NCBI GenBank assembly: GCA_937928545.1
Contig: CALGJQ010000013.1
Location: 1 to 64,000, forward strand
Direction: 5' to 3'
From: an uncultured Verrucomicrobiales bacterium
Lineage (GTDB): Bacteria; Verrucomicrobiota; Verrucomicrobiia; Verrucomicrobiales; Akkermansiaceae
DNA length: 64,000 bases
Part shown: in pieces, positions 1 to 64,000 of the stretch
How the letters are laid out: each line of letters starts with the position of its first letter
How positions within the stretch are numbered: position 1 is the stretch's first letter
The notes under the pieces: generated by a model
Told to the model about the DNA's origin: nothing
Seen by the model: the letters and a program-made list of their open reading frames with translations, nothing else
The model's database searches: none
Position numbers and translations under genes: made by a program

Positions 1-1
1 C

Positions 2-1351
2 GCTCTCATCGAGTTCTACGAAAAGGAAAAGGCCATCGAGCGCACACGCGTTGTCGAAGCGCTGGAGTATGCCTTCTGTTCAGCTTACCGGAAGATGGTT
101 CCAGGTGCTGATGCCATTGAAACCCTACGGGCAGATATTAATGAAAAGAAGGGCGATACCCGCATCTTTGCCAGTCTCGAGGTGGTCGCTGATGATGACT
201 ACATCGATAAGTTCAACGAAGTCCCTCTCGCCGTTGCGACTAAGAAAGAAGCTGGATCGGTGATCGGTGATCGTGTCGATTTTGACGTCACACCCAAGAA
301 CTTTGGCCGCATCGCGGTTCAAACGGCGAAGCAGACCATGATGCAGCGTCTGCGTCAGGCTGAAAAAGAGAAGATTTATGATGAGTTCAAGGACCGCGCG
401 GGCGATATCGTCAGTGGTTCCGTTCGTCGTTTTGAAAAGAGCGATGTGATGGTCGATCTTGGGAAATTTGAAGCACGCATGCCCTCGAAAGAGCGGGTGG
501 GAACTGAAGATTACAACGTGGGTGATCGCATCCGCTGCTACGTGGTTTCGGTTGATAACGAAGGACGCGGGCCAGAGATTATCCTTTCAAGGAGCCATCC
601 GAACTTTGTGCGCCGTCTTTTTGAGTCAGAAGTTGCTGAAATTTCCGATCGCACGGTCGAGCTTCGTGCGGTGGCGCGTGAGGCGGGTTACCGGACAAAG
701 GTTGCGGTGTTCACGCACGATGACAAGGTTGACCCAGTGGGTGCTTGTGTCGGTCTACGTGGCGCCCGAGTGAAGAACATCGTTCGCGAGTTGAATAACG
801 AGCGTGTCGACATCATCCGCTGGAACGACGATATTTCTGAGTTTGTTTCCGAAGCACTCAAGCCGGCGATCGTTCGCAGCATTTCCCTCGATGAAGAGAA
901 CAAGGTCGTGAATATCACGGTTGATGAGGAAGATCTTTCTAAGGCGATTGGTCGTCGTGGTCAGAACGCTCGTTTGACTTCCAAACTCACCGGTTGGGAT
1001 GTGCAAGTTCGTAAGGACGAGAGCCAGCACGAGCAGTTTGAAGCTCGGGTGGGGGATGCGGCCTCGCATCTCGCAGAGACATTGGGGCTTGATCCTCTCC
1101 AGGCTGATAAACTTTTCCGCGCTGGTGGAGTCACCGTTGATATGGTGACGCAAATGCCCGCTTCTTACATCGCTTCTGCTTTGGAAGTTGAGCTAGAGGA
1201 AGCCGAGCGAATTCTCACGGCCTCTCAAGGTGGCGAAGCTCCTGCTGCTGAGCCAGCCGCTGAAAGCACTCCCGAAGCTCCCGAAGCTGAAACTCCAGAA
1301 GCAGAGCCCGAAGCTGAGGCTCCTGCTGCTGAAGAAACGAACGAGGGCTAA
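2..1351 (+). CDS. nusA: Transcription termination/antitermination factor NusA (5' truncated by window edge)
   Basis: NusA binds RNA polymerase and nascent RNA and modulates pausing, termination and antitermination. The frame is open from base 2, reading ALIEFYEKEKAIERTRVVEA before the first internal Met at 95, so the N-terminal domain starts upstream of the window. Domains follow in the usual order: rest of the NTD (to about 390), S1 domain (about 400-640, GDIVSGSVRRFEKSDVMVDLG), KH1 with VGLRGARVKN (about 740-780) and KH2 with AIGRRGQNARLTSKL (about 940-985). The protein ends in a low-complexity Ala/Glu/Pro tail (about 1230-1351) rather than the acidic repeat domains of E. coli NusA. infB and rbfA follow, the conserved nusA-infB-rbfA order. 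Confidence 0.96.
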   Translation, partial: ALIEFYEKEKAIERTRVVEALEYAFCSAYRKMVPGADAIETLRADINEKKGDTRIFASLEVVADDDYIDKFNEVPLAVATKKEAGSVIGDRVDFDVTPKNFGRIAVQTAKQTMMQRLRQAEKEKIYDEFKDRAGDIVSGSVRRFEKSDVMVDLGKFEARMPSKERVGTEDYNVGDRIRCYVVSVDNEGRGPEIILSRSHPNFVRRLFESEVAEISDRTVELRAVAREAGYRTKVAVFTHDDKVDPVGACVGLRGARVKNIVRELNNERVDIIRWNDDISEFVSEALKPAIVRSISLDEENKVVNITVDEEDLSKAIGRRGQNARLTSKLTGWDVQVRKDESQHEQFEARVGDAASHLAETLGLDPLQADKLFRAGGVTVDMVTQMPASYIASALEVELEEAERILTASQGGEAPAAEPAAESTPEAPEAETPEAEPEAEAPAAEETNEG

Positions 1352-1406
1352 TTTTTTCCTTTTCAATTATTTCAATATCTTCCCCACTTGAAAGACCCGC
1401 ATTAGA

Positions 1407-3533
1407 ATGGCCGACGACAAACCAAAAAAAGACTCCAAGGATGATGAAGTTCTCGATCTCTTGAGCGAGAAGCCCAAGCCCTCACGTCGTGAGCGGCAGC
1501 GTCAGGAGGCGTCCAAGGTTCAGACTGTGGATGATAAAAAGAAGGCGGCTTTGGATCTCGGGATTGAAGAGGATCAGCCTAAGAAGAGCACGGTCCGTAA
1601 AACCGAGAAATCGGGTAAGAAGGTTGTTCCGAGTATTTCCAATCGTTCGGAAAAAAAGGTGGATCCTGAGTTTGCGAAAACGCCACCACCTGCCGATCCA
1701 CCACCACCGTCAGAAGCCGCTGGGGAAGGCGATGATGGGGACGAAGATTCTGACGGGAACGTCATTAGCATTAAGCCGCCGATCATTGTAAGCAATCTTG
1801 CTGAGAAAATGGGTAAGCTGCCCTTCGAGATCATGGCCGATCTTATCAAGCTGGAGGTTTTTGTAGCTCCGACGCAAGCAATTGAGCCTGAGATTGCCGA
1901 AAAGGTCTGCGAGGCTCACGGTTTTGTCTTCGAGCGCGAGAAGCGTGAAAAGGGGAGTGGTGTTCACAAAGAGGTTGAGGTCTTTGAGGAGCCGGAGGCT
2001 GCTGAAGAAGAGCCGGAGGAGCAAATGGCTTACCGCGCTCCTATTATTACTTTCATGGGGCACGTCGATCACGGCAAGACCTCGCTTCTGGACTACATTC
2101 GTAAGGCCAAGGTGGCTAATGGTGAGGCTGGAGGCATCACGCAACACGTGGGGGCTTACAGTGTGAAGCATGGTGAGCGAAGCGTTACCTTCCTCGATAC
2201 TCCGGGCCACGCCATCTTTTCAAAGATGCGTGCTCGTGGCGCTGATGTGACCGATATTGTCGTCGTGATTGTAGCTGCCGATGATGGCATTATGCCGCAG
2301 ACCGAAGAGGCGATTAAGCACGCAAAAGCGGCTGGGAAAACGATCATCGTCGCGATCAATAAAGTCGACCTTCCGGCTGCTGATCCCATGCGAGTCATGA
2401 CTCAGCTGATGGAGCATGAATTGGTTCCTTCCGAAATGGGAGGTGATACCGAGGTGATCAAAGTTTCCGCGACAACCGGCGAAGGGGTTGATGAGCTTCT
2501 CGAGCTAATGGCGCTGCAGGCTGAAGTCTTGGAATTGCGGGCAAATCCAAAAGCCAATGTCCGTGCTGCGGTGATCGAGGCGAGCGTTAAAGCTGGTCGC
2601 GGAAATACTGCGACTGTCATTGTCGAAAGTGGAACACTCAAAAATGGTCAACCCTTCATCTGTGGTCCCTATGCGGGTAAGGTGAAACTTCTTCTCGATG
2701 AAAATGGGGAGCAAGTGAAAGCAGCAGGTCCTTCGACTCCGGTTGAGGTTCTTGGTTTTGCTGAGCTGCCGAATGTCGGGGATTCCCTCGTTGGAATGGA
2801 AAACGAGCGCGCGGCGAAGAAGCTTTCGGCCGAGCGGATGGACGAGCAACGTAAGAGCCGTCTGGATGCTCCGAGAAAGAACCGTCTGGAGGATATGATG
2901 CAGGCGGTTTCTGGCGGAGGGAAAGCTCAGCTGAAACTCATCCTTCGCTCTGATGTGCAAGGAACTGCTGAGGCAATCAAGAATGCGATCCTTGAAATCG
3001 ATTCTGAGAAAGTGGAGGCGAATTTCCTGATCGCGGGAGCTGGTGCAATTAACGAATCCGACGTTCTCATGGCGAGTTCTGCAGATGCCATCATCCTAGG
3101 CTTCAACGTCAAGGTGGACGGTAAAGCGGTGAAAGCTGCTAAGGCCGAAGGCGTGCAGGTGAAGCTTTACTCGATTGTTTACGAGCTCATCGACCAAGTG
3201 AAAGACTCCATGCTTGGACTTCTTGATCCTGAGGTTCGTGAGACTGTCATTGGTCGCGCTTCGGTGAAGCAGGTCTTCAAGGTCAACGGTGGTCGTGCTG
3301 CGGGTTGTGTGATTAAGAGTGGTAAGGTCACTCGTAAGGCACATGCGCGCGTTCTTCGTGGTAAGCAGCCCGTCTTCGATGGCAAGATGTCAACGCTACG
3401 TCGTCTCACTGATGAAGTGGATGAGGTGAAGGAGGGAATCGAGTGTGGTATTCGCCTCGGAAGCTTTAATGACTACGAGGAAGGTGATGTCATCGAGTGC
3501 TACACGCTCGATAAGATCGACCAAACTCTCTAA
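1407..3533 (+). CDS. infB: Translation initiation factor IF-2
   Basis: IF-2 is the GTPase that brings fMet-tRNA to the 30S subunit and promotes subunit joining. The 708 residues have a charged low-complexity N-terminus (1-115, with a Pro-rich patch near 92-102), an IF2-N-like segment (about 122-175) and a G domain with G1 GHVDHGKTS (218-226), G3 DTPGH (about 264-268) and G4 NKVD (about 318-321). IF-2 domains II-IV with the C-terminal fMet-tRNA-binding barrel follow. It starts 55 bases after nusA and ends 3 bases before rbfA, so the three are likely co-transcribed. Nothing is missing compared with the family. Confidence 0.98.
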
Positions 3534-3536
3534 GAC

Positions 3537-3899
3537 ATGGCAAAGCGTCTCGATCGAGTCAACGAACTGCTGCGTCGCGAGATCAGCGCGGTGGTGCAGC
3601 GTGACTTCGAGTGGAATAATGCTCTTGTGACCATTACGGATGTGGACGTCACTCAGGACCTCAAAGAGGCGAAAGTCTTCGTAAGTATCCTTGGTGGTTC
3701 GACTCCGGGGATTTTGGATCAACTTTCGCGCAAGCGTGGCTTCATTCAAAGCAAAGTCGCCAAGCGAGTGACGATGCGTAGCACGCCCGTTTTGAGCTTT
3801 CGCGAAGATGCCTCGGCGGTGCGTGGAGTGGATGTGGTCAATCTCCTCGATGAGGTGGATAAGCTGCCGACCGCTCCACCTGAAGAGGATGATGCTTAA
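3537..3899 (+). CDS. rbfA: 30S ribosome-binding factor RbfA
   Basis: RbfA is a late 30S maturation factor binding near the 5' end helix of 16S rRNA. At 120 residues it is typical in length. The family pattern is clear: RVNELLRREISAVVQRDF at the start, then the beta-strand segment ITDVDVTQDLKEAKVFVSILG, and a C-terminal RSTPVLSFREDASAVRGVDV equivalent of the LxFxxDxSxxxgxri motif. ATG lies 3 bases after the infB stop, indicating translational coupling in the nusA-infB-rbfA operon. Confidence 0.95.
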   Translation: MAKRLDRVNELLRREISAVVQRDFEWNNALVTITDVDVTQDLKEAKVFVSILGGSTPGILDQLSRKRGFIQSKVAKRVTMRSTPVLSFREDASAVRGVDVVNLLDEVDKLPTAPPEEDDA

Positions 3900-3906
3900 G
3901 AGGACG

Positions 3907-4080
3907 CTAGTCTTCTTGAGATGAAGAATCTGAAGACATAGCATCGATTCCTGCGCCAGCTGCTTTTCCGGCGAGGCCGATCGTGGTAGTGGCGGCTTTC
4001 CCGACGACTTTGACGGGCGTGGAGATTAGAGAGCAAGATGAAAGGAGGCAGGCAAGGACAAGTGGGAGGAGGCGTGTCAT
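3907..4080 (-). CDS. Small lipoprotein, 57 aa, unknown function
   Basis: A 58-codon frame (with stop) fills the otherwise empty gap after rbfA. It begins MTRLLPLVLACLLSSCSLIS: a basic start, a hydrophobic stretch and a lipobox LSSC with Cys16, so it should be lipidated and exported. The mature part is Gly/Ala/Thr-rich (VKVVGKAATTTIGLAGKAAG) and ends in a Ser/Asp/Glu tail. This resembles small envelope lipoproteins that carry a short amphipathic V-x-x-x-G-x-A-x-x-T-T-x-x-x-A-G segment. It is convergent with rbfA, 7 bases away. No clear Shine-Dalgarno is visible. Function unknown; it is a coding call because of the intact lipoprotein signal. Confidence 0.72.
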   Translation of the reverse strand: MTRLLPLVLACLLSSCSLISTPVKVVGKAATTTIGLAGKAAGAGIDAMSSDSSSQED

Positions 4081-4132
4081 AAGAGAGACGGTAGTCGAAA
4101 TTGGGACTTAAAACAAGGCAAGGGGAGGGAAG

Positions 4133-5452
4133 CTATCGCCGGGTTCCTCGTTTGGGAGCTTGCTGGATTTGAGCTTGAGCTTCCGGGGAGAGACCACTGG
4201 TGAGAAGCCATGTTTTTGCCTCTTCTGGGCTGCGGCGGAAGTAGGCCTTTCCGACCCGGGTGAGAGATAGGGTTCTGATGGTCGGATCAGAGATGTCATT
4301 TGCCCAGGCGATGGCTGTTTCCGGATCTTGATAGGCGTATCCGATCGCGAAGCCTGAGATTGCCGAGTCGCGTTTCGGAGAGTTAGGCATCGACATGAGA
4401 TACTCTCCTGCGGCGACGGGGTCTTTATCCTCCCAATCTCCGAAGGCGGAATTGAGGCCAGCTTTTTGTCCTTCTCCTTCGGGGAGTTTGTCGAGCCAAG
4501 TTACGGCGGCAAGAGGTTCTTTTTCGGCCCATTCTTTGCCGACTTCTCTCACCGCACGAGCGGCGTAATCTTCGCTGGCAAATTTTTCGATCCATGCGGA
4601 GGAGGCTTCAGGGTCGGAGCGGACGAATCGTTCGGCGATCTCGTTCATTGCAGATCCTTTCATCGGGCCGTCATCGAGACTGGCGACCCAAAGCGAGGCT
4701 TCTTCATGACCACTGGAACGCAGGACTTCGTGCGCGACCGTTTCCATGAGGCGGGCGGCATTCTCCCGGCCTTCGGCGGCGAGTTGATAGACATAGCTGG
4801 CCGCTTCATCGCGATCACGGTCGGCAAGGCCGGCGACGATCCCGTTTTCAAGACGGGCTTTTTGCTCCGCCAGTTCTTCAGGGAGATTTCCGAGCATGGC
4901 GATGGCCCCTTCGGGATTGACGGTAGCCCATCCACTTATCAGTGACTGGAGATCCTTTTTATCGGCGGTCATGGCTTCGTTAAAAGCATCGGCTCCCGCG
5001 AGGGCGCCCCAAGCGTAGTTAAAGTCGCGCCATTCCTCTCGGTCAGCTCCAGCTGCGACGAGTTGATCGCGCATTGTCGCTACGTTTTCGGGGGTCATTC
5101 CTTCGAGCAATTTGCTAAAGGCGAGGCGTCGTTTTACAGGGTTAGGATCCTTAAAGGCTTCTTCGATCAAAGCCGCCATGCCATCGCTTGAAAAGGTGGA
5201 GGACCCGAAGATTCCGGAGATGAGATCGTGATCCTGATTCGCGGAAGGAGTGTTGCGGCCAGAGGGGCTGCGTCCTTGCTTGTTCTGAGAGGCAGCTCCA
5301 GAGGATCGAGTCGAGCCAGAGGAAGCAGAATAGCCTTCTTTTAGGCTTTGTTGGCTATCAGTTTCTCCCTCTTGCAACTGCTTGCCTAGAAGGAAGGCTC
5401 CAACAAGTCCGAGGGCCCAAAGGCCGTGCGTTTTCAACCTTCTTGTGCTCAT
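4133..5452 (-). CDS. Membrane-anchored helical repeat protein (DPxxAxxW repeats)
   Basis: 439 residues. A short cytoplasmic start (MSTRRLKT) is followed by one hydrophobic segment (about 9-24), then a Ser/Gln-rich linker to about 75. The rest is helical. From about residue 165 to the end I count eight units of roughly 30-35 residues built around the pattern D/E-P-x-x-A-x-x-W-x-x-x-L-P/D, for example DPEASSAWIEKF, EPLAAVTWLDKLPEG, DPVAAGEYLMSMPN and DPETAIAWANDISD. The repeat is TPR- or HEAT-like in spacing. I know of such proteins in Verrucomicrobia only as hypotheticals. A scaffold or binding role in the periplasm is inference. The gene stands alone, with a 99-base spacer to the next, divergent gene. 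Confidence 0.85.
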   Translation of the reverse strand: MSTRRLKTHGLWALGLVGAFLLGKQLQEGETDSQQSLKEGYSASSGSTRSSGAASQNKQGRSPSGRNTPSANQDHDLISGIFGSSTFSSDGMAALIEEAFKDPNPVKRRLAFSKLLEGMTPENVATMRDQLVAAGADREEWRDFNYAWGALAGADAFNEAMTADKKDLQSLISGWATVNPEGAIAMLGNLPEELAEQKARLENGIVAGLADRDRDEAASYVYQLAAEGRENAARLMETVAHEVLRSSGHEEASLWVASLDDGPMKGSAMNEIAERFVRSDPEASSAWIEKFASEDYAARAVREVGKEWAEKEPLAAVTWLDKLPEGEGQKAGLNSAFGDWEDKDPVAAGEYLMSMPNSPKRDSAISGFAIGYAYQDPETAIAWANDISDPTIRTLSLTRVGKAYFRRSPEEAKTWLLTSGLSPEAQAQIQQAPKRGTRR

Positions 5453-5551
5453 CCCGCGATCATATCGTTAAATTATGGATTCGCAATCGAATCTGTTTTG
5501 TAGGTCTTGATGCTTTTGAGGAGAAGGAAACGGGCTAAGCTTTAGCCAACT

Positions 5552-6787
5552 ATGACAACTAGAATTTGTGCGATTGTATTGCTGATGAGCTGGGCTCTGA
5601 GGGCTGAAGAGTGGCCACAAGTTCGTGGGCCGGAAGGGCAAGGAGTGGTGAAGGCGAAGGATGTGCCGGTAGAAATTGGTCCCGGAAAGAATGTGCTTTG
5701 GGAAGTTGAGGTTCCTGGAGAAGGGTGGTCTTCGCCGGTGATGAAAGATGGCGTGATCGTGGTGGCGACGGCGGTGAAGAAGGAGACGATCGATCTACAG
5801 GTCAGAGCTTATGAGGTCGAGACGGGGAAGCCTTTGTGGACACAGACTGTTTTTCAACCAACGGAAGAAGAGGCCGGTCATATTCATCAGAAGAATAGTT
5901 TAGCAAGTAGCACGCCGCTCTTGGAGGGAGATGTGGTCTATGCTCACTTTGGGCACATGGGGACGGCGGCCTTGGATTTAAAAAGCGGGGAGGTGAAATG
6001 GAAATTTCATAAGACCTATGCCGCGATGCATGGGAATGGAGGAAGCCCAGTGTTGATCGACGGGGTCTTGATTTTCAGTGCCGATGGAAAAGATGAGGGG
6101 CTTTTGAGGGGGCTGGATGCGAAGACGGGAAAGTTGAAGTGGGAGAAAAATCGGAAGATGGAAGTGGCGAGGAAGTTTTCGTTTGGGACTCCTTTGGTCG
6201 TTGATTCCGGTGGTGAGAAGGTGGTGGTCAGTCAAGGAAGTGGGATGGTGGGAGGATATCGGCCAGCGGATGGTGAGTTGATTTGGTGGGTGGATTGTGG
6301 AGATGGGTTTTCGGTTGTGCCAATGCCACTGCATCACGATGGAATCGTTTACGTGGCATCTGGTTTTATGGTTCCAAAGTTGCTGGCAATTCGTCTAAAG
6401 GGAGCGAAGGGGAATGTGACGAAGTCCCACGTGAAGTGGACGGCAAAGAAAGATATCCCCAAGACCCCTTCGTTTGTCTTGTCGGGCACGGAACTCTATC
6501 TGGTGGAAGATACGGGAAGAATGAGTTGCTTGGATCGTGAGACCGGTGAGCGTTTGTGGCGGGAGCAGTTGTTACGGAAGGTCTCAGCTTCGGTGACTCT
6601 TGTGAATGATCGGCTCTATACCTTTTCCGAAGAGGGAGAGGCCTTTGTCCATCAGGTCTCGCGTGAGGGGATGAAGGAGCTGGCGATGAATGAATTTGGA
6701 GAGCCGATTTTTGCGTCACCAATCGTTTGGGATGGCAACCTCGTGGTGAGGTCTAAGACGAAGCTTTGGAGGTTTGGGAAGAAATAG
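5552..6787 (+). CDS. Secreted PQQ-like beta-propeller repeat protein
   Basis: 411 residues with a short signal peptide (MTTRICAIVLLMSWALRAEE), then WPQVRGPEGQGV, the W-P-x-x-R-G-P signature that opens many planctomycete/verrucomicrobial PQQ-like propellers. Repeats of the form A-L-D-x-K-S/T-G-x-x-x-W-K/E (for example ALDLKSGEVKWK, GLDAKTGKLKWE, CLDRETGERLWR) are the PQQ/BamB-type blade motif. No dehydrogenase catalytic set is visible and no cofactor need be bound. The family is often found near DUF1501/PSD1 genes. A paralogue lies at 44384-45652. No Shine-Dalgarno precedes the ATG. Confidence 0.9.
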   Translation: MTTRICAIVLLMSWALRAEEWPQVRGPEGQGVVKAKDVPVEIGPGKNVLWEVEVPGEGWSSPVMKDGVIVVATAVKKETIDLQVRAYEVETGKPLWTQTVFQPTEEEAGHIHQKNSLASSTPLLEGDVVYAHFGHMGTAALDLKSGEVKWKFHKTYAAMHGNGGSPVLIDGVLIFSADGKDEGLLRGLDAKTGKLKWEKNRKMEVARKFSFGTPLVVDSGGEKVVVSQGSGMVGGYRPADGELIWWVDCGDGFSVVPMPLHHDGIVYVASGFMVPKLLAIRLKGAKGNVTKSHVKWTAKKDIPKTPSFVLSGTELYLVEDTGRMSCLDRETGERLWREQLLRKVSASVTLVNDRLYTFSEEGEAFVHQVSREGMKELAMNEFGEPIFASPIVWDGNLVVRSKTKLWRFGKK

Positions 6788-6985
6788 GGGGGCAATGGAC
6801 AAATGAACGATTGAAGAATGAACAATTTGCGTGGTTGAGGGCGGGGATCCGAAAGCTGGAGCTTTCGGCTACGCTTGGGAGTTGGGCTGCTTTTTGTGGG
6901 AACCGTGCTGCAGGATTGGCCTTTTTTTTCGATATGACGCTTCCATGACAATTGCCGAGAGATTTCGTGATAGTGTTCAGGCATC
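6788..6985. repeat. Spacer with dispersed palindrome CCGAAAGCT-GG-AGCTTTCGG (6849-6868)
   Basis: The 198-base spacer holds a perfect 9-bp inverted repeat with a 2-base loop at 6849-6868, followed by CTACGC. The same element, more or less degraded, recurs at 12038-12060 and 57322-57434. No coding frame is convincing here. The hairpin could end transcription from the upstream propeller gene, but no T-run follows immediately. Confidence 0.7.
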
Positions 6986-9808
6986 ATGAAAAGCAGATTA
7001 TTGATTTTCCTATTCATCTTTACTTCGATTCTCCACGGACAGACCTCGAAGGAGCTTCTCCGCGACGGTCTCTTCGCGGAAGAATCCGAAGGGGATTTGA
7101 AAACAGCGACAGAGAAGTATGAAGCTCTCTTGAAAGCCTTTGAGGCGGAGCGGAAAGTTGCGGCGGTGGCCCTTTTTCGTCTCGCGGCGGTTAAACGGAA
7201 GCAGGGGGATGATAAAGCGGCTTTGGCTCTCTATGAGGAGTTCGGGAAGAAGTTTGGGAGCATTGAGCCCCAGGCAACAATGGTTCGGGAGAATTATTTG
7301 GCGATCTCGGGGAAGGAATTTCCAAGCGGGGTGGAGGGATTTAGTGAGGAGGACAAGGAGTTGGCGAGGATCAAGAAGCTGGAGGTGACGAGTCCGGATC
7401 TTTTTCCAGATTTGAATGGGTTCGGAGAATACACAGGGAAAGGTTGGACGAAGGTTGTGGGATACCTTCTTAAAAAGGGGGCGGATCCTGACTATAGGAA
7501 TGCGATTGTTTCGGCAGCATCAAGCGGGAACCTAGTGATGATGAAACTTTTTTTGGGTGCTCCCAAGAAACCGTCTCAAACTAGAGTAAATGAGGCATTA
7601 GTTACCTCCATTCATCAACGCCATTGGCAGCTTGCTGAAATGCTTGCTTCTGCAGGGGCTAATATCAAAACGATGAACCCAGAGATTTTATCAAGCCCTA
7701 CAAGTTTTGCTTTCAACAAAGACGAGATCCAAACAGTTGTGAAGTACGGTGGTAGTCTAGATTATAAAATGAGGATACCACTTCATGCTGCATCTCTTGG
7801 TCCTGCAAATATAAATCAGAATCCACGAATATTGCCAAATACTGAAGTTTCGCAGTATTCCTATACGAAGGCTTTATTAGATGCTGGTGCGGATATTGAG
7901 GCGGCTACGGAGCTTGAAGGAGTGAGAGCACTCCATTTGGCGGCTTGGAAGAGCGATGAAAAGAAGATGCAAATTTTGATCGATGCTGGGGCTGATCTTA
8001 ATGCAATGACCAATAAACCTCCCAAGGGCAAGAATTGGACGATTGCTCAACAGTATTATGTAAGTTTCGCGATGGCACCCATCGATTGCGTTCCTTTGGA
8101 AAAAATTTCGTTTCTTTTGGATACAGGAGCAAAACCCACGCGGAACGTTTTGGATAAGGCGGTTGCGGCTGGAGAGGTTGAGTTGGTGAAGAGGTTGTTT
8201 GAAGCTGGTGTGGATACAAAAGAAGAATCGCCTCGGGGGTGGTCTCTTCTTGATACTGCTTTGAATACGGGGAATAACGATTTGGTTGACCTGGTTTTAG
8301 AGAATGGTGCTGACTTGAAGGATGCAAAATGGGAGATTCTGACTAAAAAAATGAAATTAAGGTACGCTCGTGACTTTCTTTATCCAGAATTTGTAAAAGA
8401 GAAGGACTTCATTGTGACTTTCCCTGAATGTGGTCAAAGAGAGGGCGTTGCTAGGCGCATTAAAGTGGGCTCAGAACTGATTGATGATCTTTTGGATTTA
8501 AAATTTCCGCAGCGAGCAGGTGATCCAAACGAAGCCTATGATCAATCAAACAAGGTGGATCTTGGAAGGCTGACTTGGACTCTCTTTCGAGATGGCGGAG
8601 CCGAGGTGATCGATATGACGCAATTACCGCTACCTGATTTTAAGAGTGGCGGCATTCTTGAGGTGACAGGATTTTCTGAGAATGCTTTTAAATGGCAGGA
8701 GCAGGGTTGGAGTGAGTTGAGGAGCCACCCATCTCAGCCAATTCCTTTGGCTCTTCTGAGGTCTCAGCGAGGTGCGTTTCAACTTACTCTTGAGGGGGAA
8801 ACTTGGGATATGATGCTTTGTCCAGATCTTCTAACCTACGATGTTAGTAGTTTCGACGTTCCTCAGACTGATTTGGCAGGTTTCCTTCGTCTGATTTCGT
8901 ATGGAGGTATTGACTACAGCAATGGTCCTCGATGGGAGATTGTTCTCCAAAGGGAGGGCTTTCCGGAGTTCAAGTTTGAAGAAAGAGATAGTTCCTTATC
9001 AAATTTTTCAATTAGGAAAGGAGATCGGATTTTTTTGAAAGAGAGGGAAGGCTGGCTTAGCGTTGAGAAGAGAGGGAGGCCTGAGTCACGTTTCATCAGA
9101 GCAAAGATTGAAGGGAAACCTGGTGGCTGGATATGGGAATTGGTAGACAAACCAGTTAAGCGACGGCCAAGTCTTTTGGCTCTCTTGGCCGACATTAATA
9201 TTGGTTTTGAGGAGAGTGAGCTCATTAGTGATGGGGTTTTAAAACCTTCGCTGTCTCAGTTCTATTGCCGGAGGATTCTTCCTAGAATGGATCTGAGCAG
9301 GATTGTTGTAAGGTCGGGAACTAAGCTGACAGTGATTAACTTAGAGGATAAGAGGAGCAAGCGAAGACGAGGCGAAAAGCCGTTTGATCTTGAGCTAAAG
9401 GGAGGGGATGAACTGCTTCTGAGGGCAAAGGATATCAGGGAGCCGGGATTTTTAGATGGGGCTCACCAGTATTTTCAGGACGCTCTGAATCTCACTGTGA
9501 TGTATCAACAGGGTCAAGAAGAACCAAAGTTGCGCACCCTTCGGTATCATCAGCCAAGGTGGTTAAGTTCGGTAAGGGGATTGCTTCCAATTAGTGACCC
9601 TGAAAGCGTACCCTCACTACGAGGCCCCTACCTCTCGTGGGGTATGGAGCCTACCCCAGGGAGATCGAGATTGGGGTATTCGATTCGAGTTGATGGCGAA
9701 CTTCACGAGATCAAAATGGTGAATTCCTATTGGCCTAAATCAGGTGATTTTATTGTGGAGAGGACGAAATCAAAACGGAATCGCTTCGTTCCGAAGCCCT
9801 CAGAATAG
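6986..9808 (+). CDS. Secreted TPR/ankyrin repeat protein
   Basis: 940 residues with a signal peptide (MKSRLLIFLFIFTSILHGQ). Residues about 20-95 look like TPRs (AAVALFRLAAVKRKQGDDKAALALYEEF). Residues about 150-460 carry ankyrin-like units with the hallmark GADxxx/LLxxGA pattern: LLKKGADPDYRNA, LLDAGADIEAA, LHLAAWKSDEKKMQILIDAG, LLDTGAKPTRN and LVLENGADLKDA. The last 480 residues match nothing I recognise; phrases such as GDRIFLKE and GGDELLLR recur and suggest a repeated beta domain, perhaps SLBB-like (inference). The stretch 7560-9600 is visibly richer in A/T and codes less G/C-biased than its neighbours. The product likely acts in the periplasm or at the cell surface. Confidence 0.85.
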   Translation: MKSRLLIFLFIFTSILHGQTSKELLRDGLFAEESEGDLKTATEKYEALLKAFEAERKVAAVALFRLAAVKRKQGDDKAALALYEEFGKKFGSIEPQATMVRENYLAISGKEFPSGVEGFSEEDKELARIKKLEVTSPDLFPDLNGFGEYTGKGWTKVVGYLLKKGADPDYRNAIVSAASSGNLVMMKLFLGAPKKPSQTRVNEALVTSIHQRHWQLAEMLASAGANIKTMNPEILSSPTSFAFNKDEIQTVVKYGGSLDYKMRIPLHAASLGPANINQNPRILPNTEVSQYSYTKALLDAGADIEAATELEGVRALHLAAWKSDEKKMQILIDAGADLNAMTNKPPKGKNWTIAQQYYVSFAMAPIDCVPLEKISFLLDTGAKPTRNVLDKAVAAGEVELVKRLFEAGVDTKEESPRGWSLLDTALNTGNNDLVDLVLENGADLKDAKWEILTKKMKLRYARDFLYPEFVKEKDFIVTFPECGQREGVARRIKVGSELIDDLLDLKFPQRAGDPNEAYDQSNKVDLGRLTWTLFRDGGAEVIDMTQLPLPDFKSGGILEVTGFSENAFKWQEQGWSELRSHPSQPIPLALLRSQRGAFQLTLEGETWDMMLCPDLLTYDVSSFDVPQTDLAGFLRLISYGGIDYSNGPRWEIVLQREGFPEFKFEERDSSLSNFSIRKGDRIFLKEREGWLSVEKRGRPESRFIRAKIEGKPGGWIWELVDKPVKRRPSLLALLADINIGFEESELISDGVLKPSLSQFYCRRILPRMDLSRIVVRSGTKLTVINLEDKRSKRRRGEKPFDLELKGGDELLLRAKDIREPGFLDGAHQYFQDALNLTVMYQQGQEEPKLRTLRYHQPRWLSSVRGLLPISDPESVPSLRGPYLSWGMEPTPGRSRLGYSIRVDGELHEIKMVNSYWPKSGDFIVERTKSKRNRFVPKPSE

Positions 9809-9831
9809 ACTAAATTACCGTAACTCTCTTC

Positions 9832-11376
9832 GTGAAGTTCTTTCCTTCTCTTGCTGGTTTCCGATCTGGGATCCTCCTAATTCTCCTCGCGGCTTTCGCG
9901 ATGGGGTGGATGGCTTGGCGGGGGTTGCAGAATCATCGGGAGCTAGTTTGGAGTGAGGCGCGGGATGAGGCGGAGGCTGTGGCGGATCGCTTTTTAGCGG
10001 AGCTAGAGCGAGGGGTGAGAGAGATCCGCTTTTACGATTATCCGCCGAAGCCAGGGGACTTTGATTTTTCGGGGGATGCTTCGCTCGATGACCTGCGTGG
10101 GCAGATGGATTCGAATGAGCGGACGTCGGCGGGTTTACCTGTAGCGATGTTGGCTGCCTATGAAGTGGCGAAGCGGACTGGGAGCGTACGGGATGGGGAG
10201 TTGGCTCGGGATTTGGCAATGAAGCGATGGCCGGATCTGACTTCTCCGCTGATTTTGGAGCGACTGGCAAAGCTTGCAGAGGCAAATGCATGGGAGGGTG
10301 ATTTTTCAGATTGGGAGGAAAATTGGGAGGCAGATGAAGTGGCGCGAGATTTGATTCGAGAGGAGAATCGGAATGGTTGGTTCCAAAAGGACGGGCGCTT
10401 GTATCGGGTGGAGGCCTTAGAGGACCAGGAGTATTCTTATTTGGCGCTTTCGAGTGGTTCGGTGAACTGGGAAAGAGGGGGTGATTTTGAGGCTTCGCTG
10501 GAAAGTGACGAGTTGACCTTGGGATCAACGGGAAAGGTTTTATTGAGGCGCTCGGTGGGGGATGTGGTGTTATCAGTGCGGGTTTCTGATGTTGGGGCTT
10601 TGGAAAGGGAGTGGCGGAGTCGTCGTGAGGGAACTTATTGGATGTTGGGTTTAGCTTTACTCGTCGTTGCAGCAGGGATGTGGATGATGGTGCGGGGGAT
10701 TTTGAAAGAGAAGAAGGCGGTGCATGCGAAGAGTCAGTTTGTGGCGAGTGTGACTCATGAGCTGCGTGCGCCGGTAGGATCGATGAGGTTGATGGCGGAT
10801 GCGCTGGAGGGAGGGAAGTTGACGGCAGAGAAAGAGGGGGAGTTTCATCGGCTGATGGCGCGGGAAAGTGGCAGGCTCTCGGTTCTCATTGAGAATGTGA
10901 TGGATCTTGCTCGCGTGGAAGATGGGAAACGGGTGATTCAAAAAGAGAGGTTTTCGTTTCCTGAGTTGGTGGGGGAGATTTGCGAGATGATGGCGCTCCC
11001 GGCCTTAGAGAATGAGGTGACCTTTAAGAAAGATGGGCCTGAGCTTGAGGTGGAGGCGGATGCTTTGGTGATCAGGCAGATTTTGGTGAACCTGATTGAT
11101 AACGCGATCAAGTTCTCGCCGAGTGGCGGTGAGGTTTTGATCGCTTGGGGTGGCGATTGGTGGTTTTTGGTGGCGGATCAGGGTCCGGGGATTCCAGAGG
11201 ATGAGCGGGAGCAGGTTTTTGAGAGGTTTTACCGTCGAGAAGATGAGTTGAGACGGAAAACGAAGGGAGTTGGGATTGGATTGAGTCTGGTGAAGGAGCT
11301 GGTGAGCTTGCAAGGTGGGGTGGTGAAAGTTGAGCAAGATGAGGGAGCTGTTTTCAAAGTAGAGTTTAGCGAGTGA
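9832..11376 (+). CDS. Membrane sensor histidine kinase
   Basis: 514 residues starting at GTG (9832). TM1 is at about 12-30, an extracytoplasmic sensor of about 235 residues follows with no recognised fold, and TM2 is at about 270-288. The kinase has H-box SQFVASVTHELRAPVGSMRL with the phospho-accepting His at about 309, an N-box (ILVNLIDNAIKFSPSGG), G1 (VADQGPGIPEDE), F-box (ERFYRREDE) and G2 (KGVGIGLSLVKEL). It overlaps the next response regulator start by one base, so the two form a two-component system. The stimulus is unknown. Confidence 0.93.
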   Translation: MKFFPSLAGFRSGILLILLAAFAMGWMAWRGLQNHRELVWSEARDEAEAVADRFLAELERGVREIRFYDYPPKPGDFDFSGDASLDDLRGQMDSNERTSAGLPVAMLAAYEVAKRTGSVRDGELARDLAMKRWPDLTSPLILERLAKLAEANAWEGDFSDWEENWEADEVARDLIREENRNGWFQKDGRLYRVEALEDQEYSYLALSSGSVNWERGGDFEASLESDELTLGSTGKVLLRRSVGDVVLSVRVSDVGALEREWRSRREGTYWMLGLALLVVAAGMWMMVRGILKEKKAVHAKSQFVASVTHELRAPVGSMRLMADALEGGKLTAEKEGEFHRLMARESGRLSVLIENVMDLARVEDGKRVIQKERFSFPELVGEICEMMALPALENEVTFKKDGPELEVEADALVIRQILVNLIDNAIKFSPSGGEVLIAWGGDWWFLVADQGPGIPEDEREQVFERFYRREDELRRKTKGVGIGLSLVKELVSLQGGVVKVEQDEGAVFKVEFSE

Positions 11377-12041
11377 TGAGAATTTTGGTTGTTGATGATG
11401 AAATGCCGATGCGGGTTGCTTTGGTGGAGTGCTTGCAGAGCGAGGGGTATCGAGTGCGCGCGGCGAGTGATGGGGAAGAGGCGCTGGAGGTGATTTTTGC
11501 GGAGGAGTTTGATTTGGTTTTGCTGGATGTGATGATGCCGAAGATCGATGGCTTTGCGGTTTGTGCAGAGATGAGGAAACGTGGGGCCGAGGTTCCGGTG
11601 CTGATGCTGACGGCGCGGGGGATGGTGGATGATCGGGTGAAGGGGCTGGACAGCGGGGCGGATGACTATTTGGTGAAGCCTTTTAGTCTGAAGGAGCTTC
11701 TGGCGAGGGTGCGGGCTTTGCTGCGGAGGCAGGAGAGAGCTGAGGTGCCGGAGAAGGTTTCTCTCGGCGAGGTCGAGGTGGATTTGTCGGAGAGAACTTT
11801 GACCCTTGGGGATTCAGTGGTTGAGCTAAATGCGAAGGAGGTGGGGATTTTGAGGCTCTTGGTCGAGTTCCGGGGTGAGGTGGTGACGCGGGACCGGTTC
11901 CTCGATGAGGTGTGGGGATATCATGCGTGTCCGACGACGCGGACGGTGGATAATTTTATTGCGGAGTTGAGACGGAAGTTGGGGAAGGATGGGGGGATGT
12001 TGAAGACGGTTCGGGGTGAGGGGTATCGCTTGGAGAGGTAG
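11376..12041 (+). CDS. OmpR/PhoB-family response regulator
   Basis: Receiver plus winged-helix DNA-binding regulator, about 221 residues. The receiver has the acidic pair VVDDE (6-9), phospho-acceptor Asp at about 51 (LLDVMMPK), and the Thr/Lys positions in MLTARG and LVKPFS. The C-terminal trans_reg_C domain includes ELNAKEVGILRLLVE and the recognition region RTVDNFIAELRRKLG. I chose ATG at 11376 (TGATG overlap with the kinase stop); a GTG one codon upstream in the same frame is possible. It is the partner of the kinase just upstream. Confidence 0.94.
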   Translation: MRILVVDDEMPMRVALVECLQSEGYRVRAASDGEEALEVIFAEEFDLVLLDVMMPKIDGFAVCAEMRKRGAEVPVLMLTARGMVDDRVKGLDSGADDYLVKPFSLKELLARVRALLRRQERAEVPEKVSLGEVEVDLSERTLTLGDSVVELNAKEVGILRLLVEFRGEVVTRDRFLDEVWGYHACPTTRTVDNFIAELRRKLGKDGGMLKTVRGEGYRLER

Positions 12042-12095
12042 CCGGAAGCTCCAGCTCCCGGTGCGATTTGTTGACGGTCTGGAGACCGTCACTCC
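12038..12095. repeat. Dispersed palindromes at convergent gene ends
   Basis: Two elements lie between the convergent regulator and DUF1501 genes. The first is GTAGCCGGAAGCTCCAGC (imperfect hairpin, overlapping the regulator stop). The second is the perfect inverted repeat GACGGTCT-GG-AGACCGTC at 12073-12090. Both belong to the family of short intergenic palindromes of this window. A bidirectional terminator role is possible but no long T-run is present. Confidence 0.65.
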
Positions 12096-12108
12096 TTGTG
12101 GGGGTGAT

Positions 12109-13563
12109 TTAGCTGAGAATGTCAGTGATGACCTTGGTGGGTTTGACGCCGGTGAGCTTTTGGTCGAGGCCTTGATATTTGAAGGTGAGCTTGTGGTGGT
12201 CGATTCCGAGTTGGTGAAGGATGGTGGTGTGGAGGTCGCTGATGTGGACGGGGTTCTCGGTGATGTTGTAGCCGAAGTCGTCGGTCTCGCCATAGACTTC
12301 GCCACCTTTGACGCCGCCGCCAGCCATCCACATGGTGAAGGCGCGCGGGTGGTGATCGCGGCCGTAGTTTGTTTCGGTGAGGGTGCCTTGTGAGTAGACG
12401 GTGCGGCCGAATTCTCCACCCCAGATGACGAGGGTGTCATCGAGCATGCCGCGTTGTTTGAGATCTTGGATGAGGGCCCAGCAGGGTTGGTCGATGTCTT
12501 TGCACTGGGGTTTTATGTGAGAGGGGAGGTTGCCGTGTTGGTCCCAGCCGCGGTGGAAAATTTGCACAAATTGGACTCCGCGTTCCATCATGCGGCGGGC
12601 AAGGATGCAGGAGCTGGCGAAGGAGCCGGGGGTCTTTGATTGTGGGCCATACATTTCACGGGTTTTCTCGTCTTCAGAGGAGAGATCGGAAAGCTCGGGG
12701 ACGGAGGCCTGCATGCGGAAGGCCATTTCGTATTGCTGCATGCGGGTTTGGATTTCGTCATCGCCGACGGCGTCGTATGATTTTTGGTTCAGGGTATTGA
12801 GGCTATCGAGCATGTTGCGCCGCAGGTCGCGGTCGATGCCGGGAGCGTCGCGGAGGAAGAGGACGGGGTCGCCTTTTGGTCGGAAGGCGACGCCGGCGTG
12901 TTTTCCGGGGAGGAAGCCGGAGCCCCAAAGTCGGGAGGAGATGGCTTGGACGTTTCCGGGGCCGGTGTGTTGGGCGTGCAGGACGACGAAGTTTGGGAGG
13001 TCCTGGTTTTGAGAGCCGAGACCGTAGGCGAGCCAGGAGCCGAGTGAAGGTTTGCCGTTTTGTTGGCTGCCGGTGTAGCAGAGTTGGTTGGCTGGTTCAT
13101 GGTTGATGGCTTCGGTATTCATCGATTTGATGATCGTGATGTCATCAGCCATCTTGGCGGTGTGGGGAAGGAGATCGGAGATCCAAGCGCCGGATTTTCC
13201 AAATTGTTTGAATTTGAAAATGGAAGGGGCGAGGGGAAACTTGGCCTGTCCGGAGGTCATGCCGGTAAGGCGTTGCCCTTGTTCTTTGAGGTAGCCGCTG
13301 AGGTCTTCGGCGAAGCGTTCTTTGAGCTTTGGTTTGTAGTCGAAGAGGTCGAGTTGGCTGGGTGCACCGAGCATGGAGAGGTAGATGACTCTTTTTGCTT
13401 TTGGGGCAACTTTTTGGAGTTCGGCAGGAACGGCGGAGTTTGAGAGTCCGCTCAAGTTTCCGGGGAGAAGGGTGGCGAGCGAGGCGGCCCCTAGTCCGAT
13501 TCCGTTTTTACGGAAGAACTGGCGGCGAGAAACGGCGGCATTGAAGTCGGCGATGGTGTTCAT
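12109..13563 (-). CDS. DUF1501 domain protein, Tat-exported
   Basis: 484 residues. The start carries a twin-arginine signal (SRRQFF followed by a hydrophobic run [15 protein letters not shown]). The body is a typical DUF1501 protein (sulfatase/alkaline-phosphatase-like fold): [52 protein letters not shown] and [23 protein letters not shown] are all family hallmarks. It follows the PSD1 gene on the same strand (86-base gap), the standard gene pair in Planctomycetes and Verrucomicrobia. The biochemical role of the family is not established; it is thought to act with the PSD1 partner outside the cytoplasm. Confidence 0.95.
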
Positions 13564-13649
13564 GGATTGGTTGAGTGCTGGTTGTGGAGCTTAGGCTCTG
13601 TGCTCGGACTAAAGTACCCAAGGGGCATGCCATCCAAGCTCCGTAACTC
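13564..13649. repeat. Spacer with degraded dispersed element CTCGG-CTAAAG...CCAAGCTCCGTA
   Basis: Between the PSD1 and DUF1501 genes, 13601-13644 resembles the element at 55945-55975 (shared CTCGGnCTAAAG and CAAGCTCCGTA blocks), but with an extra insert GTACCCAAGGGGCATGC between them. No coding potential was seen. Confidence 0.5.
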
Positions 13650-16600
13650 TTACTTGGTGAGGGTTTCGTCGAGGTTGAAGATTTGTGAGGCAATGAGGGT
13701 CCAGGCGGCGAGCTCGGCTTTGTCGATGGAGTCATCGGCTTTGCTTTCGCCAACGGCGAGGAGTTGATCTGCAAGTTCGGGTTTTTCTCGGTATCTTTTG
13801 TGGTGATGTTCGAGGGAGGCTTTTACAATGTCTTGCTCTTCGTTGTTGAGAGTGCGTGCCATGAAGGCAAGGGTGATGAAGTCGAGGCGTTGACTAAACG
13901 ATGGGTTCGATTTTAGAGCCCTGGTGGCGAGTGCACGGGAGGCTTCAACGAATTGTGGATCGTTCATGGTCACGAAGGCGGCGAGGGGGGTGTTGGTGAG
14001 TTCGCGCCGGACACAGAATACCTCGCGGTTTGGTGCGTTGAGGATTTCCATGGAGGGTGGGGCCGCAGTGCGTTTGATGAAGGTGTAGAGGGAGCGGCGG
14101 TAGAGACCTTCGCCGCTATCTTGTTTGTAGAAGCGGGTGTCAGAGGCCTTCATGGCGACGGCTTCCCAGAGTCCATCGGGTTGGTAGGGTTTCACGGAGG
14201 GGCCACCGATTTTGTCGACGAGAAGTCCGCTGGTGGCGAGTGCCATGTCTCGGATTTGCTCGGCTTCTAGTCGATGTCTCGGAGAGCGCCAGAGGTAGAT
14301 GTTTTCTTGATCTTTTTCGCGATTGGCGGAGGTGGTTTTTCCGGACTGTTGGTAGGTGGCAGAGCTGGTGATGAGCTTGATGACGTGCTGGAGGTTCCAG
14401 TCGTTTTCGATGAGTTCGAGAGCGAGGTAGTCGAGTAGCTCAGGGTGAGTGGGGCGGGCACCCATGATGCCGAAGTCTTCGGTGGTTTCGACAATGCCAC
14501 GTCCGAAGAAGTAATACCAAATTCGGTTCACGGTGACGCGTGCGGTGAGGGGGTTTTTGTCGGATACCAGCCAGTCGGCGAGATCCTTGCGAGATTTTTT
14601 GGCGTTGGATTTTTCGCTTTGGAAGATTTCTGGGATGTCGGCGAAGACTTTTTCTTTTTCGAGACTGTACTCGCCTCGGTCAAGAACGTGCGCGAAGGCG
14701 TCACCCTTCTTTTCTTCCATGATGAGAGTGGGTGAACCCTTAGCGCGGAGCCCTTCCTTTTCTGCTAGGAGCTTGTTCTTGGCAGAGAGGATTTCCTGGG
14801 CGGGAGGATCAATGCGATTGACGTAGTAGTCGAGGAGAGTGTCCTTTTGCATTTCGGTCCGCTCAGCTGAGGGAATGGCAAGAAGGCGACCGAGGTCTGA
14901 ATAGTTTGCCGATTGTTTAATCTCCTGAGCATTGAGCTTTCGTTTGAAGAATTGAAAGCTATGGAAGCTCGCGTTTCCATTCAATCTGCTATTCGGATGG
15001 CGAGCGCCTAGACGGGTGGGGACTTTCGTGAGGAGGGAATCAATTTTCGATTTTTTGCTGTAGGCTAAAGGTGCGATCTCACCATTAAGGTAGATGGTGA
15101 TGCTTTTTTCAGGGGCAGCGGTGCCATCGTAAGTGATCATGACGTGGTGCCATTTTTTCTCTTCGAGTGGCTCTTTGGTGAAGGCCTTAATGGCTTTGTC
15201 GGGCCAGCTATCGACAATATGAGATCCAATTTTATTGTTTTCCAGCCAGAGATCCCAGCCTCGGTATTTCTTCTTGGTGTCCGTGCGGGAAATAAGTGCT
15301 CCCTTTGTTTTTCCATCGACGTAAACGAAGCCTCCGAAGGTGACTTGATCGCGAGCATCGAAGATTGCGAGGTCGCCTAAGGGGACATTAATTTCCGAGA
15401 TCTTGGTGACGGCACCAAGCTTGGGGGCTTCCGTTGTTTGGTGGGGAAAATCGTAGGTCTTTTGTGAGTCTCCGATTGTCGCCATAATTTTTTTGTTAGT
15501 GACGACGAGTGGGAGGGAGACCTCTGGGGTGGGACTTGAAATTTCAGGTGAACTTGGGTCTAGAGAGGTGAGCCACTTTTCAAGGTCAGGGCCGGCTTCA
15601 GAGCGCCGCTTTGCGAGAGCTTGGTTAGATTGAGCGATTTGATTGTCGAGTGAGTCCCAGCGATCACGATCTTTAGGATGGGGTGCGAAGATGTTGGGTG
15701 GGTGGTCGGCCTTATTCCGATCCATGGCGTCCATGGTGGTGTTGCGGAAGAAGGCGGTGAGGGCGTAGAAGTCTTTTTGGGAAATGGGGTCAAATTTGTG
15801 ATCGTGGCAGGCGGCGCAAGCAGTGCTGAGGCCGAGCCAGATGGCCGAGGTTGTGGCGGCTTGGTCGGAGGCGTAGATCGCTTCATATTCTTTGTTGATG
15901 GCGCCACCTTCTCCGGTGGTGGGCATGCAGCGGTTGAAGCCGGTGGCGATTTTTTGTTCGAGGGTGGCATTTGGGAGGAGGTCGCCAGCGATTTGATCTC
16001 GGGTGAATTTGTCGAAGGGCATGTTTTCCCTGAAGGCGTTGATGACCCAATCGCGGTAGGGCCAAATGGAGCGATAGTTGTCGATGTGGATGCCGTGGGT
16101 GTCTGCGTAGCGTGCGGCGTCGAGCCAATGGCGTCCGAAGTGTTCGGCGTATGCGTCAGTGGTGAGTAGCTTTGCGGCAGTTAAATCAATCGCGGTGGCT
16201 AGATCTTGAGAGGCGATTTCTCTGAAAGCGGCCACTTCGTCAGGGGTGGGCGGAAGTCCAGTGAGGTCAAAGGTGAGGCGTCTCAGGAGGCGCGCGGAGT
16301 CTTCGGGAGGGCTGGGCTCAAGGTTTTGTTTCTGATGTTTTGCGGCGATGAATTTGTCGACGGGATTGTGGCCCCAATCGATCTGGGGGATCTCGCTCCG
16401 GCTTGGTGGGATGAATGACCAGTGTTCTTCGTAGGTGGCTCCTTGTTCGATCCACTTTTTGAGGAGGGCGACTTTCTCAGGCTTCAGAGGTTTTTTATGA
16501 GATTCTGGTGGAGGCATGACATCATTGATGTCGGTGCTGATGATGCGTTTGATGACCTCAGAAGCATCGGGATCGCCTTTGATGATAGAAGCTTGGCCAT

Positions 16601-16805
16601 TTTTTCGGGTGAGAAAGGCGAATTCTTCACGATCTAGTCGGAGGGGATTTTTTTTTGGCTCCCGAGTGGAGGAATCTGGGCCATGACAGTGGTAGCAATA
16701 CTCGGAGAGGATCGGCTGGACATGGTCGTTAAAATCAACGATATCAGGAAGCTCGGCCCCTGTTGCAAAAAGGGGTAGAGAGAGAAAGGCGAAAAGATGT
16801 TTCAT
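13650..16805 (-). CDS. PSD1 / planctomycete cytochrome-c domain protein with LamG domain
   Basis: 1051 residues from the chosen Met (CAT at 16803-16805, beginning MKHLFAFLSLPLFATGAE, a signal peptide). An upstream in-frame start at 16868 would bury the signal. The N-terminus has a heme-type C-Y-H-C-H motif in a PSCyt1 domain (YCYHCHGPD). Then comes DUF1549 (HWSFIPPSR, RRLTFDLTGLPPTPDE, ARYADTHGIHIDN), a LamG-like insertion in the middle (DQVTFGGFVYVDGKTKG, HHVMITYDG) and DUF1553 (TARVTVNRIWYYFFGRG, RSPRHRLEAEQIRDMAL). It is the partner of the DUF1501 protein just downstream. The pair is expected in the periplasm; the exact reaction is unknown. Confidence 0.95.
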   Translation of the reverse strand: MKHLFAFLSLPLFATGAELPDIVDFNDHVQPILSEYCYHCHGPDSSTREPKKNPLRLDREEFAFLTRKNGQASIIKGDPDASEVIKRIISTDINDVMPPPESHKKPLKPEKVALLKKWIEQGATYEEHWSFIPPSRSEIPQIDWGHNPVDKFIAAKHQKQNLEPSPPEDSARLLRRLTFDLTGLPPTPDEVAAFREIASQDLATAIDLTAAKLLTTDAYAEHFGRHWLDAARYADTHGIHIDNYRSIWPYRDWVINAFRENMPFDKFTRDQIAGDLLPNATLEQKIATGFNRCMPTTGEGGAINKEYEAIYASDQAATTSAIWLGLSTACAACHDHKFDPISQKDFYALTAFFRNTTMDAMDRNKADHPPNIFAPHPKDRDRWDSLDNQIAQSNQALAKRRSEAGPDLEKWLTSLDPSSPEISSPTPEVSLPLVVTNKKIMATIGDSQKTYDFPHQTTEAPKLGAVTKISEINVPLGDLAIFDARDQVTFGGFVYVDGKTKGALISRTDTKKKYRGWDLWLENNKIGSHIVDSWPDKAIKAFTKEPLEEKKWHHVMITYDGTAAPEKSITIYLNGEIAPLAYSKKSKIDSLLTKVPTRLGARHPNSRLNGNASFHSFQFFKRKLNAQEIKQSANYSDLGRLLAIPSAERTEMQKDTLLDYYVNRIDPPAQEILSAKNKLLAEKEGLRAKGSPTLIMEEKKGDAFAHVLDRGEYSLEKEKVFADIPEIFQSEKSNAKKSRKDLADWLVSDKNPLTARVTVNRIWYYFFGRGIVETTEDFGIMGARPTHPELLDYLALELIENDWNLQHVIKLITSSATYQQSGKTTSANREKDQENIYLWRSPRHRLEAEQIRDMALATSGLLVDKIGGPSVKPYQPDGLWEAVAMKASDTRFYKQDSGEGLYRRSLYTFIKRTAAPPSMEILNAPNREVFCVRRELTNTPLAAFVTMNDPQFVEASRALATRALKSNPSFSQRLDFITLAFMARTLNNEEQDIVKASLEHHHKRYREKPELADQLLAVGESKADDSIDKAELAAWTLIASQIFNLDETLTK

Positions 16806-16860
16806 TGAAGGTGATTCGGTTTGGTGATCGATGAGGATACTACGGCTCTTTTGAAAAAAA

Positions 16861-17400
16861 TCATACAAATTTTGCAGATTGATCGAGAGATATTTTTCCG
16901 AGACAGGAATGGATTTTGAAATCGATTTGGAGGTCTTGTTCTGTGGCCTCTTTCAGGAAGGAGGCGAGGTCCTTGAGAGGGACTAGGTGAGTCGTGATGT
17001 CCTCTCCATCGACTCCTCCGCCAGGGCCTGTTTTATAACAATCTTCAGCAAAGAAAAGGTGGGTGGTTTCGTCGGTCATGCCAGCTGAGGTGGGGGAGCT
17101 GAGAAGGTGGGAGATTTTCCCGGGAGAGTATCCGGTTTCTTCTAGAAGTTCGCGTTGTGCGCAGTCGATGATTTTCTCGTTTGCAAATTCTATTTCGTCT
17201 CCGACGAGCCCGGCACAGATTTCGAGGACGCGGGATTGCATAGGACGGCGGTATTGTTCAACTAGAATCACTTCTTGTTTGTCCGTGAGGGCGAAAACTC
17301 CGACAACTCCCGTGGCATTAGGGCGAGTGGCGAATTCCCAGTCGTCGATTTCTCGAAGTGAGAGGTAGCGGCCTTCGTGGTGGGAAGTGATCTCGGGCAT
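16861..17400 (-). CDS. Nudix hydrolase, ADP-ribose pyrophosphatase type
   Basis: About 179 residues from MPEITS (CAT at 17398-17400); an ATG five codons upstream is the alternative. The Nudix helix ends in a clear REL-LEETGY motif preceded at the right distance by Glu (EKIIDCAQRELLEETGY). The region before it, VEQYRRPMQSRVLEICAGLV, matches ADP-ribose pyrophosphatases (E-Q-x-R, then E-x-P/C-A-G). It likely hydrolyses ADP-ribose or a related nucleotide sugar. It is divergent from the dehydroquinate synthase homologue, with a 68-base spacer, and its stop lies 55 bases before the PSD1 start. Confidence 0.88.
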   Translation of the reverse strand: MPEITSHHEGRYLSLREIDDWEFATRPNATGVVGVFALTDKQEVILVEQYRRPMQSRVLEICAGLVGDEIEFANEKIIDCAQRELLEETGYSPGKISHLLSSPTSAGMTDETTHLFFAEDCYKTGPGGGVDGEDITTHLVPLKDLASFLKEATEQDLQIDFKIHSCLGKISLDQSAKFV

Positions 17401-17468
17401 GTTTTGACGATACACTCAAAGAATCGATGGCCAAGCCGCGTATGAAGAGTTAGATAGAAGAAAAGCGC

Positions 17469-18623
17469 ATGAGCGGAGAGGATTTTAACATACAGGTGAG
17501 TTTTCGCCACCAGATCAGATTTACCCGTGGGGCATTTCGGGCTGACAACGCTCTGGTGTCTGAGCTTTTGGAAACGAGAGGGCGGAGTAAGGTGCTTGTT
17601 TTTATTGAGGAAGGGTTGCGGGATTTTTTCCCCAAGTTAGAGGGAGAGATTCAGGATTATTTTTCAGATTTGTCCGGGCTAAGGCTGACGGCTGTGGAGT
17701 GGCTCGCAGGGGGGGAGGAGGCGAAGCGGGATGATCGTGTCTATCATGCGGCGATGGGAGCGATCGAGAGGTATCACATTGATCGTCATTCTTATGTCTT
17801 TGTGATCGGAGGGGGGGCTTTTTTAGACGTGATTGGTTTTGCAGCGGCAACGGGACATCGGGGGGTGAGATTAGTGCGATTTCCGACGACTACGCTTTCG
17901 CAAGACGATAGTGGGGTCGGGGTGAAAAATGGAATCAACGCCTTCGGGAAAAAGAATTTCATTGGAGCCTTTGCGGTCCCGTATGCGGTAGTGAATGATT
18001 TTAGGTTTCTGCACACCCAGCCTGAGGATACGCGGAGGGCGGGGCTGATCGAGGCGGTGAAAGTCGCATTGGTTCGCGATGGGGAGTTTTTCAATTGGAT
18101 GGAGGCGAATGTTTTGAAGCTCCGTGCGCTCGATGAGGCGACCCTAGAGGAAGCGGTGGAGCGTTCGGCACTGCACCATGCCCGGCATATTGCGGAGGGT
18201 GGTGATCCGTTTGAAGTTGGGAGCAGCCGCCCACTGGATTATGGACATTGGGCGGCGCACAAGCTGGAGCAGTTGACGGATTTCAAATTGAGTCATGGTG
18301 AGGCGGTATCGGTAGGGGTGGCGCTGGATACGCTTTATGCAGCGAAGGTGGGCTTGTTGGAGGCGTCGGAAGGGGAGCGCGTCTTACAAGTGATCGAGAA
18401 TCTTGAGTTGCCAGTTTGGCATGAGGCCTTGGAGCTGCGAGATGCTGAGGGGCGTCGGCGGGTTTTCAATGGGCTCGAAGAATTCCGCGAGCATCTCGGG
18501 GGTGAGTTGACGGTGCTGCTTTTAAAAGAGACTGGAGTGGGAGTCGATGTTCATGAGATCGACGAAAGGGTTTGGGAAGCTTGTGCGGAAGAGTTGAAGG
18601 AGCGGGCGCTTTCAACGGTTTAG
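17469..18623 (+). CDS. 3-dehydroquinate synthase homologue of EboD type
   Basis: 384 residues of the DHQS/sugar-phosphate cyclase superfamily, which binds NAD+ and a metal. Visible features are VIGGGAFLDVIGFAA (dinucleotide site), RFPTTTLSQDDSGVGVKNG (the key catalytic stretch), EAVKVAL and the metal ligand His in DYGHWAAHKLE and LSHGEAVSVGVALD. The pattern GINAFGKKNFIGAFAVP and HARHIAEGGDPFE is that of EboD, encoded in ebo (eustigmatophyte/bacterial operon) clusters, rather than AroB. No other ebo gene is next to it in this window. Substrate unknown. ATG at 17469; convergent with the kinase gene 12 bases downstream. Confidence 0.88.
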   Translation: MSGEDFNIQVSFRHQIRFTRGAFRADNALVSELLETRGRSKVLVFIEEGLRDFFPKLEGEIQDYFSDLSGLRLTAVEWLAGGEEAKRDDRVYHAAMGAIERYHIDRHSYVFVIGGGAFLDVIGFAAATGHRGVRLVRFPTTTLSQDDSGVGVKNGINAFGKKNFIGAFAVPYAVVNDFRFLHTQPEDTRRAGLIEAVKVALVRDGEFFNWMEANVLKLRALDEATLEEAVERSALHHARHIAEGGDPFEVGSSRPLDYGHWAAHKLEQLTDFKLSHGEAVSVGVALDTLYAAKVGLLEASEGERVLQVIENLELPVWHEALELRDAEGRRRVFNGLEEFREHLGGELTVLLLKETGVGVDVHEIDERVWEACAEELKERALSTV

Positions 18624-18635
18624 GCATCGCAAATG

Positions 18636-19841
18636 CTAGCAGATTGGAGGCTGCGGAGTCTCGATGGTGAAGGTGGTTTCGACTCCGGGAGTAGACTTTA
18701 CGCTTATCTTAGCTCCGTGGGCTTCGATGGCTCTTTTTACGATCGAGAGCCCAAGCCCAGTTCCTTTAATTTGCGCTTGTGAGTGATGTTTTTCGACTCG
18801 GAAGAAGCGCTTGAAGATAAAGGGGAGATCTCTGGTGGGGATCCCGATTCCCTGGTCGCTGACCTTAATGATGAGGTCTCTGCTTTTCTTTTTCTTAGCG
18901 GAGATCGTAATGGTTACAGGCTGGGTGGCGTTCTGCTTGAGAGCGTTTTCAATTAAATTATAGAGGATTTGAGTCCAATAGAATTGGTCTCCAATCAGTT
19001 CTAATTCTGGAACTTGATTGAGGACAATGGCCTGTTGTTTTTCGATGAGGGGATCGAGACGCTCGATGATGTCGTTTACGCAGATCGAAAGACTGAAAGG
19101 AGAGATTTTGAGAGGGGATCCTTCTTCTGATTCGAGTTTTGAGATGAGGAGCATGTGCTCCACGATTTGGTTGATCCGATCCACGTGACGATCCATCGTA
19201 ATCAGCATCTTTTGAGCGATCGCTTTGTTCTTAATGCCGTCTTCCTCGGTCAGGTTTTCAAGATAGCCAGAGATGATGGAAAGGGGGGTCCTGAGTTCGT
19301 GTGAGGCGTTGGCGACAAAGTCTTGCCTGATTTGGTCTGTTTCGACATTGGCGGTCATGTCCCGCATCATGAGCTGGACCTCTCGGCTATCGGTGCCAAT
19401 CGTGATTGAGCGGAGATCGATTTCCCAATGTGAGTCTTTATCTTTGGATTTTTGAGAAAAAAGAGAGTTTGGAGGAAGACGTAGGATACGTCGGTAGGAT
19501 GATGGTTCGTGAATGACGTTTTCGATTTCAGTCACAATTGGGGCGTCGTGAAAGACCTGCTGGATGCTGTGGTTGATGAGGTCTTGATTTTTGAAGATCG
19601 CTCGGGCGCTCAAGTTAGTGCGGATGATTTTCCCGTGGTCGCTGATTGAGAAGAAGGCGTAGGGGAGGGCATCAAGGAGCCGCTGAATCTCTCGTCCATG
19701 TCGCTCTTTTTGGTCTTCAGCCAGCGAGTTAAGAGCGTCCCTTATATCTCGCTCTTTTGCTTCAAATGCCCTGAGCTGACTTCTGGCTCGTTGCAGAAGA
19801 AAGAGAAGGATGAGAGCGGCGGCTGAGACGAAATAGATCAT
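18636..19841 (-). CDS. phoR: PhoR-like sensor histidine kinase with PAS domain
   Basis: 401 residues. One N-terminal TM segment (about 2-17, MIYFVSAAALILLFLL), a short coiled segment, a PAS domain (about 55-165: LLDALPYAFFSISDHGKII), then H-box FVANASHELRTPLSIISGYLE, an N-box LYNLIENALKQN, G1 (VSDQGIGIPTRDLPF), F-box (IFKRFFRVEKHH) and G2 (KGTGLGLSIVKRAIE). The layout (one TM, PAS, HisKA, HATPase) and the overlap of 4 bases with the upstream PhoB-like regulator suggest a phosphate-type PhoBR pair, but no pst or phosphatase genes are nearby. The symbol is by similarity only. Confidence 0.88.
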   Translation of the reverse strand: MIYFVSAAALILLFLLQRARSQLRAFEAKERDIRDALNSLAEDQKERHGREIQRLLDALPYAFFSISDHGKIIRTNLSARAIFKNQDLINHSIQQVFHDAPIVTEIENVIHEPSSYRRILRLPPNSLFSQKSKDKDSHWEIDLRSITIGTDSREVQLMMRDMTANVETDQIRQDFVANASHELRTPLSIISGYLENLTEEDGIKNKAIAQKMLITMDRHVDRINQIVEHMLLISKLESEEGSPLKISPFSLSICVNDIIERLDPLIEKQQAIVLNQVPELELIGDQFYWTQILYNLIENALKQNATQPVTITISAKKKKSRDLIIKVSDQGIGIPTRDLPFIFKRFFRVEKHHSQAQIKGTGLGLSIVKRAIEAHGAKISVKSTPGVETTFTIETPQPPIC

Positions 19842-20518
19842 TCGATTTCGCGGACTTGGTAGCCAATTCCTCGCACGGTTTCGATGAGTGAACTCGAATC
19901 ACCGAGCTTTTGGCGAAGGCGTTTCATGTGAGTGTCCAAGGTTCGACTGTGAACTTCGTCGTTGTAGCCCCACACCACTTTCAGGAGATCATTGCGATCT
20001 TGTGGCTGGCCTGCTCGCTGACAAAGGTAGAGGAGGAGCTTGAATTCGGTGGAGGTGAGGGGAAGGGCTTCTTCATTGAGGAAGAAGGCGAGGTTGTTTT
20101 TGTCAAAGCGGAAGGGGCCGAAGGAGAAAATGACCGAGCCTGGGGTGGAGCGGTTTCGTTTGATGATGGCTTGAACGCGGAGGACGAGTTCTTTTGGGCT
20201 GAAGGGCTTTGTGAGGTAGTCATCAGCTCCTGATTCCAGCCCTTTGATTCGGTCGTCGATCTGGCTTTTAGCGGTGAGCATTAAAACTGGGATGGCATGG
20301 GTTCGCGAATCTCGCTGCATTTCCTTGAGGATCTGGAAGCCATCCATTCCCGGGAGCATGAGATCTAGGATGACGAGAGTGGGCTGATCTTTTAAGATGC
20401 GGGCCAGTCCTTCTTTACCTTCGTGAACCATGTCCACGGAGTATCCTGCTCGTTCCAAGTTGAAGGATACCAAGTTCGCGATATCGACTTCGTCTTCGAC
20501 AATGAGAATGTGTTGCAT
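19838..20518 (-). CDS. phoB: PhoB-like response regulator
   Basis: OmpR-family regulator, about 226 residues from MQHILIVEDE (CAT at 20516-20518); the frame stays open to 20584 and two earlier Mets exist. The receiver has VEDE, phospho-Asp at about 52 (ILDLMLPG) and the Lys in LTKPFS. The C-terminal winged helix has LTSTEFKLLLYLCQRAG and SRTLDTHMKRLRQKLGD. It overlaps the downstream kinase start by 4 bases (ATGA). It is divergent from the radical SAM operon. The PhoB assignment is by similarity and by its PAS-containing partner; the signal is unproven. Confidence 0.88.
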   Translation of the reverse strand: MQHILIVEDEVDIANLVSFNLERAGYSVDMVHEGKEGLARILKDQPTLVILDLMLPGMDGFQILKEMQRDSRTHAIPVLMLTAKSQIDDRIKGLESGADDYLTKPFSPKELVLRVQAIIKRNRSTPGSVIFSFGPFRFDKNNLAFFLNEEALPLTSTEFKLLLYLCQRAGQPQDRNDLLKVVWGYNDEVHSRTLDTHMKRLRQKLGDSSSLIETVRGIGYQVREIE

Positions 20519-20682
20519 GCTTTGAGGGAGTTCAGTCCCAGTTGCCTCGTCTTTCATCGCTCTATAGTGTGACCTTTTCGTCACTTTGCGTCGAGTCCTA
20601 GCACGTGGTTCTCGATATCTTGATGGAAAAAACGCACTTTCATCCGTGTATTCTGACGAGAGTACCCCAAACTTACCAAAAG

Positions 20683-22002
20683 ATGAGCGCAGCTGCAGAT
20701 CAGAAAAAAGACACCCGAGCAGGGAACTACTTTATTTCCAATTATCCGCCGTTCTCGTTTTGGTCGGAAGATCAGAACGAGGAGGTCGCAAATATCTACA
20801 ATCAGCCATCGAAGGAGGGGGTTCCTCTCGGGCTTTATCACCACATTCCCTTTTGCCGGAAGAGGTGTCACTTTTGTTATTTCCGAGTTTATACCGATAA
20901 GAGTGCGGACGACATTAAGCATTACCTTGATTCGACGGTGAAGGAACTGGAGATGATGGCGCGCAAGCCGCTCATCGAGGGTCGGAAGCCTCACTTCGTT
21001 TACTTTGGTGGGGGGACGCCTTCGTATTTGTCGGCGAAGCAGCTGGGAGATTTGACGGACCGGATGAAGGCGATTTTGCCTTGGGATGCTGCGGAGGAAG
21101 TAGCCTTCGAGTGTGAGCCGGGGACTTTGAATGCGGGGAAGTTATCTGCCATTAAAGATATTGGCGTCACTCGCCTCAGTCTGGGGATTGAAAACTTCGA
21201 TGACCATATTTTGGAGATCAATGGCCGGGCGCATCGTTCGAAGGAAGTCGGCCGCGCTTACGAGCGGGCTGTTGCGGAGGGGTTTGATCAAATCAATATC
21301 GACCTCATTGCGGGGATGATTGAGGAGACCGAGGAGAACTGGCAGCGTAATATTGAAAAGACGATCGAGCTGGCTCCCGATAGCGTCACGATTTACCAAA
21401 TGGAGATTCCCTACAATACCACAATTTATCGTGAGATGAAGGACACCGGGAAGTTGATTGCGCCGGTGGCGGATTGGCAGACGAAGCGTCGCTGGGTCAA
21501 AGAGGCTTTTGCAGCACTAGAGAGCGCGGGTTATACCGTGGGCTCTGGCTACACTGCGGTGAAGGATCCGAAGAAGGCGAAGTTTATCTACCGTGATTCA
21601 CTTTGGGGTGGGGCTGATCTTCTGGGATTAGGGGTGGCTTCCTTCTCCCATGCAGCGGGCTTGCACTATCAGAATGTCACCGAGATTGATGACTATGTGG
21701 AAGCAATCGAAGCGGGGCGGATGCCGACCAAGCGGAGCTTTAAGACCACGGCGGAGCAGCGAATGATCCGGGAGTTTATTCTTCGGATGAAGCTGGGTAA
21801 AGTCGACGCGGGTGCGATTGATTCCAAGTATGGAGTCGATGTTCTGAGCCGCTGGGAGAAGGAATTGAGCGAGCTAACGGAGGAAGGTTTGTTGCATGTC
21901 GACGGGAAAGAAATCGTGCTGGAGCGGGATGGTCTTCTTTGTGTGGATAACATTTTGCACGACTTCTTCCTTCCGGAGCATCGGACGAACCAACTGGTCT
22001 AG
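20683..22002 (+). CDS. HemN-like radical SAM protein (class C-type), first gene of a five-gene operon
   Basis: 439 residues from MSAAADQKK (20683); the frame is open upstream to 20605 but the extension has no family match. The cluster motif is C58-x3-C62-x2-C65 in YHHIPFCRKRCHFCYF, followed by YFGGGTPS (SAM binding) and SLGIENFDD, as in coproporphyrinogen III dehydrogenase HemN/HemW and class C radical SAM methyltransferases. A HemN_C-like region is at the end (EFILRMKLGKVDAG). True HemN is less likely because the gene sits in an operon with chorismate-lyase-like, halogenase-like and thioesterase genes. Reaction unknown; oxidative decarboxylation or methyl/alkyl transfer are options. The next gene starts 2 bases after its stop. 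Confidence 0.88.
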   Translation: MSAAADQKKDTRAGNYFISNYPPFSFWSEDQNEEVANIYNQPSKEGVPLGLYHHIPFCRKRCHFCYFRVYTDKSADDIKHYLDSTVKELEMMARKPLIEGRKPHFVYFGGGTPSYLSAKQLGDLTDRMKAILPWDAAEEVAFECEPGTLNAGKLSAIKDIGVTRLSLGIENFDDHILEINGRAHRSKEVGRAYERAVAEGFDQINIDLIAGMIEETEENWQRNIEKTIELAPDSVTIYQMEIPYNTTIYREMKDTGKLIAPVADWQTKRRWVKEAFAALESAGYTVGSGYTAVKDPKKAKFIYRDSLWGGADLLGLGVASFSHAAGLHYQNVTEIDDYVEAIEAGRMPTKRSFKTTAEQRMIREFILRMKLGKVDAGAIDSKYGVDVLSRWEKELSELTEEGLLHVDGKEIVLERDGLLCVDNILHDFFLPEHRTNQLV

Positions 22003-22004
22003 TC

Positions 22005-22532
22005 ATGGGGCGGGAAAGCGAGATACAGGATCTTTTGGCCTGTGATCACTTGCGTGATTTGAATTTCACTTGGGTGGAAGCGAGTGAGGTTGAGTTACCG
22101 TATCGTGAACTTCTTTGTCACGATCGGGATATGACCTCGACGCTGTCGCGTTTTCACGGGGGGGTGGTCGAGTTGGAGATTTTTCAAGAACCCTCTGACG
22201 AAAGCTGCTACGTGCGAGAGGTTCTTTTAAAAGTGGGGGAGAAAGCGGTGGAATACGGCTTGATTCGGATTCACTTGGAAAATTTCCCTGAAGAGCTTCG
22301 GGCTGAGATTTTGGGGCGAAAAAAGCCTTTGGGGAGGTTACTCAATGAGAGCGGGCTGGACTATGTTAGCGAGCCGGGTGGTTTTCTTAAGATTCCGAGC
22401 GAAACCTTTCAGCCTGATTTTTTTCCAGCTGCGAGTAGTAAATTCCTCTTTGGGCGCTATAATACGCTGTTCGACCAAAACCGGAAGGTCTTGGCGCGCA
22501 TTTTAGAAATCCTACCTCTTGAAAAATTATGA
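22005..22532 (+). CDS. Chorismate-lyase-like (UbiC/DUF98 superfamily) protein
   Basis: 175 residues. The segment LPYRELLCHDRDMTSTLSRF, then CYVREVLLKVGEKAVEYGLIRI and RKKPLGRLLNESG, follows the order of the chorismate pyruvate-lyase fold: an N-terminal helix, an Arg-containing strand (V-R-E-V) and an L-G-x-x-L element. This is the family of UbiC, which turns chorismate into 4-hydroxybenzoate and pyruvate, and of related DUF98 proteins. Position 2 of the operon, overlapping the oxidoreductase gene by 4 bases (ATGA). Supply of a hydroxybenzoate starter, or binding of one, is inference from fold and context. The similarity is moderate and needs a profile search. Confidence 0.6.
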   Translation: MGRESEIQDLLACDHLRDLNFTWVEASEVELPYRELLCHDRDMTSTLSRFHGGVVELEIFQEPSDESCYVREVLLKVGEKAVEYGLIRIHLENFPEELRAEILGRKKPLGRLLNESGLDYVSEPGGFLKIPSETFQPDFFPAASSKFLFGRYNTLFDQNRKVLARILEILPLEKL

Positions 22533-23815
22533 TCTCAAATCTCTCCTACGACTGTGATGTCATCATCATCGGGGCTGGCCCGGCTGGGACCACGGCGGCG
22601 ACAATTTTGGCTGAGGAGAAAGGGCGAAAGGTGATCGTTTTGGAAAAAGAGCACTTTCCGCGCTATCACGTCGGTGAGTCGCTTATTCCTCATTGCTGGA
22701 ATACCTTGGATCGCTTGGGGATGACTTCGCGGCTCGATGCGAAGGGCTTTCAATCGAAGCAGAGCGTGCAGTTTGTGAGTCCGGAGGGTGAGCTATCCAC
22801 CCCGTTTTACTTTGAAAAGCATACCGATCACCCGAGAGCGCGGACTTGGCAGGTGGATCGTGAGACCTTTGATACCATGATGATGGAGCGGGCGCGGGAA
22901 GCGGGTGCGGAGGTTCGTGAGGGGATCAAGGTGCTCGATTTTTTGGAAGAGGACGGAACGGTTATCGGTGTTGTTGCCGAGGATGAAGAAGGGAAGCGAT
23001 TTGAACTCCGGGCGCCGATGACAATGGACGCCTCTGGGCGTGATGCACTTTTTCAGCGAAAGAAGAAGTGGCGGAAGCGTGATCCTAAGTTGAACAAGAT
23101 CGCGATTTGGACTCTCTACAAGGGTGCGAAGCGCGACCCGGGTGTTGATGAGGGTGCAACAACGATTGCTTATGTGAAAGAGAAGGGCTGGTTTTGGAAT
23201 ATCCCGCTCAAGGATGACATCGTGAGCACCGGAATTGTGGCCGAGCGTGATTATCTTTATCGGGATGGGCGCGATTTGGCTGAAATTTACGAGCGAGAGA
23301 TTAAGGAGAACAAGTGGGTCGAAGAGCACCTCTCGGAAGGTAAGCAGTTCGGGGAATACTGGGTGACGGGAGAATATTCCTATCGTGCTGAGAACTGCGC
23401 GACGGATGGCTTGCTCCTAATTGGTGATGCTTTTGCTTTTCTAGATCCGGTCTTTTCTTCGGGAGTATATCTGGCCTTAACGACGGGATCGATGGGGGCG
23501 GATGCGGTGGAGTGTGCGTTGGAGAATCAAGATACCAGCGCTACCCAGTTTCAAGAATATGGTGAGCGAGTCTGCCAAGGGATCGAATGGATGCGGAAGC
23601 TCGTCTATGCCTTTTATGACGATGACTTCAGCTTCAAGGATGTCGTGATGAAGTATGCCGAGGTTCGCCGAGATCTGACGGATTGTTTGATCGGAGATCT
23701 CATGGATAAGGATTACAGTGAGCTTTTTGAGCGAGTTGGGGAATTTGCAAAACTCCCTGATGACCTTCCTCATGGCAAGACTGTGCAGAGCACAGCAGCC
23801 CCGGCTTCGATTTGA
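22529..23815 (+). CDS. FAD-dependent oxidoreductase of the flavin halogenase family
   Basis: 428 residues. FAD-binding GAGPAG at 15-20 (VIIIGAGPAGTTAA), the segment FPRYHVGESLIP at 43-54, the second FAD motif LLLIGDAFAFLDPVFSSGV near 310-330, and W-F-W-N-I-P at 221-226, matching the WxWxIP signature used to recognise flavin-dependent halogenases. The P-V-F-S-S-G-V block is as in phenol/pyrrole halogenases (CmlS/PltA-like). Some family members are plain oxygenases or reductases, so halogenation is a hypothesis. No flavin reductase gene is adjacent. It overlaps its neighbours on both sides by 4 bases, so co-translation is likely. Confidence 0.85.
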   Translation: MISNLSYDCDVIIIGAGPAGTTAATILAEEKGRKVIVLEKEHFPRYHVGESLIPHCWNTLDRLGMTSRLDAKGFQSKQSVQFVSPEGELSTPFYFEKHTDHPRARTWQVDRETFDTMMMERAREAGAEVREGIKVLDFLEEDGTVIGVVAEDEEGKRFELRAPMTMDASGRDALFQRKKKWRKRDPKLNKIAIWTLYKGAKRDPGVDEGATTIAYVKEKGWFWNIPLKDDIVSTGIVAERDYLYRDGRDLAEIYEREIKENKWVEEHLSEGKQFGEYWVTGEYSYRAENCATDGLLLIGDAFAFLDPVFSSGVYLALTTGSMGADAVECALENQDTSATQFQEYGERVCQGIEWMRKLVYAFYDDDFSFKDVVMKYAEVRRDLTDCLIGDLMDKDYSELFERVGEFAKLPDDLPHGKTVQSTAAPASI

Positions 23816-25077
23816 AAATTACCATTCTGACGGCGGGAACGGGGAGCTACTACTGCGGGGCCTGTATGCGAGATAATGCTCTCGCCAAGGCGCTTATCAC
23901 AGAGGGGCACGAGGCTCATCTTGTTCCAATGTATCTTCCGCTTCAGCTCGATGAAGAGCGGGTGGATGCCAACACGCCGGTCTTCTTTGGGGGGATCAAT
24001 GTCTATCTGCAGCAGAAGTACGGGATCTTTCGTAGGTTGCCGCGATGGATTGATCGACTTTTTAATGGAAAGGGGCTTTTGCAAGCAGTGGCGAAGCGGA
24101 GCCATCTGACCTCGGCAAAAGAGCAGGGGGAGATGACCTGTCAGATGCTTCGACTGGAGGAGAGTCATCTGGATAAGGAAGTGGATAAGTTGGTGGAGTG
24201 GTTGGAGCAGGATGGGAAGCCGGATGTGGTGGTGCTTTCGAATGCGCTTCTTGCTGGATTGATTGGGGAATTAAAAAGGCGGCTCGATGTTCCGGTGGTC
24301 TGCGCCTTTCAGGGGGAGGATTCTTTTCTCGATGGGCTTCCAGCACCTTGGTCGGAGCAAGCTTGGACTGAGATGGGGAAGCGTGTGCGTGATGCTGATG
24401 CCTTGGTCGCGCCGAGTCGCTTTTATGCACAGGTGATGGAGGAACGCTTGGGCTTGGAAGCTGGAGTGATCGCGGTGATTCCAAATGGCATTGATCTCAG
24501 CGGATATGCCATGGCGGAGAAGAGCGAGCGCATTGGTTACCTTTCTAGAATGTGTCACTCGAAAGGATTGGGCTTATTGATCGATGCCTACCTGCATCTC
24601 AATGACTCGTCCGTGCCTCTCGCGATCGCGGGAACGATGGGGGGAGGCGATGATGAGTATGTTGCTGGGTTGAAGGAGAAGCTCGAGAAGGCGGGCCTCT
24701 CTGAAAATGTGGAATGGCTCCCGGATTTAGATCGCGAAGCGAAGGCGGAATTTCTGCAGAGTCTGGCGGTCTTTTCCGTTCCAGTCACTTATTCGGAGGC
24801 TTTTGGCCTCTATCTTGTCGAAGCGATGGCTTGTGGCGTGCCAGTGGTGATGCCGAATGCCTCGGCTTTCCCGGAAATTGTTGAGGAAGCTGGCTGTGGG
24901 ATCTTGGTGGAGCCAAATTCTCCGGAGGCTCTTGCGCGTGGCTTGCGAGAAATGCTCGATCATCCGGAGCGCAAAGCGATGGGAGAAAAGGGTCGGCGTG
25001 CGGTCGAAGATCGCTATCATGTGGGAGCGATGGCAGGAGAATTTGAAAAGCTTTTCAGGAAGGTGGTCTCGAAATGA
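23812..25077 (+). CDS. GT4-family glycosyltransferase
   Basis: 421 residues, beginning at a TTG (23812) that overlaps the previous stop as TTTGA. The GT-B fold is visible: an N-terminal MKITILTAGTGSYYCGACMRDNALA, then the C-terminal nucleotide-sugar domain with VIPNGIDL, RIGYLSRMCHSKGLGLLIDAY, PVTYSEAFGLYLVEAMACGVPVVMPNASAFPEIVE (the E-x7-E motif of GT4). Cytosolic and probably membrane-associated. As part of the operon it likely adds a sugar to the product of the preceding genes. It overlaps the thioesterase gene by 4 bases. Confidence 0.92.
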   Translation: MKITILTAGTGSYYCGACMRDNALAKALITEGHEAHLVPMYLPLQLDEERVDANTPVFFGGINVYLQQKYGIFRRLPRWIDRLFNGKGLLQAVAKRSHLTSAKEQGEMTCQMLRLEESHLDKEVDKLVEWLEQDGKPDVVVLSNALLAGLIGELKRRLDVPVVCAFQGEDSFLDGLPAPWSEQAWTEMGKRVRDADALVAPSRFYAQVMEERLGLEAGVIAVIPNGIDLSGYAMAEKSERIGYLSRMCHSKGLGLLIDAYLHLNDSSVPLAIAGTMGGGDDEYVAGLKEKLEKAGLSENVEWLPDLDREAKAEFLQSLAVFSVPVTYSEAFGLYLVEAMACGVPVVMPNASAFPEIVEEAGCGILVEPNSPEALARGLREMLDHPERKAMGEKGRRAVEDRYHVGAMAGEFEKLFRKVVSK

Positions 25078-25466
25078 GTGATGATTTTGAATGGAGTCGT
25101 CTCGTTGAGTTTTATGAAACGGACTTAGCGGGGATTGCTCATTTCTCAAATTACTACCGCTGGATGGAATCGGCGGAGCATGCCTTTTTGCGGGAGCGAG
25201 GAATCGCGCTTCATGAGGGTGGGATTGGCTGGCCTCGAGTTCATGCCAGTGTGGATTTCAAAAAGCCGATCAAGTTTGGCGATACGATCCGAGTGAAGGT
25301 GAAGATCGCAGAACTGCGGACGCGTTCAGTGCGTTACGCTTTCGAGATCGGGATTGTGGGATCTGAGGAAGTCCACGGGACAGGCGAAATGGTATCGGTT
25401 TGTGTCGATCTTAGCTCGATGAAGGCGATTGAGATTCCGGGTGAGATTCGGGACTGTCTTGAGTAA
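25074..25466 (+). CDS. Hotdog-fold acyl-CoA thioesterase (4-hydroxybenzoyl-CoA/YbgC type)
   Basis: 130 residues, standard for the family. The active-site segment VEFYETDLAGIAHFSNYYRWME has the catalytic Asp (D17) in the family position, with the usual GVV replaced by GIA. HASVDFKKPIKFGDTIRVKV and RYAFEI complete the hotdog sheet. The family releases acyl or aroyl groups from CoA or carrier protein. Last gene of the five-gene operon. Its 3' end overlaps the convergent pseudouridine synthase gene by 56 bases. Confidence 0.9.
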   Translation: MSDDFEWSRLVEFYETDLAGIAHFSNYYRWMESAEHAFLRERGIALHEGGIGWPRVHASVDFKKPIKFGDTIRVKVKIAELRTRSVRYAFEIGIVGSEEVHGTGEMVSVCVDLSSMKAIEIPGEIRDCLE

Positions 25467-26100
25467 GGCCTTTGATGAAGGAATCGAGCGGGGCCTCGAT
25501 GGTCATCTCTTTCTTTGAAATGGGATGGGGAAAGGTGAGGCTCTTACACTGGAGGAGCATGCGGGTTTCGAGATTGTAGAGGTCGGAGAGTTCTTGGCTG
25601 CGGTCGTAGCCGGCGTAGCGGTAGTCGCCGACGATGGGGAGGCCGCAGTGGAGGAGGTGGCGGCGGATTTGGTGGTAGCGGCCGGTTTGTGGGATGGCTT
25701 CGATGAGGGTAAGATTTTCAGCGAGGCGGGAGAGGACGCGGAAGTGCGTTTGGGCGTCTCGGAGCGGGGAGTCGGGAGTTTTTTGGATGGGTTCTTGGCA
25801 GGTCCATTGGTCCTCTGAGGGAGATCCATCGATGATCGCGTGGTAGGTCTTGTGAACTTGGTGTTGATCAATGGAGCGGCGGAGGGCTCGGGTGGAGCGG
25901 GGATCGGTGGTGAAGAGGAGGACGCCAGAGGTGGGGCGGTCGAGACGATGAACGGCGTTGACCTGTTGGCCGATTTGATCACGGAGGATTTTCATGGTGA
26001 CGAGGTCATCGGGTTTCGGATCGTCGGCTGGATGAACCAGTTGGCCAGCGGGCTTATCGACTGCGATGAGGGCGTCGTCTTGGTAGAGAATGGAGAGCAT
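25411..26100 (-). CDS. RluA-family pseudouridine synthase (TruC-like)
   Basis: 229 residues. ILYQDDALIAVDKPAGQLVHP opens like TruC, and NAVHRLDRPTSGVLLF contains the catalytic Asp in the HRLDRxTSG motif of RluA/TruC enzymes. QTGRYHQIRRHLLHCGLPIVGD is the second conserved block. No S4 domain is present. It isomerises a uridine in tRNA or rRNA; TruC (tRNA U65) is most likely by N-terminus and size, but RluA-type targets cannot be told apart from sequence alone. The C-terminal 18 codons overlap the thioesterase gene on the other strand. Confidence 0.9.
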   Translation of the reverse strand: MLSILYQDDALIAVDKPAGQLVHPADDPKPDDLVTMKILRDQIGQQVNAVHRLDRPTSGVLLFTTDPRSTRALRRSIDQHQVHKTYHAIIDGSPSEDQWTCQEPIQKTPDSPLRDAQTHFRVLSRLAENLTLIEAIPQTGRYHQIRRHLLHCGLPIVGDYRYAGYDRSQELSDLYNLETRMLLQCKSLTFPHPISKKEMTIEAPLDSFIKGLTQDSPESHPESQSPSSS

Positions 26101-26171
26101 TTGAAAATCAGGGGAATTTGGCGGTGGCCAGCTGGGGAACTTCGGCGATACTAGCAGCAGCTGAGAAAATC

Positions 26172-26696
26172 ATGGCGGCAAAAAAAAATATGAACTGGGT
26201 AGGATTTGCACTGATGACGGTAGTCTTTTGGGGACTGTATGGGGTCTTTCTTCACAAGGGAGCGATGGGAATGGCGGATCCCGAGTTTGGCCGCTACAAA
26301 GCCTTTTTGGTGGTGGGAATCGCTTACTTTCTCGTAGCGGTGCTCGCTCCGCTGCTCCTGCTTAAGATCTGGGGGGCTGATTTGAAGTTCACTGGAGTTG
26401 GTTTCAAATGGTCGCTGATTGCGGGGATTGTGGGGGCAATTGGTGCTTTGGGCGTGCTGCTTGCTTTTGGGGCGAAGGGACATCCCTCGGCGGTGATGTC
26501 GATTATTTTTGCGGGAGCACCGATTGTGAATTCGGTGGTGGCGTTGAAGATGCACCCACCTGAAGGTGGAATTTCGGGGATTCCTTGGCAGTTTTTTGCA
26601 GGGATTATCCTCGCTGCGGTCGGAGCTTATATGGTGGTGAAGTTTAAGCCTGATCCGCCAAAGAAGCCGGCTCCGATTCACGTGGTGGCGGAGTAA
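26172..26696 (+). CDS. Small multi-span membrane protein, DMT/EamA-like half transporter
   Basis: 174 residues from ATG at 26172 (MAAKKNMNWVGF); the frame is open upstream to 26118. Five hydrophobic segments: about 7-25, 40-62, 76-100, 108-122 and 135-155. The pattern FWGLYGVFLHKGAMG at the start and GIILAAVGAYMVVKFKP at the end resembles one EamA repeat, so it may work as a dimer. No ligand can be deduced. It ends in a Pro/Lys tail and overlaps the convergent PAP2-like gene by 19 bases. Confidence 0.75.
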   Translation: MAAKKNMNWVGFALMTVVFWGLYGVFLHKGAMGMADPEFGRYKAFLVVGIAYFLVAVLAPLLLLKIWGADLKFTGVGFKWSLIAGIVGAIGALGVLLAFGAKGHPSAVMSIIFAGAPIVNSVVALKMHPPEGGISGIPWQFFAGIILAAVGAYMVVKFKPDPPKKPAPIHVVAE

Positions 26697-27277
26697 TCCG
26701 GCCCCCTGACGATTTTTCGGGTCGTTAGAATTACGGCGAGAGTGATGGCAGAGCCGGTAACGATATCGATCGGTCGATGTTGCCAGGTTGTGGCGATGGA
26801 TATGATTCCAATAGCCAGTGCAGACAGCATCCAGAGGAGCCACTGCGGTTTCTCCTTTGCATAGAGGTAGATGATGACGATGGGTCCCATGACGTGTCCG
26901 CATGGAACGATGCAGACTGGTTGATCGTGGGCAATGAGGAAGCGGTGGATGTTATAAAGCGAACCCTCGGGAGTGGCAGGGCGAGTCATTTCGGTTGGGT
27001 AGAAATACCAAATACTACCGATGACGAGGAAGGAGAGTGAGACGGCGACGAGGTATTGGTAAAAGTGCTCATTTTCTTTTAGCATAAGTGCGCCAATCCA
27101 AGGGAGGATGAGCATGAGGAGGTAGGGAACGGTCATTAGCGGCCAGAAGGGGACCCACTCCGGCATTTCAATCAGGCGATGCACCGTTTCAGTGCGCTGA
27201 TTGATGATCAGATAGATCCCCATCAAAAGTGCTCCTGTGGCATTCAAGAGGAGGGAGCGGATGATGAACGGCTTCAT
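26678..27277 (-). CDS. PAP2-like membrane phosphatase/transferase with altered motif
   Basis: 199 residues with about six hydrophobic segments. The PAP2 motifs are recognisable: YFYPTEMTRP (end of motif 1, Arg-Pro), PCGHVMGP (motif 2, normally PSGH) and TTWQHRPIDIVTG (motif 3, H-x3-D with its His and Asp). The family removes phosphate from lipids such as phosphatidate or undecaprenyl diphosphate, or transfers head groups. The Ser to Cys change in motif 2 does not touch the catalytic His residues. It may be related to inositol-phosphorylceramide-synthase-like PAP2 proteins. 26 bases separate it from the selD terminator. Confidence 0.8.
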   Translation of the reverse strand: MKPFIIRSLLLNATGALLMGIYLIINQRTETVHRLIEMPEWVPFWPLMTVPYLLMLILPWIGALMLKENEHFYQYLVAVSLSFLVIGSIWYFYPTEMTRPATPEGSLYNIHRFLIAHDQPVCIVPCGHVMGPIVIIYLYAKEKPQWLLWMLSALAIGIISIATTWQHRPIDIVTGSAITLAVILTTRKIVRGPDYSATT

Positions 27278-27289
27278 GCTGGGTTGATC

Positions 27290-27320
27290 AAAAAAGCGCA
27301 GCCAAATGTTTGGCTACGCT
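27290..27320 (-). terminator. Rho-independent terminator downstream of selD
   Basis: On the minus strand a 12-bp stem (AGCGTAGCCAAA with TTTGGCTGCGCT, one G-T pair) with a 2-base loop is followed by six T. It lies 26 bases after the selD stop. Its stem shares the GTAGCC/GGCTACG core with the dispersed palindromes of this window. Confidence 0.8.
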
Positions 27321-27346
27321 GGAGATTCGATATAAGGCGATACTTT

Positions 27347-28399
27347 CTAAGCGACCACTACGGCGTGTTCCTCCGCGTTGGTGAGGACTCCGATTTCTTG
27401 GGCGATGGGAGCGCCATTGTCTAAGAGGGTGTCTTTCGCTTGCACGAGATCTTCGGGCTTCACGGCGAGGAGGAGGCCTCCGGAAGTTTGGGCATCGGCG
27501 AGGAGGACGTGGATTTCTTCGGCGACCTCTGAGCTGAAGGAGGTGAACTCATTGGCGAGGCGGAGGTTTTCATGGCTTCCTCCGGGGACACAGCCTTTTT
27601 TGATGAATTCGATCACGTCTGGATCGATGCTGGGGACGGCTGAGGAATCGATGCGAGCGGTGACATTGGACTCACGGCAGAGGTGGCTCAGGTGACCCAA
27701 GAGACCGAAACCGGTGACGTCCGTTCCCGCGCGGGTGAGGCCGAGGGCGGCGATGGCCGAGCCGGGGGTGTTGAGTGAAGCCATTTGCAGAGAGGCTTTC
27801 TTCTCGAGTTCTGCTGAGCAAATGCCGCGTTTGATGGCGGTGGAGATAATTCCGGTGCCGAGAGGTTTGGTAAGGAGGAGAATATCTCCGGCTTGGCCAC
27901 CGGCATTTGAGATGACATTATTGGGATCGACCGTTCCGGTGACGGAGAGGCCGTAAAGGGGCTCGGGGTTTTGCACAGTGTGGCCACCGGCGAGGGAACA
28001 ATTGGCCTCGGCGACTTTATCAGCGCCGCCTTTGAGGATTTGGTTGATGACATCGAGCGAGACTTCATCGGTCGGCATCGCGACGATGTTCATTGCGGTG
28101 ATGGGTTTTCCGCCCATGGCATAGACGTCGGAGAGGGAGTTAGCGGCGGCGATTTGACCAAAGAGGTAAGGGTCGTCGACGATGGGGGTGAAGAAATCGA
28201 GGGTTTGAACGAGGGCGACCTCGTCGTTGATGCGATAAACGGCGGCATCGTCAGAGCTAGCAGAGCCAATGAGGAGATTAGGGTCGGAGATGTTGGAGAG
28301 GCCACGCAAGACTTGCGTGAGTTCGGCTTGGCCGAGTTTGGAGGCTCACCCTCCGCAGGAGGCCAGTTCTGTTAAGCGTTTGATGTCTTCGCGACTCAT
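27347..28399 (-). CDS. selD: Selenide, water dikinase SelD, selenocysteine-containing (in-frame UGA)
   Basis: SelD makes selenophosphate from selenide and ATP. With UGA read as Sec the frame is 350 residues, starting at ATG 28397-28399: MSREDIKRLTELASCGGU, then ASKLGQAELTQVL. Sec18 and the following Lys21 occupy the place of the catalytic Cys17/Lys20 of E. coli SelD. The rest is canonical: DDAAVYRINDEVALVQTLDFFTPIVDDP, ANSLSDVYAMGG, LAGGHTVQNPE and GTGIISTA. An automatic caller would start at a TTG or Met after the UGA (about 28309) and lose the active site. Its presence implies selA, selB and tRNA-Sec elsewhere in the genome. Confidence 0.9.
28346..28348 (-). other. UGA selenocysteine codon of selD, with a possible SECIS hairpin just downstream
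   Basis: Codon 18 reads TGA on the minus strand in the context TCC-TGC-GGA-GGG-TGA-GCC-TCC-AAA. Starting 11 bases after the UGA, TCGGC-CAA-GCCGA can form a 5-bp hairpin, in the distance range of bacterial SECIS elements, though the 3-base loop is not the textbook loop. A second hairpin (ACGCAA-GTC-TTGCGT) lies a little further on. The position at the SelD active site is the strongest argument for Sec. Confidence 0.8.
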
Positions 28400-28483
28400 G
28401 AGTATGAGTTTAGCTCGATATTGAGAATTTAAAATCCCTTTCCCTTTTTCTGCGATCGTTTAAATTCTCCGCAACCCCGAACT

Positions 28484-29863
28484 ATGTCTGAGAATAAGGA
28501 TCCCTATGAATTGGAAGGCGTAAGCCGTGGACGTCATGGTCGAAAGCCTTTCCCGTGGCTCACTGCTTGTCTTGTTGCGCTGGTAGCTTTGTTAGGCCTC
28601 GTGATTTTGACGCCGATTCCGGAGAAGGTGCGTCGGAAGCTAGGTTTGGCAAAGCCGCCGAAGGTGGTTGTGAAACAAGGTCCCGCTCCTAAGCCGGAGC
28701 TTGTGGTGAAGGAAAAGATTGTCGAGAAAGTCGTTAAGATCCGCCCTGCTTACTATGACGTGAAGGCCGGATCTGATGTCGCGAAGACTTCAATGGGTTT
28801 TGATTTTGAATCTGGGGTGAAGGAAAATGCGGGGCGTTTGACTTCGATCGAGCGCGAAGATGATGGAACTTATGAGGCTAAGTATACTCTTTCGGTAAAT
28901 CGTCCTGTGTCAGCAAAGACCTTTGAGGAGGTTTGCCAAGTGAATCCAGCTCTCGCGAAAATTTTGCCAGGGCTCGAGTCGATGATGGGGAGTGCCAAGG
29001 TTTCGCTTTTCTACAAAAACCTCTATGACAACAAGGCGGCGCGCTTACAGAAGTATGCGAATCGCTTGGATAAGCTTCTGACGAAGCATAATTATTACGA
29101 CTGCCAGACGATGCTTGAGATGGAGCATCCAGAGACTAAGCGGAAGGTCTTTTTGTTACAGGGAGATATGGATGTGGTGTCGGATGGATCTGATGGGGAT
29201 CGTCTTGCAACGATGCCGGAGAAGATTGTCAATTCTCCCTACTACCAGCCCTTCACAAGCTACGGTTGGCCGAAGACGGGGACAGTTGAGAACCCGATGA
29301 TTGCAGGATGGCGTCGGATGCTAAGTAAGGCGAAAGCGAAGGGAGACGCGAGCGAGATTTCCCGAATTGAGGATGGAATTAAGGACCTTCAGAAGCGGAG
29401 TTTTCTGATCGCCGATTATGATCCTTTCATCGTAATTCCGATCGATGTGATTCGAGATCGTGAAAGTCCCTATGGTCCAAATATTGGTGACTACGTGGTC
29501 GTGATTTACGGAGAGAGTATTTACCCAGCGATTGTGGGTGATGCAGGGCCAAGTTTTAAAGTTGGGGAGGCGAGCCTACGAATGGCCAAAGAGATTAATA
29601 ATCTAGCGTCATCTTATCACCGTCCAGTTTCTGATGTGAGTGTGAGCTACGTGGTTTTTCCTCGAAGCTCAGCGGAAAAATGGTCAGCTCCGGACTACAA
29701 CTTTTGGCGACAGGAATGCCTGAGACTTTTGGGAGAAGTCGGCGGTCTCGGTGAAGGATATCAGATGCACCAATGGGTGAATACTTTCCCTGTTGCTGAG
29801 CCTGAAGAGCCCGTTGCAACGGAAGAGGCGGTGGTGCCTGTTGAAGAAAGCGAGAGTGACTAG
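28484..29863 (+). CDS. Membrane-anchored protein with GH75 chitosanase-like domain
   Basis: 459 residues. A basic cytoplasmic start, one TM segment (about 24-44, WLTACLVALVALLGLVIL) and a Lys/Pro linker lead to an extracytoplasmic domain. LLQGDMDVVSDGSDGDR (about 224-240), PFIVIPIDVIRD (about 317-328), GDYVVVIYGESIYPAIVGD and FKVGEASLRMAKEIN match the order of conserved blocks in GH75 chitosanases (DMDVDCDG, then the GDxxG/GEASxxLA region). The C-terminus is an acidic Glu/Val/Pro tail. A glycosidase function is inferred; catalytic residues should be checked by alignment. Divergent from selD; its last 4 bases overlap the convergent TPR gene. Confidence 0.72.
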   Translation: MSENKDPYELEGVSRGRHGRKPFPWLTACLVALVALLGLVILTPIPEKVRRKLGLAKPPKVVVKQGPAPKPELVVKEKIVEKVVKIRPAYYDVKAGSDVAKTSMGFDFESGVKENAGRLTSIEREDDGTYEAKYTLSVNRPVSAKTFEEVCQVNPALAKILPGLESMMGSAKVSLFYKNLYDNKAARLQKYANRLDKLLTKHNYYDCQTMLEMEHPETKRKVFLLQGDMDVVSDGSDGDRLATMPEKIVNSPYYQPFTSYGWPKTGTVENPMIAGWRRMLSKAKAKGDASEISRIEDGIKDLQKRSFLIADYDPFIVIPIDVIRDRESPYGPNIGDYVVVIYGESIYPAIVGDAGPSFKVGEASLRMAKEINNLASSYHRPVSDVSVSYVVFPRSSAEKWSAPDYNFWRQECLRLLGEVGGLGEGYQMHQWVNTFPVAEPEEPVATEEAVVPVEESESD

Positions 29864-31521
29864 TCTTGCTCTGCTTTGAATAGCGCGCTCTTTGCTAAAG
29901 CGCTGTATTTTTGGAAGTCAGATTCTTTCCCCAATTCTTGAGACGCTTGCGCTAAACCTTGGTAGATGTGTCCGCTCCTTTTTCTTTTTTCCAGAGCCTG
30001 TTTGAAAAAGGTAATGGCCTGAGAGGGGTGGCCTTTGCTTAACGCGCACCAGCCAAGAGTCTCAGGCACTGGGGAGATCATAATCGGAGGTTCGGTATGT
30101 CGATCGTCCATAAGGATAGCCGAGAGAGCCCAGGTGAGTTGGAACTCGCCGTCTTTCGTCAATTGAGCTTGGTTCATCATGGCCCTGCTTTCTAGTTTTA
30201 GGATTTTTGCCGACTTCTTTGCGAGGGCGAGAGGTTGGCTTTCTCCGAAAAAGCGAGGTTTTGCGGCCAGGAGAGTATCGATTTCTTTCGATTGCAGATC
30301 CGCGAGTGAGTGAACTTGCCCCAGGTCTTTGTCTGAAAGTGGCCCCGGTTGTAGAAGGAGGTCTTTGAGGAGGCAGTTGTATTTTAGGACTTTGAGATAA
30401 TGGCGCGCGGGAGATTTTTCAGGGATCAAATCATCGCTCAATAGGGTTGCGGCCTTTTTGAAGTCTCTTGCTCGAATGTGGGGAGTAGCCATGGCCACTG
30501 GCGAAGAGTAGAGATTGATTTGAGAGGCTTGCGCTTTTAGGCGGTCTTCTGGGGCGCTGATTTTTGAGAGGCGCGTCGCCGTTTCGGTCGCAAGTTGGTA
30601 GTCGCCACGATCAGAAGCGGCTTGAACCAGATAAAGAAGATTATGAATGTAGTTTTTATGATCGATGGCGGGGATCTTTTCTTCATCGAGGTATTTTTTT
30701 TCGATGGTGTCACATCGTAAGAAGGCTTCGCAGGCTTTGTCGTATTCTCCTGCAAGGTAGTAGATATGACCTGGCATATGGGTGAGGTGGCCGGATCCGG
30801 TGGCGATTTTTGCGAGGGAATCGGCCGCTTGTCTTGCTTGTTCGAAATCTGGTCCAGCTTCTAGGATATGGATGAGGTAGTGATTGAGAGCAATATCGTG
30901 GGGCGATTTTCTTAAAGCCATATTGATCGCGGTAATGGCTTTATTCGTGTCTCTTGATGGCAATTCATCCTGATAGCCCTTGTTCGACCAAAGTGAAAAC
31001 CAGGCGACCGCGTTGGTGTCATTCGGGTAAGTCTGGATGATTTTTTGGAGCTCGGGGAGCGCTAAAGAGGGGCCGCTTTGAATGAGCTTTTGTAGGACGG
31101 AGAGATAGCTTCTCTCATGAGGAGAGACTTTCGATTGAAGTTGAAGTGCGATCTCTAAAGCGGCGGCTCTCTCTTTGCCTGCTTCATTGTCTTTTCCGGG
31201 GAGAGCCATTCCGATGCCCCAATAAGCCATGACGCAATTGGGATCGTGTTTGAGAGCTTCGAGAAAAGAGCGGTAGGCTTCGAACTCCCAATATCCATGG
31301 AGATGGGTCAGTCCTTGATCAAACCACTTCTGAGCCTCGGGTGAGCTGGTTGTGATCTTTAGATGGCACTTCCCAATATTTTCACGGTAGGTCGGGGGAG
31401 GGAGATTTTTAAGGTATGCAGGATGAACACGACTCAGGTTGCAGCACCGGCATTGAGTCAAATCTTGAGCCAAGCTTGAGGTAAGAAGAGAAATTGACGT
31501 GAGCAGTTTTAGGAAGGGCAC
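29860..31521 (-). CDS. Secreted TPR repeat protein
   Basis: 553 residues with a signal peptide (MPFLKLLTSISLLTSSLAQ), then a Cys-rich QCRCCNL start. KWFDQGLTHLHGYWEFEAYRSFLEALKHDPNCVMAYWGIGMAL and later HLTHMPGHIYYLAGEYDKACEAFLRCD are TPR units and are shared with widespread bacterial TPR proteins of unknown function. The C-terminal units (WCALSKGHPSQAITFFKQALEK) are also TPR. Last of the minus-strand series that follows the Bat operon, 43 bases after the DegP-like gene; whether it belongs to that operon is uncertain. Confidence 0.85.
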   Translation of the reverse strand: MPFLKLLTSISLLTSSLAQDLTQCRCCNLSRVHPAYLKNLPPPTYRENIGKCHLKITTSSPEAQKWFDQGLTHLHGYWEFEAYRSFLEALKHDPNCVMAYWGIGMALPGKDNEAGKERAAALEIALQLQSKVSPHERSYLSVLQKLIQSGPSLALPELQKIIQTYPNDTNAVAWFSLWSNKGYQDELPSRDTNKAITAINMALRKSPHDIALNHYLIHILEAGPDFEQARQAADSLAKIATGSGHLTHMPGHIYYLAGEYDKACEAFLRCDTIEKKYLDEEKIPAIDHKNYIHNLLYLVQAASDRGDYQLATETATRLSKISAPEDRLKAQASQINLYSSPVAMATPHIRARDFKKAATLLSDDLIPEKSPARHYLKVLKYNCLLKDLLLQPGPLSDKDLGQVHSLADLQSKEIDTLLAAKPRFFGESQPLALAKKSAKILKLESRAMMNQAQLTKDGEFQLTWALSAILMDDRHTEPPIMISPVPETLGWCALSKGHPSQAITFFKQALEKRKRSGHIYQGLAQASQELGKESDFQKYSALAKSALFKAEQD

Positions 31522-31564
31522 CCATGCAAGCTAGGTTGTCGCTCAGTCGAGTCAAATTCTAAGC

Positions 31565-33691
31565 TCAGCGCTGCATAGCCTTTCGGCGTAATTTTGCGAC
31601 AACCCAGTCGATTCGCTCGGTCGAAATGGCGAGCGAGCGATGGCGGAGGGCGCGTGCGATATTGATGCCGACGACTTGTCCTTTAAGATTGAGGAGTGGT
31701 GAGCCGGTGAGGCGTGGGGTGAGTTGCTGATCGTGATAGAGAGCGTGAGGGAAACCGGCTCGTCGTTTGCTCAGTTTGCCTCCGCGTGCGCTGAGAGAGG
31801 AGAGGGCGCCATCGCGTTGTGAGGAGTTACGATCAAAGGAACCGGCTGCGGTGGCGGGGCGCAAGTCGAGGATAGGTTCGAGAGTGATCTCTTTATCCTC
31901 TCTCTTAACAACAAGGGTGATTTTTTCTCCGGGAGAGCTTTTAGAGACTCTCATAGTAAAGTCATCAATTCCTTGGAGGGGAGAGTCTCCGAATTCGATA
32001 ATCTCATCTCCTTCGAGTAAACCGATTTTATCGGCGGGACTACCGACTTCGACGGTTTCGATGATAGGATTGATCGCTTCAGGAGCGAAGGTGATTCCGA
32101 GGTAAGCGCTGGGTTGATCCGAGCTGTGGTTGAGTTCGTAACCTTTCTTGGGAGCAAGGCGAGCGGGCTGAGTGATGACGCCATAGAGGAAGCCTTTAGG
32201 AGTGGGCGAGAGGAGTAATTGGCCAACTTTGGGTTCATTGGGCTCCCAACTTACTGGGACGAGTCCGGTGGCGGAGATTTTAATGAGGGCGATATCGAAC
32301 TCTTCATCGACCGCCATGATTTCGACAGGGTAGTCTTGTCTGTCAAAGCTCGCGATAAGGCCCTCGACATTTTCAATTTCAGATGCCTTGGTGATTAACT
32401 GGCCCATTTCATGAATGACCGTGGCACTGACAATCGTTTTGCCATTGCGGTCTTTGAGCGGAAGGACGGAACGGGTGAGGGTGTCGCGGAGATCTTGGAA
32501 AGAGGAGAGGAATTCATTGGCTGGGATTCGTTGAGGTCCAGAGGCATCATTTTCATCGATGACCATCATGTCGATCACTCCCGCGACCGGTTGGGGGAAA
32601 TGGGCGCGGGCGATGACTTGGTCCGGTTTTAGAGTCACACTTTTACCCTTTCCGGTGGTGAGCTTGATTTCCTTTCCTGATTGCAGTTTGAGCGAGAGGG
32701 AGATGGTGCGGCTGATGATTTCGTCATTCACTGCGGTGATGAGGTCGCCTTTCTTTAGGCCAGCTCGGGCGGCTGGGCTTTCGGGGATGAGGGAGACAAT
32801 GCGTGGTGCGGAGGCTTCGAGCGTGAAGCCGTATCGAGGAGATTTTTCGGCCTCGGGATCGGGTTCCCACTGGTTCAAGAAGGCCTGCATGTGATGTGGG
32901 TCAAGGAGGCGTGGTCGGGCGAGAAGTTCGGCCGCTCCGGGCTCGTCAGCATTCTTTTTCAGGGCTTCTTCAAAGCGGTCACGGAGATCAGCATAGGGTT
33001 CATCAAAAAGGTTGTTTTGCTGCGATTGGTTTTGCATTGAACGGCCAAAAGACTCGCTATTCATGAGGGCATCCCAGCGGGCGATGATGGCAGGAAGTGG
33101 GACGTGTTTGTTGACGTTCCAAGACCCGCCGATGTTGCTGTTAATGCCGATGACTTCGCCTTTGAGATTGTAGAGAGGGCCGCCAGAGTCGCCTGAAATG
33201 ACCATGGCGTTGGTGGTGATAGCGTCGGTGAAGCCGCTCGTCGTTCCCGCTTCAAAGATGCGTCCGAGTCGGACGGGAGAAGGACGACCAACGACGGGGC
33301 CGCCGGGGTGACCGGTGGCGATGACCCAGTCGCCGATTTTGTAAGTGGGAGTTTCAATGTAAGGTCGGAAAGGGAAGGGGCCGGGGGCATTGATTTTGAG
33401 CAAGGCTCCGTCGGACTCGTGATCGACACCGAGGCTGGTGGCATCCAGTTCACGTCCGTCGGCGAGGAGGACTTTCATTTGTTTGCCAGGTTCTGAAGTG
33501 ACGTGAGCGGCGGTGATGACGAGGCCATCTGGGGAGACGATGACCCCGGAACCAGAGCCGCCATTGAGCATCACGGCGACGGTTGATTCGACGAGAGTCG
33601 GGGAGAGTCGGCGGACGATTTTATCGAGCTCCTGCGGCGTTTGTGCGGAGAGTGAAGTGAGGAGGAAAAGAAAGAAGAGAAAGGATTTCAT
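31565..33691 (-). CDS. DegP/HtrA-like S1C serine protease with second degenerate protease domain and PDZ domains
   Basis: 708 residues from MKSFLFFLFLLTSLSAQ (CAT at 33689-33691); the longer frame to 33901 only overlaps the upstream gene. The first trypsin-like domain is complete: His in VITAAHVTS, Asp in DHESDGALLKI and Ser in ISGDSGGPLYNLKGEVIGIN. A PDZ follows (GFTLEASAPRIVSLIPESPAARAGLKKGDLI). The second protease-like domain (about 430-700) has LLNLKGQVVGIN without the GDSGG core and is dead; within it lies another PDZ (AYLGITFAPEAI, GLLEGDEIIEFG). Exported, likely protein quality control. It starts 4 bases after the pseudoprotease gene, at the end of the Bat operon. Confidence 0.88.
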   Translation of the reverse strand: MKSFLFFLFLLTSLSAQTPQELDKIVRRLSPTLVESTVAVMLNGGSGSGVIVSPDGLVITAAHVTSEPGKQMKVLLADGRELDATSLGVDHESDGALLKINAPGPFPFRPYIETPTYKIGDWVIATGHPGGPVVGRPSPVRLGRIFEAGTTSGFTDAITTNAMVISGDSGGPLYNLKGEVIGINSNIGGSWNVNKHVPLPAIIARWDALMNSESFGRSMQNQSQQNNLFDEPYADLRDRFEEALKKNADEPGAAELLARPRLLDPHHMQAFLNQWEPDPEAEKSPRYGFTLEASAPRIVSLIPESPAARAGLKKGDLITAVNDEIISRTISLSLKLQSGKEIKLTTGKGKSVTLKPDQVIARAHFPQPVAGVIDMMVIDENDASGPQRIPANEFLSSFQDLRDTLTRSVLPLKDRNGKTIVSATVIHEMGQLITKASEIENVEGLIASFDRQDYPVEIMAVDEEFDIALIKISATGLVPVSWEPNEPKVGQLLLSPTPKGFLYGVITQPARLAPKKGYELNHSSDQPSAYLGITFAPEAINPIIETVEVGSPADKIGLLEGDEIIEFGDSPLQGIDDFTMRVSKSSPGEKITLVVKREDKEITLEPILDLRPATAAGSFDRNSSQRDGALSSLSARGGKLSKRRAGFPHALYHDQQLTPRLTGSPLLNLKGQVVGINIARALRHRSLAISTERIDWVVAKLRRKAMQR

Positions 33692-33695
33692 GGGC

Positions 33696-35366
33696 TTAGA
33701 AAGCGCGGGTTTCAGCGAGGAGTCTCGCGAGGGCTTCGCGGAGATCGGCAGGGCGGAGAGCGAGAGTGCGGGTGGGAGAAACGGCGGCGATGTTGAGTCC
33801 GAGTGCGCGGCCTTGGAGGTCAAAGATGGGTGAGCCGCAGTCCCAGGCATTGAGAGGAGTGGTGTGGACGAGGACATCGGGGAAAGGACCTCGGCGGACA
33901 CTGGGAATCATGGGGATATACGGTATTTCGATGCCGGTGGCTGCTGGGATGAGGAGAGGGGCGACCAGTTTGACTTTAAACTCTTGAGAACTGGGAGGGC
34001 GCTTGACAGTGACGGAGACTTCATCGCCGACGCGGTGGCTATCGAGAAGGTCGGTGAGTTCCGAGCGGCGGGTGATTTTTTGTCCATCGATGCTTTCGAT
34101 GAGGTCGCCGGGTGAGAGGCCTGATTCGAAGGCTGGGGTGTCTTTTTGAATGGCGGCGATGGAAATGCCGTTATCCTTTTGTTCGGTGACGAGGCCGAGG
34201 CCGGTGACTTGGCTGGTGGCGTGAACGGTGGGCGTTTTTGCTTTGAGAAGTTGGGTGAAGGTCCCGGCGTAGGAGCTAGCGTCGATGACCATGTCTTCGC
34301 TGGCTTCTTGGAGGAGAATGGGAGAGGCCAAGGTAGTGCCGGGCTTGGGAAGTTCGTCTGACCATTTGACGACGGGAAGACCGGTGGCATCAATTCCGAC
34401 GAGGGCAAGATCGGTCGCTTCGTCGGTGGCGAGGATGATGCCGCGGTAGTTTTTTCCGCCAACGCGGACGCGTAAGTCGGGGCCTAGGTCGCTCGCTTTG
34501 GTGAGGATCATGCCGTCTTGGCGGACGATGGTGCCGATGATGGAGTGAGTGGATTGAGCGCCTTCATTGAAGATGAGAGCACAGGGGAGAGGTGAAGGGT
34601 GGGTGCCTTGGATGAAGCGCTCGCGCGCTTCGGTAAGAGGGGAGCTGGTGATTTCTCTGGCTTCTTCAGCATCAGCCTCGGGAGCTTTTGGCAATGAGGG
34701 TAAGGAGGAGTCAGTGAGGTCGGGCAGGATGGCATCGATCTCGGGGATTTCCTCGAGGATTTTGGTGATGAAGAGAGCTGGAGTATTTGAAGCTCGGGGG
34801 TTCAAAGTGACGGCGATGAGGCTGCCGGAGAGATCAAAGACAGGAGTGCCAGGAGCGTGGAAGACGCTATCGAGGCGGAGAGCGGTCGCTTTTTCAGGAG
34901 GAGCGAATTCGAGATGCTCGACATAAATGCCGGGAGTTTCGCCAAGCGAAGCGATGGGCGCGCAGGTCGGAATGATGACGCTGTGATCGACGACCTTAGA
35001 GATTCGCGAAGGGAGGAGGCTTTCGTCTTTTTCTTCCAGCTTGAGGAGAGCGATGAAGCGTTTGGGCTTTTCGACGATGGTGGTGAGGGTGAGGCGTGAG
35101 CCGTCGGGTTTGTAGAGGAGGTAAGGAGCGTCCTCGCCGTCGATGCTGGGGAGGAAGGGGGAGAGGAGGTGTCCCTCTTCGCTGACGACCGTGGCGACGC
35201 GCGTAGTAGTCAATCCGGTGCGGCCAATGATGACGGTTTGGAGAGGGAGTTTATTGGCGAAAGCGAGCGTGCTTTTTTCAATGGCGGCTTCTTCCTGCTC
35301 GCTCCAAGTGATGGGGGCGGCGAGGGAGGATAGAGTGAGGGCGAGGCTGATGAGAAGGGTTTTCAT
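33696..35366 (-). CDS. DegP-like pseudoprotease with PDZ domain
   Basis: 556 residues with a signal peptide (MKTLLISLALTLSSLAAP). It has two trypsin-like halves: the first ends FHAPGTPVFDLSGSLIAVTLN and the second WDCGSPIFDLQGRALGLNIA, both shaped like the S1C C-terminal barrel but lacking GDSGG; no TAAH motif is present. A PDZ is at about 380-460 (GISIAAIQKDTPAFESGLSPGDLIES). It is therefore a paralogue of the following DegP-like protein that has lost catalysis, possibly a regulator or chaperone for it. It abuts the BatD/E fusion stop with no spacer. Confidence 0.85.
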   Translation of the reverse strand: MKTLLISLALTLSSLAAPITWSEQEEAAIEKSTLAFANKLPLQTVIIGRTGLTTTRVATVVSEEGHLLSPFLPSIDGEDAPYLLYKPDGSRLTLTTIVEKPKRFIALLKLEEKDESLLPSRISKVVDHSVIIPTCAPIASLGETPGIYVEHLEFAPPEKATALRLDSVFHAPGTPVFDLSGSLIAVTLNPRASNTPALFITKILEEIPEIDAILPDLTDSSLPSLPKAPEADAEEAREITSSPLTEARERFIQGTHPSPLPCALIFNEGAQSTHSIIGTIVRQDGMILTKASDLGPDLRVRVGGKNYRGIILATDEATDLALVGIDATGLPVVKWSDELPKPGTTLASPILLQEASEDMVIDASSYAGTFTQLLKAKTPTVHATSQVTGLGLVTEQKDNGISIAAIQKDTPAFESGLSPGDLIESIDGQKITRRSELTDLLDSHRVGDEVSVTVKRPPSSQEFKVKLVAPLLIPAATGIEIPYIPMIPSVRRGPFPDVLVHTTPLNAWDCGSPIFDLQGRALGLNIAAVSPTRTLALRPADLREALARLLAETRAF

Positions 35367-37697
35367 TTACCAGACTTGTTGGAGTTCTCGGATGGGGAGC
35401 CAGAAGCTTGTGTCAGACGTGACGATGTGGGCATGGGTGGCATTGGTCTCAGTGACGCGGACGATTTGTCCGGCGCGGAAGGCGGGGAAATTCCAGTCGG
35501 GAGTGCCGGCGGTGGGTTCGCGCGGGAGTTCATCGGCGACGACCATGTATTGTTCAGAAGCGTAATCGTGGCTTTGTCTCCAAGCTGCGGTGCCTAGTAA
35601 GATGAGGGAGAGAAGGATGAGGGTGATGCCGGGCCAGAGGGGAAGCGGGCGGAGCTTGCGGATGGCGAGGTAGAAAAAGGAAAAGACCCAAATTCCAGAG
35701 GCGACGATGATCCATTGATCGGGGCGGAGGCTGAGGAAACGGTTGCGGGCTACGGTGAGATCGCCCATGCGCTCGCGGATGGAGGTCATGAGTTTGTGGG
35801 TTTTCCCATCGAGAGGTCTTAAAAGAAGGGCGGTGTGGCAAGCGGCGCGAGCCCGTGCTGCTTCTCCGGCGGCGAGGTGGGTCTGGGCGAGGTTGAAGTA
35901 AAGCGAAGCGCGGTTTGGGTCTTCGTTGATGAGGGATTGATAGCTCGCAATGGCTTGGCTGTAATTGCCATCAGCGTGAAAGGCGTTGGCTTCATCGAGG
36001 GTGAGGGCGCGGAGATTTGAGAAGCAGAGAACGACTAAGAGCGAAAGCTTGGCGAGTTGAGTTGCTAGGGCTTTGAAGTCGACTGGTCTCGCGGTGGTGG
36101 AGAAGGATGACTCGGCGTGCGTGATCAGGCTGGCGGCGAGGTCGGGTTGATCGAGGGCTTCGGCGACTTCGCGCGTGGTGGCTCCCGCGGGGAGTTTGAG
36201 CTGAGTGCGAAGGATGGGGAGGAGGTCCTTGTCGATACTTTCAGGGGTGCCTTTTCCCGATTTGTAGTTGGCGATGAGCTTCTTGAAAAGACGCTCTCGT
36301 TCTTGCGCTTCAGGATCGCGGGCGTCGTGGCGTTTTTTGAGGAAGCCGAAGAGGAAGGGGAGAAAGGGGGCGAGGGCAAAGGCGCCGAAGGTGAGGGCAG
36401 GAAGGTTGAGGAGGACGGGACGGGTGATGGATTTCCCTAGATTGCGACGAGGGGTTAAGGTGGAAGCGACGTCAGTAAATCCAGGGAGAACGATGGTGGG
36501 GGTGATTTCGTGGTAGCGCCATTGGTCGCCAACGGTATCAAAGGAAGCGAGAGTGATGGCGGGGAGGGTGCCGACTTTCCCGGTGGGGAGGAGGGTTTGT
36601 TCGAAGTCGCCTTCCCAGAATTGGTAGTTATCGCCGACGCGCGGTTGGAACTCGGTGCCGACAGATGGGAAGCCATCGGCGGAGAGGTCGAAGTCGTTTC
36701 GGAGGTCAGGGTTCCCTTGGCCGGTGATGCTAATGTTGATAGAAAGAGGCTTGGCTTCCTGCGGCTGGCGAGGACGGATTTGGCTTTCTAATTGCCAGTC
36801 TCCGATGAGTCCGGTGTCGATGGCTTGATCATTTGGAAGGGTTGGGATGGGAAGGACTTCGATCTCGAAAGGAAGGACGTGGGTGCGAAGGCGGGAGCGG
36901 GAGCCGGAGGTTCCGAGGGTGGCACTGAGGTGGCCGGAAGTGGTGCCGAGTTTTGTGAAGTAAAGGCGGGCTTGGTAGGATCGTACGTAGTAGGCGGTTC
37001 CTTCGTATTCGAGTTCAGTTTCGCGATAGGTGTCTCGGCTGTCGTAAGGATGACGACGATTGAAAAGGGAGCTTCGTCGTGAGTCAGCGAAGATATCGGA
37101 TCTTGAGGAGAGGAAGTAGTCGCTGGGGTAGGGCTTGCGAGCTTCCTCGCGAGTGAAAGGGTGCCACTGACCACCAATCACGCGGTTTGAGGGGGGGGAG
37201 AAGTAAGGGCCGACGGAGTAGTTTTCTTTTTTCTTGCTGACGAGTTCTACGAATTTGATTTCGACTGCTTCGCCAAGGTGGACTTGCTTTGGGATTTCGA
37301 TCTGATCGTTCCAGAAGACTTCGAGGCGGGTGTCGGTTTTGGAGGCCCCATTGCTGATGACGCGGATGTTATCGATCCGGACAAAGAACTCTTTGTTTTC
37401 TAAAACGATTGGAATGGGTGGGAATTCGATGAGGCCGGGAGAGGTGGCGATGAACTCGATGCGATTCTCGGTCTGCATTTCGCGGCGCATGTTATTTTGA
37501 AGGCGCACGCTGGAGTATCCTAGCCAAGTGATTTTGGGATGATCGGGGAGGTCGCCTAGTTCGAGTTCGGCTTGGGTGATGATGCTGATTCGCTGAATCT
37601 GGTGGTCGGCAATGACATCCGGAGGTGGGATAAGCTTCATGTTCTGAGCTGACACATGGAGCGAGCTCAGGACGAGGATGAGAAGGAAGCGAATCAT
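35367..37697 (-). CDS. batD: BatD-BatE fusion protein (oxygen-tolerance family, TPR, SH3)
   Basis: 776 residues from MIRFLLILVLSSLHVSAQ (CAT 37695-37697), a signal peptide. The longer frame reaching 38276 overlaps the BatB/C gene and is rejected. Residues 20-430 are BatD-like beta domains (ITWLGYSSVRLQNN, FEIEVLPIPTLP, ISITGQGNPDLRNDF). A TM segment lies near 440-460, a cytoplasmic helical part follows, then TM (LSLLVVLCFS), TPRs (AFHADGNYSQAIASYQSLINEDPNRASLYFNLAQ), two more TM segments and an SH3-like end (AGQIVRVTETNATHAHIV). So BatD is joined to BatE. Bat proteins are membrane complexes linked to MoxR; their role is unsettled. Confidence 0.9.
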   Translation of the reverse strand: MIRFLLILVLSSLHVSAQNMKLIPPPDVIADHQIQRISIITQAELELGDLPDHPKITWLGYSSVRLQNNMRREMQTENRIEFIATSPGLIEFPPIPIVLENKEFFVRIDNIRVISNGASKTDTRLEVFWNDQIEIPKQVHLGEAVEIKFVELVSKKKENYSVGPYFSPPSNRVIGGQWHPFTREEARKPYPSDYFLSSRSDIFADSRRSSLFNRRHPYDSRDTYRETELEYEGTAYYVRSYQARLYFTKLGTTSGHLSATLGTSGSRSRLRTHVLPFEIEVLPIPTLPNDQAIDTGLIGDWQLESQIRPRQPQEAKPLSINISITGQGNPDLRNDFDLSADGFPSVGTEFQPRVGDNYQFWEGDFEQTLLPTGKVGTLPAITLASFDTVGDQWRYHEITPTIVLPGFTDVASTLTPRRNLGKSITRPVLLNLPALTFGAFALAPFLPFLFGFLKKRHDARDPEAQERERLFKKLIANYKSGKGTPESIDKDLLPILRTQLKLPAGATTREVAEALDQPDLAASLITHAESSFSTTARPVDFKALATQLAKLSLLVVLCFSNLRALTLDEANAFHADGNYSQAIASYQSLINEDPNRASLYFNLAQTHLAAGEAARARAACHTALLLRPLDGKTHKLMTSIRERMGDLTVARNRFLSLRPDQWIIVASGIWVFSFFYLAIRKLRPLPLWPGITLILLSLILLGTAAWRQSHDYASEQYMVVADELPREPTAGTPDWNFPAFRAGQIVRVTETNATHAHIVTSDTSFWLPIRELQQVW

Positions 37698-37716
37698 GAG
37701 GTGTTCTTCTAATACG

Positions 37717-40302
37717 CTAGTGTTTCTTGCTGCGAGGGACACGTTGGTTACGGCGGAGGTTTTCACGCCGCATGCGATCCATGAGACGGCCGCGCAGGTC
37801 GCCACTTTCTTTTTCGGAGCGGCGGAGGTTACTTTCGGTATCGTCTCCATCTTCTTCTCCTCCTCCTCCTTCTTCCTCGGGCTCATCTCCTGTCGCGCGG
37901 CCAGGATTTTCCCCATCAGGTTTGTCGCCTTGAGGGTTATCACCGTTTTCGCCTTTTCTTCCCTGATCTTTTTGGCGGCCACCTTTGCCTTCTCCTTCAC
38001 TTTCGCCGCCTTCTTGTCCCTCTTCTTGAGGTTCGCCTTCACCGGGGCTTTGTTGTTGAGGTTGTTGCTGCTGAGGGTCGATGAGGTGGTCGAGGGCGTC
38101 TTGAATATGTTGCTGGGCGGTGCGGAGTTCGCGCTCGCGGTGAGGGGAAGGGGCGAGGGCGATGTCTTCTGCGGCGAGGCGGTAATCTTCGAGGCCTTCT
38201 TCGGGGAGGATGGTGGGCGTGTCTTTAATAGCTTCAGCCTTTGCGATGAGGTCTTGAATGCTTGAGACAGAATCATCGATGGCGAGTTTGTTGACTTCCA
38301 TGCGAGTGGTCACTTCACGGTCGAGGCTGTCGGCGAAACGGGTTTCTTGCTCGAGGGTGGCGGAGGTGTTTTCGACTGCACTTTGATAAGTTTCGAGGAA
38401 ATTAATGTAGGCCTGAACGCGGTTACGGTTTTGATAGGCGAGGGCGAGGTTTGAGCTAATTTCCTCGTCATTTGGTTTGAGTGGGATGGCGTTTTTGTAG
38501 ATGCCGAGAGAGTTTTCGAGCGAGCGTTTTGCCTTGTTCAAGACTTTGAGAGGGGGGCTCTTTTCCTTCATCGCCATCATCATGAGCTCTCTTTGAGATT
38601 CGGGGATGAGGGAGCGACCTTTCCGGTGGTGAAGGAGGGCAAGTTTCAGGCGAGCGGCAAAGACGAGGTCGGATCGGTCGACGGGAGCGGCGCTAGCAGC
38701 GCGGTTGTAGAGGTCGATGAGGAGTTTGAAGCGGTCCTTTGATTCGAGGGTGAGGTTTGGTTCCGCTTTCTCGAGTTCGAGTGCTTTGTTGTAAAAACCT
38801 ACGCTTTGCTGGGCGGGTGAGAGGTCCTGGGATTCGAGCGCTTTGCGGATTTCTTCGGGGAGGTAGTCGACCGAGGCGGCGGAGTCTGAAGCGCTTTCTT
38901 CACCGGCGAGGATGGCGTCGGCGCGTTTGATCCAAGCGGCGGGGCCATCGGTGTCGTGAGTGAGAGTGCCGAGGATATTTTCCTGAGCGTCGAGAAAGAC
39001 CGCCATGGGGTAGCTTTCAACGCCGAGTTTTCTAGCAAGAACTCGGCGGACATTTCGTTCTTCTTCAGCGAGTCCAACACGGGGGAGGTCGATGACGGTG
39101 CGGATGACTTTGGTTTCGGCCCAGTTTTTAAAAACTTGGTGGCTTAGAATCTCGCGTTCGAAGGTGATGGAAAGTTGCGACCAATCAGAGCCGGTGAAGA
39201 TGGCGAGGAGGGGGAGTTCTTCTTCTTTGGCAAGATCAAGAGCCTCGGTGTAGGAGTCGGCGATTTGAGCTTGGGTAGACTGGGGGAGAAAGAGGGAGAT
39301 GGCTAGAGCTGCGGTCAGGGGTCGCCAGATCTTGGTGCGGAGTGGAAGGAAGAGATGGATCATAAGACAGAGGAGTGCGAGTGAGAGGGGCCAGGCGTAG
39401 AGATCGAGAGGGCGTTCAAAGACTTCGGCGGCGATATTTTCGCCATTGAGTTCGATGGCATCGACACGACTGCTGAGTTCAGCGACTTGAGCGTCAACTT
39501 CCTTTGGTGAAGCGGCAAGGAAGAGGCCATTTGTTGAATCGGAAAGGTTTCTGAGGGTTGAGTGATCCGCTTTGGTGGTGAGATTGTTAGAGGGGACATT
39601 TGCATCGATGCCGTCGAGTCCGAGGGCGACAGCGAGGACGGGGACTTGAGATTTTTTGAGCAAGGCGAGGACTTCTTTTGGTTCACGGCCGGTGACGTTA
39701 TCGCCATCGGAAAGGACGATGACGGCGGAGCCGGGTGGGGGTTCCTCGGTGAGGAGGTGTTGGGCTTCGCGGATTGCGGAATCAATATCGGTGCCGCCCA
39801 CGGGAATGTCGCCGGGGTTGATCTGATTGACTTTGGAGAGGAGGATGGTGCGGTCCAAGGTGACGGGGCTCTCGGTGAAAGTAGCGCCGGCGAAGGAGAC
39901 GAGCCCGATGCGGTCGGTGGGGCGTTTGTTGATGAACTCGCGGAGGAGGAGCTTGGCGGCCTCGATCCGGCTGATGCCGTCGGCGTCGACGGCGGTCATG
40001 GAGTTTGAGATGTCGAGGAGGACGACGAGGTTTTTGGCGGGGCGTCGGTGTTCGCTGATTTCGGTGCCGCCGATGGGGCGAAGGACGGCGAGGAGGGCGA
40101 GGATGAGAGCGGCAAGGAGAACGGCGGCGAGGATGCGACGGCGGATGGGGCCGGCATTTGAGCGGAGGTTGCAGTGCTCGGCATCTTGAGTGAGGAGGGC
40201 GATGGCGCGGCGACGTTGAGAGAATGCCCAGTAGGCCGCGAGGAGGGAGATGATGAGCAGCGGGAGAACCCAGATGAGGTGATTGAGGGAGAGTAATTCC
40301 AT
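37717..40302 (-). CDS. batB: BatB-BatC fusion with thioredoxin-like insert lacking CxxC
   Basis: 861 residues. Two TM segments (about 8-27, 57-75), a VWA domain with MIDAS DISNSM (about 96-101) and the T/D of GGTDIDSAI, and a third TM pair (about 300-345). Then comes a thioredoxin-like domain (about 350-470) with IFTGSDWSQLSITFEREIL, where related proteins have G-S-D-W-C-x-x-C; both Cys are gone. TPRs (about 495-640, YKNAIPLKPNDEEISSNLALAYQNRN) correspond to BatC. The tail (about 740-861) is low complexity, rich in Gln, Gly and Glu, and ends basic. It sits between batA (11 bases) and batD/E (19 bases). Confidence 0.9.
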   Translation of the reverse strand: MELLSLNHLIWVLPLLIISLLAAYWAFSQRRRAIALLTQDAEHCNLRSNAGPIRRRILAAVLLAALILALLAVLRPIGGTEISEHRRPAKNLVVLLDISNSMTAVDADGISRIEAAKLLLREFINKRPTDRIGLVSFAGATFTESPVTLDRTILLSKVNQINPGDIPVGGTDIDSAIREAQHLLTEEPPPGSAVIVLSDGDNVTGREPKEVLALLKKSQVPVLAVALGLDGIDANVPSNNLTTKADHSTLRNLSDSTNGLFLAASPKEVDAQVAELSSRVDAIELNGENIAAEVFERPLDLYAWPLSLALLCLMIHLFLPLRTKIWRPLTAALAISLFLPQSTQAQIADSYTEALDLAKEEELPLLAIFTGSDWSQLSITFEREILSHQVFKNWAETKVIRTVIDLPRVGLAEEERNVRRVLARKLGVESYPMAVFLDAQENILGTLTHDTDGPAAWIKRADAILAGEESASDSAASVDYLPEEIRKALESQDLSPAQQSVGFYNKALELEKAEPNLTLESKDRFKLLIDLYNRAASAAPVDRSDLVFAARLKLALLHHRKGRSLIPESQRELMMMAMKEKSPPLKVLNKAKRSLENSLGIYKNAIPLKPNDEEISSNLALAYQNRNRVQAYINFLETYQSAVENTSATLEQETRFADSLDREVTTRMEVNKLAIDDSVSSIQDLIAKAEAIKDTPTILPEEGLEDYRLAAEDIALAPSPHRERELRTAQQHIQDALDHLIDPQQQQPQQQSPGEGEPQEEGQEGGESEGEGKGGRQKDQGRKGENGDNPQGDKPDGENPGRATGDEPEEEGGGGEEDGDDTESNLRRSEKESGDLRGRLMDRMRRENLRRNQRVPRSKKH

Positions 40303-40313
40303 GGGATCTAAGT

Positions 40314-41348
40314 TTATGAAATTTCGCGCAGGAGGGTGTGGCGGAGGAGGAAGGCGAGGGCGAGGGCGATGACGCCAGCGATGAGAATTTTGGGGTAAAG
40401 GTCGCGCTGGTAGACGAGAGCGGGGGTCTTTTTTGAGGTGGTTTCGAGGGAGTCGATGGTGTTCATGACTTCTTCAAATCCTTGGTTGTCTTTGGCGCGG
40501 AAGAAGCGTCCGTTGGTGATGGCGGCGATCTTTTCGAGGTTGCGAGTGTCGAAGCGGATGAGGGCACCGATGCGGGCGAGGCTTTCGAGGAGGTAAGGGT
40601 CGTCACTCCCGATGCCGACGGTGTGAATGGTGATATCTTGGGAGCGGGCTGCTTCGGCAGCGGTGACGGGGGTGAAGATTTCGTCGGTCACGGTGTGGTC
40701 GCCATCGGTGATGAGGACCATGGTGCGGCGGGTTTCGTTGTAGTCTTTCAGTGCTTTGATCCCGGCGGCAATGCCTCCGGCGATGTTGGTGCCTCGTTCG
40801 TTGGTATAGAGGAGGGAGTTTTCGAGCTGATTGACGTAGGCGATGAGGTAGTCGTGATCGGGTGTGGGGGTGACGACGGGGTAGCCATCGTGACCAAAGA
40901 TGACGAGGCCTATACGGTCCCCAGAGCGGCGTTTGATGAAGCGAATGATCTGGTCGCGAGCAACGCCGAGGCGATCTTTGATGCGGCCTTCGCGGATGGC
41001 TTCGCGGACCTCGTCGTCATGCATCGAGGAGTCTGGGTCGAAGGCGTCCATGCTGTTCGAGTAGTCGAGAACGAGCATGATGTCGGTGCCTTCCTTGATG
41101 CTGGGCATGAGTTCGACATCTGATTGAGGGCGAGCGAGGGCGATGATGAAGGCACTGGCAGCGAGAGCTTCTAAGAGGAGGAGGATGTGACGAGGGGCGA
41201 AGAACTTGGAAGGAGCTCCGCCGGTGTAGTGATCGGTGGACGATACGGCGATGGAGGCGGGGACACTAAACCAACGCCAGATGAGACCGCCGATGAGAGG
41301 AAGCCAAAGCCAGAGGACGTGAGGATGCGCGAAGATGATATCAGACAT
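40314..41348 (-). CDS. batA: BatA, VWA-domain membrane protein
   Basis: 344 residues from MSDIIFAHPHVLWLWLPLIGG (CAT 41346-41348); a longer frame to 41444 overlaps the upstream gene. TM segments are at about 8-22, 55-72 and 320-338. The VWA domain has MIDAS DYSNSMDAF (about 93-101), GTNIAGGIAAGIKAL with the Thr, and LITDGDHTVTD. Its start overlaps the preceding accessory gene stop by 8 bases. BatA and BatB are the paired integrin-like subunits of Bat systems, activated by a MoxR ATPase encoded at the head of this operon. Confidence 0.93.
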   Translation of the reverse strand: MSDIIFAHPHVLWLWLPLIGGLIWRWFSVPASIAVSSTDHYTGGAPSKFFAPRHILLLLEALAASAFIIALARPQSDVELMPSIKEGTDIMLVLDYSNSMDAFDPDSSMHDDEVREAIREGRIKDRLGVARDQIIRFIKRRSGDRIGLVIFGHDGYPVVTPTPDHDYLIAYVNQLENSLLYTNERGTNIAGGIAAGIKALKDYNETRRTMVLITDGDHTVTDEIFTPVTAAEAARSQDITIHTVGIGSDDPYLLESLARIGALIRFDTRNLEKIAAITNGRFFRAKDNQGFEEVMNTIDSLETTSKKTPALVYQRDLYPKILIAGVIALALAFLLRHTLLREIS

Positions 41349-42312
41349 CGGAGGAGTCGGGTTGAGGGGTGGTGGCTTTGACGAAGGAGCGGATGAGGTC
41401 GAGCGACTTTGGGGCTTCGCTTTCGTGCGGAAGGTGGTCGGCAAACTTCACGGCGTCGGCGAGCTTTGCGAAGGAGCCGAGTTCGTCGACATTATCAGTC
41501 TGGATTTTCGGGTGATTGCGGAGGACTTGGATGAACTCGGCGGAAGTCTTCGAACGCGCGCGGACGGAGTAGCGATCGGAGGTGTATTGTTTGAGAATGT
41601 CGGTGAGCTTTGAGTAAAAGGGAACGGGCTGAGACTTGGGGTCGAGTTGATCCAATTTGGCGAGAGCCTTTTCCCAAGCGGGAGTGGTTTTGATGACTCC
41701 GGTGCGCTTGAGGACAAAATAGAGAATGGGGAGAAGAAGGAGGGCGAGGAGAGCCCAAAGCCAAGGGCTCTTTTTATCTTCATCTTCAGAGCTGAGTTCC
41801 GGCTCGGGTTCGAGTGCTTCTTCGGTGAGGAAGTCCTCGGGATTGTGTGGAGTCTCAGGGATATTTTCGGGCGAGATCAGAGTGAGGGGTGGGAGGGGAA
41901 GGGTGACAGAGTTGGGCGAGACTCTTTTGGTCGATTTGATGGGGAATGAGGCGGTGAGGCCATTGAGAGATTTTGTGTCGGTTGCGACGAAGGGAACTTT
42001 GAGGTGCCAAGTGCGCTGGCCTGAAAGGGTAAGGGAGCCTTTGCGGAGAGTGGCTTTTTCAGGGACGGGGACGAGGAAGGGGGGATAGCTGAGGGGCGAG
42101 GGCTTGACGATTTCACGATGCCAAGGAGCGGAGATGGTGAGGTCGAGATGAGCAGCATGGCCGAGGACGAGTTCGCTTTGGTCCCACGAGCTGTCGCTGA
42201 GAGTAGGGCGTTCGTTTTTTTGCCAGACGCGGAAGAAGACAAAGCCGATCGCTAGCCCGACGAGAAGGAGGGCGAGGAGGAGGAACTTGAGGATGGTGAA
42301 GGGAGACTTCAT
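41341..42312 (-). CDS. Bat operon accessory protein with two TM segments (DUF4381-like C-terminus)
   Basis: 323 residues. TM1 at about 8-28; a periplasmic beta-rich part of about 150 residues (ELVLGHAAHLDLTISAPWHR, SGQRTWHLKVPFVAT), then an acidic stretch, TM2 at about 184-203 (PWLWALLALLLLPILYFVL) and a cytoplasmic helical end (AWEKALAKLDQLD, FYSKLTDILKQYTSDRYSVRARSKTSAEFI). The last part resembles DUF4381-type proteins that sit between DUF58 and VWA genes in MoxR/Bat clusters. The start overlaps the DUF58 stop by 4 bases. Role unknown. Confidence 0.82.
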   Translation of the reverse strand: MKSPFTILKFLLLALLLVGLAIGFVFFRVWQKNERPTLSDSSWDQSELVLGHAAHLDLTISAPWHREIVKPSPLSYPPFLVPVPEKATLRKGSLTLSGQRTWHLKVPFVATDTKSLNGLTASFPIKSTKRVSPNSVTLPLPPLTLISPENIPETPHNPEDFLTEEALEPEPELSSEDEDKKSPWLWALLALLLLPILYFVLKRTGVIKTTPAWEKALAKLDQLDPKSQPVPFYSKLTDILKQYTSDRYSVRARSKTSAEFIQVLRNHPKIQTDNVDELGSFAKLADAVKFADHLPHESEAPKSLDLIRSFVKATTPQPDSSDV

Positions 42313-43175
42313 CGACGAGAAATGCGGCGCTGAAAGAGAGAGATGATGGAGGGGAGGTAGTCGGTCGCAGTGTCGAGCGGGACGTAGTCGATGCCGGCGC
42401 GGCGGCAGGTCGAGGCGACTTCTTCGGCGGCTTGCGAGCTGCGTTCCGTGAGTGCTTTTGCGTCTTTGCGAGTGAGGCGAGTGACCTTTCCGCTTTCGAG
42501 ATCGCTGATTGAGAGAGCTGGGATATTGGGAAGCTCTCGTTCGATGGGATCAGAGATGTGGAGAAGGATGACTTCGTGTTTCCGAGCGAGGGCGCGGAGA
42601 GGCTTAGAGAAGTCTGGCGTGATGAGGTCGCTTAAGATGAAGACGATGGAGCGCTTTAAGGTAGTTTTTAAAAGGTGTTCGATTCCTCCCGCGAGATCGG
42701 TGTTTGGAGACTCGGGTTCAAAGGCAAGGAGCTCGCGGATCATGCGAAGGACGTGACGGTGGCCGCGAGCGGGATCGAGTTGAAGCTCTTCCTGATCGGA
42801 GTAGAGGAGGAGGCCAACTTTGTCTTTATTGAGAGTGGCGGAGAAAGCAAGGACGGCGGCGACTTCGGCGGTGAATTCGGCTTTAGTGGTCGCGCCGGAG
42901 CCGAACTGGCCGGAGGCTGAGCGATCGACGAGGAAGAAGACGTTTTGTTCGCGTTCTTCGGTGAAGAGTTTGATGTAAGGGGAGCCGAGGCGGGCGGAGA
43001 CGTTCCAGTCGATGGAGCGCATTTCGTCACCTTCTTGGTATTCGCGGATTTCGGCGAACTCGATTCCGCGTCCTTTGAAGGAGGCGTGCCAAGCTCCGGC
43101 GGTGCGGTTTTGCACGATGCGTCGGCTCCGGATTTCGATCCGGCGAACCTTTTCCATTAACTCTGAAGCCAGCAT
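42309..43175 (-). CDS. DUF58 domain protein (MoxR-associated)
   Basis: 288 residues. RRIEIRSRRIVQNRTAGAWHASFKGRGIEFAEIREYQEGD, DEMRSIDWNVSARLGSPYIKLFTEEREQNVFFLVDRSAS are the standard DUF58 blocks, with a VWA-like core (ACFFLVDRS as MIDAS-like position D-R-S-A-S). Such proteins are always next to MoxR ATPases. The gene starts 6 bases after moxR and overlaps the next gene by 4 bases. Confidence 0.94.
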   Translation of the reverse strand: MLASELMEKVRRIEIRSRRIVQNRTAGAWHASFKGRGIEFAEIREYQEGDEMRSIDWNVSARLGSPYIKLFTEEREQNVFFLVDRSASGQFGSGATTKAEFTAEVAAVLAFSATLNKDKVGLLLYSDQEELQLDPARGHRHVLRMIRELLAFEPESPNTDLAGGIEHLLKTTLKRSIVFILSDLITPDFSKPLRALARKHEVILLHISDPIERELPNIPALSISDLESGKVTRLTRKDAKALTERSSQAAEEVASTCRRAGIDYVPLDTATDYLPSIISLFQRRISRR

Positions 43176-43181
43176 GGAGAT

Positions 43182-44195
43182 CTATGGAGTGCGAAGGGTA
43201 TCGAGGAGTTGTTTGATGATGGCGTCGGTGTCCATGTCCTCGGCTTGCGCTTCATAGGAAGGGATGATGCGGTGGCGAAGGATGTCTGGGGCGATGGCTT
43301 TGACGTCCTCTGGAAGAACGTGGGCGCGGCCATCGAGGAAGGCTAAACAACGTGCTCCGCGGATGAGTTGGATGGTGGCTCGCGGGGAGGCACCGGCGGT
43401 GATGAGGGGATCGAATGCCGAGAGGTCGAGGCCGGATTGGCGTTCCGAGAGTTGGGTGCGGCCTTCTTCACGCGTGGCGAAGACGATATCGAGAATGTAG
43501 TCTTCGATCTTGGGATCGACGTGGATCTCATTGATCAAAGCGCGAGCAGAAGAGACTGTGGCGAGATCGGTGACAGCGGAGGCCGAAGGTATTGACATGG
43601 TCGATGACATGCGGCGGAGGACCTCGCGCTCTTCGTCACGCTCCGGATAGCCGACGATGACCTTCATCATGAAGCGATCCATTTGTGCTTCGGGGAGAGG
43701 GTAAGTTCCCTCTTGGTCGAGCGGGTTTTGAGTCGCCATGACGAGGAAGGGATCGGGGAGCTTGCGAGTCTCGCCACCGAGGGTGACTTGCTTTTCTTGC
43801 ATGGCCTCAAGAAGGGCCGACTGAACCTTGGCAGGAGCGCGGTTGATTTCGTCAGCGAGAAGGAGGTTGGTGAAAACAGGGCCTTCTTTGGCTGTAAATT
43901 CTTGGGTGCCGGGATTGTAAATATGGGTGCCGATGACGTCGGCGGGGAGGAGGTCGGGAGTGAACTGAATCCGTCCGAAGCGGGCGGAAAGAGTTTGGGA
44001 GAGAGTGTTGACGGCGAGAGTCTTAGCTAATCCGGGAAGGCCTTCGACGAGGAGGTGGTTCCCTGTGAGAAGGCAGACCAACATGCGATCGACAAGGTGG
44101 GTTTGCCCGATGAGGACGCGGGAGATTTCTTGTCGGAGAGGGGCTACGAAAGCAGAGCGAGTCTGGATTTCAGCTGAGAATTCTTCGGGTGTCAT
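43182..44195 (-). CDS. moxR: MoxR-family AAA+ ATPase
   Basis: About 337 residues from MTPEEFSAEIQ (CAT 44193-44195); the frame is open to 44261. Walker A is in EGLPGLAKTLAVNTLSQ, Walker B in LLLADEINRAPAKVQSALLEAMQE, sensor 1 in FLVMATQNPLDQEGTYPLPEAQMDRF, and the C-terminal lid in SPRATIQLIRGARCLAFLDGR. MoxR proteins act as chaperone-like activators of VWA-domain partners, here BatA and BatB. First gene of the minus-strand operon; the spacer to the divergent propeller gene is 188 bases and should hold the promoter. Confidence 0.95.
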   Translation of the reverse strand: MTPEEFSAEIQTRSAFVAPLRQEISRVLIGQTHLVDRMLVCLLTGNHLLVEGLPGLAKTLAVNTLSQTLSARFGRIQFTPDLLPADVIGTHIYNPGTQEFTAKEGPVFTNLLLADEINRAPAKVQSALLEAMQEKQVTLGGETRKLPDPFLVMATQNPLDQEGTYPLPEAQMDRFMMKVIVGYPERDEEREVLRRMSSTMSIPSASAVTDLATVSSARALINEIHVDPKIEDYILDIVFATREEGRTQLSERQSGLDLSAFDPLITAGASPRATIQLIRGARCLAFLDGRAHVLPEDVKAIAPDILRHRIIPSYEAQAEDMDTDAIIKQLLDTLRTP

Positions 44196-44383
44196 AAATT
44201 GGTAACGGGAATTGAGAGATTTGCTTTCAGTTAGGGTAGCATCGTGGCTGAAAAGAGCCACTGTGCAATTGGGGAATTACATGGAGGAAGCGACAAGAAG
44301 GCGTGTTTTTTCTAGGAAAGATCGTTGAAAGGAAAAATTTTGAGACTTGGTGCCCGTGGAGGGAGTTTGCTAGCGTTATAGCC

Positions 44384-45652
44384 ATGAAAAAAAGCATCCT
44401 TTCTTGCTCGTTGTCATTGAGCTTTCTCAGTCTGCCCCTCCAAGCACAGTGGTCGAGTTGGCGAGGACCTGACGGGAGTGGATCAGTGAAAGAAGGGGCT
44501 GTGCCGATGGAATTTGATGCGGAGGGAAAGGGGGTTGCTTGGAAAGCGGCTCTTCCTGGGCGAGGATGTTCGACTCCTATTGTCTCTAGAGGGCTCTTGT
44601 TTTTGACGGCTCCGATTGAGGGGAAGGACTCGATTTTGGCTTTCGATTTGGAAGGGAAAGAAAAGTGGCGACAGAGCTTTGATAAGGAGACTCCGGGGCG
44701 CGGGCAGAAGGTCGGAAGTGGGGCGAACTCTTCTGCGGTGAGCGATGGGGAGACCGTGGTGGCATATTTTAAATCCGGGCTGGTGGCCGCTTGCTCAAGC
44801 GATGGGAAAAAATTGTGGGATAAAAATCTGCAGAAGGAGTATGGGAAGGATACCTTGTGGTGGGATCAGGGAACCTCGCCAGTGTTGTTTGAGAAGAACG
44901 TGATCATTGCGGTGATGCAGACAGAGGGGAATTCCTATCTCGTTTCCTTGGATTTGGAGAGTGGTAACGAGGTTTGGAAGACGGAGCGGAAATTCGAGAC
45001 GGCGAAGGAGTCGGGTGATAGTTATACCACGCCACATTTGATAAGCGTCGATGGAGTTGTGAACGTGGTCAGCTTTGGGGCAGATCACATTACGGGGCAT
45101 GATGCCAAGACGGGGAAGCTTCTTTGGAGTTCGGGAGGAATTAATCCGGAGGTCGAGGGGATGTGGCGGACGATTGCCTCATCGGTGGTGGTTGATGGGA
45201 TCGTTGTGGTTCCGCACGGGAGAGGGAAATACTTGATGGCAATCAAGGCTGGAGGGAAAGGTGACGTTACCGAGACCAATGTTCTTTGGAGGAAAGAAAT
45301 GGTGAATACCGATGCCGCAAGCCCTGTCGTGAGCGATGGGAAAGTGATCATCTTGACCGATCGCGGGAAAGAGCGGGGAAAGATTTTATGTGTGAAGGCG
45401 GAGACTGGGGAGCTTCTTTGGGAAGGGAAGTTACCAAAGTCAGCAAAGACCTTCTACTCTTCTCCAATTTTGGTGGGAGATACCTTATGTTGTCCGCGTG
45501 AAGACGGGGTGGTCCTGATGGCCAAGATTTCCGAGAAAGGTTTGGGCGAGGTGAAGGAGTGTAAGTTAGGACAATCTTTTATTGCCTCGCCCATCTACGT
45601 GGATGGAAAGCTGATTCTTCGGGGGGATGATTTCCTCTGGTGCTTGAAGTGA
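44384..45652 (+). CDS. Secreted PQQ-like beta-propeller repeat protein (paralogue of 5552-6787)
   Basis: 422 residues from ATG at 44384 (MKKSILSCSLSLSFLSLPLQAQ, signal peptide), then WSSWRGPDGSGS, the family-opening W-x-x-W-R-G-P motif. Blade motifs include AFDLEGKEKWRQ, SLDLESGNEVWKT, GHDAKTGKLLWS and CVKAETGELLWEG. Same family as the gene at 5552. It runs convergent to dxs, with one base between the two stops. An upstream in-frame start at 44303 would displace the signal peptide. Confidence 0.9.
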   Translation: MKKSILSCSLSLSFLSLPLQAQWSSWRGPDGSGSVKEGAVPMEFDAEGKGVAWKAALPGRGCSTPIVSRGLLFLTAPIEGKDSILAFDLEGKEKWRQSFDKETPGRGQKVGSGANSSAVSDGETVVAYFKSGLVAACSSDGKKLWDKNLQKEYGKDTLWWDQGTSPVLFEKNVIIAVMQTEGNSYLVSLDLESGNEVWKTERKFETAKESGDSYTTPHLISVDGVVNVVSFGADHITGHDAKTGKLLWSSGGINPEVEGMWRTIASSVVVDGIVVVPHGRGKYLMAIKAGGKGDVTETNVLWRKEMVNTDAASPVVSDGKVIILTDRGKERGKILCVKAETGELLWEGKLPKSAKTFYSSPILVGDTLCCPREDGVVLMAKISEKGLGEVKECKLGQSFIASPIYVDGKLILRGDDFLWCLK

Positions 45653-45653
45653 A

Positions 45654-47534
45654 TTACTTCGCGCTCAGGTGCGGGAGGATTTTGTCCACCGCATTGGCCG
45701 AGGTGATTCCGTGTTTTTCGCGGAGAATCTCGGGCTTTCCGTGCTCGACGAATTCGTCTGGCCAGCCGATGCGTTCGACGGGAGTATCGATGACTGCGTC
45801 GTGAAGGAGTTCGATGATGGAGAGTCCGAATCCGTTGAAGAGGACGTGGTCCTCGAAGGTGCAGACCACAGTGGCTTTAGACGAATGTTCGGTGATGGTG
45901 CGAGCATCGAGCGGCTTGATCCAGCGAGGGTTGATGAGGGTGACGCTGTAGCCTTTTGATTCCAGAGCTTCCTTAGTTTCCAGAGCAAGCTCCATCATGG
46001 TGCCAAGAGGGATGAGGCAGACGTCGGTGCCTTCTTGGAGGACTTCAGCTTCTCCAATTGTGAGGAGTTGTGGTTTTTCCTTAATCGTGGTTCCGGGGCC
46101 ATTTCCACGAGGATAACGGATAGCGATCGGGCCTTCTTCGTAGTTGGCCATGGTCCAAAGCATGTCGATGAATTCATCTTCATCTTTGGGTTGCATGTGA
46201 ACGAGGCCGGGAACGTGGCGGAGGTAGCCAATGTCGAAAAGCCCGTGGTGGGTGGGTCCGTCATCGCCAGAGAGTCCACCGCGATCCATGCAAAGTCGCA
46301 CGGGGAGGCTTTGTAAGGCCATGTCATGAATGATCATGTCATAGGCGCGTTGCATGAAGGTGGAATAAATTGCGAGGAAGGGTTTGAGGCCTTCGGAGGC
46401 ATGGCCGCAGGCGAAGAGGGCGGCGTGTTCTTCTGCGATTCCGACATCAAAGTAGCGCTCGGGGAGTTCTTCTTTGAAGGTTTCTAATTTGGTGCCGCCA
46501 GGCATGGCCGCAGTGATGGCGGTGATTGATTTGTCCTCTTTAGCGAAGTCAGTGACGGCGCGGCCGAAGAGTTCGGAAAAGGTGGGGGCTCCAGCGGCGG
46601 TAGAACCGTCTTCGACATTGTAGGGTCCGAGTCCGTGGAATTTTCCAGGCTTGTCGAGGGCGGGTTGGTAGCCGCGACCTTTTTCGGTGATGATGTGCAG
46701 GATGACAGGCTCGTCTTTTTCTTTGAGGTGCTCAAGGCTTTTGATGACGGACGGGAGATCGTGTCCATCGATCGGCCCATAGTAGCGGAGGCCAAATTTC
46801 TCGAAGAGAACATTTGGGAGAAGCATGTTCTTGGCATTTCGCTCAACTTTGTGAACGAACTTGCGAGCACCGGGTCCGGCGACTTTTTCGACAATTTCGG
46901 CGGCCCGCTCACGGATGCCATTGTAGGCGGGGTGGGTTTGGAGGGTGTTGAAATACTTGGCAAGGGCTCCGACGTTTTTGTCAATGGACCATTCGTTGTC
47001 GTTCAGGACGATGATGCAGCGCTTGGTTGTTTCGGCGATGTTGTTGAGCGCTTCCAAAGTGGGGCCACAGGTAAAGGCGGCATCTCCGGCGACGGCGACG
47101 ACGTGGTTGTCTTCGCCTTTGAGGTCTCGGCCTGAGCACATGCCTAAGGCTGCCGAAACGGCTGTGCCTGCGTGACCTGCTCCGTAGCAGTCATGTTCAG
47201 ATTCGGTTCGGAGCAGGAAGCCATTGAGACCTTCATACTGGCGGATGGTGCCGATTTCCTTTGCCCGTCCGGTGAGCATCTTATGGACGTATCCTTGGTG
47301 GGATACATCGAAGAGGAATTTGTCTTTCGGGGAATCGAAGACGCGATGCATCGCAATACTCAATTCGACGACACCGAGGTTAGGGCCGAGGTGACCACCG
47401 GTATTCGAAAGAGAGGTGATCAGAGTTTCACGAATCTCTTCGGCGAGAGCCGGGAGGTCCTCGTTTGCAATTTTTTGGAGATCGGAGGGTCCTTGAATTT
47501 GGTCAAGGAAAGGAGTTTTAGAGGAGTCGGACAT
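45654..47534 (-). CDS. dxs: 1-deoxy-D-xylulose-5-phosphate synthase
   Basis: 626 residues from MSDSSKTPFLDQI (CAT 47532-47534). Dxs condenses pyruvate and glyceraldehyde 3-phosphate with thiamine diphosphate, the first step of the MEP isoprenoid pathway. Seen are TGGHLGPNLGVVELSIAMHR, FDVSHQGYVHKMLTGR, the ThDP motif AGDAAFTCGPTLEALNN (GDA instead of the usual GDG) with VLNDNEWSID, the transketolase middle part FFDVGIAEEHAALFA (here RYFDVGIAEEHAAL), and MDRGGLSGDDGPTHHGLFDIGYL. Complete length for the family. The start lies inside the end of xseB (17-base overlap), a coupling found in many bacteria. Confidence 0.96.
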   Translation of the reverse strand: MSDSSKTPFLDQIQGPSDLQKIANEDLPALAEEIRETLITSLSNTGGHLGPNLGVVELSIAMHRVFDSPKDKFLFDVSHQGYVHKMLTGRAKEIGTIRQYEGLNGFLLRTESEHDCYGAGHAGTAVSAALGMCSGRDLKGEDNHVVAVAGDAAFTCGPTLEALNNIAETTKRCIIVLNDNEWSIDKNVGALAKYFNTLQTHPAYNGIRERAAEIVEKVAGPGARKFVHKVERNAKNMLLPNVLFEKFGLRYYGPIDGHDLPSVIKSLEHLKEKDEPVILHIITEKGRGYQPALDKPGKFHGLGPYNVEDGSTAAGAPTFSELFGRAVTDFAKEDKSITAITAAMPGGTKLETFKEELPERYFDVGIAEEHAALFACGHASEGLKPFLAIYSTFMQRAYDMIIHDMALQSLPVRLCMDRGGLSGDDGPTHHGLFDIGYLRHVPGLVHMQPKDEDEFIDMLWTMANYEEGPIAIRYPRGNGPGTTIKEKPQLLTIGEAEVLQEGTDVCLIPLGTMMELALETKEALESKGYSVTLINPRWIKPLDARTITEHSSKATVVCTFEDHVLFNGFGLSIIELLHDAVIDTPVERIGWPDEFVEHGKPEILREKHGITSANAVDKILPHLSAK

Positions 47535-47817
47535 CGTCGTCGTTAGAAGGCTCGTCTTCTGAGGATGAATCTTCGGATTCATCGCTGAGTGAATTGGCCT
47601 GAAATTTTGCTTCGACAATGTCGAGGCGTTTGCGTGCTGATTTGAGAGAGTTTTGGCAGAAGCTGAGAAGGTCTTGTCCTCGCTCGAAATCATCAAGGAG
47701 TTTTGCAAGAGAAGTGGGCTCTTGTTCGAGGATTTTGATGATTTCTTCCAATTCATCAGCCGCTTCCTCAAACGATTCGGCAGCTGGTGAAGGGGGAGAC
47801 TTTTTCTTAGAAGGCAT
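47518..47817 (-). CDS. xseB: Exodeoxyribonuclease VII small subunit
   Basis: 99 residues. SFEEAADELEEIIKILEQEPTSLAKLLDDFERGQDLLSFCQ followed by LKSARKRLDIVE is the XseB signature: a helical hairpin that binds XseA. The C-terminus has an acidic, Ser-rich extension (about 77-99). XseA is not in this window. The stop overlaps the start of dxs; the GT-C-like gene ends 15 bases upstream. Confidence 0.92.
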   Translation of the reverse strand: MPSKKKSPPSPAAESFEEAADELEEIIKILEQEPTSLAKLLDDFERGQDLLSFCQNSLKSARKRLDIVEAKFQANSLSDESEDSSSEDEPSNDDDVRLL

Positions 47818-47832
47818 GGAGGAGGCGAGATC

Positions 47833-49653
47833 TTACTGCTGGATCAATGGCTTTTTGGAATAATAGATGACGCGCATCGGAAAGAGATGACGACTTTCTG
47901 GGTAATCGGCCATGACTTTTCGAAGAATTGGAGTTCTCATCCTCAAGCCTCCTTGCCCAATTTGGCCCTCGGTGACACCCAGAGCTGCCCCATCTAGCAT
48001 CAGTGCGGCAAATTCTTCGCCTGTTCCAAAAGGGGCGGCTGAGTAAAGAGGGTTATTTTCGAATGAGGTTGGAGTGATTAAAATTCCAGCGGTTTCGAGT
48101 TTTTGATCTTTGGCGAGCTGTTCTAAGGCTTCGAATTCTTCGACTTTTCGCGGGAGCCAAATTGAGGTTCGGTCGGCATACCATGCGACTGCCCAAGGTT
48201 GGTCTGAGAAAATGATTTCTTTGTCAGTGGTCGCATCATGGAGGGTTCTGCTGAGGAGCGGCGGCCAGTAGGGTGGCCAAACTGGGCGCTGGTTATCGAT
48301 GGCCAAGCTAATTTGAATCGCTTTTGGAATGGTTAACATCAGGGGACCAGCACTGATAATGATGACGATCACAAAATGCCCGTAGCGCATGAAGGCACTG
48401 CCTGCAGGAAGATCGATACGGCTCCAGAGAATTGAGAGGAAGGCTAGACCATAGGCTGACATGATCGGAGCAAAAAGGATGTGAAGCTGGTTTGCGTCGG
48501 TAGCACTGTCGGAAAGACCAAAGAGGGCCATTCCAAGAGCACCCATCACCCACATGAGAAGAATGATCCATCTGAATTTTGCAATCGACTCTCTCTTGAA
48601 GGGGTGGATTAAGGCCAAGAAAAAGAGAGGGGCCGCAATGATTGCTCCTAGATTGTTGTAGAGCAAATTGGCCTGTCTTAGCATGTTCGACGAGGTGTTA
48701 ATGATGAGAGAATTCAGGTTGTGAAGGACTCGATAGGTTTCTTCGCTGGGGTCACTCGTCCGCATGATATTGCTTTCGGACTCAGTGAGGCCTCCGTAAA
48801 GAGTGAGGAATGCCGTTCCTCCGGGATTTCCAGTCCACTCCATGTTCTTGGCCATAAAGTATAGGCTAAGAATCAGGAGGATACCTAAGACTGATAGGCC
48901 AGCAAGTCCCTTAGGCCTGAAGAAGAAGGCCGCGTATATCACAAAGCCCAAGGTGATCCAAATGGTGAGCCAGTGAGAAAGCCCTAAAAGTGCGAGAAAA
49001 ATGGCGGCAATGATGATCGATCCCATCGCAACGCGATTTTCGATCGATGCCTCAAGTGCCCGGTAGATGAAAAAGAGAGCACATGAAAAGAGCATGAGCA
49101 TGAGCATCTGCGGAAGTCCTGTTTGGGTGAACTTCCACATGAGATCACTTAAGATCATGAGGATGGCGGTGACCCCCGCGATTTTCACATCAAAAATTCG
49201 CGATATCAGGAGGTAGTTGACACCAATCGCGATTAGAAAAAGGATGACCGCCACGGCCGATATGACCCGATCCAAGCGGTAGATGGTGCGAGAATCTTCC
49301 ACCATTTGAAATTTATCAAAGTCGCCGCCATCGACGGCTTTCAAGACCGCTCCATAAAGGAAAGGATTCAGTGGGGAATGGTAGGTGTCGTAGAAGGCAT
49401 CGAGTTCAAGATCGACGTTTTCGTTTTTTTGGGCCTGCCAGATCGCTGCGGGGCGAATGACTTTGGTGGTCGCGTTATTGCCTCGCGCAATTTCTCGCCC
49501 AATCTGGGCCTGTTCCATTCCTCGTGGCGTGGTTAGGCCTTTGAAGGTTAGGACGAGATAGAAAAAGACGAGGGCAAAAAGAAGAACGAAGAAAAGAAGG
49601 CGTCGGACGAGGACTGCGGTGTCCATCCCTCCTGATTTTTGGGGGCTACTCAT
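47833..49653 (-). CDS. Polytopic membrane protein, GT-C glycosyltransferase-like
   Basis: 606 residues with a basic start, TM1 (about 18-36) and then roughly ten further hydrophobic segments through residue 450, followed by a soluble C-terminal part of about 150 residues. The first loop holds GREIARGN and a DTYHSPLNPFLYGAVLKA stretch, at the place where GT-C enzymes have their catalytic acidic loop. This layout fits a lipid-linked-sugar transferase, but I see no diagnostic motif. It lies 9 bases after the NtrC-like regulator, so the three genes 47833-52231 may form one unit. Confidence 0.75.
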   Translation of the reverse strand: MSSPQKSGGMDTAVLVRRLLFFVLLFALVFFYLVLTFKGLTTPRGMEQAQIGREIARGNNATTKVIRPAAIWQAQKNENVDLELDAFYDTYHSPLNPFLYGAVLKAVDGGDFDKFQMVEDSRTIYRLDRVISAVAVILFLIAIGVNYLLISRIFDVKIAGVTAILMILSDLMWKFTQTGLPQMLMLMLFSCALFFIYRALEASIENRVAMGSIIIAAIFLALLGLSHWLTIWITLGFVIYAAFFFRPKGLAGLSVLGILLILSLYFMAKNMEWTGNPGGTAFLTLYGGLTESESNIMRTSDPSEETYRVLHNLNSLIINTSSNMLRQANLLYNNLGAIIAAPLFFLALIHPFKRESIAKFRWIILLMWVMGALGMALFGLSDSATDANQLHILFAPIMSAYGLAFLSILWSRIDLPAGSAFMRYGHFVIVIIISAGPLMLTIPKAIQISLAIDNQRPVWPPYWPPLLSRTLHDATTDKEIIFSDQPWAVAWYADRTSIWLPRKVEEFEALEQLAKDQKLETAGILITPTSFENNPLYSAAPFGTGEEFAALMLDGAALGVTEGQIGQGGLRMRTPILRKVMADYPESRHLFPMRVIYYSKKPLIQQ

Positions 49654-49662
49654 AGTTTTTGA

Positions 49663-51051
49663 TTAATCGATGGGCGGTATGTCTCGAAGTTTTCTTTGAA
49701 GGGTGCGTCGGCTAATTCCAAGGAGTTCTGCAGCTTTTGTCCGATTTTCATCAGTCTCGCGCAGAGCACGTTGAATCGCGCGTTGCTCAAGGGCATGCAA
49801 GTTGAATTCCTTCTCAGGGGCAAGGGTGTTTTTCTCTGATTGGCTCTCAAAGCGATGTCCACCACCGGCGATAAAGTCGGGAAGGTGCTGGATATCGAGA
49901 GTGTCTTGATTGGACATGACGACCGCATGCTCAATAGCAGTGCGGAGTTCACGGACATTACCGGGCCATTTGTAATCTAAAAGAAGCCCGATTGCTTCTT
50001 CGGTGAGCGGTTTTTCAGGGCGTTGATTTTCTTTCGCGAATTCGACCAGAAAAGAGTTTGCGAGGAGGACTATATCCTCTTTTCGCTGCCGAAGGGGTGG
50101 CATTTCGATTCCGAGGACGTTGAGGCGGAAGTAGAGGTCTTCGCGGAAAGTCCCTTCTTTGACCATTTCGGCAAGCTTTCGGTTGGTCGCGGCGATGACA
50201 CGGACGTCGATTTTGACGGGGACGTTTGAGCCGACGCGCTCGATGGTTCGCTCGGAAAGGGCACGGAGGAGCTTGACTTGGGTTTGGGAGTCGATTTCGC
50301 CGATTTCATCGAGAAAAAGGGTCCCGCCGTGGGCTTGTTCAAAGCGGCCGACTCGTCGCTGGGAAGCTCCAGTGAATGAGCCTTTTTCGTGGCCGAAGAG
50401 TTCGCTTTCGAGAAGTTGAGACGAGAGGGCGGCGCAGTTTACCGCCACGAATTTTTCGCCCGGCCGACCGGAGAGGTCGTGCAAAGTGTGAGCGACGACT
50501 TCTTTACCGGTTCCTGATTCACCTTCAATGAGCACGGTGGCGCGGGTGGGTGCGATTTGTTCGATTTTCGAGGCGACCTTCGCCATCTGCGGTGAGCTGC
50601 CAATGAGTCGTGCCAAGCCGTATGAGGCCTTCGCTTTACTTTCTTTTAAGGTCTCGTTTTCTGCGACGAGCTTGACGTTTTCTTTTTCGAGCGAGCGGCT
50701 GCGGACGGCGCGTTTTAGGAGCAGTTCTACCTCGTCGAGATTGAGAGGCTTGGTGACAAAGTGCCAGGCGCCACGGCGCATCGCCTCGACGGCGGTATCG
50801 ACTGATCCGTAAGCGGTCATCATGAGCGCAACCGGTGGGTTGGGGAGGGCGAGGGCGGCATCGAGAACTTCCATGCCGGAGTCTCCGCCGAGTCGGAGGT
50901 CGGTGAGGAGGAGGTCGACGTCCTCGGACTTGAGGACTTGAGTGGCTTGTTTTAAATCGGCGGCGAGGTAGCAGTCGAAGCTGTCTTCCAAAGCCATGCG
51001 GAGAGCATCGCGGGTTGGTTTTTCGTCGTCGACGATGAGGAGAGTTTTCAC
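49663..51051 (-). CDS. Sigma-54-dependent response regulator (NtrC family)
   Basis: 462 residues. Receiver (1-120) with VDDE, Asp in LLTDLRLGG and Lys in VTKPLN. The AAA+ domain has Walker A GESGTGKE (about 175), the sigma-54 contact loop as G-S-F-T-G-A (KGSFTGASQ, a usual Ser variant of GAFTGA), Walker B GGTLFLDEIGE and R-finger region. The Fis-type HTH at the end reads RTKAAELLGISRRTLQRKLR. It activates sigma-54 promoters when phosphorylated. Its kinase lies 13 bases upstream. A similar NtrBC-like pair regulates PEP-CTERM genes in some bacteria, and two such genes lie 1.3 kb away, but a link is only a guess. Confidence 0.94.
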   Translation of the reverse strand: MKTLLIVDDEKPTRDALRMALEDSFDCYLAADLKQATQVLKSEDVDLLLTDLRLGGDSGMEVLDAALALPNPPVALMMTAYGSVDTAVEAMRRGAWHFVTKPLNLDEVELLLKRAVRSRSLEKENVKLVAENETLKESKAKASYGLARLIGSSPQMAKVASKIEQIAPTRATVLIEGESGTGKEVVAHTLHDLSGRPGEKFVAVNCAALSSQLLESELFGHEKGSFTGASQRRVGRFEQAHGGTLFLDEIGEIDSQTQVKLLRALSERTIERVGSNVPVKIDVRVIAATNRKLAEMVKEGTFREDLYFRLNVLGIEMPPLRQRKEDIVLLANSFLVEFAKENQRPEKPLTEEAIGLLLDYKWPGNVRELRTAIEHAVVMSNQDTLDIQHLPDFIAGGGHRFESQSEKNTLAPEKEFNLHALEQRAIQRALRETDENRTKAAELLGISRRTLQRKLRDIPPID

Positions 51052-51064
51052 GGGATGGAGATTT

Positions 51065-52231
51065 CTAAACTTCGATCGGGGGGCGGTCTTCTAGCATGCG
51101 GACTCGCTTGTCAGTCCTCGGGAAATAGAGGGTGACAGTCGTTCCGGCTCCTTCTTCGCTTTCGACCTCTAATTCGCCGCCATGTTCACGTAAAATTCGA
51201 CGTACGATGAGCATTCCTAAGCCTGTTCCATCGGCTTTGGTGGTTTGGAAGGGCTCGAACATGGATCCCATGGTTTCGGGCGAGATTCCGGAGCCATTGT
51301 CTGAGATCGCCAAGGTCACCTCGTAGTCGGTGACGCTTGTTTGAATGAGGATTGAGCCATCGGGAGTGTTGACTGCTTGGTAGGCGTTGCGAACGACGTT
51401 GTAGAGGGCTTGCTTGATTTGGGTGGGGTCGAGATCTAAGGATGGGAGGTCAGGGGACAGGTCGAGTTTGACTTGGATTTCGCGGCTTTGAATTTCAGGG
51501 CTGAGAGCATCGAGACTCTCTTCTAAGAGCTCGTGGAGTTTTGTGGGGACGCGCTCGGGCTTGGTGGGTCGCATCGCTTGCAGGAACTGCTTGAGGATGG
51601 TGTCGAGTCGGCCGATTTCGGTTTGAGCGGTTCCAAGATGTTCAGCAAGGGGTTTGCGATCTCCTTCGGGGAGGTCGCGGATTTTGCGTTCGAGAAGTTG
51701 GAGGTGTAGCGAGAGGGAGTTGAGAGGGTTTCCGATTTCATGAGCCACTCCGGCCGCGAGGAGGGTGAGGGCATTGAGCTTTTCGGACTCCATTTCCTTT
51801 TCGGCTTCGCGGCGGGAACGAGTGACATCGCGGACGAGCATGACGTGCCCTAAGTCGGCTTCATCTTCTTCGGCAACAGGGGAGAGGTAGAAGTTGAGGT
51901 AGCGGTTTTCGGGATAGAAAATTTCGAGGTCGCGGCTGACCGTGGTGCGATTGGATTGCATGAGAGCCGACCAATCGACTCCCCGGACGACTTCGGTGAG
52001 AGGCTTGCCTTGAGCTTCCTCCGGAGTGGTTCCGAAGAAGCGGCAGCCGGCATGATTGATGAAGCTGATGCCACCTGAGGCATCGAGGAGAAGGACCCCT
52101 TCTTGGAGGGCTTCAAAGACCTTTTGGAGAAAGCCCTTTTCTCGCACGAGGCGCGAGAGCAAGGCCTGCACTTCTTCCGGCTCGATTTGATCGAGGCGGG
52201 AAAGGATTTTCTCTAAAACGGCGGACTTCAA
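51065..52231 (-). CDS. PAS sensor histidine kinase, NtrB-like, cytoplasmic
   Basis: 388 residues with no TM segment. An N-terminal helical stretch (1-30), a PAS domain (about 35-140: VFEALQEGVLLLDASGGISFINHAG), then H-box TLLAAGVAHEIGNPLNSLSLHL with its His, an N-box ALYNVVRNAYQAVNTP and G-boxes ISDNGSGISPETM and ADGTGLGMLIVRRI. It is the partner of the sigma-54 regulator downstream (13-base gap). The H-E-I-G-N-P-L-N form is typical of NtrB/ZraS-type kinases. Confidence 0.93.
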   Translation of the reverse strand: MKSAVLEKILSRLDQIEPEEVQALLSRLVREKGFLQKVFEALQEGVLLLDASGGISFINHAGCRFFGTTPEEAQGKPLTEVVRGVDWSALMQSNRTTVSRDLEIFYPENRYLNFYLSPVAEEDEADLGHVMLVRDVTRSRREAEKEMESEKLNALTLLAAGVAHEIGNPLNSLSLHLQLLERKIRDLPEGDRKPLAEHLGTAQTEIGRLDTILKQFLQAMRPTKPERVPTKLHELLEESLDALSPEIQSREIQVKLDLSPDLPSLDLDPTQIKQALYNVVRNAYQAVNTPDGSILIQTSVTDYEVTLAISDNGSGISPETMGSMFEPFQTTKADGTGLGMLIVRRILREHGGELEVESEEGAGTTVTLYFPRTDKRVRMLEDRPPIEV

Positions 52232-52284
52232 AGCTGCGACAGGTTGGCACAGTGAAGGGGAGCTTGCAACCCATGGCTTTGCTT

Positions 52285-52311
52285 GCCAACGGGGACGTTG
52301 GCGTTCCCAGT
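52285..52311. repeat. Dispersed palindrome GCCAACG-GGGA-CGTTGGC
   Basis: Perfect 7-bp inverted repeat at 52285-52302 followed by GTTCCCAG, in the spacer between the kinase start and the DMP19-like stop. It belongs to the same class of short GC-rich intergenic palindromes as other spacers of this window. Confidence 0.55.
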
Positions 52312-52710
52312 TTACTCCATTTCCTCTTCGATGAAGTCGAGGACGAGGTCGATGAGGTCACTCATGCCCTCGGCGAGTTCTTCTTCGATGGTGGCGAGGT
52401 GCTTGGACTCGGTTTCGCTATAGTCGCCGCGGTCTTCGGGGCGGGTTTCGCACCAACGGCTGGCGTTGAGGGGATCGACAAGGGTACTGGCGCCGATGAG
52501 TTCGAAGGAGTTGATGATGCGTTGCTGATCGATCCCGCTTTGCCAAAATTCATGAAGGCAGTCTTCGCTTTGAAGGATGGGGACGGTCTCGTAGATATCT
52601 AGGAGGGCGCGTTCGGGACGAGTGAGAGCGCGTTCGGCGGCTTCGCCTTCAAGCTGATCGATGAGAGTTTCGACTTCGTCCGGCCATTCGATGATATCCT
52701 GTGAGAGCAT
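52312..52710 (-). CDS. Small acidic protein, DMP19/DUF4375-like
   Basis: 132 residues, strongly acidic, ending in a Glu-rich helix. The segment RALLDIYETVPILQSEDCLHEFW followed by SFELIGASTLVDPLNAS resembles the DMP19 (DUF4375) pattern of a helix, a W/F-containing loop and L-x-x-I-G-A. No catalytic residues are apparent. Function unknown. It is the first gene upstream of the kinase/regulator/GT-C series, 80 bases away. Confidence 0.65.
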   Translation of the reverse strand: MLSQDIIEWPDEVETLIDQLEGEAAERALTRPERALLDIYETVPILQSEDCLHEFWQSGIDQQRIINSFELIGASTLVDPLNASRWCETRPEDRGDYSETESKHLATIEEELAEGMSDLIDLVLDFIEEEME

Positions 52711-52849
52711 TGCGGGAGGGGATAGGATGCTGGGAGGGGCTTTGCCAAGCGAAACTCTTATTTTTGTTTTGGAAAAATGGGCGGAGCTTGCGAGCAGGAT
52801 GAGTGAGGGAGGTGGACTTTTGTGAAAATCTGGGCGAGCCTTCTCTTCA

Positions 52850-53197
52850 GTGAGTAAGATGAAGAAATGTCCCTATTGCGCGGAGGAGATTCAGGAGGAA
52901 GCGGTGAAGTGCCGCTACTGTAATGAGTTCTTGGATGAATCGATGAGGCCAGCAGTGGCAAGAAAGGATGAAGAGTTGCCCTTTTATTTTCGGACTTCCT
53001 TCATCGTGCTGCTGTTCTTGATCTTCCCCATTTTGGCGCTGCCTTCAATTTGGCTGCACCCGAAGTTGAACCTTGTTTTAAAGGTGGTGCTGACGGTGGT
53101 AGCGGTGGCGATTTGCTGGGCATCCTATATCGCGCTGCAAGGGTTGATGGGGCAGCTCGATGCGGCTACTGGAGTGTTGGATGATTTGGGGTATTGA
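52850..53197 (+). CDS. Zinc-ribbon membrane protein
   Basis: 115 residues (112 if the start is the third-codon-later ATG at 52859, MKKCPYC). A zinc ribbon C-P-Y-C ... C-R-Y-C spans residues about 7-24 (KCPYCAEEIQEEAVKCRYCNEFL), followed by two TM segments at about 48-68 and 75-98. Such small proteins are common but of unknown role. It ends right against the fur fragment. Confidence 0.82.
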   Translation: MSKMKKCPYCAEEIQEEAVKCRYCNEFLDESMRPAVARKDEELPFYFRTSFIVLLFLIFPILALPSIWLHPKLNLVLKVVLTVVAVAICWASYIALQGLMGQLDAATGVLDDLGY

Positions 53198-53204
53198 TTA
53201 CCCC

Positions 53205-53405
53205 GCTGCGCACTTGGGGCAGCGGCCGAAGAATTCGAGCTCGTGGTAGAGATCGACGAAGCCGGTTTCTTGGCGGATTTCTTCTTCGAGTTTGTGGACC
53301 GGGCAAGGGGCGTCGATCGGTTCGATGCTTCCGACGGTTGGTGCAGATGAGGTAGTCGCGATTTCAACCGAGGATAAGAGGTGAAGAAGGCGGCGCGTTC
53401 GTGAA
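53205..53405 (-). pseudogene. Decayed duplicate of the 3' part of the fur-family gene at 55464-55889
   Basis: Bases 53208-53340 are almost identical to 55471-55603, and weaker similarity continues to about 53403. The matching peptide is SIEPIDAPCPVHKLEEEIRQ and onward to FFGRCPKCA. In the fragment the CTDC zinc motif is lost (TVGSIEP instead of TDCGSIEP), a one-base indel changes frame so that the upstream LHERAAFFTS piece is in another frame, and the DNA-binding half is absent. An apparent open frame 53198-53485 is therefore a remnant. It lies in the same orientation as the intact gene, forming a direct repeat around the two PEP-CTERM genes. Confidence 0.85.
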
Positions 53406-53550
53406 GACACAAATTGGGAGAGAATACCCCTTTGTTTCGTTTTTCGATCTGGATGCAGTCTCCCAATATGTGGTCCAAATTGCAATTTGGTTAAGAAACC
53501 AGTAAAATATGTTTGACTGTATTAATCGGATTTCTTAAGTATCCACCGTT
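53406..53550. promoter_or_regulatory. A/T-rich leader upstream of the first PEP-CTERM gene
   Basis: Spacer of 145 bases. A TTGACT at 53513-53518 with a weak TAAGTA 17 bases later could be a sigma-70 promoter, but the leader would be very short. GTAAAATATGTTTGAC at 53502-53517 is a rough inverted repeat. No further feature was seen. Confidence 0.3.
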
Positions 53551-54213
53551 ATGAAAAACCCTCTGCCAATTATTTTCGCCATAGTGTCTACCGGAGCTTC
53601 TTTTGGGCAAATTATTAACGTCAATTTGGATTCGTCACATCGTGGCTGGGTGAACGATTCTGGCTTTAATAATCCAAGCAATGGAGTCTATATCTCCGGT
53701 TCTCGCAATGACGTAACTTACCGTTCATTTTTCAGTTTTGATCTCAGTGGTCTCAGCGGTTCAATTGAATCGGCCACACTCGAATTAGACATGTCTTCTA
53801 TCGGGTATCGTGGATATGGTTCCAGTGATCCTTCAGAAGCGTTCGTTGTCAGGGATGTGTCAGGACCAACGACTGGTGGCTTAGCTCTTTTTAATGATAT
53901 TGGATCAGGATCAATTTACGGATTTTCGTTAGTCGACAGTGGCGATTCTGTTGTAACTGTAAGCCTTGGGGCCGATTTCCTTGGCGCAATCAATTCGGGT
54001 GTTTCGAACGTTACGCTAGGTGGCTCTGTCGTGACAATTGATGGAAGTGGGGCTAATGAATACCTGTTTGGACAATCTGAAAGAGATCAGGGTGTAGGGG
54101 CAGCGAGGCTTGCCTTAACTGTGGATGTTTCTGGTTCTTCAGTGCCTGAGCCATCCACCTCTCTTCTGGGCACATTTGTTCTTGCGATGTGCGTTGCTCG
54201 TCGTCGTCGATAG
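53551..54213 (+). CDS. PEP-CTERM sorted beta-rich secreted protein
   Basis: 220 residues. Signal peptide (MKNPLPIIFAIVSTGASFGQ), a Ser/Gly-rich beta domain (YRSFFSFDLSGLSGSIESATLELDM resembles the start of carbohydrate-binding/DNRLRE-type domains), and the C-terminal sorting signal: VPEPS, a hydrophobic stretch LLGTFVLAMCVA and RRRR. PEP-CTERM proteins are processed by exosortase, usually in exopolysaccharide-producing bacteria. No exosortase gene is in the window. A strong terminator follows. Confidence 0.9.
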   Translation: MKNPLPIIFAIVSTGASFGQIINVNLDSSHRGWVNDSGFNNPSNGVYISGSRNDVTYRSFFSFDLSGLSGSIESATLELDMSSIGYRGYGSSDPSEAFVVRDVSGPTTGGLALFNDIGSGSIYGFSLVDSGDSVVTVSLGADFLGAINSGVSNVTLGGSVVTIDGSGANEYLFGQSERDQGVGAARLALTVDVSGSSVPEPSTSLLGTFVLAMCVARRRR

Positions 54214-54251
54214 ACGGTGCGGTTACATTCGAAACGATCTAACAATTTGAA

Positions 54252-54282
54252 AGGCCCGCAACTTCGGTTGCGGGCCTTTTTT
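54252..54282 (+). terminator. Rho-independent terminator after the first PEP-CTERM gene
   Basis: An 11-bp perfect stem AGGCCCGCAAC / GTTGCGGGCCT with a TTCG tetraloop (54263-54266) followed by six T, 39 bases after the stop codon. A textbook intrinsic terminator. Confidence 0.95.
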
Positions 54283-54472
54283 GTGGGTTAAGCCGTGCTG
54301 GACATTGGAGTGGTTGGGAGGCGGGTAAGAGGTCAAATGTCGTCCTTCAAATCGCAAAATTTGGTCATTTGATTTGTTTAGGTAAATAGTCCTATTCGGT
54401 CATTTTTTTAAAAAAATTGACCATAAACAATTGTGATTTTACCAATTTGTCAGGTTTTACCACCCCCCTGAC
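54283..54472. promoter_or_regulatory. A/T-rich spacer with a 25-base palindrome (54398-54422)
   Basis: GGTCA-TTTTTTT-AAAAAAA-TTGACC forms a nearly perfect inverted repeat at 54398-54422, and GGTCATTT occurs again at 54363-54370. It sits 50 bases ahead of the PEP-CTERM protease start. It may be an operator or a sigma-factor-related element. No gene was seen in this spacer. Confidence 0.5.
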
Positions 54473-55417
54473 ATGAAAAGACAAAATTTTATTCAAGTTC
54501 CACTCACTGTGGCTTCTTCCATATTTTTATCACTTCCTTCTCTCGCGATCATCGTGGATGGTGCGGGTGGAGAAGGCTCAGCAAATAGGAGTGAATCATC
54601 ACTCTTGTATGATCACCCCGATTTTCTCTATTGGGACAACATGGTGAGCGTTGGTGGCGCATCGGGTATTTACCTTGGTCGGGGAGAGGGTAGCGATATC
54701 GGTTACGTTTTGACGGCGAATCACACAGCGAGCCTGACTCCAGGGACAAGCTCTATTTCGGTAGCAGGGAAAAGTCTTAATGTCGTGAGTTCGACCCGAA
54801 TAGGAGGTGCGGATCTTAAGCTTTATGGAGTTGGGGGAGATCTTTTTCCAGATCTGCCGTCTGTTTCCTACGCAAGTACGATCCCGGCCTTTGGGGAAGA
54901 GATAGTTATGTTCGGGCGTAGTACCAGAACTGGTGGCTTGGTGAGCTTCGGAGGGGACGAGGGTTATCAAACCAGCTCAATAGCCGGAACCATGAGTTGG
55001 GGAGTGAACCGAGCTGAATCCATCTTTGGAGGATCTGGATCTCCGGTGCTCAGCTATACGAGTAATGGAGCTCTTCAAGAGAACTTCTACACAAGCTTCG
55101 ATAGCCCTGAAAGTGGGAGTCAGGTCGCTGGCTGGGAAGCGAGTGCTGGGGGATTCGATTCGGGAGGTGCTGCCTTTATTTACCGCGATGGAAAATACGA
55201 ATTGGCGGGGATTATTTCGGCAGTGATCAGAAATCGTGGGCAATCAAATTCCAGCGTGGCTTACGGGAATAAGACCTCTTTTGTCAACGTCGAGCATTAC
55301 TCAGATTTGCTTCCAGGGCTTGCTAGTTCTGAATTCTCGGCGGTGCCGGAGCCGAGTAGTTTGCTGCTTCTAGGAATCGGAGTGTTTCAAGTGATCTGCT
55401 TTCGAAAACGACGCTAG
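54473..55417 (+). CDS. PEP-CTERM sorted trypsin-like serine protease
   Basis: 314 residues. Signal peptide (about 1-26), a trypsin-like domain with His in GYVLTANHTAS, Asp in GGADLKLYGV and a Ser in GGFDSGGAAFIY (D-S-G-G, the next residue being Ala rather than Pro), then a sorting signal with VPEPS, hydrophobic LLLLGIGVFQVICF and RKRR at the end. All three catalytic residues are in place, so the enzyme may be active at the cell surface. It resembles other short PEP-CTERM proteases of Verrucomicrobia. Confidence 0.88.
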   Translation: MKRQNFIQVPLTVASSIFLSLPSLAIIVDGAGGEGSANRSESSLLYDHPDFLYWDNMVSVGGASGIYLGRGEGSDIGYVLTANHTASLTPGTSSISVAGKSLNVVSSTRIGGADLKLYGVGGDLFPDLPSVSYASTIPAFGEEIVMFGRSTRTGGLVSFGGDEGYQTSSIAGTMSWGVNRAESIFGGSGSPVLSYTSNGALQENFYTSFDSPESGSQVAGWEASAGGFDSGGAAFIYRDGKYELAGIISAVIRNRGQSNSSVAYGNKTSFVNVEHYSDLLPGLASSEFSAVPEPSSLLLLGIGVFQVICFRKRR

Positions 55418-55463
55418 AGCTGTCGATGTAGATTTAGGCTGTGGCTTCGGCGGATCGATTGAG

Positions 55464-55889
55464 TCAGCTGGCGCACTTGGGACAGCGGCCGAAGAATTCG
55501 AGCTCGTGGTAGAGATCGACGAAGCCGGTTTCTTGGCGGATTTCTTCTTCGAGTTTATGGACCGGGCAGGGGGCGTCGATCGGTTCGATACTTCCGCAGT
55601 CAGTGCAGATGAGGTAGTCGCGATGTTGGCCGGGAATGAGGAGGGTGAAGTAGGCGGCGCGTTCGTGGAGGCCAAGGCGGCGGACCATGCCTTTGTCGCT
55701 GAGGCGTTGGAGGAGGCGAAAGACGGTGGCTTTATCACACTGCTTGGAGAGGTGGCTGCAGGAGGAGAGGTCGGCAAGAGTCATGGGCCGGTTGTGGTCG
55801 GCGAGGCAGGTGAGGATGGCTTCGAGTGCCTTGGTGCGACGTAAGCCGGAGTCTTTGGCTTTTTGAAGGAGGTCTTGGTGGAGGGACAT
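55464..55889 (-). CDS. Fur-family transcriptional regulator
   Basis: 141 residues. The N-terminal winged helix (GLRRTKALEAILTCLADHNRP, SHLSKQCDKATVFRLLQRLSDKGMV) is typical of Fur/Zur/PerR. The C-terminal part has zinc motifs C-T-D-C and C-P-K-C. Which metal it senses is not certain; two CxxC pairs and the absence of the usual Fur His cluster make Zur or PerR possible. A decayed copy of its 3' end lies 2.2 kb away at 53205-53405. ATG at 55887-55889. Confidence 0.9.
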   Translation of the reverse strand: MSLHQDLLQKAKDSGLRRTKALEAILTCLADHNRPMTLADLSSCSHLSKQCDKATVFRLLQRLSDKGMVRRLGLHERAAYFTLLIPGQHRDYLICTDCGSIEPIDAPCPVHKLEEEIRQETGFVDLYHELEFFGRCPKCAS

Positions 55890-55944
55890 GGGATTCGCTG
55901 CGCGAAAGTTGAGGGTTAAGAGGTGGTAGAGGGACTTGGTTGAG

Positions 55945-55975
55945 GGGGACTCGGGCTAAAGCCCAAGCTCCGTAG
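55945..55975. repeat. Dispersed palindrome GGGCT-AA-AGCCC overlapping the ruvB stop
   Basis: The block CTCGGGCTAAAGCCCAAGCTCCGTA contains the inverted repeat GGGCT-AA-AGCCC (55953-55964). On the minus strand it encodes the final residues T-E-L-G-L and the TAG stop of ruvB. A related block lies at 13601-13644. Confidence 0.6.
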
Positions 55976-56969
55976 TTGGGAGAGGGGCTCCGATTTTGGT
56001 GTAGGCGGCGGGCATGGCGACGCGGCCTCGTGGGGTGCGTTTGACGAAGCCTTGCATGATAAGGAAGGGCTCGTGGACTTCTTCGAGAGTGGAGGCGTCT
56101 TCGCCGATGGCGACGGCTAGGGAGGAGAGGCCGACGGGGCCTCCATTGAATTTGTAGATCATCGCTTCGAGGATGCGCTTGTCCATTTCGTCGAGACCGT
56201 CTTCGTCGATCTCGATCATTTCGAGGGCTGCTTGGGCGACGGGGGCGGTGATGATGCCGTCGGCTTTAACCTGTGCGTAGTCGCGGACCCAGCGGAGAAG
56301 GTTGTTCGCGATTCGAGGCGTGCCTCGCGAGCGGAGGGCGACGACGAGGGCTCCTGCTTCGTCGATTTCGAGCTTCAGAATTTCGGCGGAGCGCAGGATG
56401 ATGACGGCGAGTTGTTCTTTGGTGTAATAGTCGAGTCGGTTAATGAGACCGAAGCGAGATCGGAGGGGAGAGGTGAGCATGCCGGAGCGGGTGGTGGCTC
56501 CGACGAGGGTGAATTTAGGAAGTTGAAGTTGGATGGAGCGCGCGGAGGGGCCGGAGTCGATGATGATATCGAGGCGGAAGTCTTCCATCGCGGGGTAAAG
56601 GTATTCCTCGATGGCGGGGTGGAGGCGGTGGATCTCGTCGATGAAGAGAATGTCGCCGCGTTGGAGGTTGGTGAGGATGCCGGCGAGGTCTCCGGCTTTT
56701 TCGATCTGGGGGCCGGAGGTGGTGTGTAGGGTGGTGCCCACGGCGGTCGCGACAATGTTGGCGAGGGTCGTTTTTCCAAGTCCCGGAGGTCCGGAGAGGA
56801 GGATGTGCTCTAAGACGTCATCCCGGCCTTTGGCGGCGGCGACCATGAGCATGAGGCGCTCGGTGGTTTTTTCCTGGCCATGAAAGTCTTCGAATCCAGG
56901 AGGACGCAGGGTCACGTCTTCGGGAGTCTCGGGGGCGTTGGCTGCTTCTTGAAAGTAGGACTCCGACAT
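55956..56969 (-). CDS. ruvB: Holliday junction DNA helicase RuvB
   Basis: 337 residues from MSESYFQEA (CAT 56967-56969). RuvB is the AAA+ motor that drives branch migration with RuvA. Walker A is in [19 protein letters not shown], Walker B in [25 protein letters not shown], sensor 1 in [22 protein letters not shown], and the winged-helix end has RTPRGR. All family blocks are complete. The last residues and stop come from a dispersed palindromic repeat. A longer start at 56987 is unlikely. Confidence 0.97.
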
Positions 56970-57088
56970 GCAATTAAGGGTTGGCAAAGTGAAACACGGA
57001 GGGGTTCAATTGCACACGAAATTTTGTGAGGAATGGGCTTTACACCCTAAAACTGGCGAGTAGTCTCCCGCCCTCAACCGCTGGTCCT

Positions 57089-57253
57089 ATGAAAGTTCTT
57101 TCTTCACTCGCTTCTGCTAAACGCCGCCACGCTGACTGCCAAGTCGTCAAGCGTAAGGGCACTCTCTACGTTATCAACAAGACCAACCCTCGTTTCAAAG
57201 CCCGTCAGGGTTCGACGAAGGGAACCAAGATGTCCAAGAAGGGCGTTAACTAA
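57089..57253 (+). CDS. rpmJ: 50S ribosomal protein L36, cysteine-poor type
   Basis: 54 residues from [18 protein letters not shown] (ATG at 57089). The sequence [24 protein letters not shown] is L36. Only one Cys remains and the C-x2-C...C-x-H zinc site of standard L36 is missing, so it corresponds to the zinc-independent form related to E. coli YkgO. A 12-residue basic tail ([13 protein letters not shown]) is extra. A terminator follows at once. Divergent from ruvB. Confidence 0.92.
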
Positions 57254-57280
57254 GGTCACTTCAATTTTCGTTTTCTAAAG

Positions 57281-57309
57281 AAGCGGTTCTCGAAAGAGGA
57301 CCGCTTTTT
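57281..57309 (+). terminator. Rho-independent terminator after rpmJ
   Basis: AAGCGGTTCTC-GAAA-GAGGACCGCTT with one G-T pair (11-bp stem, GAAA loop), followed by TTT; 27 bases after the rpmJ stop. Confidence 0.9.
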
Positions 57310-57321
57310 ATATTTGTTGGC

Positions 57322-57434
57322 GTAGCCGGAAGCTCCAGCTTGCGGTGCTTTGGTTGTGGGCGGGGAGGACACTTTCTAAAGTGTCCTTCCATGGACTTTG
57401 CTGGGAATTCCGAAAGCTGGAGCTTTCTGCTACG
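57322..57434. repeat. Composite dispersed element with inverted ends and central palindrome
   Basis: Left end GTAGCCGGAAGCTCCAGCTT (from 57323), right end CCGAAAGCTGGAGCTTTCTG then CTACG (57410-57434), which are inverted relative to each other, and between them the perfect hairpin GGACACTTT-CT-AAAGTGTCC (57367-57386). The whole 113-base unit could fold into one large cruciform-like structure. It overlaps the tcdA stop. It is the most complete copy of the family in this window. Confidence 0.75.
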
Positions 57435-58224
57435 TTTTGGTGACGGCATTGGAAAGCTGATTCAGAATCCAGCCTGCCATGAGGTTTCCGAAGGTTGCGG
57501 TGACGTGGGTGGCGGCGCCGTAGCCGGAGTCGCATTTGATGCCGCCCGTCATTTCGGTGGGGCGGTCTGTGCTGGTTTGACCGTCGCAGGTGGGGAATTT
57601 GGGCTGTTCGGCGGAGAAGACGGCGGGGATTTTGAACTTGCGGGTCTTTTTCTCGGCTTTGGGGAACTGATAGTCGGCGCGGAGATTGATGCGAACGGAT
57701 TTTAGGAGGGCATCGCCGTGGGTTTTTGAGAGGTCAGCGATTTGGATTTGGGAGGCATCGAGTCGCCCACCCGCGCCTCCACTGGCGATGACGGGGATGT
57801 TACGCTTTCGGCAAGTCGCGAGGAGGTGGCATTTCTGAGGGACGGAGTCGATGGCATCGACGACGGCATCGGGATTGCGAGCGAGGAGTTCGTCGGAGTT
57901 CTTTTCCGAATAGAAGGATTGTTCGATGAGGCATTGGGCCTCGGGATTGATGAGGGAGACTCGCTCGGCGAGGACGGCGGCTTTTGACTTACCGACCGTT
58001 TCTTTGGTGGCGTGGATTTGTCGGTTGGTGTTGGTGATGCAGAGGTCATCGAGATCGACGAGGGTGAATTTTCCGACTCCAGAGCGGGCGAGCGCTTCGA
58101 CCGTCCACGACCCAACGCCACCGAGGCCAATGATCATGACGTGGGCTTTTGAAAATTGTTCAAGGGCCTGCTGGCCATAGAGGCGGGCAATGCCTCCGAA
58201 TCGGTTCAGATATTCCTCCGTCAC
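57430..58224 (-). CDS. tcdA: tRNA threonylcarbamoyladenosine dehydratase TcdA (CsdL)
   Basis: 264 residues. ThiF/E1-like protein that dehydrates t6A37 of tRNA to cyclic ct6A. RFGGIARLYG at the start, VMIIGLGGVGSWTVEALARSGVG (ATP/nucleotide-binding), LVDLDDLCITNTNRQIHA, DAIDSVPQKCHLLATC and VIASGGAGGRLDASQI are the TcdA hallmarks. GAATHVTATFG at the C-terminus ends the family region. Divergent from the ACT-domain gene, whose true start lies 71 bases away. Confidence 0.93.
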   Translation of the reverse strand: MTEEYLNRFGGIARLYGQQALEQFSKAHVMIIGLGGVGSWTVEALARSGVGKFTLVDLDDLCITNTNRQIHATKETVGKSKAAVLAERVSLINPEAQCLIEQSFYSEKNSDELLARNPDAVVDAIDSVPQKCHLLATCRKRNIPVIASGGAGGRLDASQIQIADLSKTHGDALLKSVRINLRADYQFPKAEKKTRKFKIPAVFSAEQPKFPTCDGQTSTDRPTEMTGGIKCDSGYGAATHVTATFGNLMAGWILNQLSNAVTKT

Positions 58225-58295
58225 GCCTGTTTTCTAGCCTTAGATGCAGATTGAACAAAAGGACGGATTCTGTTAATAAGCGCTACCCTGAAATT

Positions 58296-58757
58296 ATGAC
58301 AACAAGCGAGGAAGTGAGTAAGAGGCGGCATTTTGTGCGGCAGTTTTCGGTAATGCTTCCGAATCGAGTGGGGGCATTTTCGTCGCTTTCCACTTTGATG
58401 AGTCGACGGGAGATCGAGGTTATCGGTCTGAGTGTGCAGGATTCGAGTGATGCCACGGTGGCTCGCTTGGTGGTGAATGATCCTGATGCGGCTGAGGAAT
58501 TGTTTATGGAGCAGGGGATCGCTTACACGCTTTCGGAGCTCTTGGTGGTGAAGATGAAGGAGTCGGGTGCGGATTTGAAGAAGTGCCTGAATGTGCTTTA
58601 TGAAGCGGAGACGAATCTCGATTACGCGTTTTCGTTGATGGTTCAGCACAAGGGCCACTCGCTTCTCGCGATGTATTTGGAGGATTGTGAGTTTGGGGCC
58701 ACGGTTTTGAATCAGGCAGGCTTAACGGTTGTCTATGAAGATGAGCTTTTACGCTAG
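58296..58757 (+). CDS. ACT-domain protein
   Basis: 153 residues from MTTSEEVSKRR (ATG at 58296); the frame continues upstream but overlaps tcdA. The ACT fold is seen in RQFSVMLPNRVGAFSSLSTLMSRREIEVIGLSVQDSSDATVARLVV, and a second, shorter half GADLKKCLNVLYEAETNLDYAFSLMVQHKGHSLLAMYLEDCEFGATVLNQAG. Such proteins are regulatory and may bind an amino acid. The partner enzyme is not evident in the neighbourhood. Confidence 0.85.
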   Translation: MTTSEEVSKRRHFVRQFSVMLPNRVGAFSSLSTLMSRREIEVIGLSVQDSSDATVARLVVNDPDAAEELFMEQGIAYTLSELLVVKMKESGADLKKCLNVLYEAETNLDYAFSLMVQHKGHSLLAMYLEDCEFGATVLNQAGLTVVYEDELLR

Positions 58758-58788
58758 ATTTCTCCTCTCTCGTTCGTAGAGTCAGCTG

Positions 58789-60072
58789 ATGAGCGATCTA
58801 CAGAATACAGATAGACGAAACCTTCTTAAAACCGGTGTTGCGGCGGCGGCGACCCTTCCCTTTGCGAGCAGTGCTCAAGTGGCAGGGAGCGATGAATTAA
58901 AAGTGGCCACGATTGGTTGCGGTGGCCGAGGACGCGGAGCGACGGCTCAGACCTTGAACGTGCCGGGAACTAAGTTGGTGGCTGTTGCTGATGCTTTTCG
59001 GGATCGTGCTGAGGCGGCGGTAAGCTCCTTCCGTCAGCAATTTGCGGACAAGGTAGATCTTCCGGCAGATCGGATTTATGACGGCTTTGATGGGTATCGT
59101 GCTGCGATCGATGCGGCGGATGTGGTTATTCTCGCGACGACTCCGGGCTTCCGTCCTCAGCATTTTGAATATGCGGTTGAGCAAGGAAAGCACGTCTTTA
59201 TGGAGAAGCCGGTTGCGGTGGATGCTCCGGGAATTCGTCAAGTTCTCGCGGCTGCGAAGAAAGCGGATGAAAAGGGCTTGAAAGTGGTTTGCGGACTGCA
59301 GCGTCACTACGAGCCGAAGTACATCGAGACGCTTGCGAAGCTGAAAGAGGGAATCATTGGAGACATCACGCACGGCCAAGTTTATTGGAACAGCGCCGGC
59401 GTGTGGGTGCGCGATCGCGCTGAGGGGATGACGGAAATGGAATACCAAATGCGGAATTGGTATTACTTCAACTGGCTTTGCGGAGACCACATCGTGGAGC
59501 AGCACGTTCACAATATTGATGTCATGAACTGGTTTAAGGGCGGGCCTCCCGTCAAGGCGCACGGCATGGGTGGCCGTCAGGTTCGGAAGGGACCAGAGCA
59601 TGGCGAGATCTTTGATCACCACGCGGTTGAGTTTACTTATGCTGACGGAACGGTTTTGACCTCGCAGTGCCGTCATCAACCGAAGACTCTGAACCGAGTG
59701 ACTGAGGTGATTGGCTGCCAGAATGGTAAGGCCGAGCCGGGTAAAATTTTGGACTCCAATGGAAAAACACTTTGGCGCTACCGTGGTAAGGACGAGAAGT
59801 CACCTTATCAGATTGAGCACGATACTCTCTATGAGCACATCCGTGAGAATAAGCCTATTAACAATACTTACTACACGGCTGCCTCCACGATGACTGCAAT
59901 TCTTGGACGCATGGCGACCTACTCTGGTAAGGAAATTAAGTATGATGATGCGCTTGCGAAGGGGCTTTCAGTGATGCCTGAGAGCTTTGCGTGGGATGCC
60001 GATCCCGGACCGAAGCCTGGTCCTGATGGGATCTATCCTTGCCCGATCCCAGGGGAGCACAAAGTGATGTAA
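58789..60072 (+). CDS. Gfo/Idh/MocA-family oxidoreductase, Tat-exported
   Basis: 427 residues. Tat signal T-D-R-R-N-L-L-K followed by TGVAAAATLPFASSAQ. The Rossmann motif is CGGRGRGAT (IGCGGRGRG), and the catalytic MEKPVA is in GKHVFMEKPVAVDAPGI. NWYYFNWLCGDHIVEQHVHNIDVMNWF and HHAVEFTYADG are typical of the exported family of planctomycetes and verrucomicrobia. Substrate unknown; a sugar or inositol dehydrogenase is the default. It starts 31 bases after the ACT gene. A terminator follows at 60171. Confidence 0.93.
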   Translation: MSDLQNTDRRNLLKTGVAAAATLPFASSAQVAGSDELKVATIGCGGRGRGATAQTLNVPGTKLVAVADAFRDRAEAAVSSFRQQFADKVDLPADRIYDGFDGYRAAIDAADVVILATTPGFRPQHFEYAVEQGKHVFMEKPVAVDAPGIRQVLAAAKKADEKGLKVVCGLQRHYEPKYIETLAKLKEGIIGDITHGQVYWNSAGVWVRDRAEGMTEMEYQMRNWYYFNWLCGDHIVEQHVHNIDVMNWFKGGPPVKAHGMGGRQVRKGPEHGEIFDHHAVEFTYADGTVLTSQCRHQPKTLNRVTEVIGCQNGKAEPGKILDSNGKTLWRYRGKDEKSPYQIEHDTLYEHIRENKPINNTYYTAASTMTAILGRMATYSGKEIKYDDALAKGLSVMPESFAWDADPGPKPGPDGIYPCPIPGEHKVM

Positions 60073-60417
60073 ACAAGTGTCAATAAGGTGGCTTTGTGTG
60101 AGCAAATCTACCTTTTGTGAATAACTTGGGAGCTTCGTACTCTTTGGTTGAGATTACTCGATTTAATAAAAGCCGACTCTTTCTGAGAGTCGGCTTTTTG
60201 ATTGCTGGGATCTAGGATTGAGCGTTTAGGTTTTGCGCGATGACATCGAAAGGCATGAGTGAGACTCATGAGTCTCGGAGTGTGAATAACTTGGGATTAA
60301 GTCCCCAGAAAAGACGATGTGAATAACTTGGGGGTAAAGCAAGGAGGGGCGGCGTCTCGCCGCCCGGTTGCTTGGAAAATGGGGCCTGTCCGGCGGCGGG
60401 ACGCCGCCGTTCCGTGC
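60073..60417. repeat. 345-base spacer with three TGTGAATAACTTGGG repeats and GC palindromes
   Basis: No gene seen. Three identical 15-base copies of TGTGAATAACTTGGG lie at 60116-60130, 60281-60295 and 60318-60332. TGTGAATAA is the reverse of TTATTCACA, which fits the DnaA box consensus TTATNCACA. An intrinsic terminator lies between (60171-60199). Two GC hairpins, GGGCGGCG-TCT-CGCCGCCC (60347-60365) and CGGCGGCG-GGA-CGCCGCCG (60391-60409), end the region, near the convergent membrane-protein gene stop. Confidence 0.75.
60171..60199 (+). terminator. Rho-independent terminator after the oxidoreductase gene
   Basis: AGCCGACTCT-TTCTG-AGAGTCGGCT (10-bp perfect stem, 5-base loop) followed by TTTT, 98 bases after the oxidoreductase stop. 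Confidence 0.9.
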
Positions 60418-60783
60418 TTAGTTAAAAGGACGAAGTACGACCGAGTTCGTAAATCCGAGATAAGCAGCGATGACGCCTAAGATGATGGCGATGAGATAGA
60501 CTGCTGGCGTCGGGAGAAGGCGGCGTTTGATCACCACGATGATGGCTCCGAGAAGAAGGAGGATGACCAATTTACCAATCATCCAACTTGGGAAGCCTAA
60601 CTTGAGTTTTGCGGAAAGCCCAAAGCCACTCACTAAGAGGAGAAAAAGGCCGATGCCATGAATCATGGCGGGTCTGCGAAGGGCAGCTGGCTTCCTAGGG
60701 TCGGAGGCAATCAGTGACCCAAGTCCGGTAAAAAGGACGATGAGTCCGATAAAGTGAATGATTTTGTAGATGCCTGGGTCCAT
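60418..60783 (-). CDS. Small four-TM membrane protein, unknown
   Basis: 121 residues with four hydrophobic segments (about 6-26, 42-60, 67-86, 92-112), the last two separated by a K-R-R loop. GIYKIIHFIGLIVLFTGLGSLI at the start recalls SirB/copper-resistance-like small membrane proteins but I cannot name the family. It begins 15 bases after the OppF-type ATPase gene on the same strand. Confidence 0.72.
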   Translation of the reverse strand: MDPGIYKIIHFIGLIVLFTGLGSLIASDPRKPAALRRPAMIHGIGLFLLLVSGFGLSAKLKLGFPSWMIGKLVILLLLGAIIVVIKRRLLPTPAVYLIAIILGVIAAYLGFTNSVVLRPFN

Positions 60784-60798
60784 TGAATTGAGATAGAT

Positions 60799-61608
60799 TT
60801 AGGTGGTGGCTTGAGCCTTGAGGTGTGGAATCGCTGCGAGAAGCTTTTTGGTGTAGTCGTGCTTAGGACTAAGGAAGACCTCGTCCGCTTCGCCGTATTC
60901 TACGATTTTTCCCGAGAACATCACGGCAATATTGTCGGCGATGTAGCGGACCACGGAGAGATCGTGCGAGATGAAGATCATGGTGAGATCAAGTTTATCG
61001 CGGAGGTCGATGAGGAGGTTGAGAATTTGGGACTGAATTGAGACGTCGAGCGCGGAGACGGGTTCGTCAGCGATGACGAGCTTGGGCTCAGGAGCGAGGG
61101 CTCGGGCGATGGCAATGCGCTGACGTTGTCCGCCAGAGAACTCGTGAGGATACTTCCGCATGTGCTTGGAATCGAGGCCGACGGTGGCCATGAGTTCGGT
61201 GACTTTGTCGGAGAGAGAGGGATCTTTCTTCAGATTTGGATGACGCTGACAAATGGCCTCGGCCAAGGTTGAGAAGATCGTCATGCGCGGATTGAGCGAA
61301 GCGTATGGGTCTTGGAAAATCATTTGGAAGTCGAGCCGGCGCTGGCGGACTTCGTCTTTTTGGAGGGCTGTCAATTCTTCGCCATCGAGGATGACTTGTC
61401 CGCCGGTGGCGGGCTGAAGTTGCATTACGGTGCGTGAGAGGGTGGATTTTCCGCATCCGGATTCTCCGACGAGACCGAGGATTTCACCCTTCTCAATCGA
61501 GAGACTCACTCCATCGACCGCTTTGATTGTTTCGACGGTTTTTGAGATCAAGCCACCTCCTTTAACTGGGAAGTGCGTCTTCAAATCTTTGAGCTCTAGA
61601 AAGGACAC
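60799..61608 (-). CDS. Oligopeptide/dipeptide ABC transporter ATP-binding subunit (OppF/DppF type)
   Basis: 269 residues. THFPVKGGGLISKTVETIKAVDGVSLSI is the N-terminus of OppF. Walker A GESGCGKST, Q-loop QMIFQDPYASLNPRM, signature EFSGGQRQRIAIARAL (LSGGQ variant F-S-G-G-Q), Walker B LVIADEPVSALDVSIQSQ. Lacks the long C-terminal oligo_HPY extension. No OppB/C/D or binding protein is next to it, so the partners must be elsewhere. Peptide or nickel uptake is possible. The gene starts 37 bases after pgsA. Confidence 0.92.
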   Translation of the reverse strand: MSFLELKDLKTHFPVKGGGLISKTVETIKAVDGVSLSIEKGEILGLVGESGCGKSTLSRTVMQLQPATGGQVILDGEELTALQKDEVRQRRLDFQMIFQDPYASLNPRMTIFSTLAEAICQRHPNLKKDPSLSDKVTELMATVGLDSKHMRKYPHEFSGGQRQRIAIARALAPEPKLVIADEPVSALDVSIQSQILNLLIDLRDKLDLTMIFISHDLSVVRYIADNIAVMFSGKIVEYGEADEVFLSPKHDYTKKLLAAIPHLKAQATT

Positions 61609-61645
61609 GGGGAGATCTTGGAGGAAGTGTGAGATAATTCAAGGA

Positions 61646-62224
61646 CTAGGAACGCGAGTTCCGTGGAAGTTGCCAGTATCCCATCATGTAGTATTCGTAG
61701 GCGGACCAGATCGTGAAGATCGCGGCAATGATGGTGGGGATCATCAGGGGGATGGCGGTAAAGTGGAGCATGATCCAGCCCATCGCGATCATCTGCGTGA
61801 CGGTGCAGATTTTTCCGATCTTAAGCGGCTTAATGGGGACGCGACGATTGATGTAGTAGAGAATCCAGATCCCGATGATGATTTCTAAATCGCGAGCGAT
61901 CACGAGAATGATGAACCAGATCGGGAGATGCCAATCGCTGCCCCAGTTGACGAAGGTGGTGGTCAAAAGGCCGGTCATGAGGAGCGCTTTATCGACAAGG
62001 GGATCGAGGATGGCTCCGGTGAGGGATTTTTGGTCGAAGGTCCGAGCGACCCAGCCATCGAGCCCATCGAGCACGGAGGCGAGGGTGTAAATGGCGGCGG
62101 CGAGCCAGCGCTGTGATTCCTCGGGTGAGCCGGCATCGACGGTGCGGCCATAGCCTACTGCGACCCAGGCGAAAACCGGGATCAGAGCAAGTCGAATGAG
62201 GGTGATGACAGTGGCAAGAGTCAT
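61646..62224 (-). CDS. pgsA: CDP-alcohol phosphatidyltransferase, PgsA-like
   Basis: 192 residues from MTLATVITLIRLALIPVF (CAT 62222-62224); the frame is open to 62476 but overlaps rsmA. The catalytic motif D-x2-DG-x2-AR-x8-G-x3-D-x3-D is complete: D-G-L-D-G-W-V-A-R, then G-A-I-L-D-P-L-V-D-K. About five TM segments. The family makes phosphatidylglycerophosphate from CDP-diacylglycerol; the PgsA assignment is by length and N-terminus. Divergent from rsmA by 53 bases. Confidence 0.88.
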   Translation of the reverse strand: MTLATVITLIRLALIPVFAWVAVGYGRTVDAGSPEESQRWLAAAIYTLASVLDGLDGWVARTFDQKSLTGAILDPLVDKALLMTGLLTTTFVNWGSDWHLPIWFIILVIARDLEIIIGIWILYYINRRVPIKPLKIGKICTVTQMIAMGWIMLHFTAIPLMIPTIIAAIFTIWSAYEYYMMGYWQLPRNSRS

Positions 62225-62277
62225 GCGGCGATTGCTTTTTAGTGGACATTCCGCGCTACGGCAATTGAAAGGGGAGT

Positions 62278-63633
62278 GTGACGGCAACTGAATTAACGGC
62301 AATTCTCGCAGAGGCAGACGTGGTCCCCTCGAAACGACTGGGGCAAAACTTCCTCGTCGATGAAAATACCGCGAAGTGGATTGTGGAGCAGTTGAATCTG
62401 GAGCCCGATGATACGGTCGTCGAGGTGGGGCCGGGGACGGGTGCGCTGACTGAGCATTTGATCGGGAGAGTGGCAAAAATCATCCTCGTGGAGTATGACC
62501 GTCGGCTTGCGGAGTATCTCACGAAGAGGTTTGCCGATCGTCCGGAGGTCACGGTGATCAATCACGATGCGGTGCGACTCGATATCCGACCTTTCTTTGC
62601 TCATAAGAAGGTGAAGCTCCTCGGTAATCTTCCTTATTCGGCAGGAGGGGCCATTTTACGAAATTTTCTCAAAGGACCCTCGCCCTTCGTGAGAGCGGTG
62701 CTTATGTTGCAGAAGGAGATGATTGACCGTATCCTTGCTGGTCCGCGTTGCAAAGATTATGGGGTTTTGACGCTCCGCATGCAGTGTGAGTGGCAGGGTG
62801 AGCCGGTCAAGGTGGTGCCGCCAAGTTGTTTTATCCCGCGTCCCTTAATCGATTCGACTGTGATGACGCTGGAACCGCGTCAGGCGGAGTTGCCCATTCA
62901 CGATCGTCGTTTGTTTGATGAGTTGGTGAGAAGGGGCTTTGCGCAGCGGCGGAAGCAGCTTCGTAAGAATCTTCCGGCTGATATCGACTGGGGAGTGGTG
63001 AGTGAAAAATTAGAACTGTTACCGACGGCGCGGGCCGAGGAATTGAGTCTCGAAGATTGGGTCGCTCTTACGCGTGAGGTCGATCCTTTTTTCGAGAAAG
63101 AAGAAGGTCAGGGGGATGATGAAATGCTCGCGGTAGTGGATGAGAACGATGTGGTCGTGGGGAGCGAGCGGCGGGATGTCATTCATCGAGATGGTCTGAC
63201 GCATCGGGCGGTTCATATCTTTGCGCTGAATCAAAAGGGTGAGATTTTTTTGCAGAAGCGCTCGCGACTGAAAGACAAATGTCCTGGATTGTGGGACTCG
63301 AGTGCGGCGGGGCATGTCGATGCCGGTGAGGAATACGAAGCTTGTGCAGTCCGTGAGTTAGAAGAAGAACTCGGTCTGGCTGATCATGAGGTCAAAGAGG
63401 TTGGTAAGCTGGGAGCGCATGCCAATACCGGCTGGGAGCATGTTCGGCTATACGCCACCTTAGCGCAGGGGAAAGTCCGCTTCCCTTGTGTGGAAATCGA
63501 ATACGGTGAGTGGTTCACGATGCCGCAGATCGATGAATGGGTGCAGGCTGTTCCCGAAGACTTTGCGCCGGGATTTTTGTCATGCTGGAAACTTTGGAAA
63601 GAAGTGAATCCGGGACGATTTGAGGATGAGTGA
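62278..63633 (+). CDS. rsmA: 16S rRNA dimethyladenosine transferase RsmA fused to a Nudix domain
   Basis: 451 residues starting at GTG (62278), with GAAAGGGGAG as a Shine-Dalgarno just before it. Residues 1-270 are RsmA/KsgA: LGQNFLVDENT, VEVGPGTGALTEHL (51-55 G-P-G-T-G), VINHDA and the catalytic N-L-P-Y (117-120) with FIPRPLIDSTVM. Residues 283-451 are an added Nudix domain with the full box G345-x5-E351-x7-R359-E-L-E-E-E-L-G, of the type seen near isopentenyl-diphosphate isomerases (AVHIFALNQKGEIFLQKRS, SSAAGHVDAGE). RsmA methylates A1518/A1519 in 16S rRNA. Eight bases overlap with the following gene. Confidence 0.95.
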   Translation: MTATELTAILAEADVVPSKRLGQNFLVDENTAKWIVEQLNLEPDDTVVEVGPGTGALTEHLIGRVAKIILVEYDRRLAEYLTKRFADRPEVTVINHDAVRLDIRPFFAHKKVKLLGNLPYSAGGAILRNFLKGPSPFVRAVLMLQKEMIDRILAGPRCKDYGVLTLRMQCEWQGEPVKVVPPSCFIPRPLIDSTVMTLEPRQAELPIHDRRLFDELVRRGFAQRRKQLRKNLPADIDWGVVSEKLELLPTARAEELSLEDWVALTREVDPFFEKEEGQGDDEMLAVVDENDVVVGSERRDVIHRDGLTHRAVHIFALNQKGEIFLQKRSRLKDKCPGLWDSSAAGHVDAGEEYEACAVRELEEELGLADHEVKEVGKLGAHANTGWEHVRLYATLAQGKVRFPCVEIEYGEWFTMPQIDEWVQAVPEDFAPGFLSCWKLWKEVNPGRFEDE

Positions 63634-64000
63634 GATTGAATTTCACCCCGGGCAATCTTGGGGAATTGTGGGGCGAAATGGTTCGGGGAAATCAAGCCTC
63701 GCTCAGGAACTTGCGGAAAGATACGGGGGCTCGCTGGTTTCCTTTGAGGTGGAGGATGAACTTCTGGAACGTGAATTGCGTGAGGATGATTCGGAGTTTC
63801 TTAACAAGATCGATTACGGTCGCAGCGTGCGGGAGCTCATTGAAGAAGTTTGTCCGCCCGAAGGTAAACTTGAATCGCTGGCTTCAGAACTCGGTTTGTT
63901 TTCGCTTCTTGAGCAGGGTTTTCTCACGCTGTCGACCGGAGAGCGACGTCGCTTAATGCTGGCTCGCGCGCTGATTCAAAGTCCGCTCTTGTTGGTTTTG
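63626..64000 (+). CDS. ABC-type ATPase, ModF/PhrA-like (3' truncated by window edge)
   Basis: 125 codons, open to the window end, beginning MSEIEFHPGQSWGIVGRNGS. Walker A is in GRNGSGKSS; the Q-loop region reads SFEVEDELLERELREDDSEF, as in ModF/photorepair proteins; the signature is L-S-T-G-E-R-R-R (LTLSTGERRRLMLARAL). ModF proteins have two fused ATPase domains, of which this is the start of the first. The gene overlaps rsmA by 8 bases, so translation is likely coupled. The product's role is unclear; it may bind a molybdate system or another partner. Confidence 0.85.
   Translation, partial: MSEIEFHPGQSWGIVGRNGSGKSSLAQELAERYGGSLVSFEVEDELLERELREDDSEFLNKIDYGRSVRELIEEVCPPEGKLESLASELGLFSLLEQGFLTLSTGERRRLMLARALIQSPLLLVL

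Follow-up and report, generated by a model that had tools for sequence, protein, structure and literature searches.

The window, meaning the whole 64,000-nucleotide stretch of DNA analysed here, carries a selD gene on its minus strand (Table 1). Its reading frame runs from ATG 28399 to TAG 27347 and contains a single internal stop, a TGA taken here as a residue; 5′ of this TGA, the open frame extends over 37 codons, back to TAA 28462. The translated gene scored 387 bits against the NCBIfam SelD profile TIGR00476 (cut-off 125) and 359 bits against NF002098 (cut-off 299), bearing out the assignment to SelD in the earlier note, and the SelD profile match spans the TGA, covering residues 8–317. 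Among solved structures, E. coli SelD (PDB 3u0o) was the best sequence match (2.9e-80). This alignment is ungapped up to the site and pairs residue 18 with Cys17 and Lys21 with Lys20. Frame and alignment together confirm what had been proposed from the letters alone, namely that reading through the UGA at codon 18 joins both parts of the gene in one frame, that this codon occupies the catalytic Cys position and that the essential Lys follows three residues later. A standard-code ORF finder placed the start of its longest ORF (320 aa) at TTG 28309, 3′ of the active-site loop, so the expectation that annotation without selenocysteine (Sec) decoding would lose the active site also held.

Table 1. 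Features of the selD locus, in window coordinates
Feature	Position	Strand	Basis
selD, selenide,water dikinase (selenophosphate synthetase), 350 aa including predicted selenocysteine 18	27347..28399	-	Profile score, 3u0o alignment, orthologues sharing the TGA
Codon of Cys15, first residue of the CGGU (CxxU) motif	28355..28357	-	Cys in 87/88 Sec-clade sequences
UGA codon 18, predicted to be read as selenocysteine; catalytic Cys17 position of E. coli SelD	28346..28348	-	3u0o alignment; TGA in 92/101 homologues
Predicted bacterial SECIS hairpin with an 8-bp stem and its GUC loop 33 nt 3′ of the UGA	28302..28320	-	Conservation, covariation, bSECIS model fit
5-bp hairpin of the earlier note, TCGGC-CAA-GCCGA; not conserved outside near relatives	28323..28335	-	30/88 intact

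The internal TGA is shared widely across the order. Among 101 SelD genes of Verrucomicrobiales from many genera, drawn from homology-search matches and not a random sample, codon 18 is TGA in 92 and Cys in nine, which supplied the alignment with Cys homologues that had been called for. Among named organisms in the collection searched, the closest relative is the cultured Roseibacillus persicicus (70% identity; L064), which has the same UGA, the other relatives being mostly Akkermansiaceae and Verrucomicrobiales metagenome-assembled genomes; the TGA is kept at the genus, family and order levels. Across the whole phylum, which was thinly sampled, fewer genomes had SelD, and most of these genes lacked an internal stop. 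Against five relatives of the genus, selD yielded dN/dS values of 0.05–0.15, which are rough because dS approaches saturation in some comparisons, and the gene is under purifying selection. A homology search of the genome found no second SelD, the remaining match being weak and distant (33 bits).

Downstream of the UGA lies a conserved hairpin, UCACGCAA-GUC-UUGCGUGG, whose loop carries a G. The apical stem of six core pairs is complete in 78 of 88 Sec-clade genes. Since this region also codes for protein, a stricter synonymous-codon control was used, in which each codon was swapped among synonyms according to the gene's own usage; this resampling predicts 2.3 complete six-pair stems per 88 genes, with a maximum of nine in 2000 trials. 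Across 32 distinct sequences, 96.9% of cells are paired and both sides vary in five of the eight pairs. The covariation score of the stem was reached by no shuffle, and sliding the partner strand destroys the pairing. Some compensatory changes alter the protein: ACG..CGT to GTG..CAC converts Thr/Arg to Val/His, and ACT..AGT converts Arg to Ser. The published bacterial SECIS (bSECIS) model prescribes a loop of 3–9 nt, a stem of 4–16 bp, a G at loop base 1 or 2, a distance of 16–37 nt from the UGA and a minimum free energy of at most −7.5 kcal/mol (PMC13188914). The hairpin (−8.9 kcal/mol) lies within all four constraints of this model, answering the call for a bSECIS search after the UGA. Hairpin energy has a median of −10.2 kcal/mol in the Sec clade, compared with −4.8 to 0 in the nine Cys genes, and the complete stem is absent from all nine Cys homologues.

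The earlier note had pointed to a different, 5-bp hairpin nearer the TGA. That structure exists, but it is not the functional element, a role that falls to the longer hairpin beyond it; with no convincing covariation and an intact form in a minority of Sec-clade genes (Table 1), it was rejected as a conserved element and is probably incidental. Four divergent Sec-SelDs of the order, a second type with the active-site sequence TCGU-AAKIDPVG (L179–L182, from G181, G247, G050 and G178), lack this hairpin at the usual position; they must therefore have their element at another site or in another form.

Rfam and tRNA scans of the window were empty; the selenocysteine machinery sits on other contigs of the genome, a 75-contig assembly that is 91.75% complete. 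Profile searches recovered selA (C5:13277-14623; 480 bits) and selB (C64:6184-8091; 319 bits), both above the curated cut-offs. A tRNA-Sec gene (C29:64671-64761) scored 59.2 bits against a gathering score of 47, and ARAGORN classed it as SeC with anticodon TCA (UCA). All three components are therefore encoded in the same genome, and the absence of selB or tRNA-Sec that would have told against a selenoprotein was not borne out. The tRNA 2-selenouridine synthase gene selU is also present (334 bits), so selenophosphate has two uses.

Targeted family searches, to which the survey of further selenoprotein genes was confined, identified at least seven more genes in which an in-frame TGA falls on a redox position: two peroxiredoxin genes (TPGU, a TxxU motif), four thioredoxin-like genes (WUxxC, a UxxC motif) and one SelW-like gene (CEQU, a CxxU motif). 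By prediction, then, the genome encodes several selenoproteins. No internal stop interrupts the formate dehydrogenase homologue, and the family search returned no match to AhpD-like CMD proteins in the genome.

Some observations were made around the machinery genes themselves. At the selA locus (L044, G000:C5:10500-16000), a 126-aa SelA fragment (894-1274 minus) is encoded 3′ of the complete selA (2760-4136 minus), with a Fic-family gene between the two, and is evidently a partial selA duplication. At the tRNA-Sec locus (L201, G000:C29:60500-65800), a tyrosine recombinase-like ORF of 595 aa (2318-4105 minus), with DUF6538 near its N-terminus and a C-terminal HTFRH motif, lies directly 3′ of the tRNA gene; a resolvase-like serine recombinase ORF (398-1033 plus) is found nearby, and upstream there is a RES/Xre toxin-antitoxin pair. 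An integrated element may have used the tRNA-Sec gene as its attachment site, and no direct repeat marking the ends of such an element was found within 5.3 kb. In three genomes from another family of the order (G040:C1, L024/L031; G043:C97, L023; G047:C337, L026), tRNA-Sec immediately precedes selD in the same orientation.

In a tree of 100 of the examined SelD proteins, the Cys genes form two groups. One pair (G051/G078) is nested inside the Sec clade and, judged by this placement, represents a Sec-to-Cys change with hairpin loss; G051 retains selA, selB and tRNA-Sec despite its Cys-SelD. The seven remaining Cys genes cluster apart on long branches, and their placement is uncertain. Some genomes of the order (G053, G073, G077, G163, G183 and others) encode SelD-like sequence within uninterrupted ORFs of 740–810 aa, which probably represent the oxidoreductase (Ndh)-SelD fusions already known.

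Taken together, the machinery, the SECIS-type hairpin, the Cys homologues, the purifying selection and the lack of a second SelD support the proposal of the earlier note that this SelD is itself a selenoprotein, and we put the probability that the gene specifies a functional selenoprotein form of SelD, with Sec predicted at codon 18, at roughly 0.97. Were the TGA instead a genuine stop, or a mutation in a decaying gene, the locus would be a pseudogene or would yield a product from the internal TTG that lacks the active-site loop, and the standard-code ORF from TTG 28309 is indeed open for 320 aa. Against this stand the same-codon TGA in many genera with coding conserved on both sides of it, a dN/dS of 0–0.06 over the first 31 codons, the compensatory changes that maintain the hairpin and a genome without another SelD to take over. 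That 91 further genes of the order keep the TGA excludes chance, sequencing error and decay, and we regard the probability of a stop or decayed gene as negligible.

It is also highly improbable that the UGA is read as another amino acid, whether Trp or Cys via a near-cognate tRNA or through a changed genetic code. UGA readthrough does occur in other organisms; nothing specific to this locus favours it, and the presence of tRNA-Sec, selA and selB argues against it, as does the alternation of UGA with Cys, accompanied by hairpin loss where Cys replaces UGA. A changed code was rejected on the grounds that UGA terminates 10 of the 42 long ORFs in the window and that TGG is used 254 times in them.

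Under the selenoprotein reading, SelB carrying selenocysteyl-tRNA-Sec would bind the hairpin at 28302–28320 during translation, and selenocysteine would be placed at codon 18, within the flexible, selenide-handling loop near the N-terminus. The finished SelD, the cell's selenium-activating enzyme, would use ATP to form selenophosphate, feeding SelA, which makes selenocysteine on tRNA-Sec, and SelU, which makes tRNA selenouridine. Because selenophosphate feeds SelA, SelD would depend on its own product. The gene, its TGA, the covarying hairpin, the machinery and the further TGA-containing genes are seen in the sequence, whereas we infer Sec insertion, SelB binding and catalytic activity from what is established about this pathway.

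SelD as a selenoprotein is textbook knowledge. It forms the second largest prokaryotic selenoprotein family (PMC13188914), and Sec occurs in 19% of the prokaryotic SelDs of a reference survey, always at the same position (PMC4561486); the present case is therefore ordinary in kind, a further Sec-SelD of well-known arrangement. It shares the enzyme, the Sec position and a bSECIS just 3′ of the UGA with the prokaryotic Sec-SelD/SPS proteins of Pasteurellales and others, and differs from them in lineage and in the Cys of its CxGU motif (PMC4561486). Compared with E. coli SelD, which is not a selenoprotein, the Verrucomicrobiales protein has Sec18 in place of Cys17 and retains the Lys20 equivalent, whereas Gly14 aligns with Cys15 and the second cysteine, Cys19, two residues after Cys17, is replaced by Ser. 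An open-access literature search returned no paper describing a selenoprotein SelD from Verrucomicrobia.

The CxGU motif is a mildly unusual, distinctive detail of this otherwise ordinary case. In marine Global Ocean Sampling data, about 5.6% of the single-domain Sec-SelDs were reported to have CxxU (PMC2398784). The Verrucomicrobiales SelD shares CxxU at the active site with these marine CxxU/CxxC proteins, yet here it has no fusion to an NADH dehydrogenase domain, and CxGU is nearly invariant across the whole clade, 87 of 88 members having the Cys three residues before Sec. Cys15 and Sec18 might form a reversible selenenylsulfide, making SelD redox-switched or allowing selenium to be taken from a protein donor, a clade property that most SelDs lack; we consider this doubtful, and the motif is a minor clue to the route by which SelD receives selenium.

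The gene is a clean annotation case, in which standard pipelines would place the start after the active site, and the Sec clade supplies a large, strongly covarying bSECIS set. In Verrucomicrobiales, here in one group whose members are largely uncultured, the results show that Sec-SelD is old and conserved, with at least one reversion from Sec to Cys in which the hairpin was lost.
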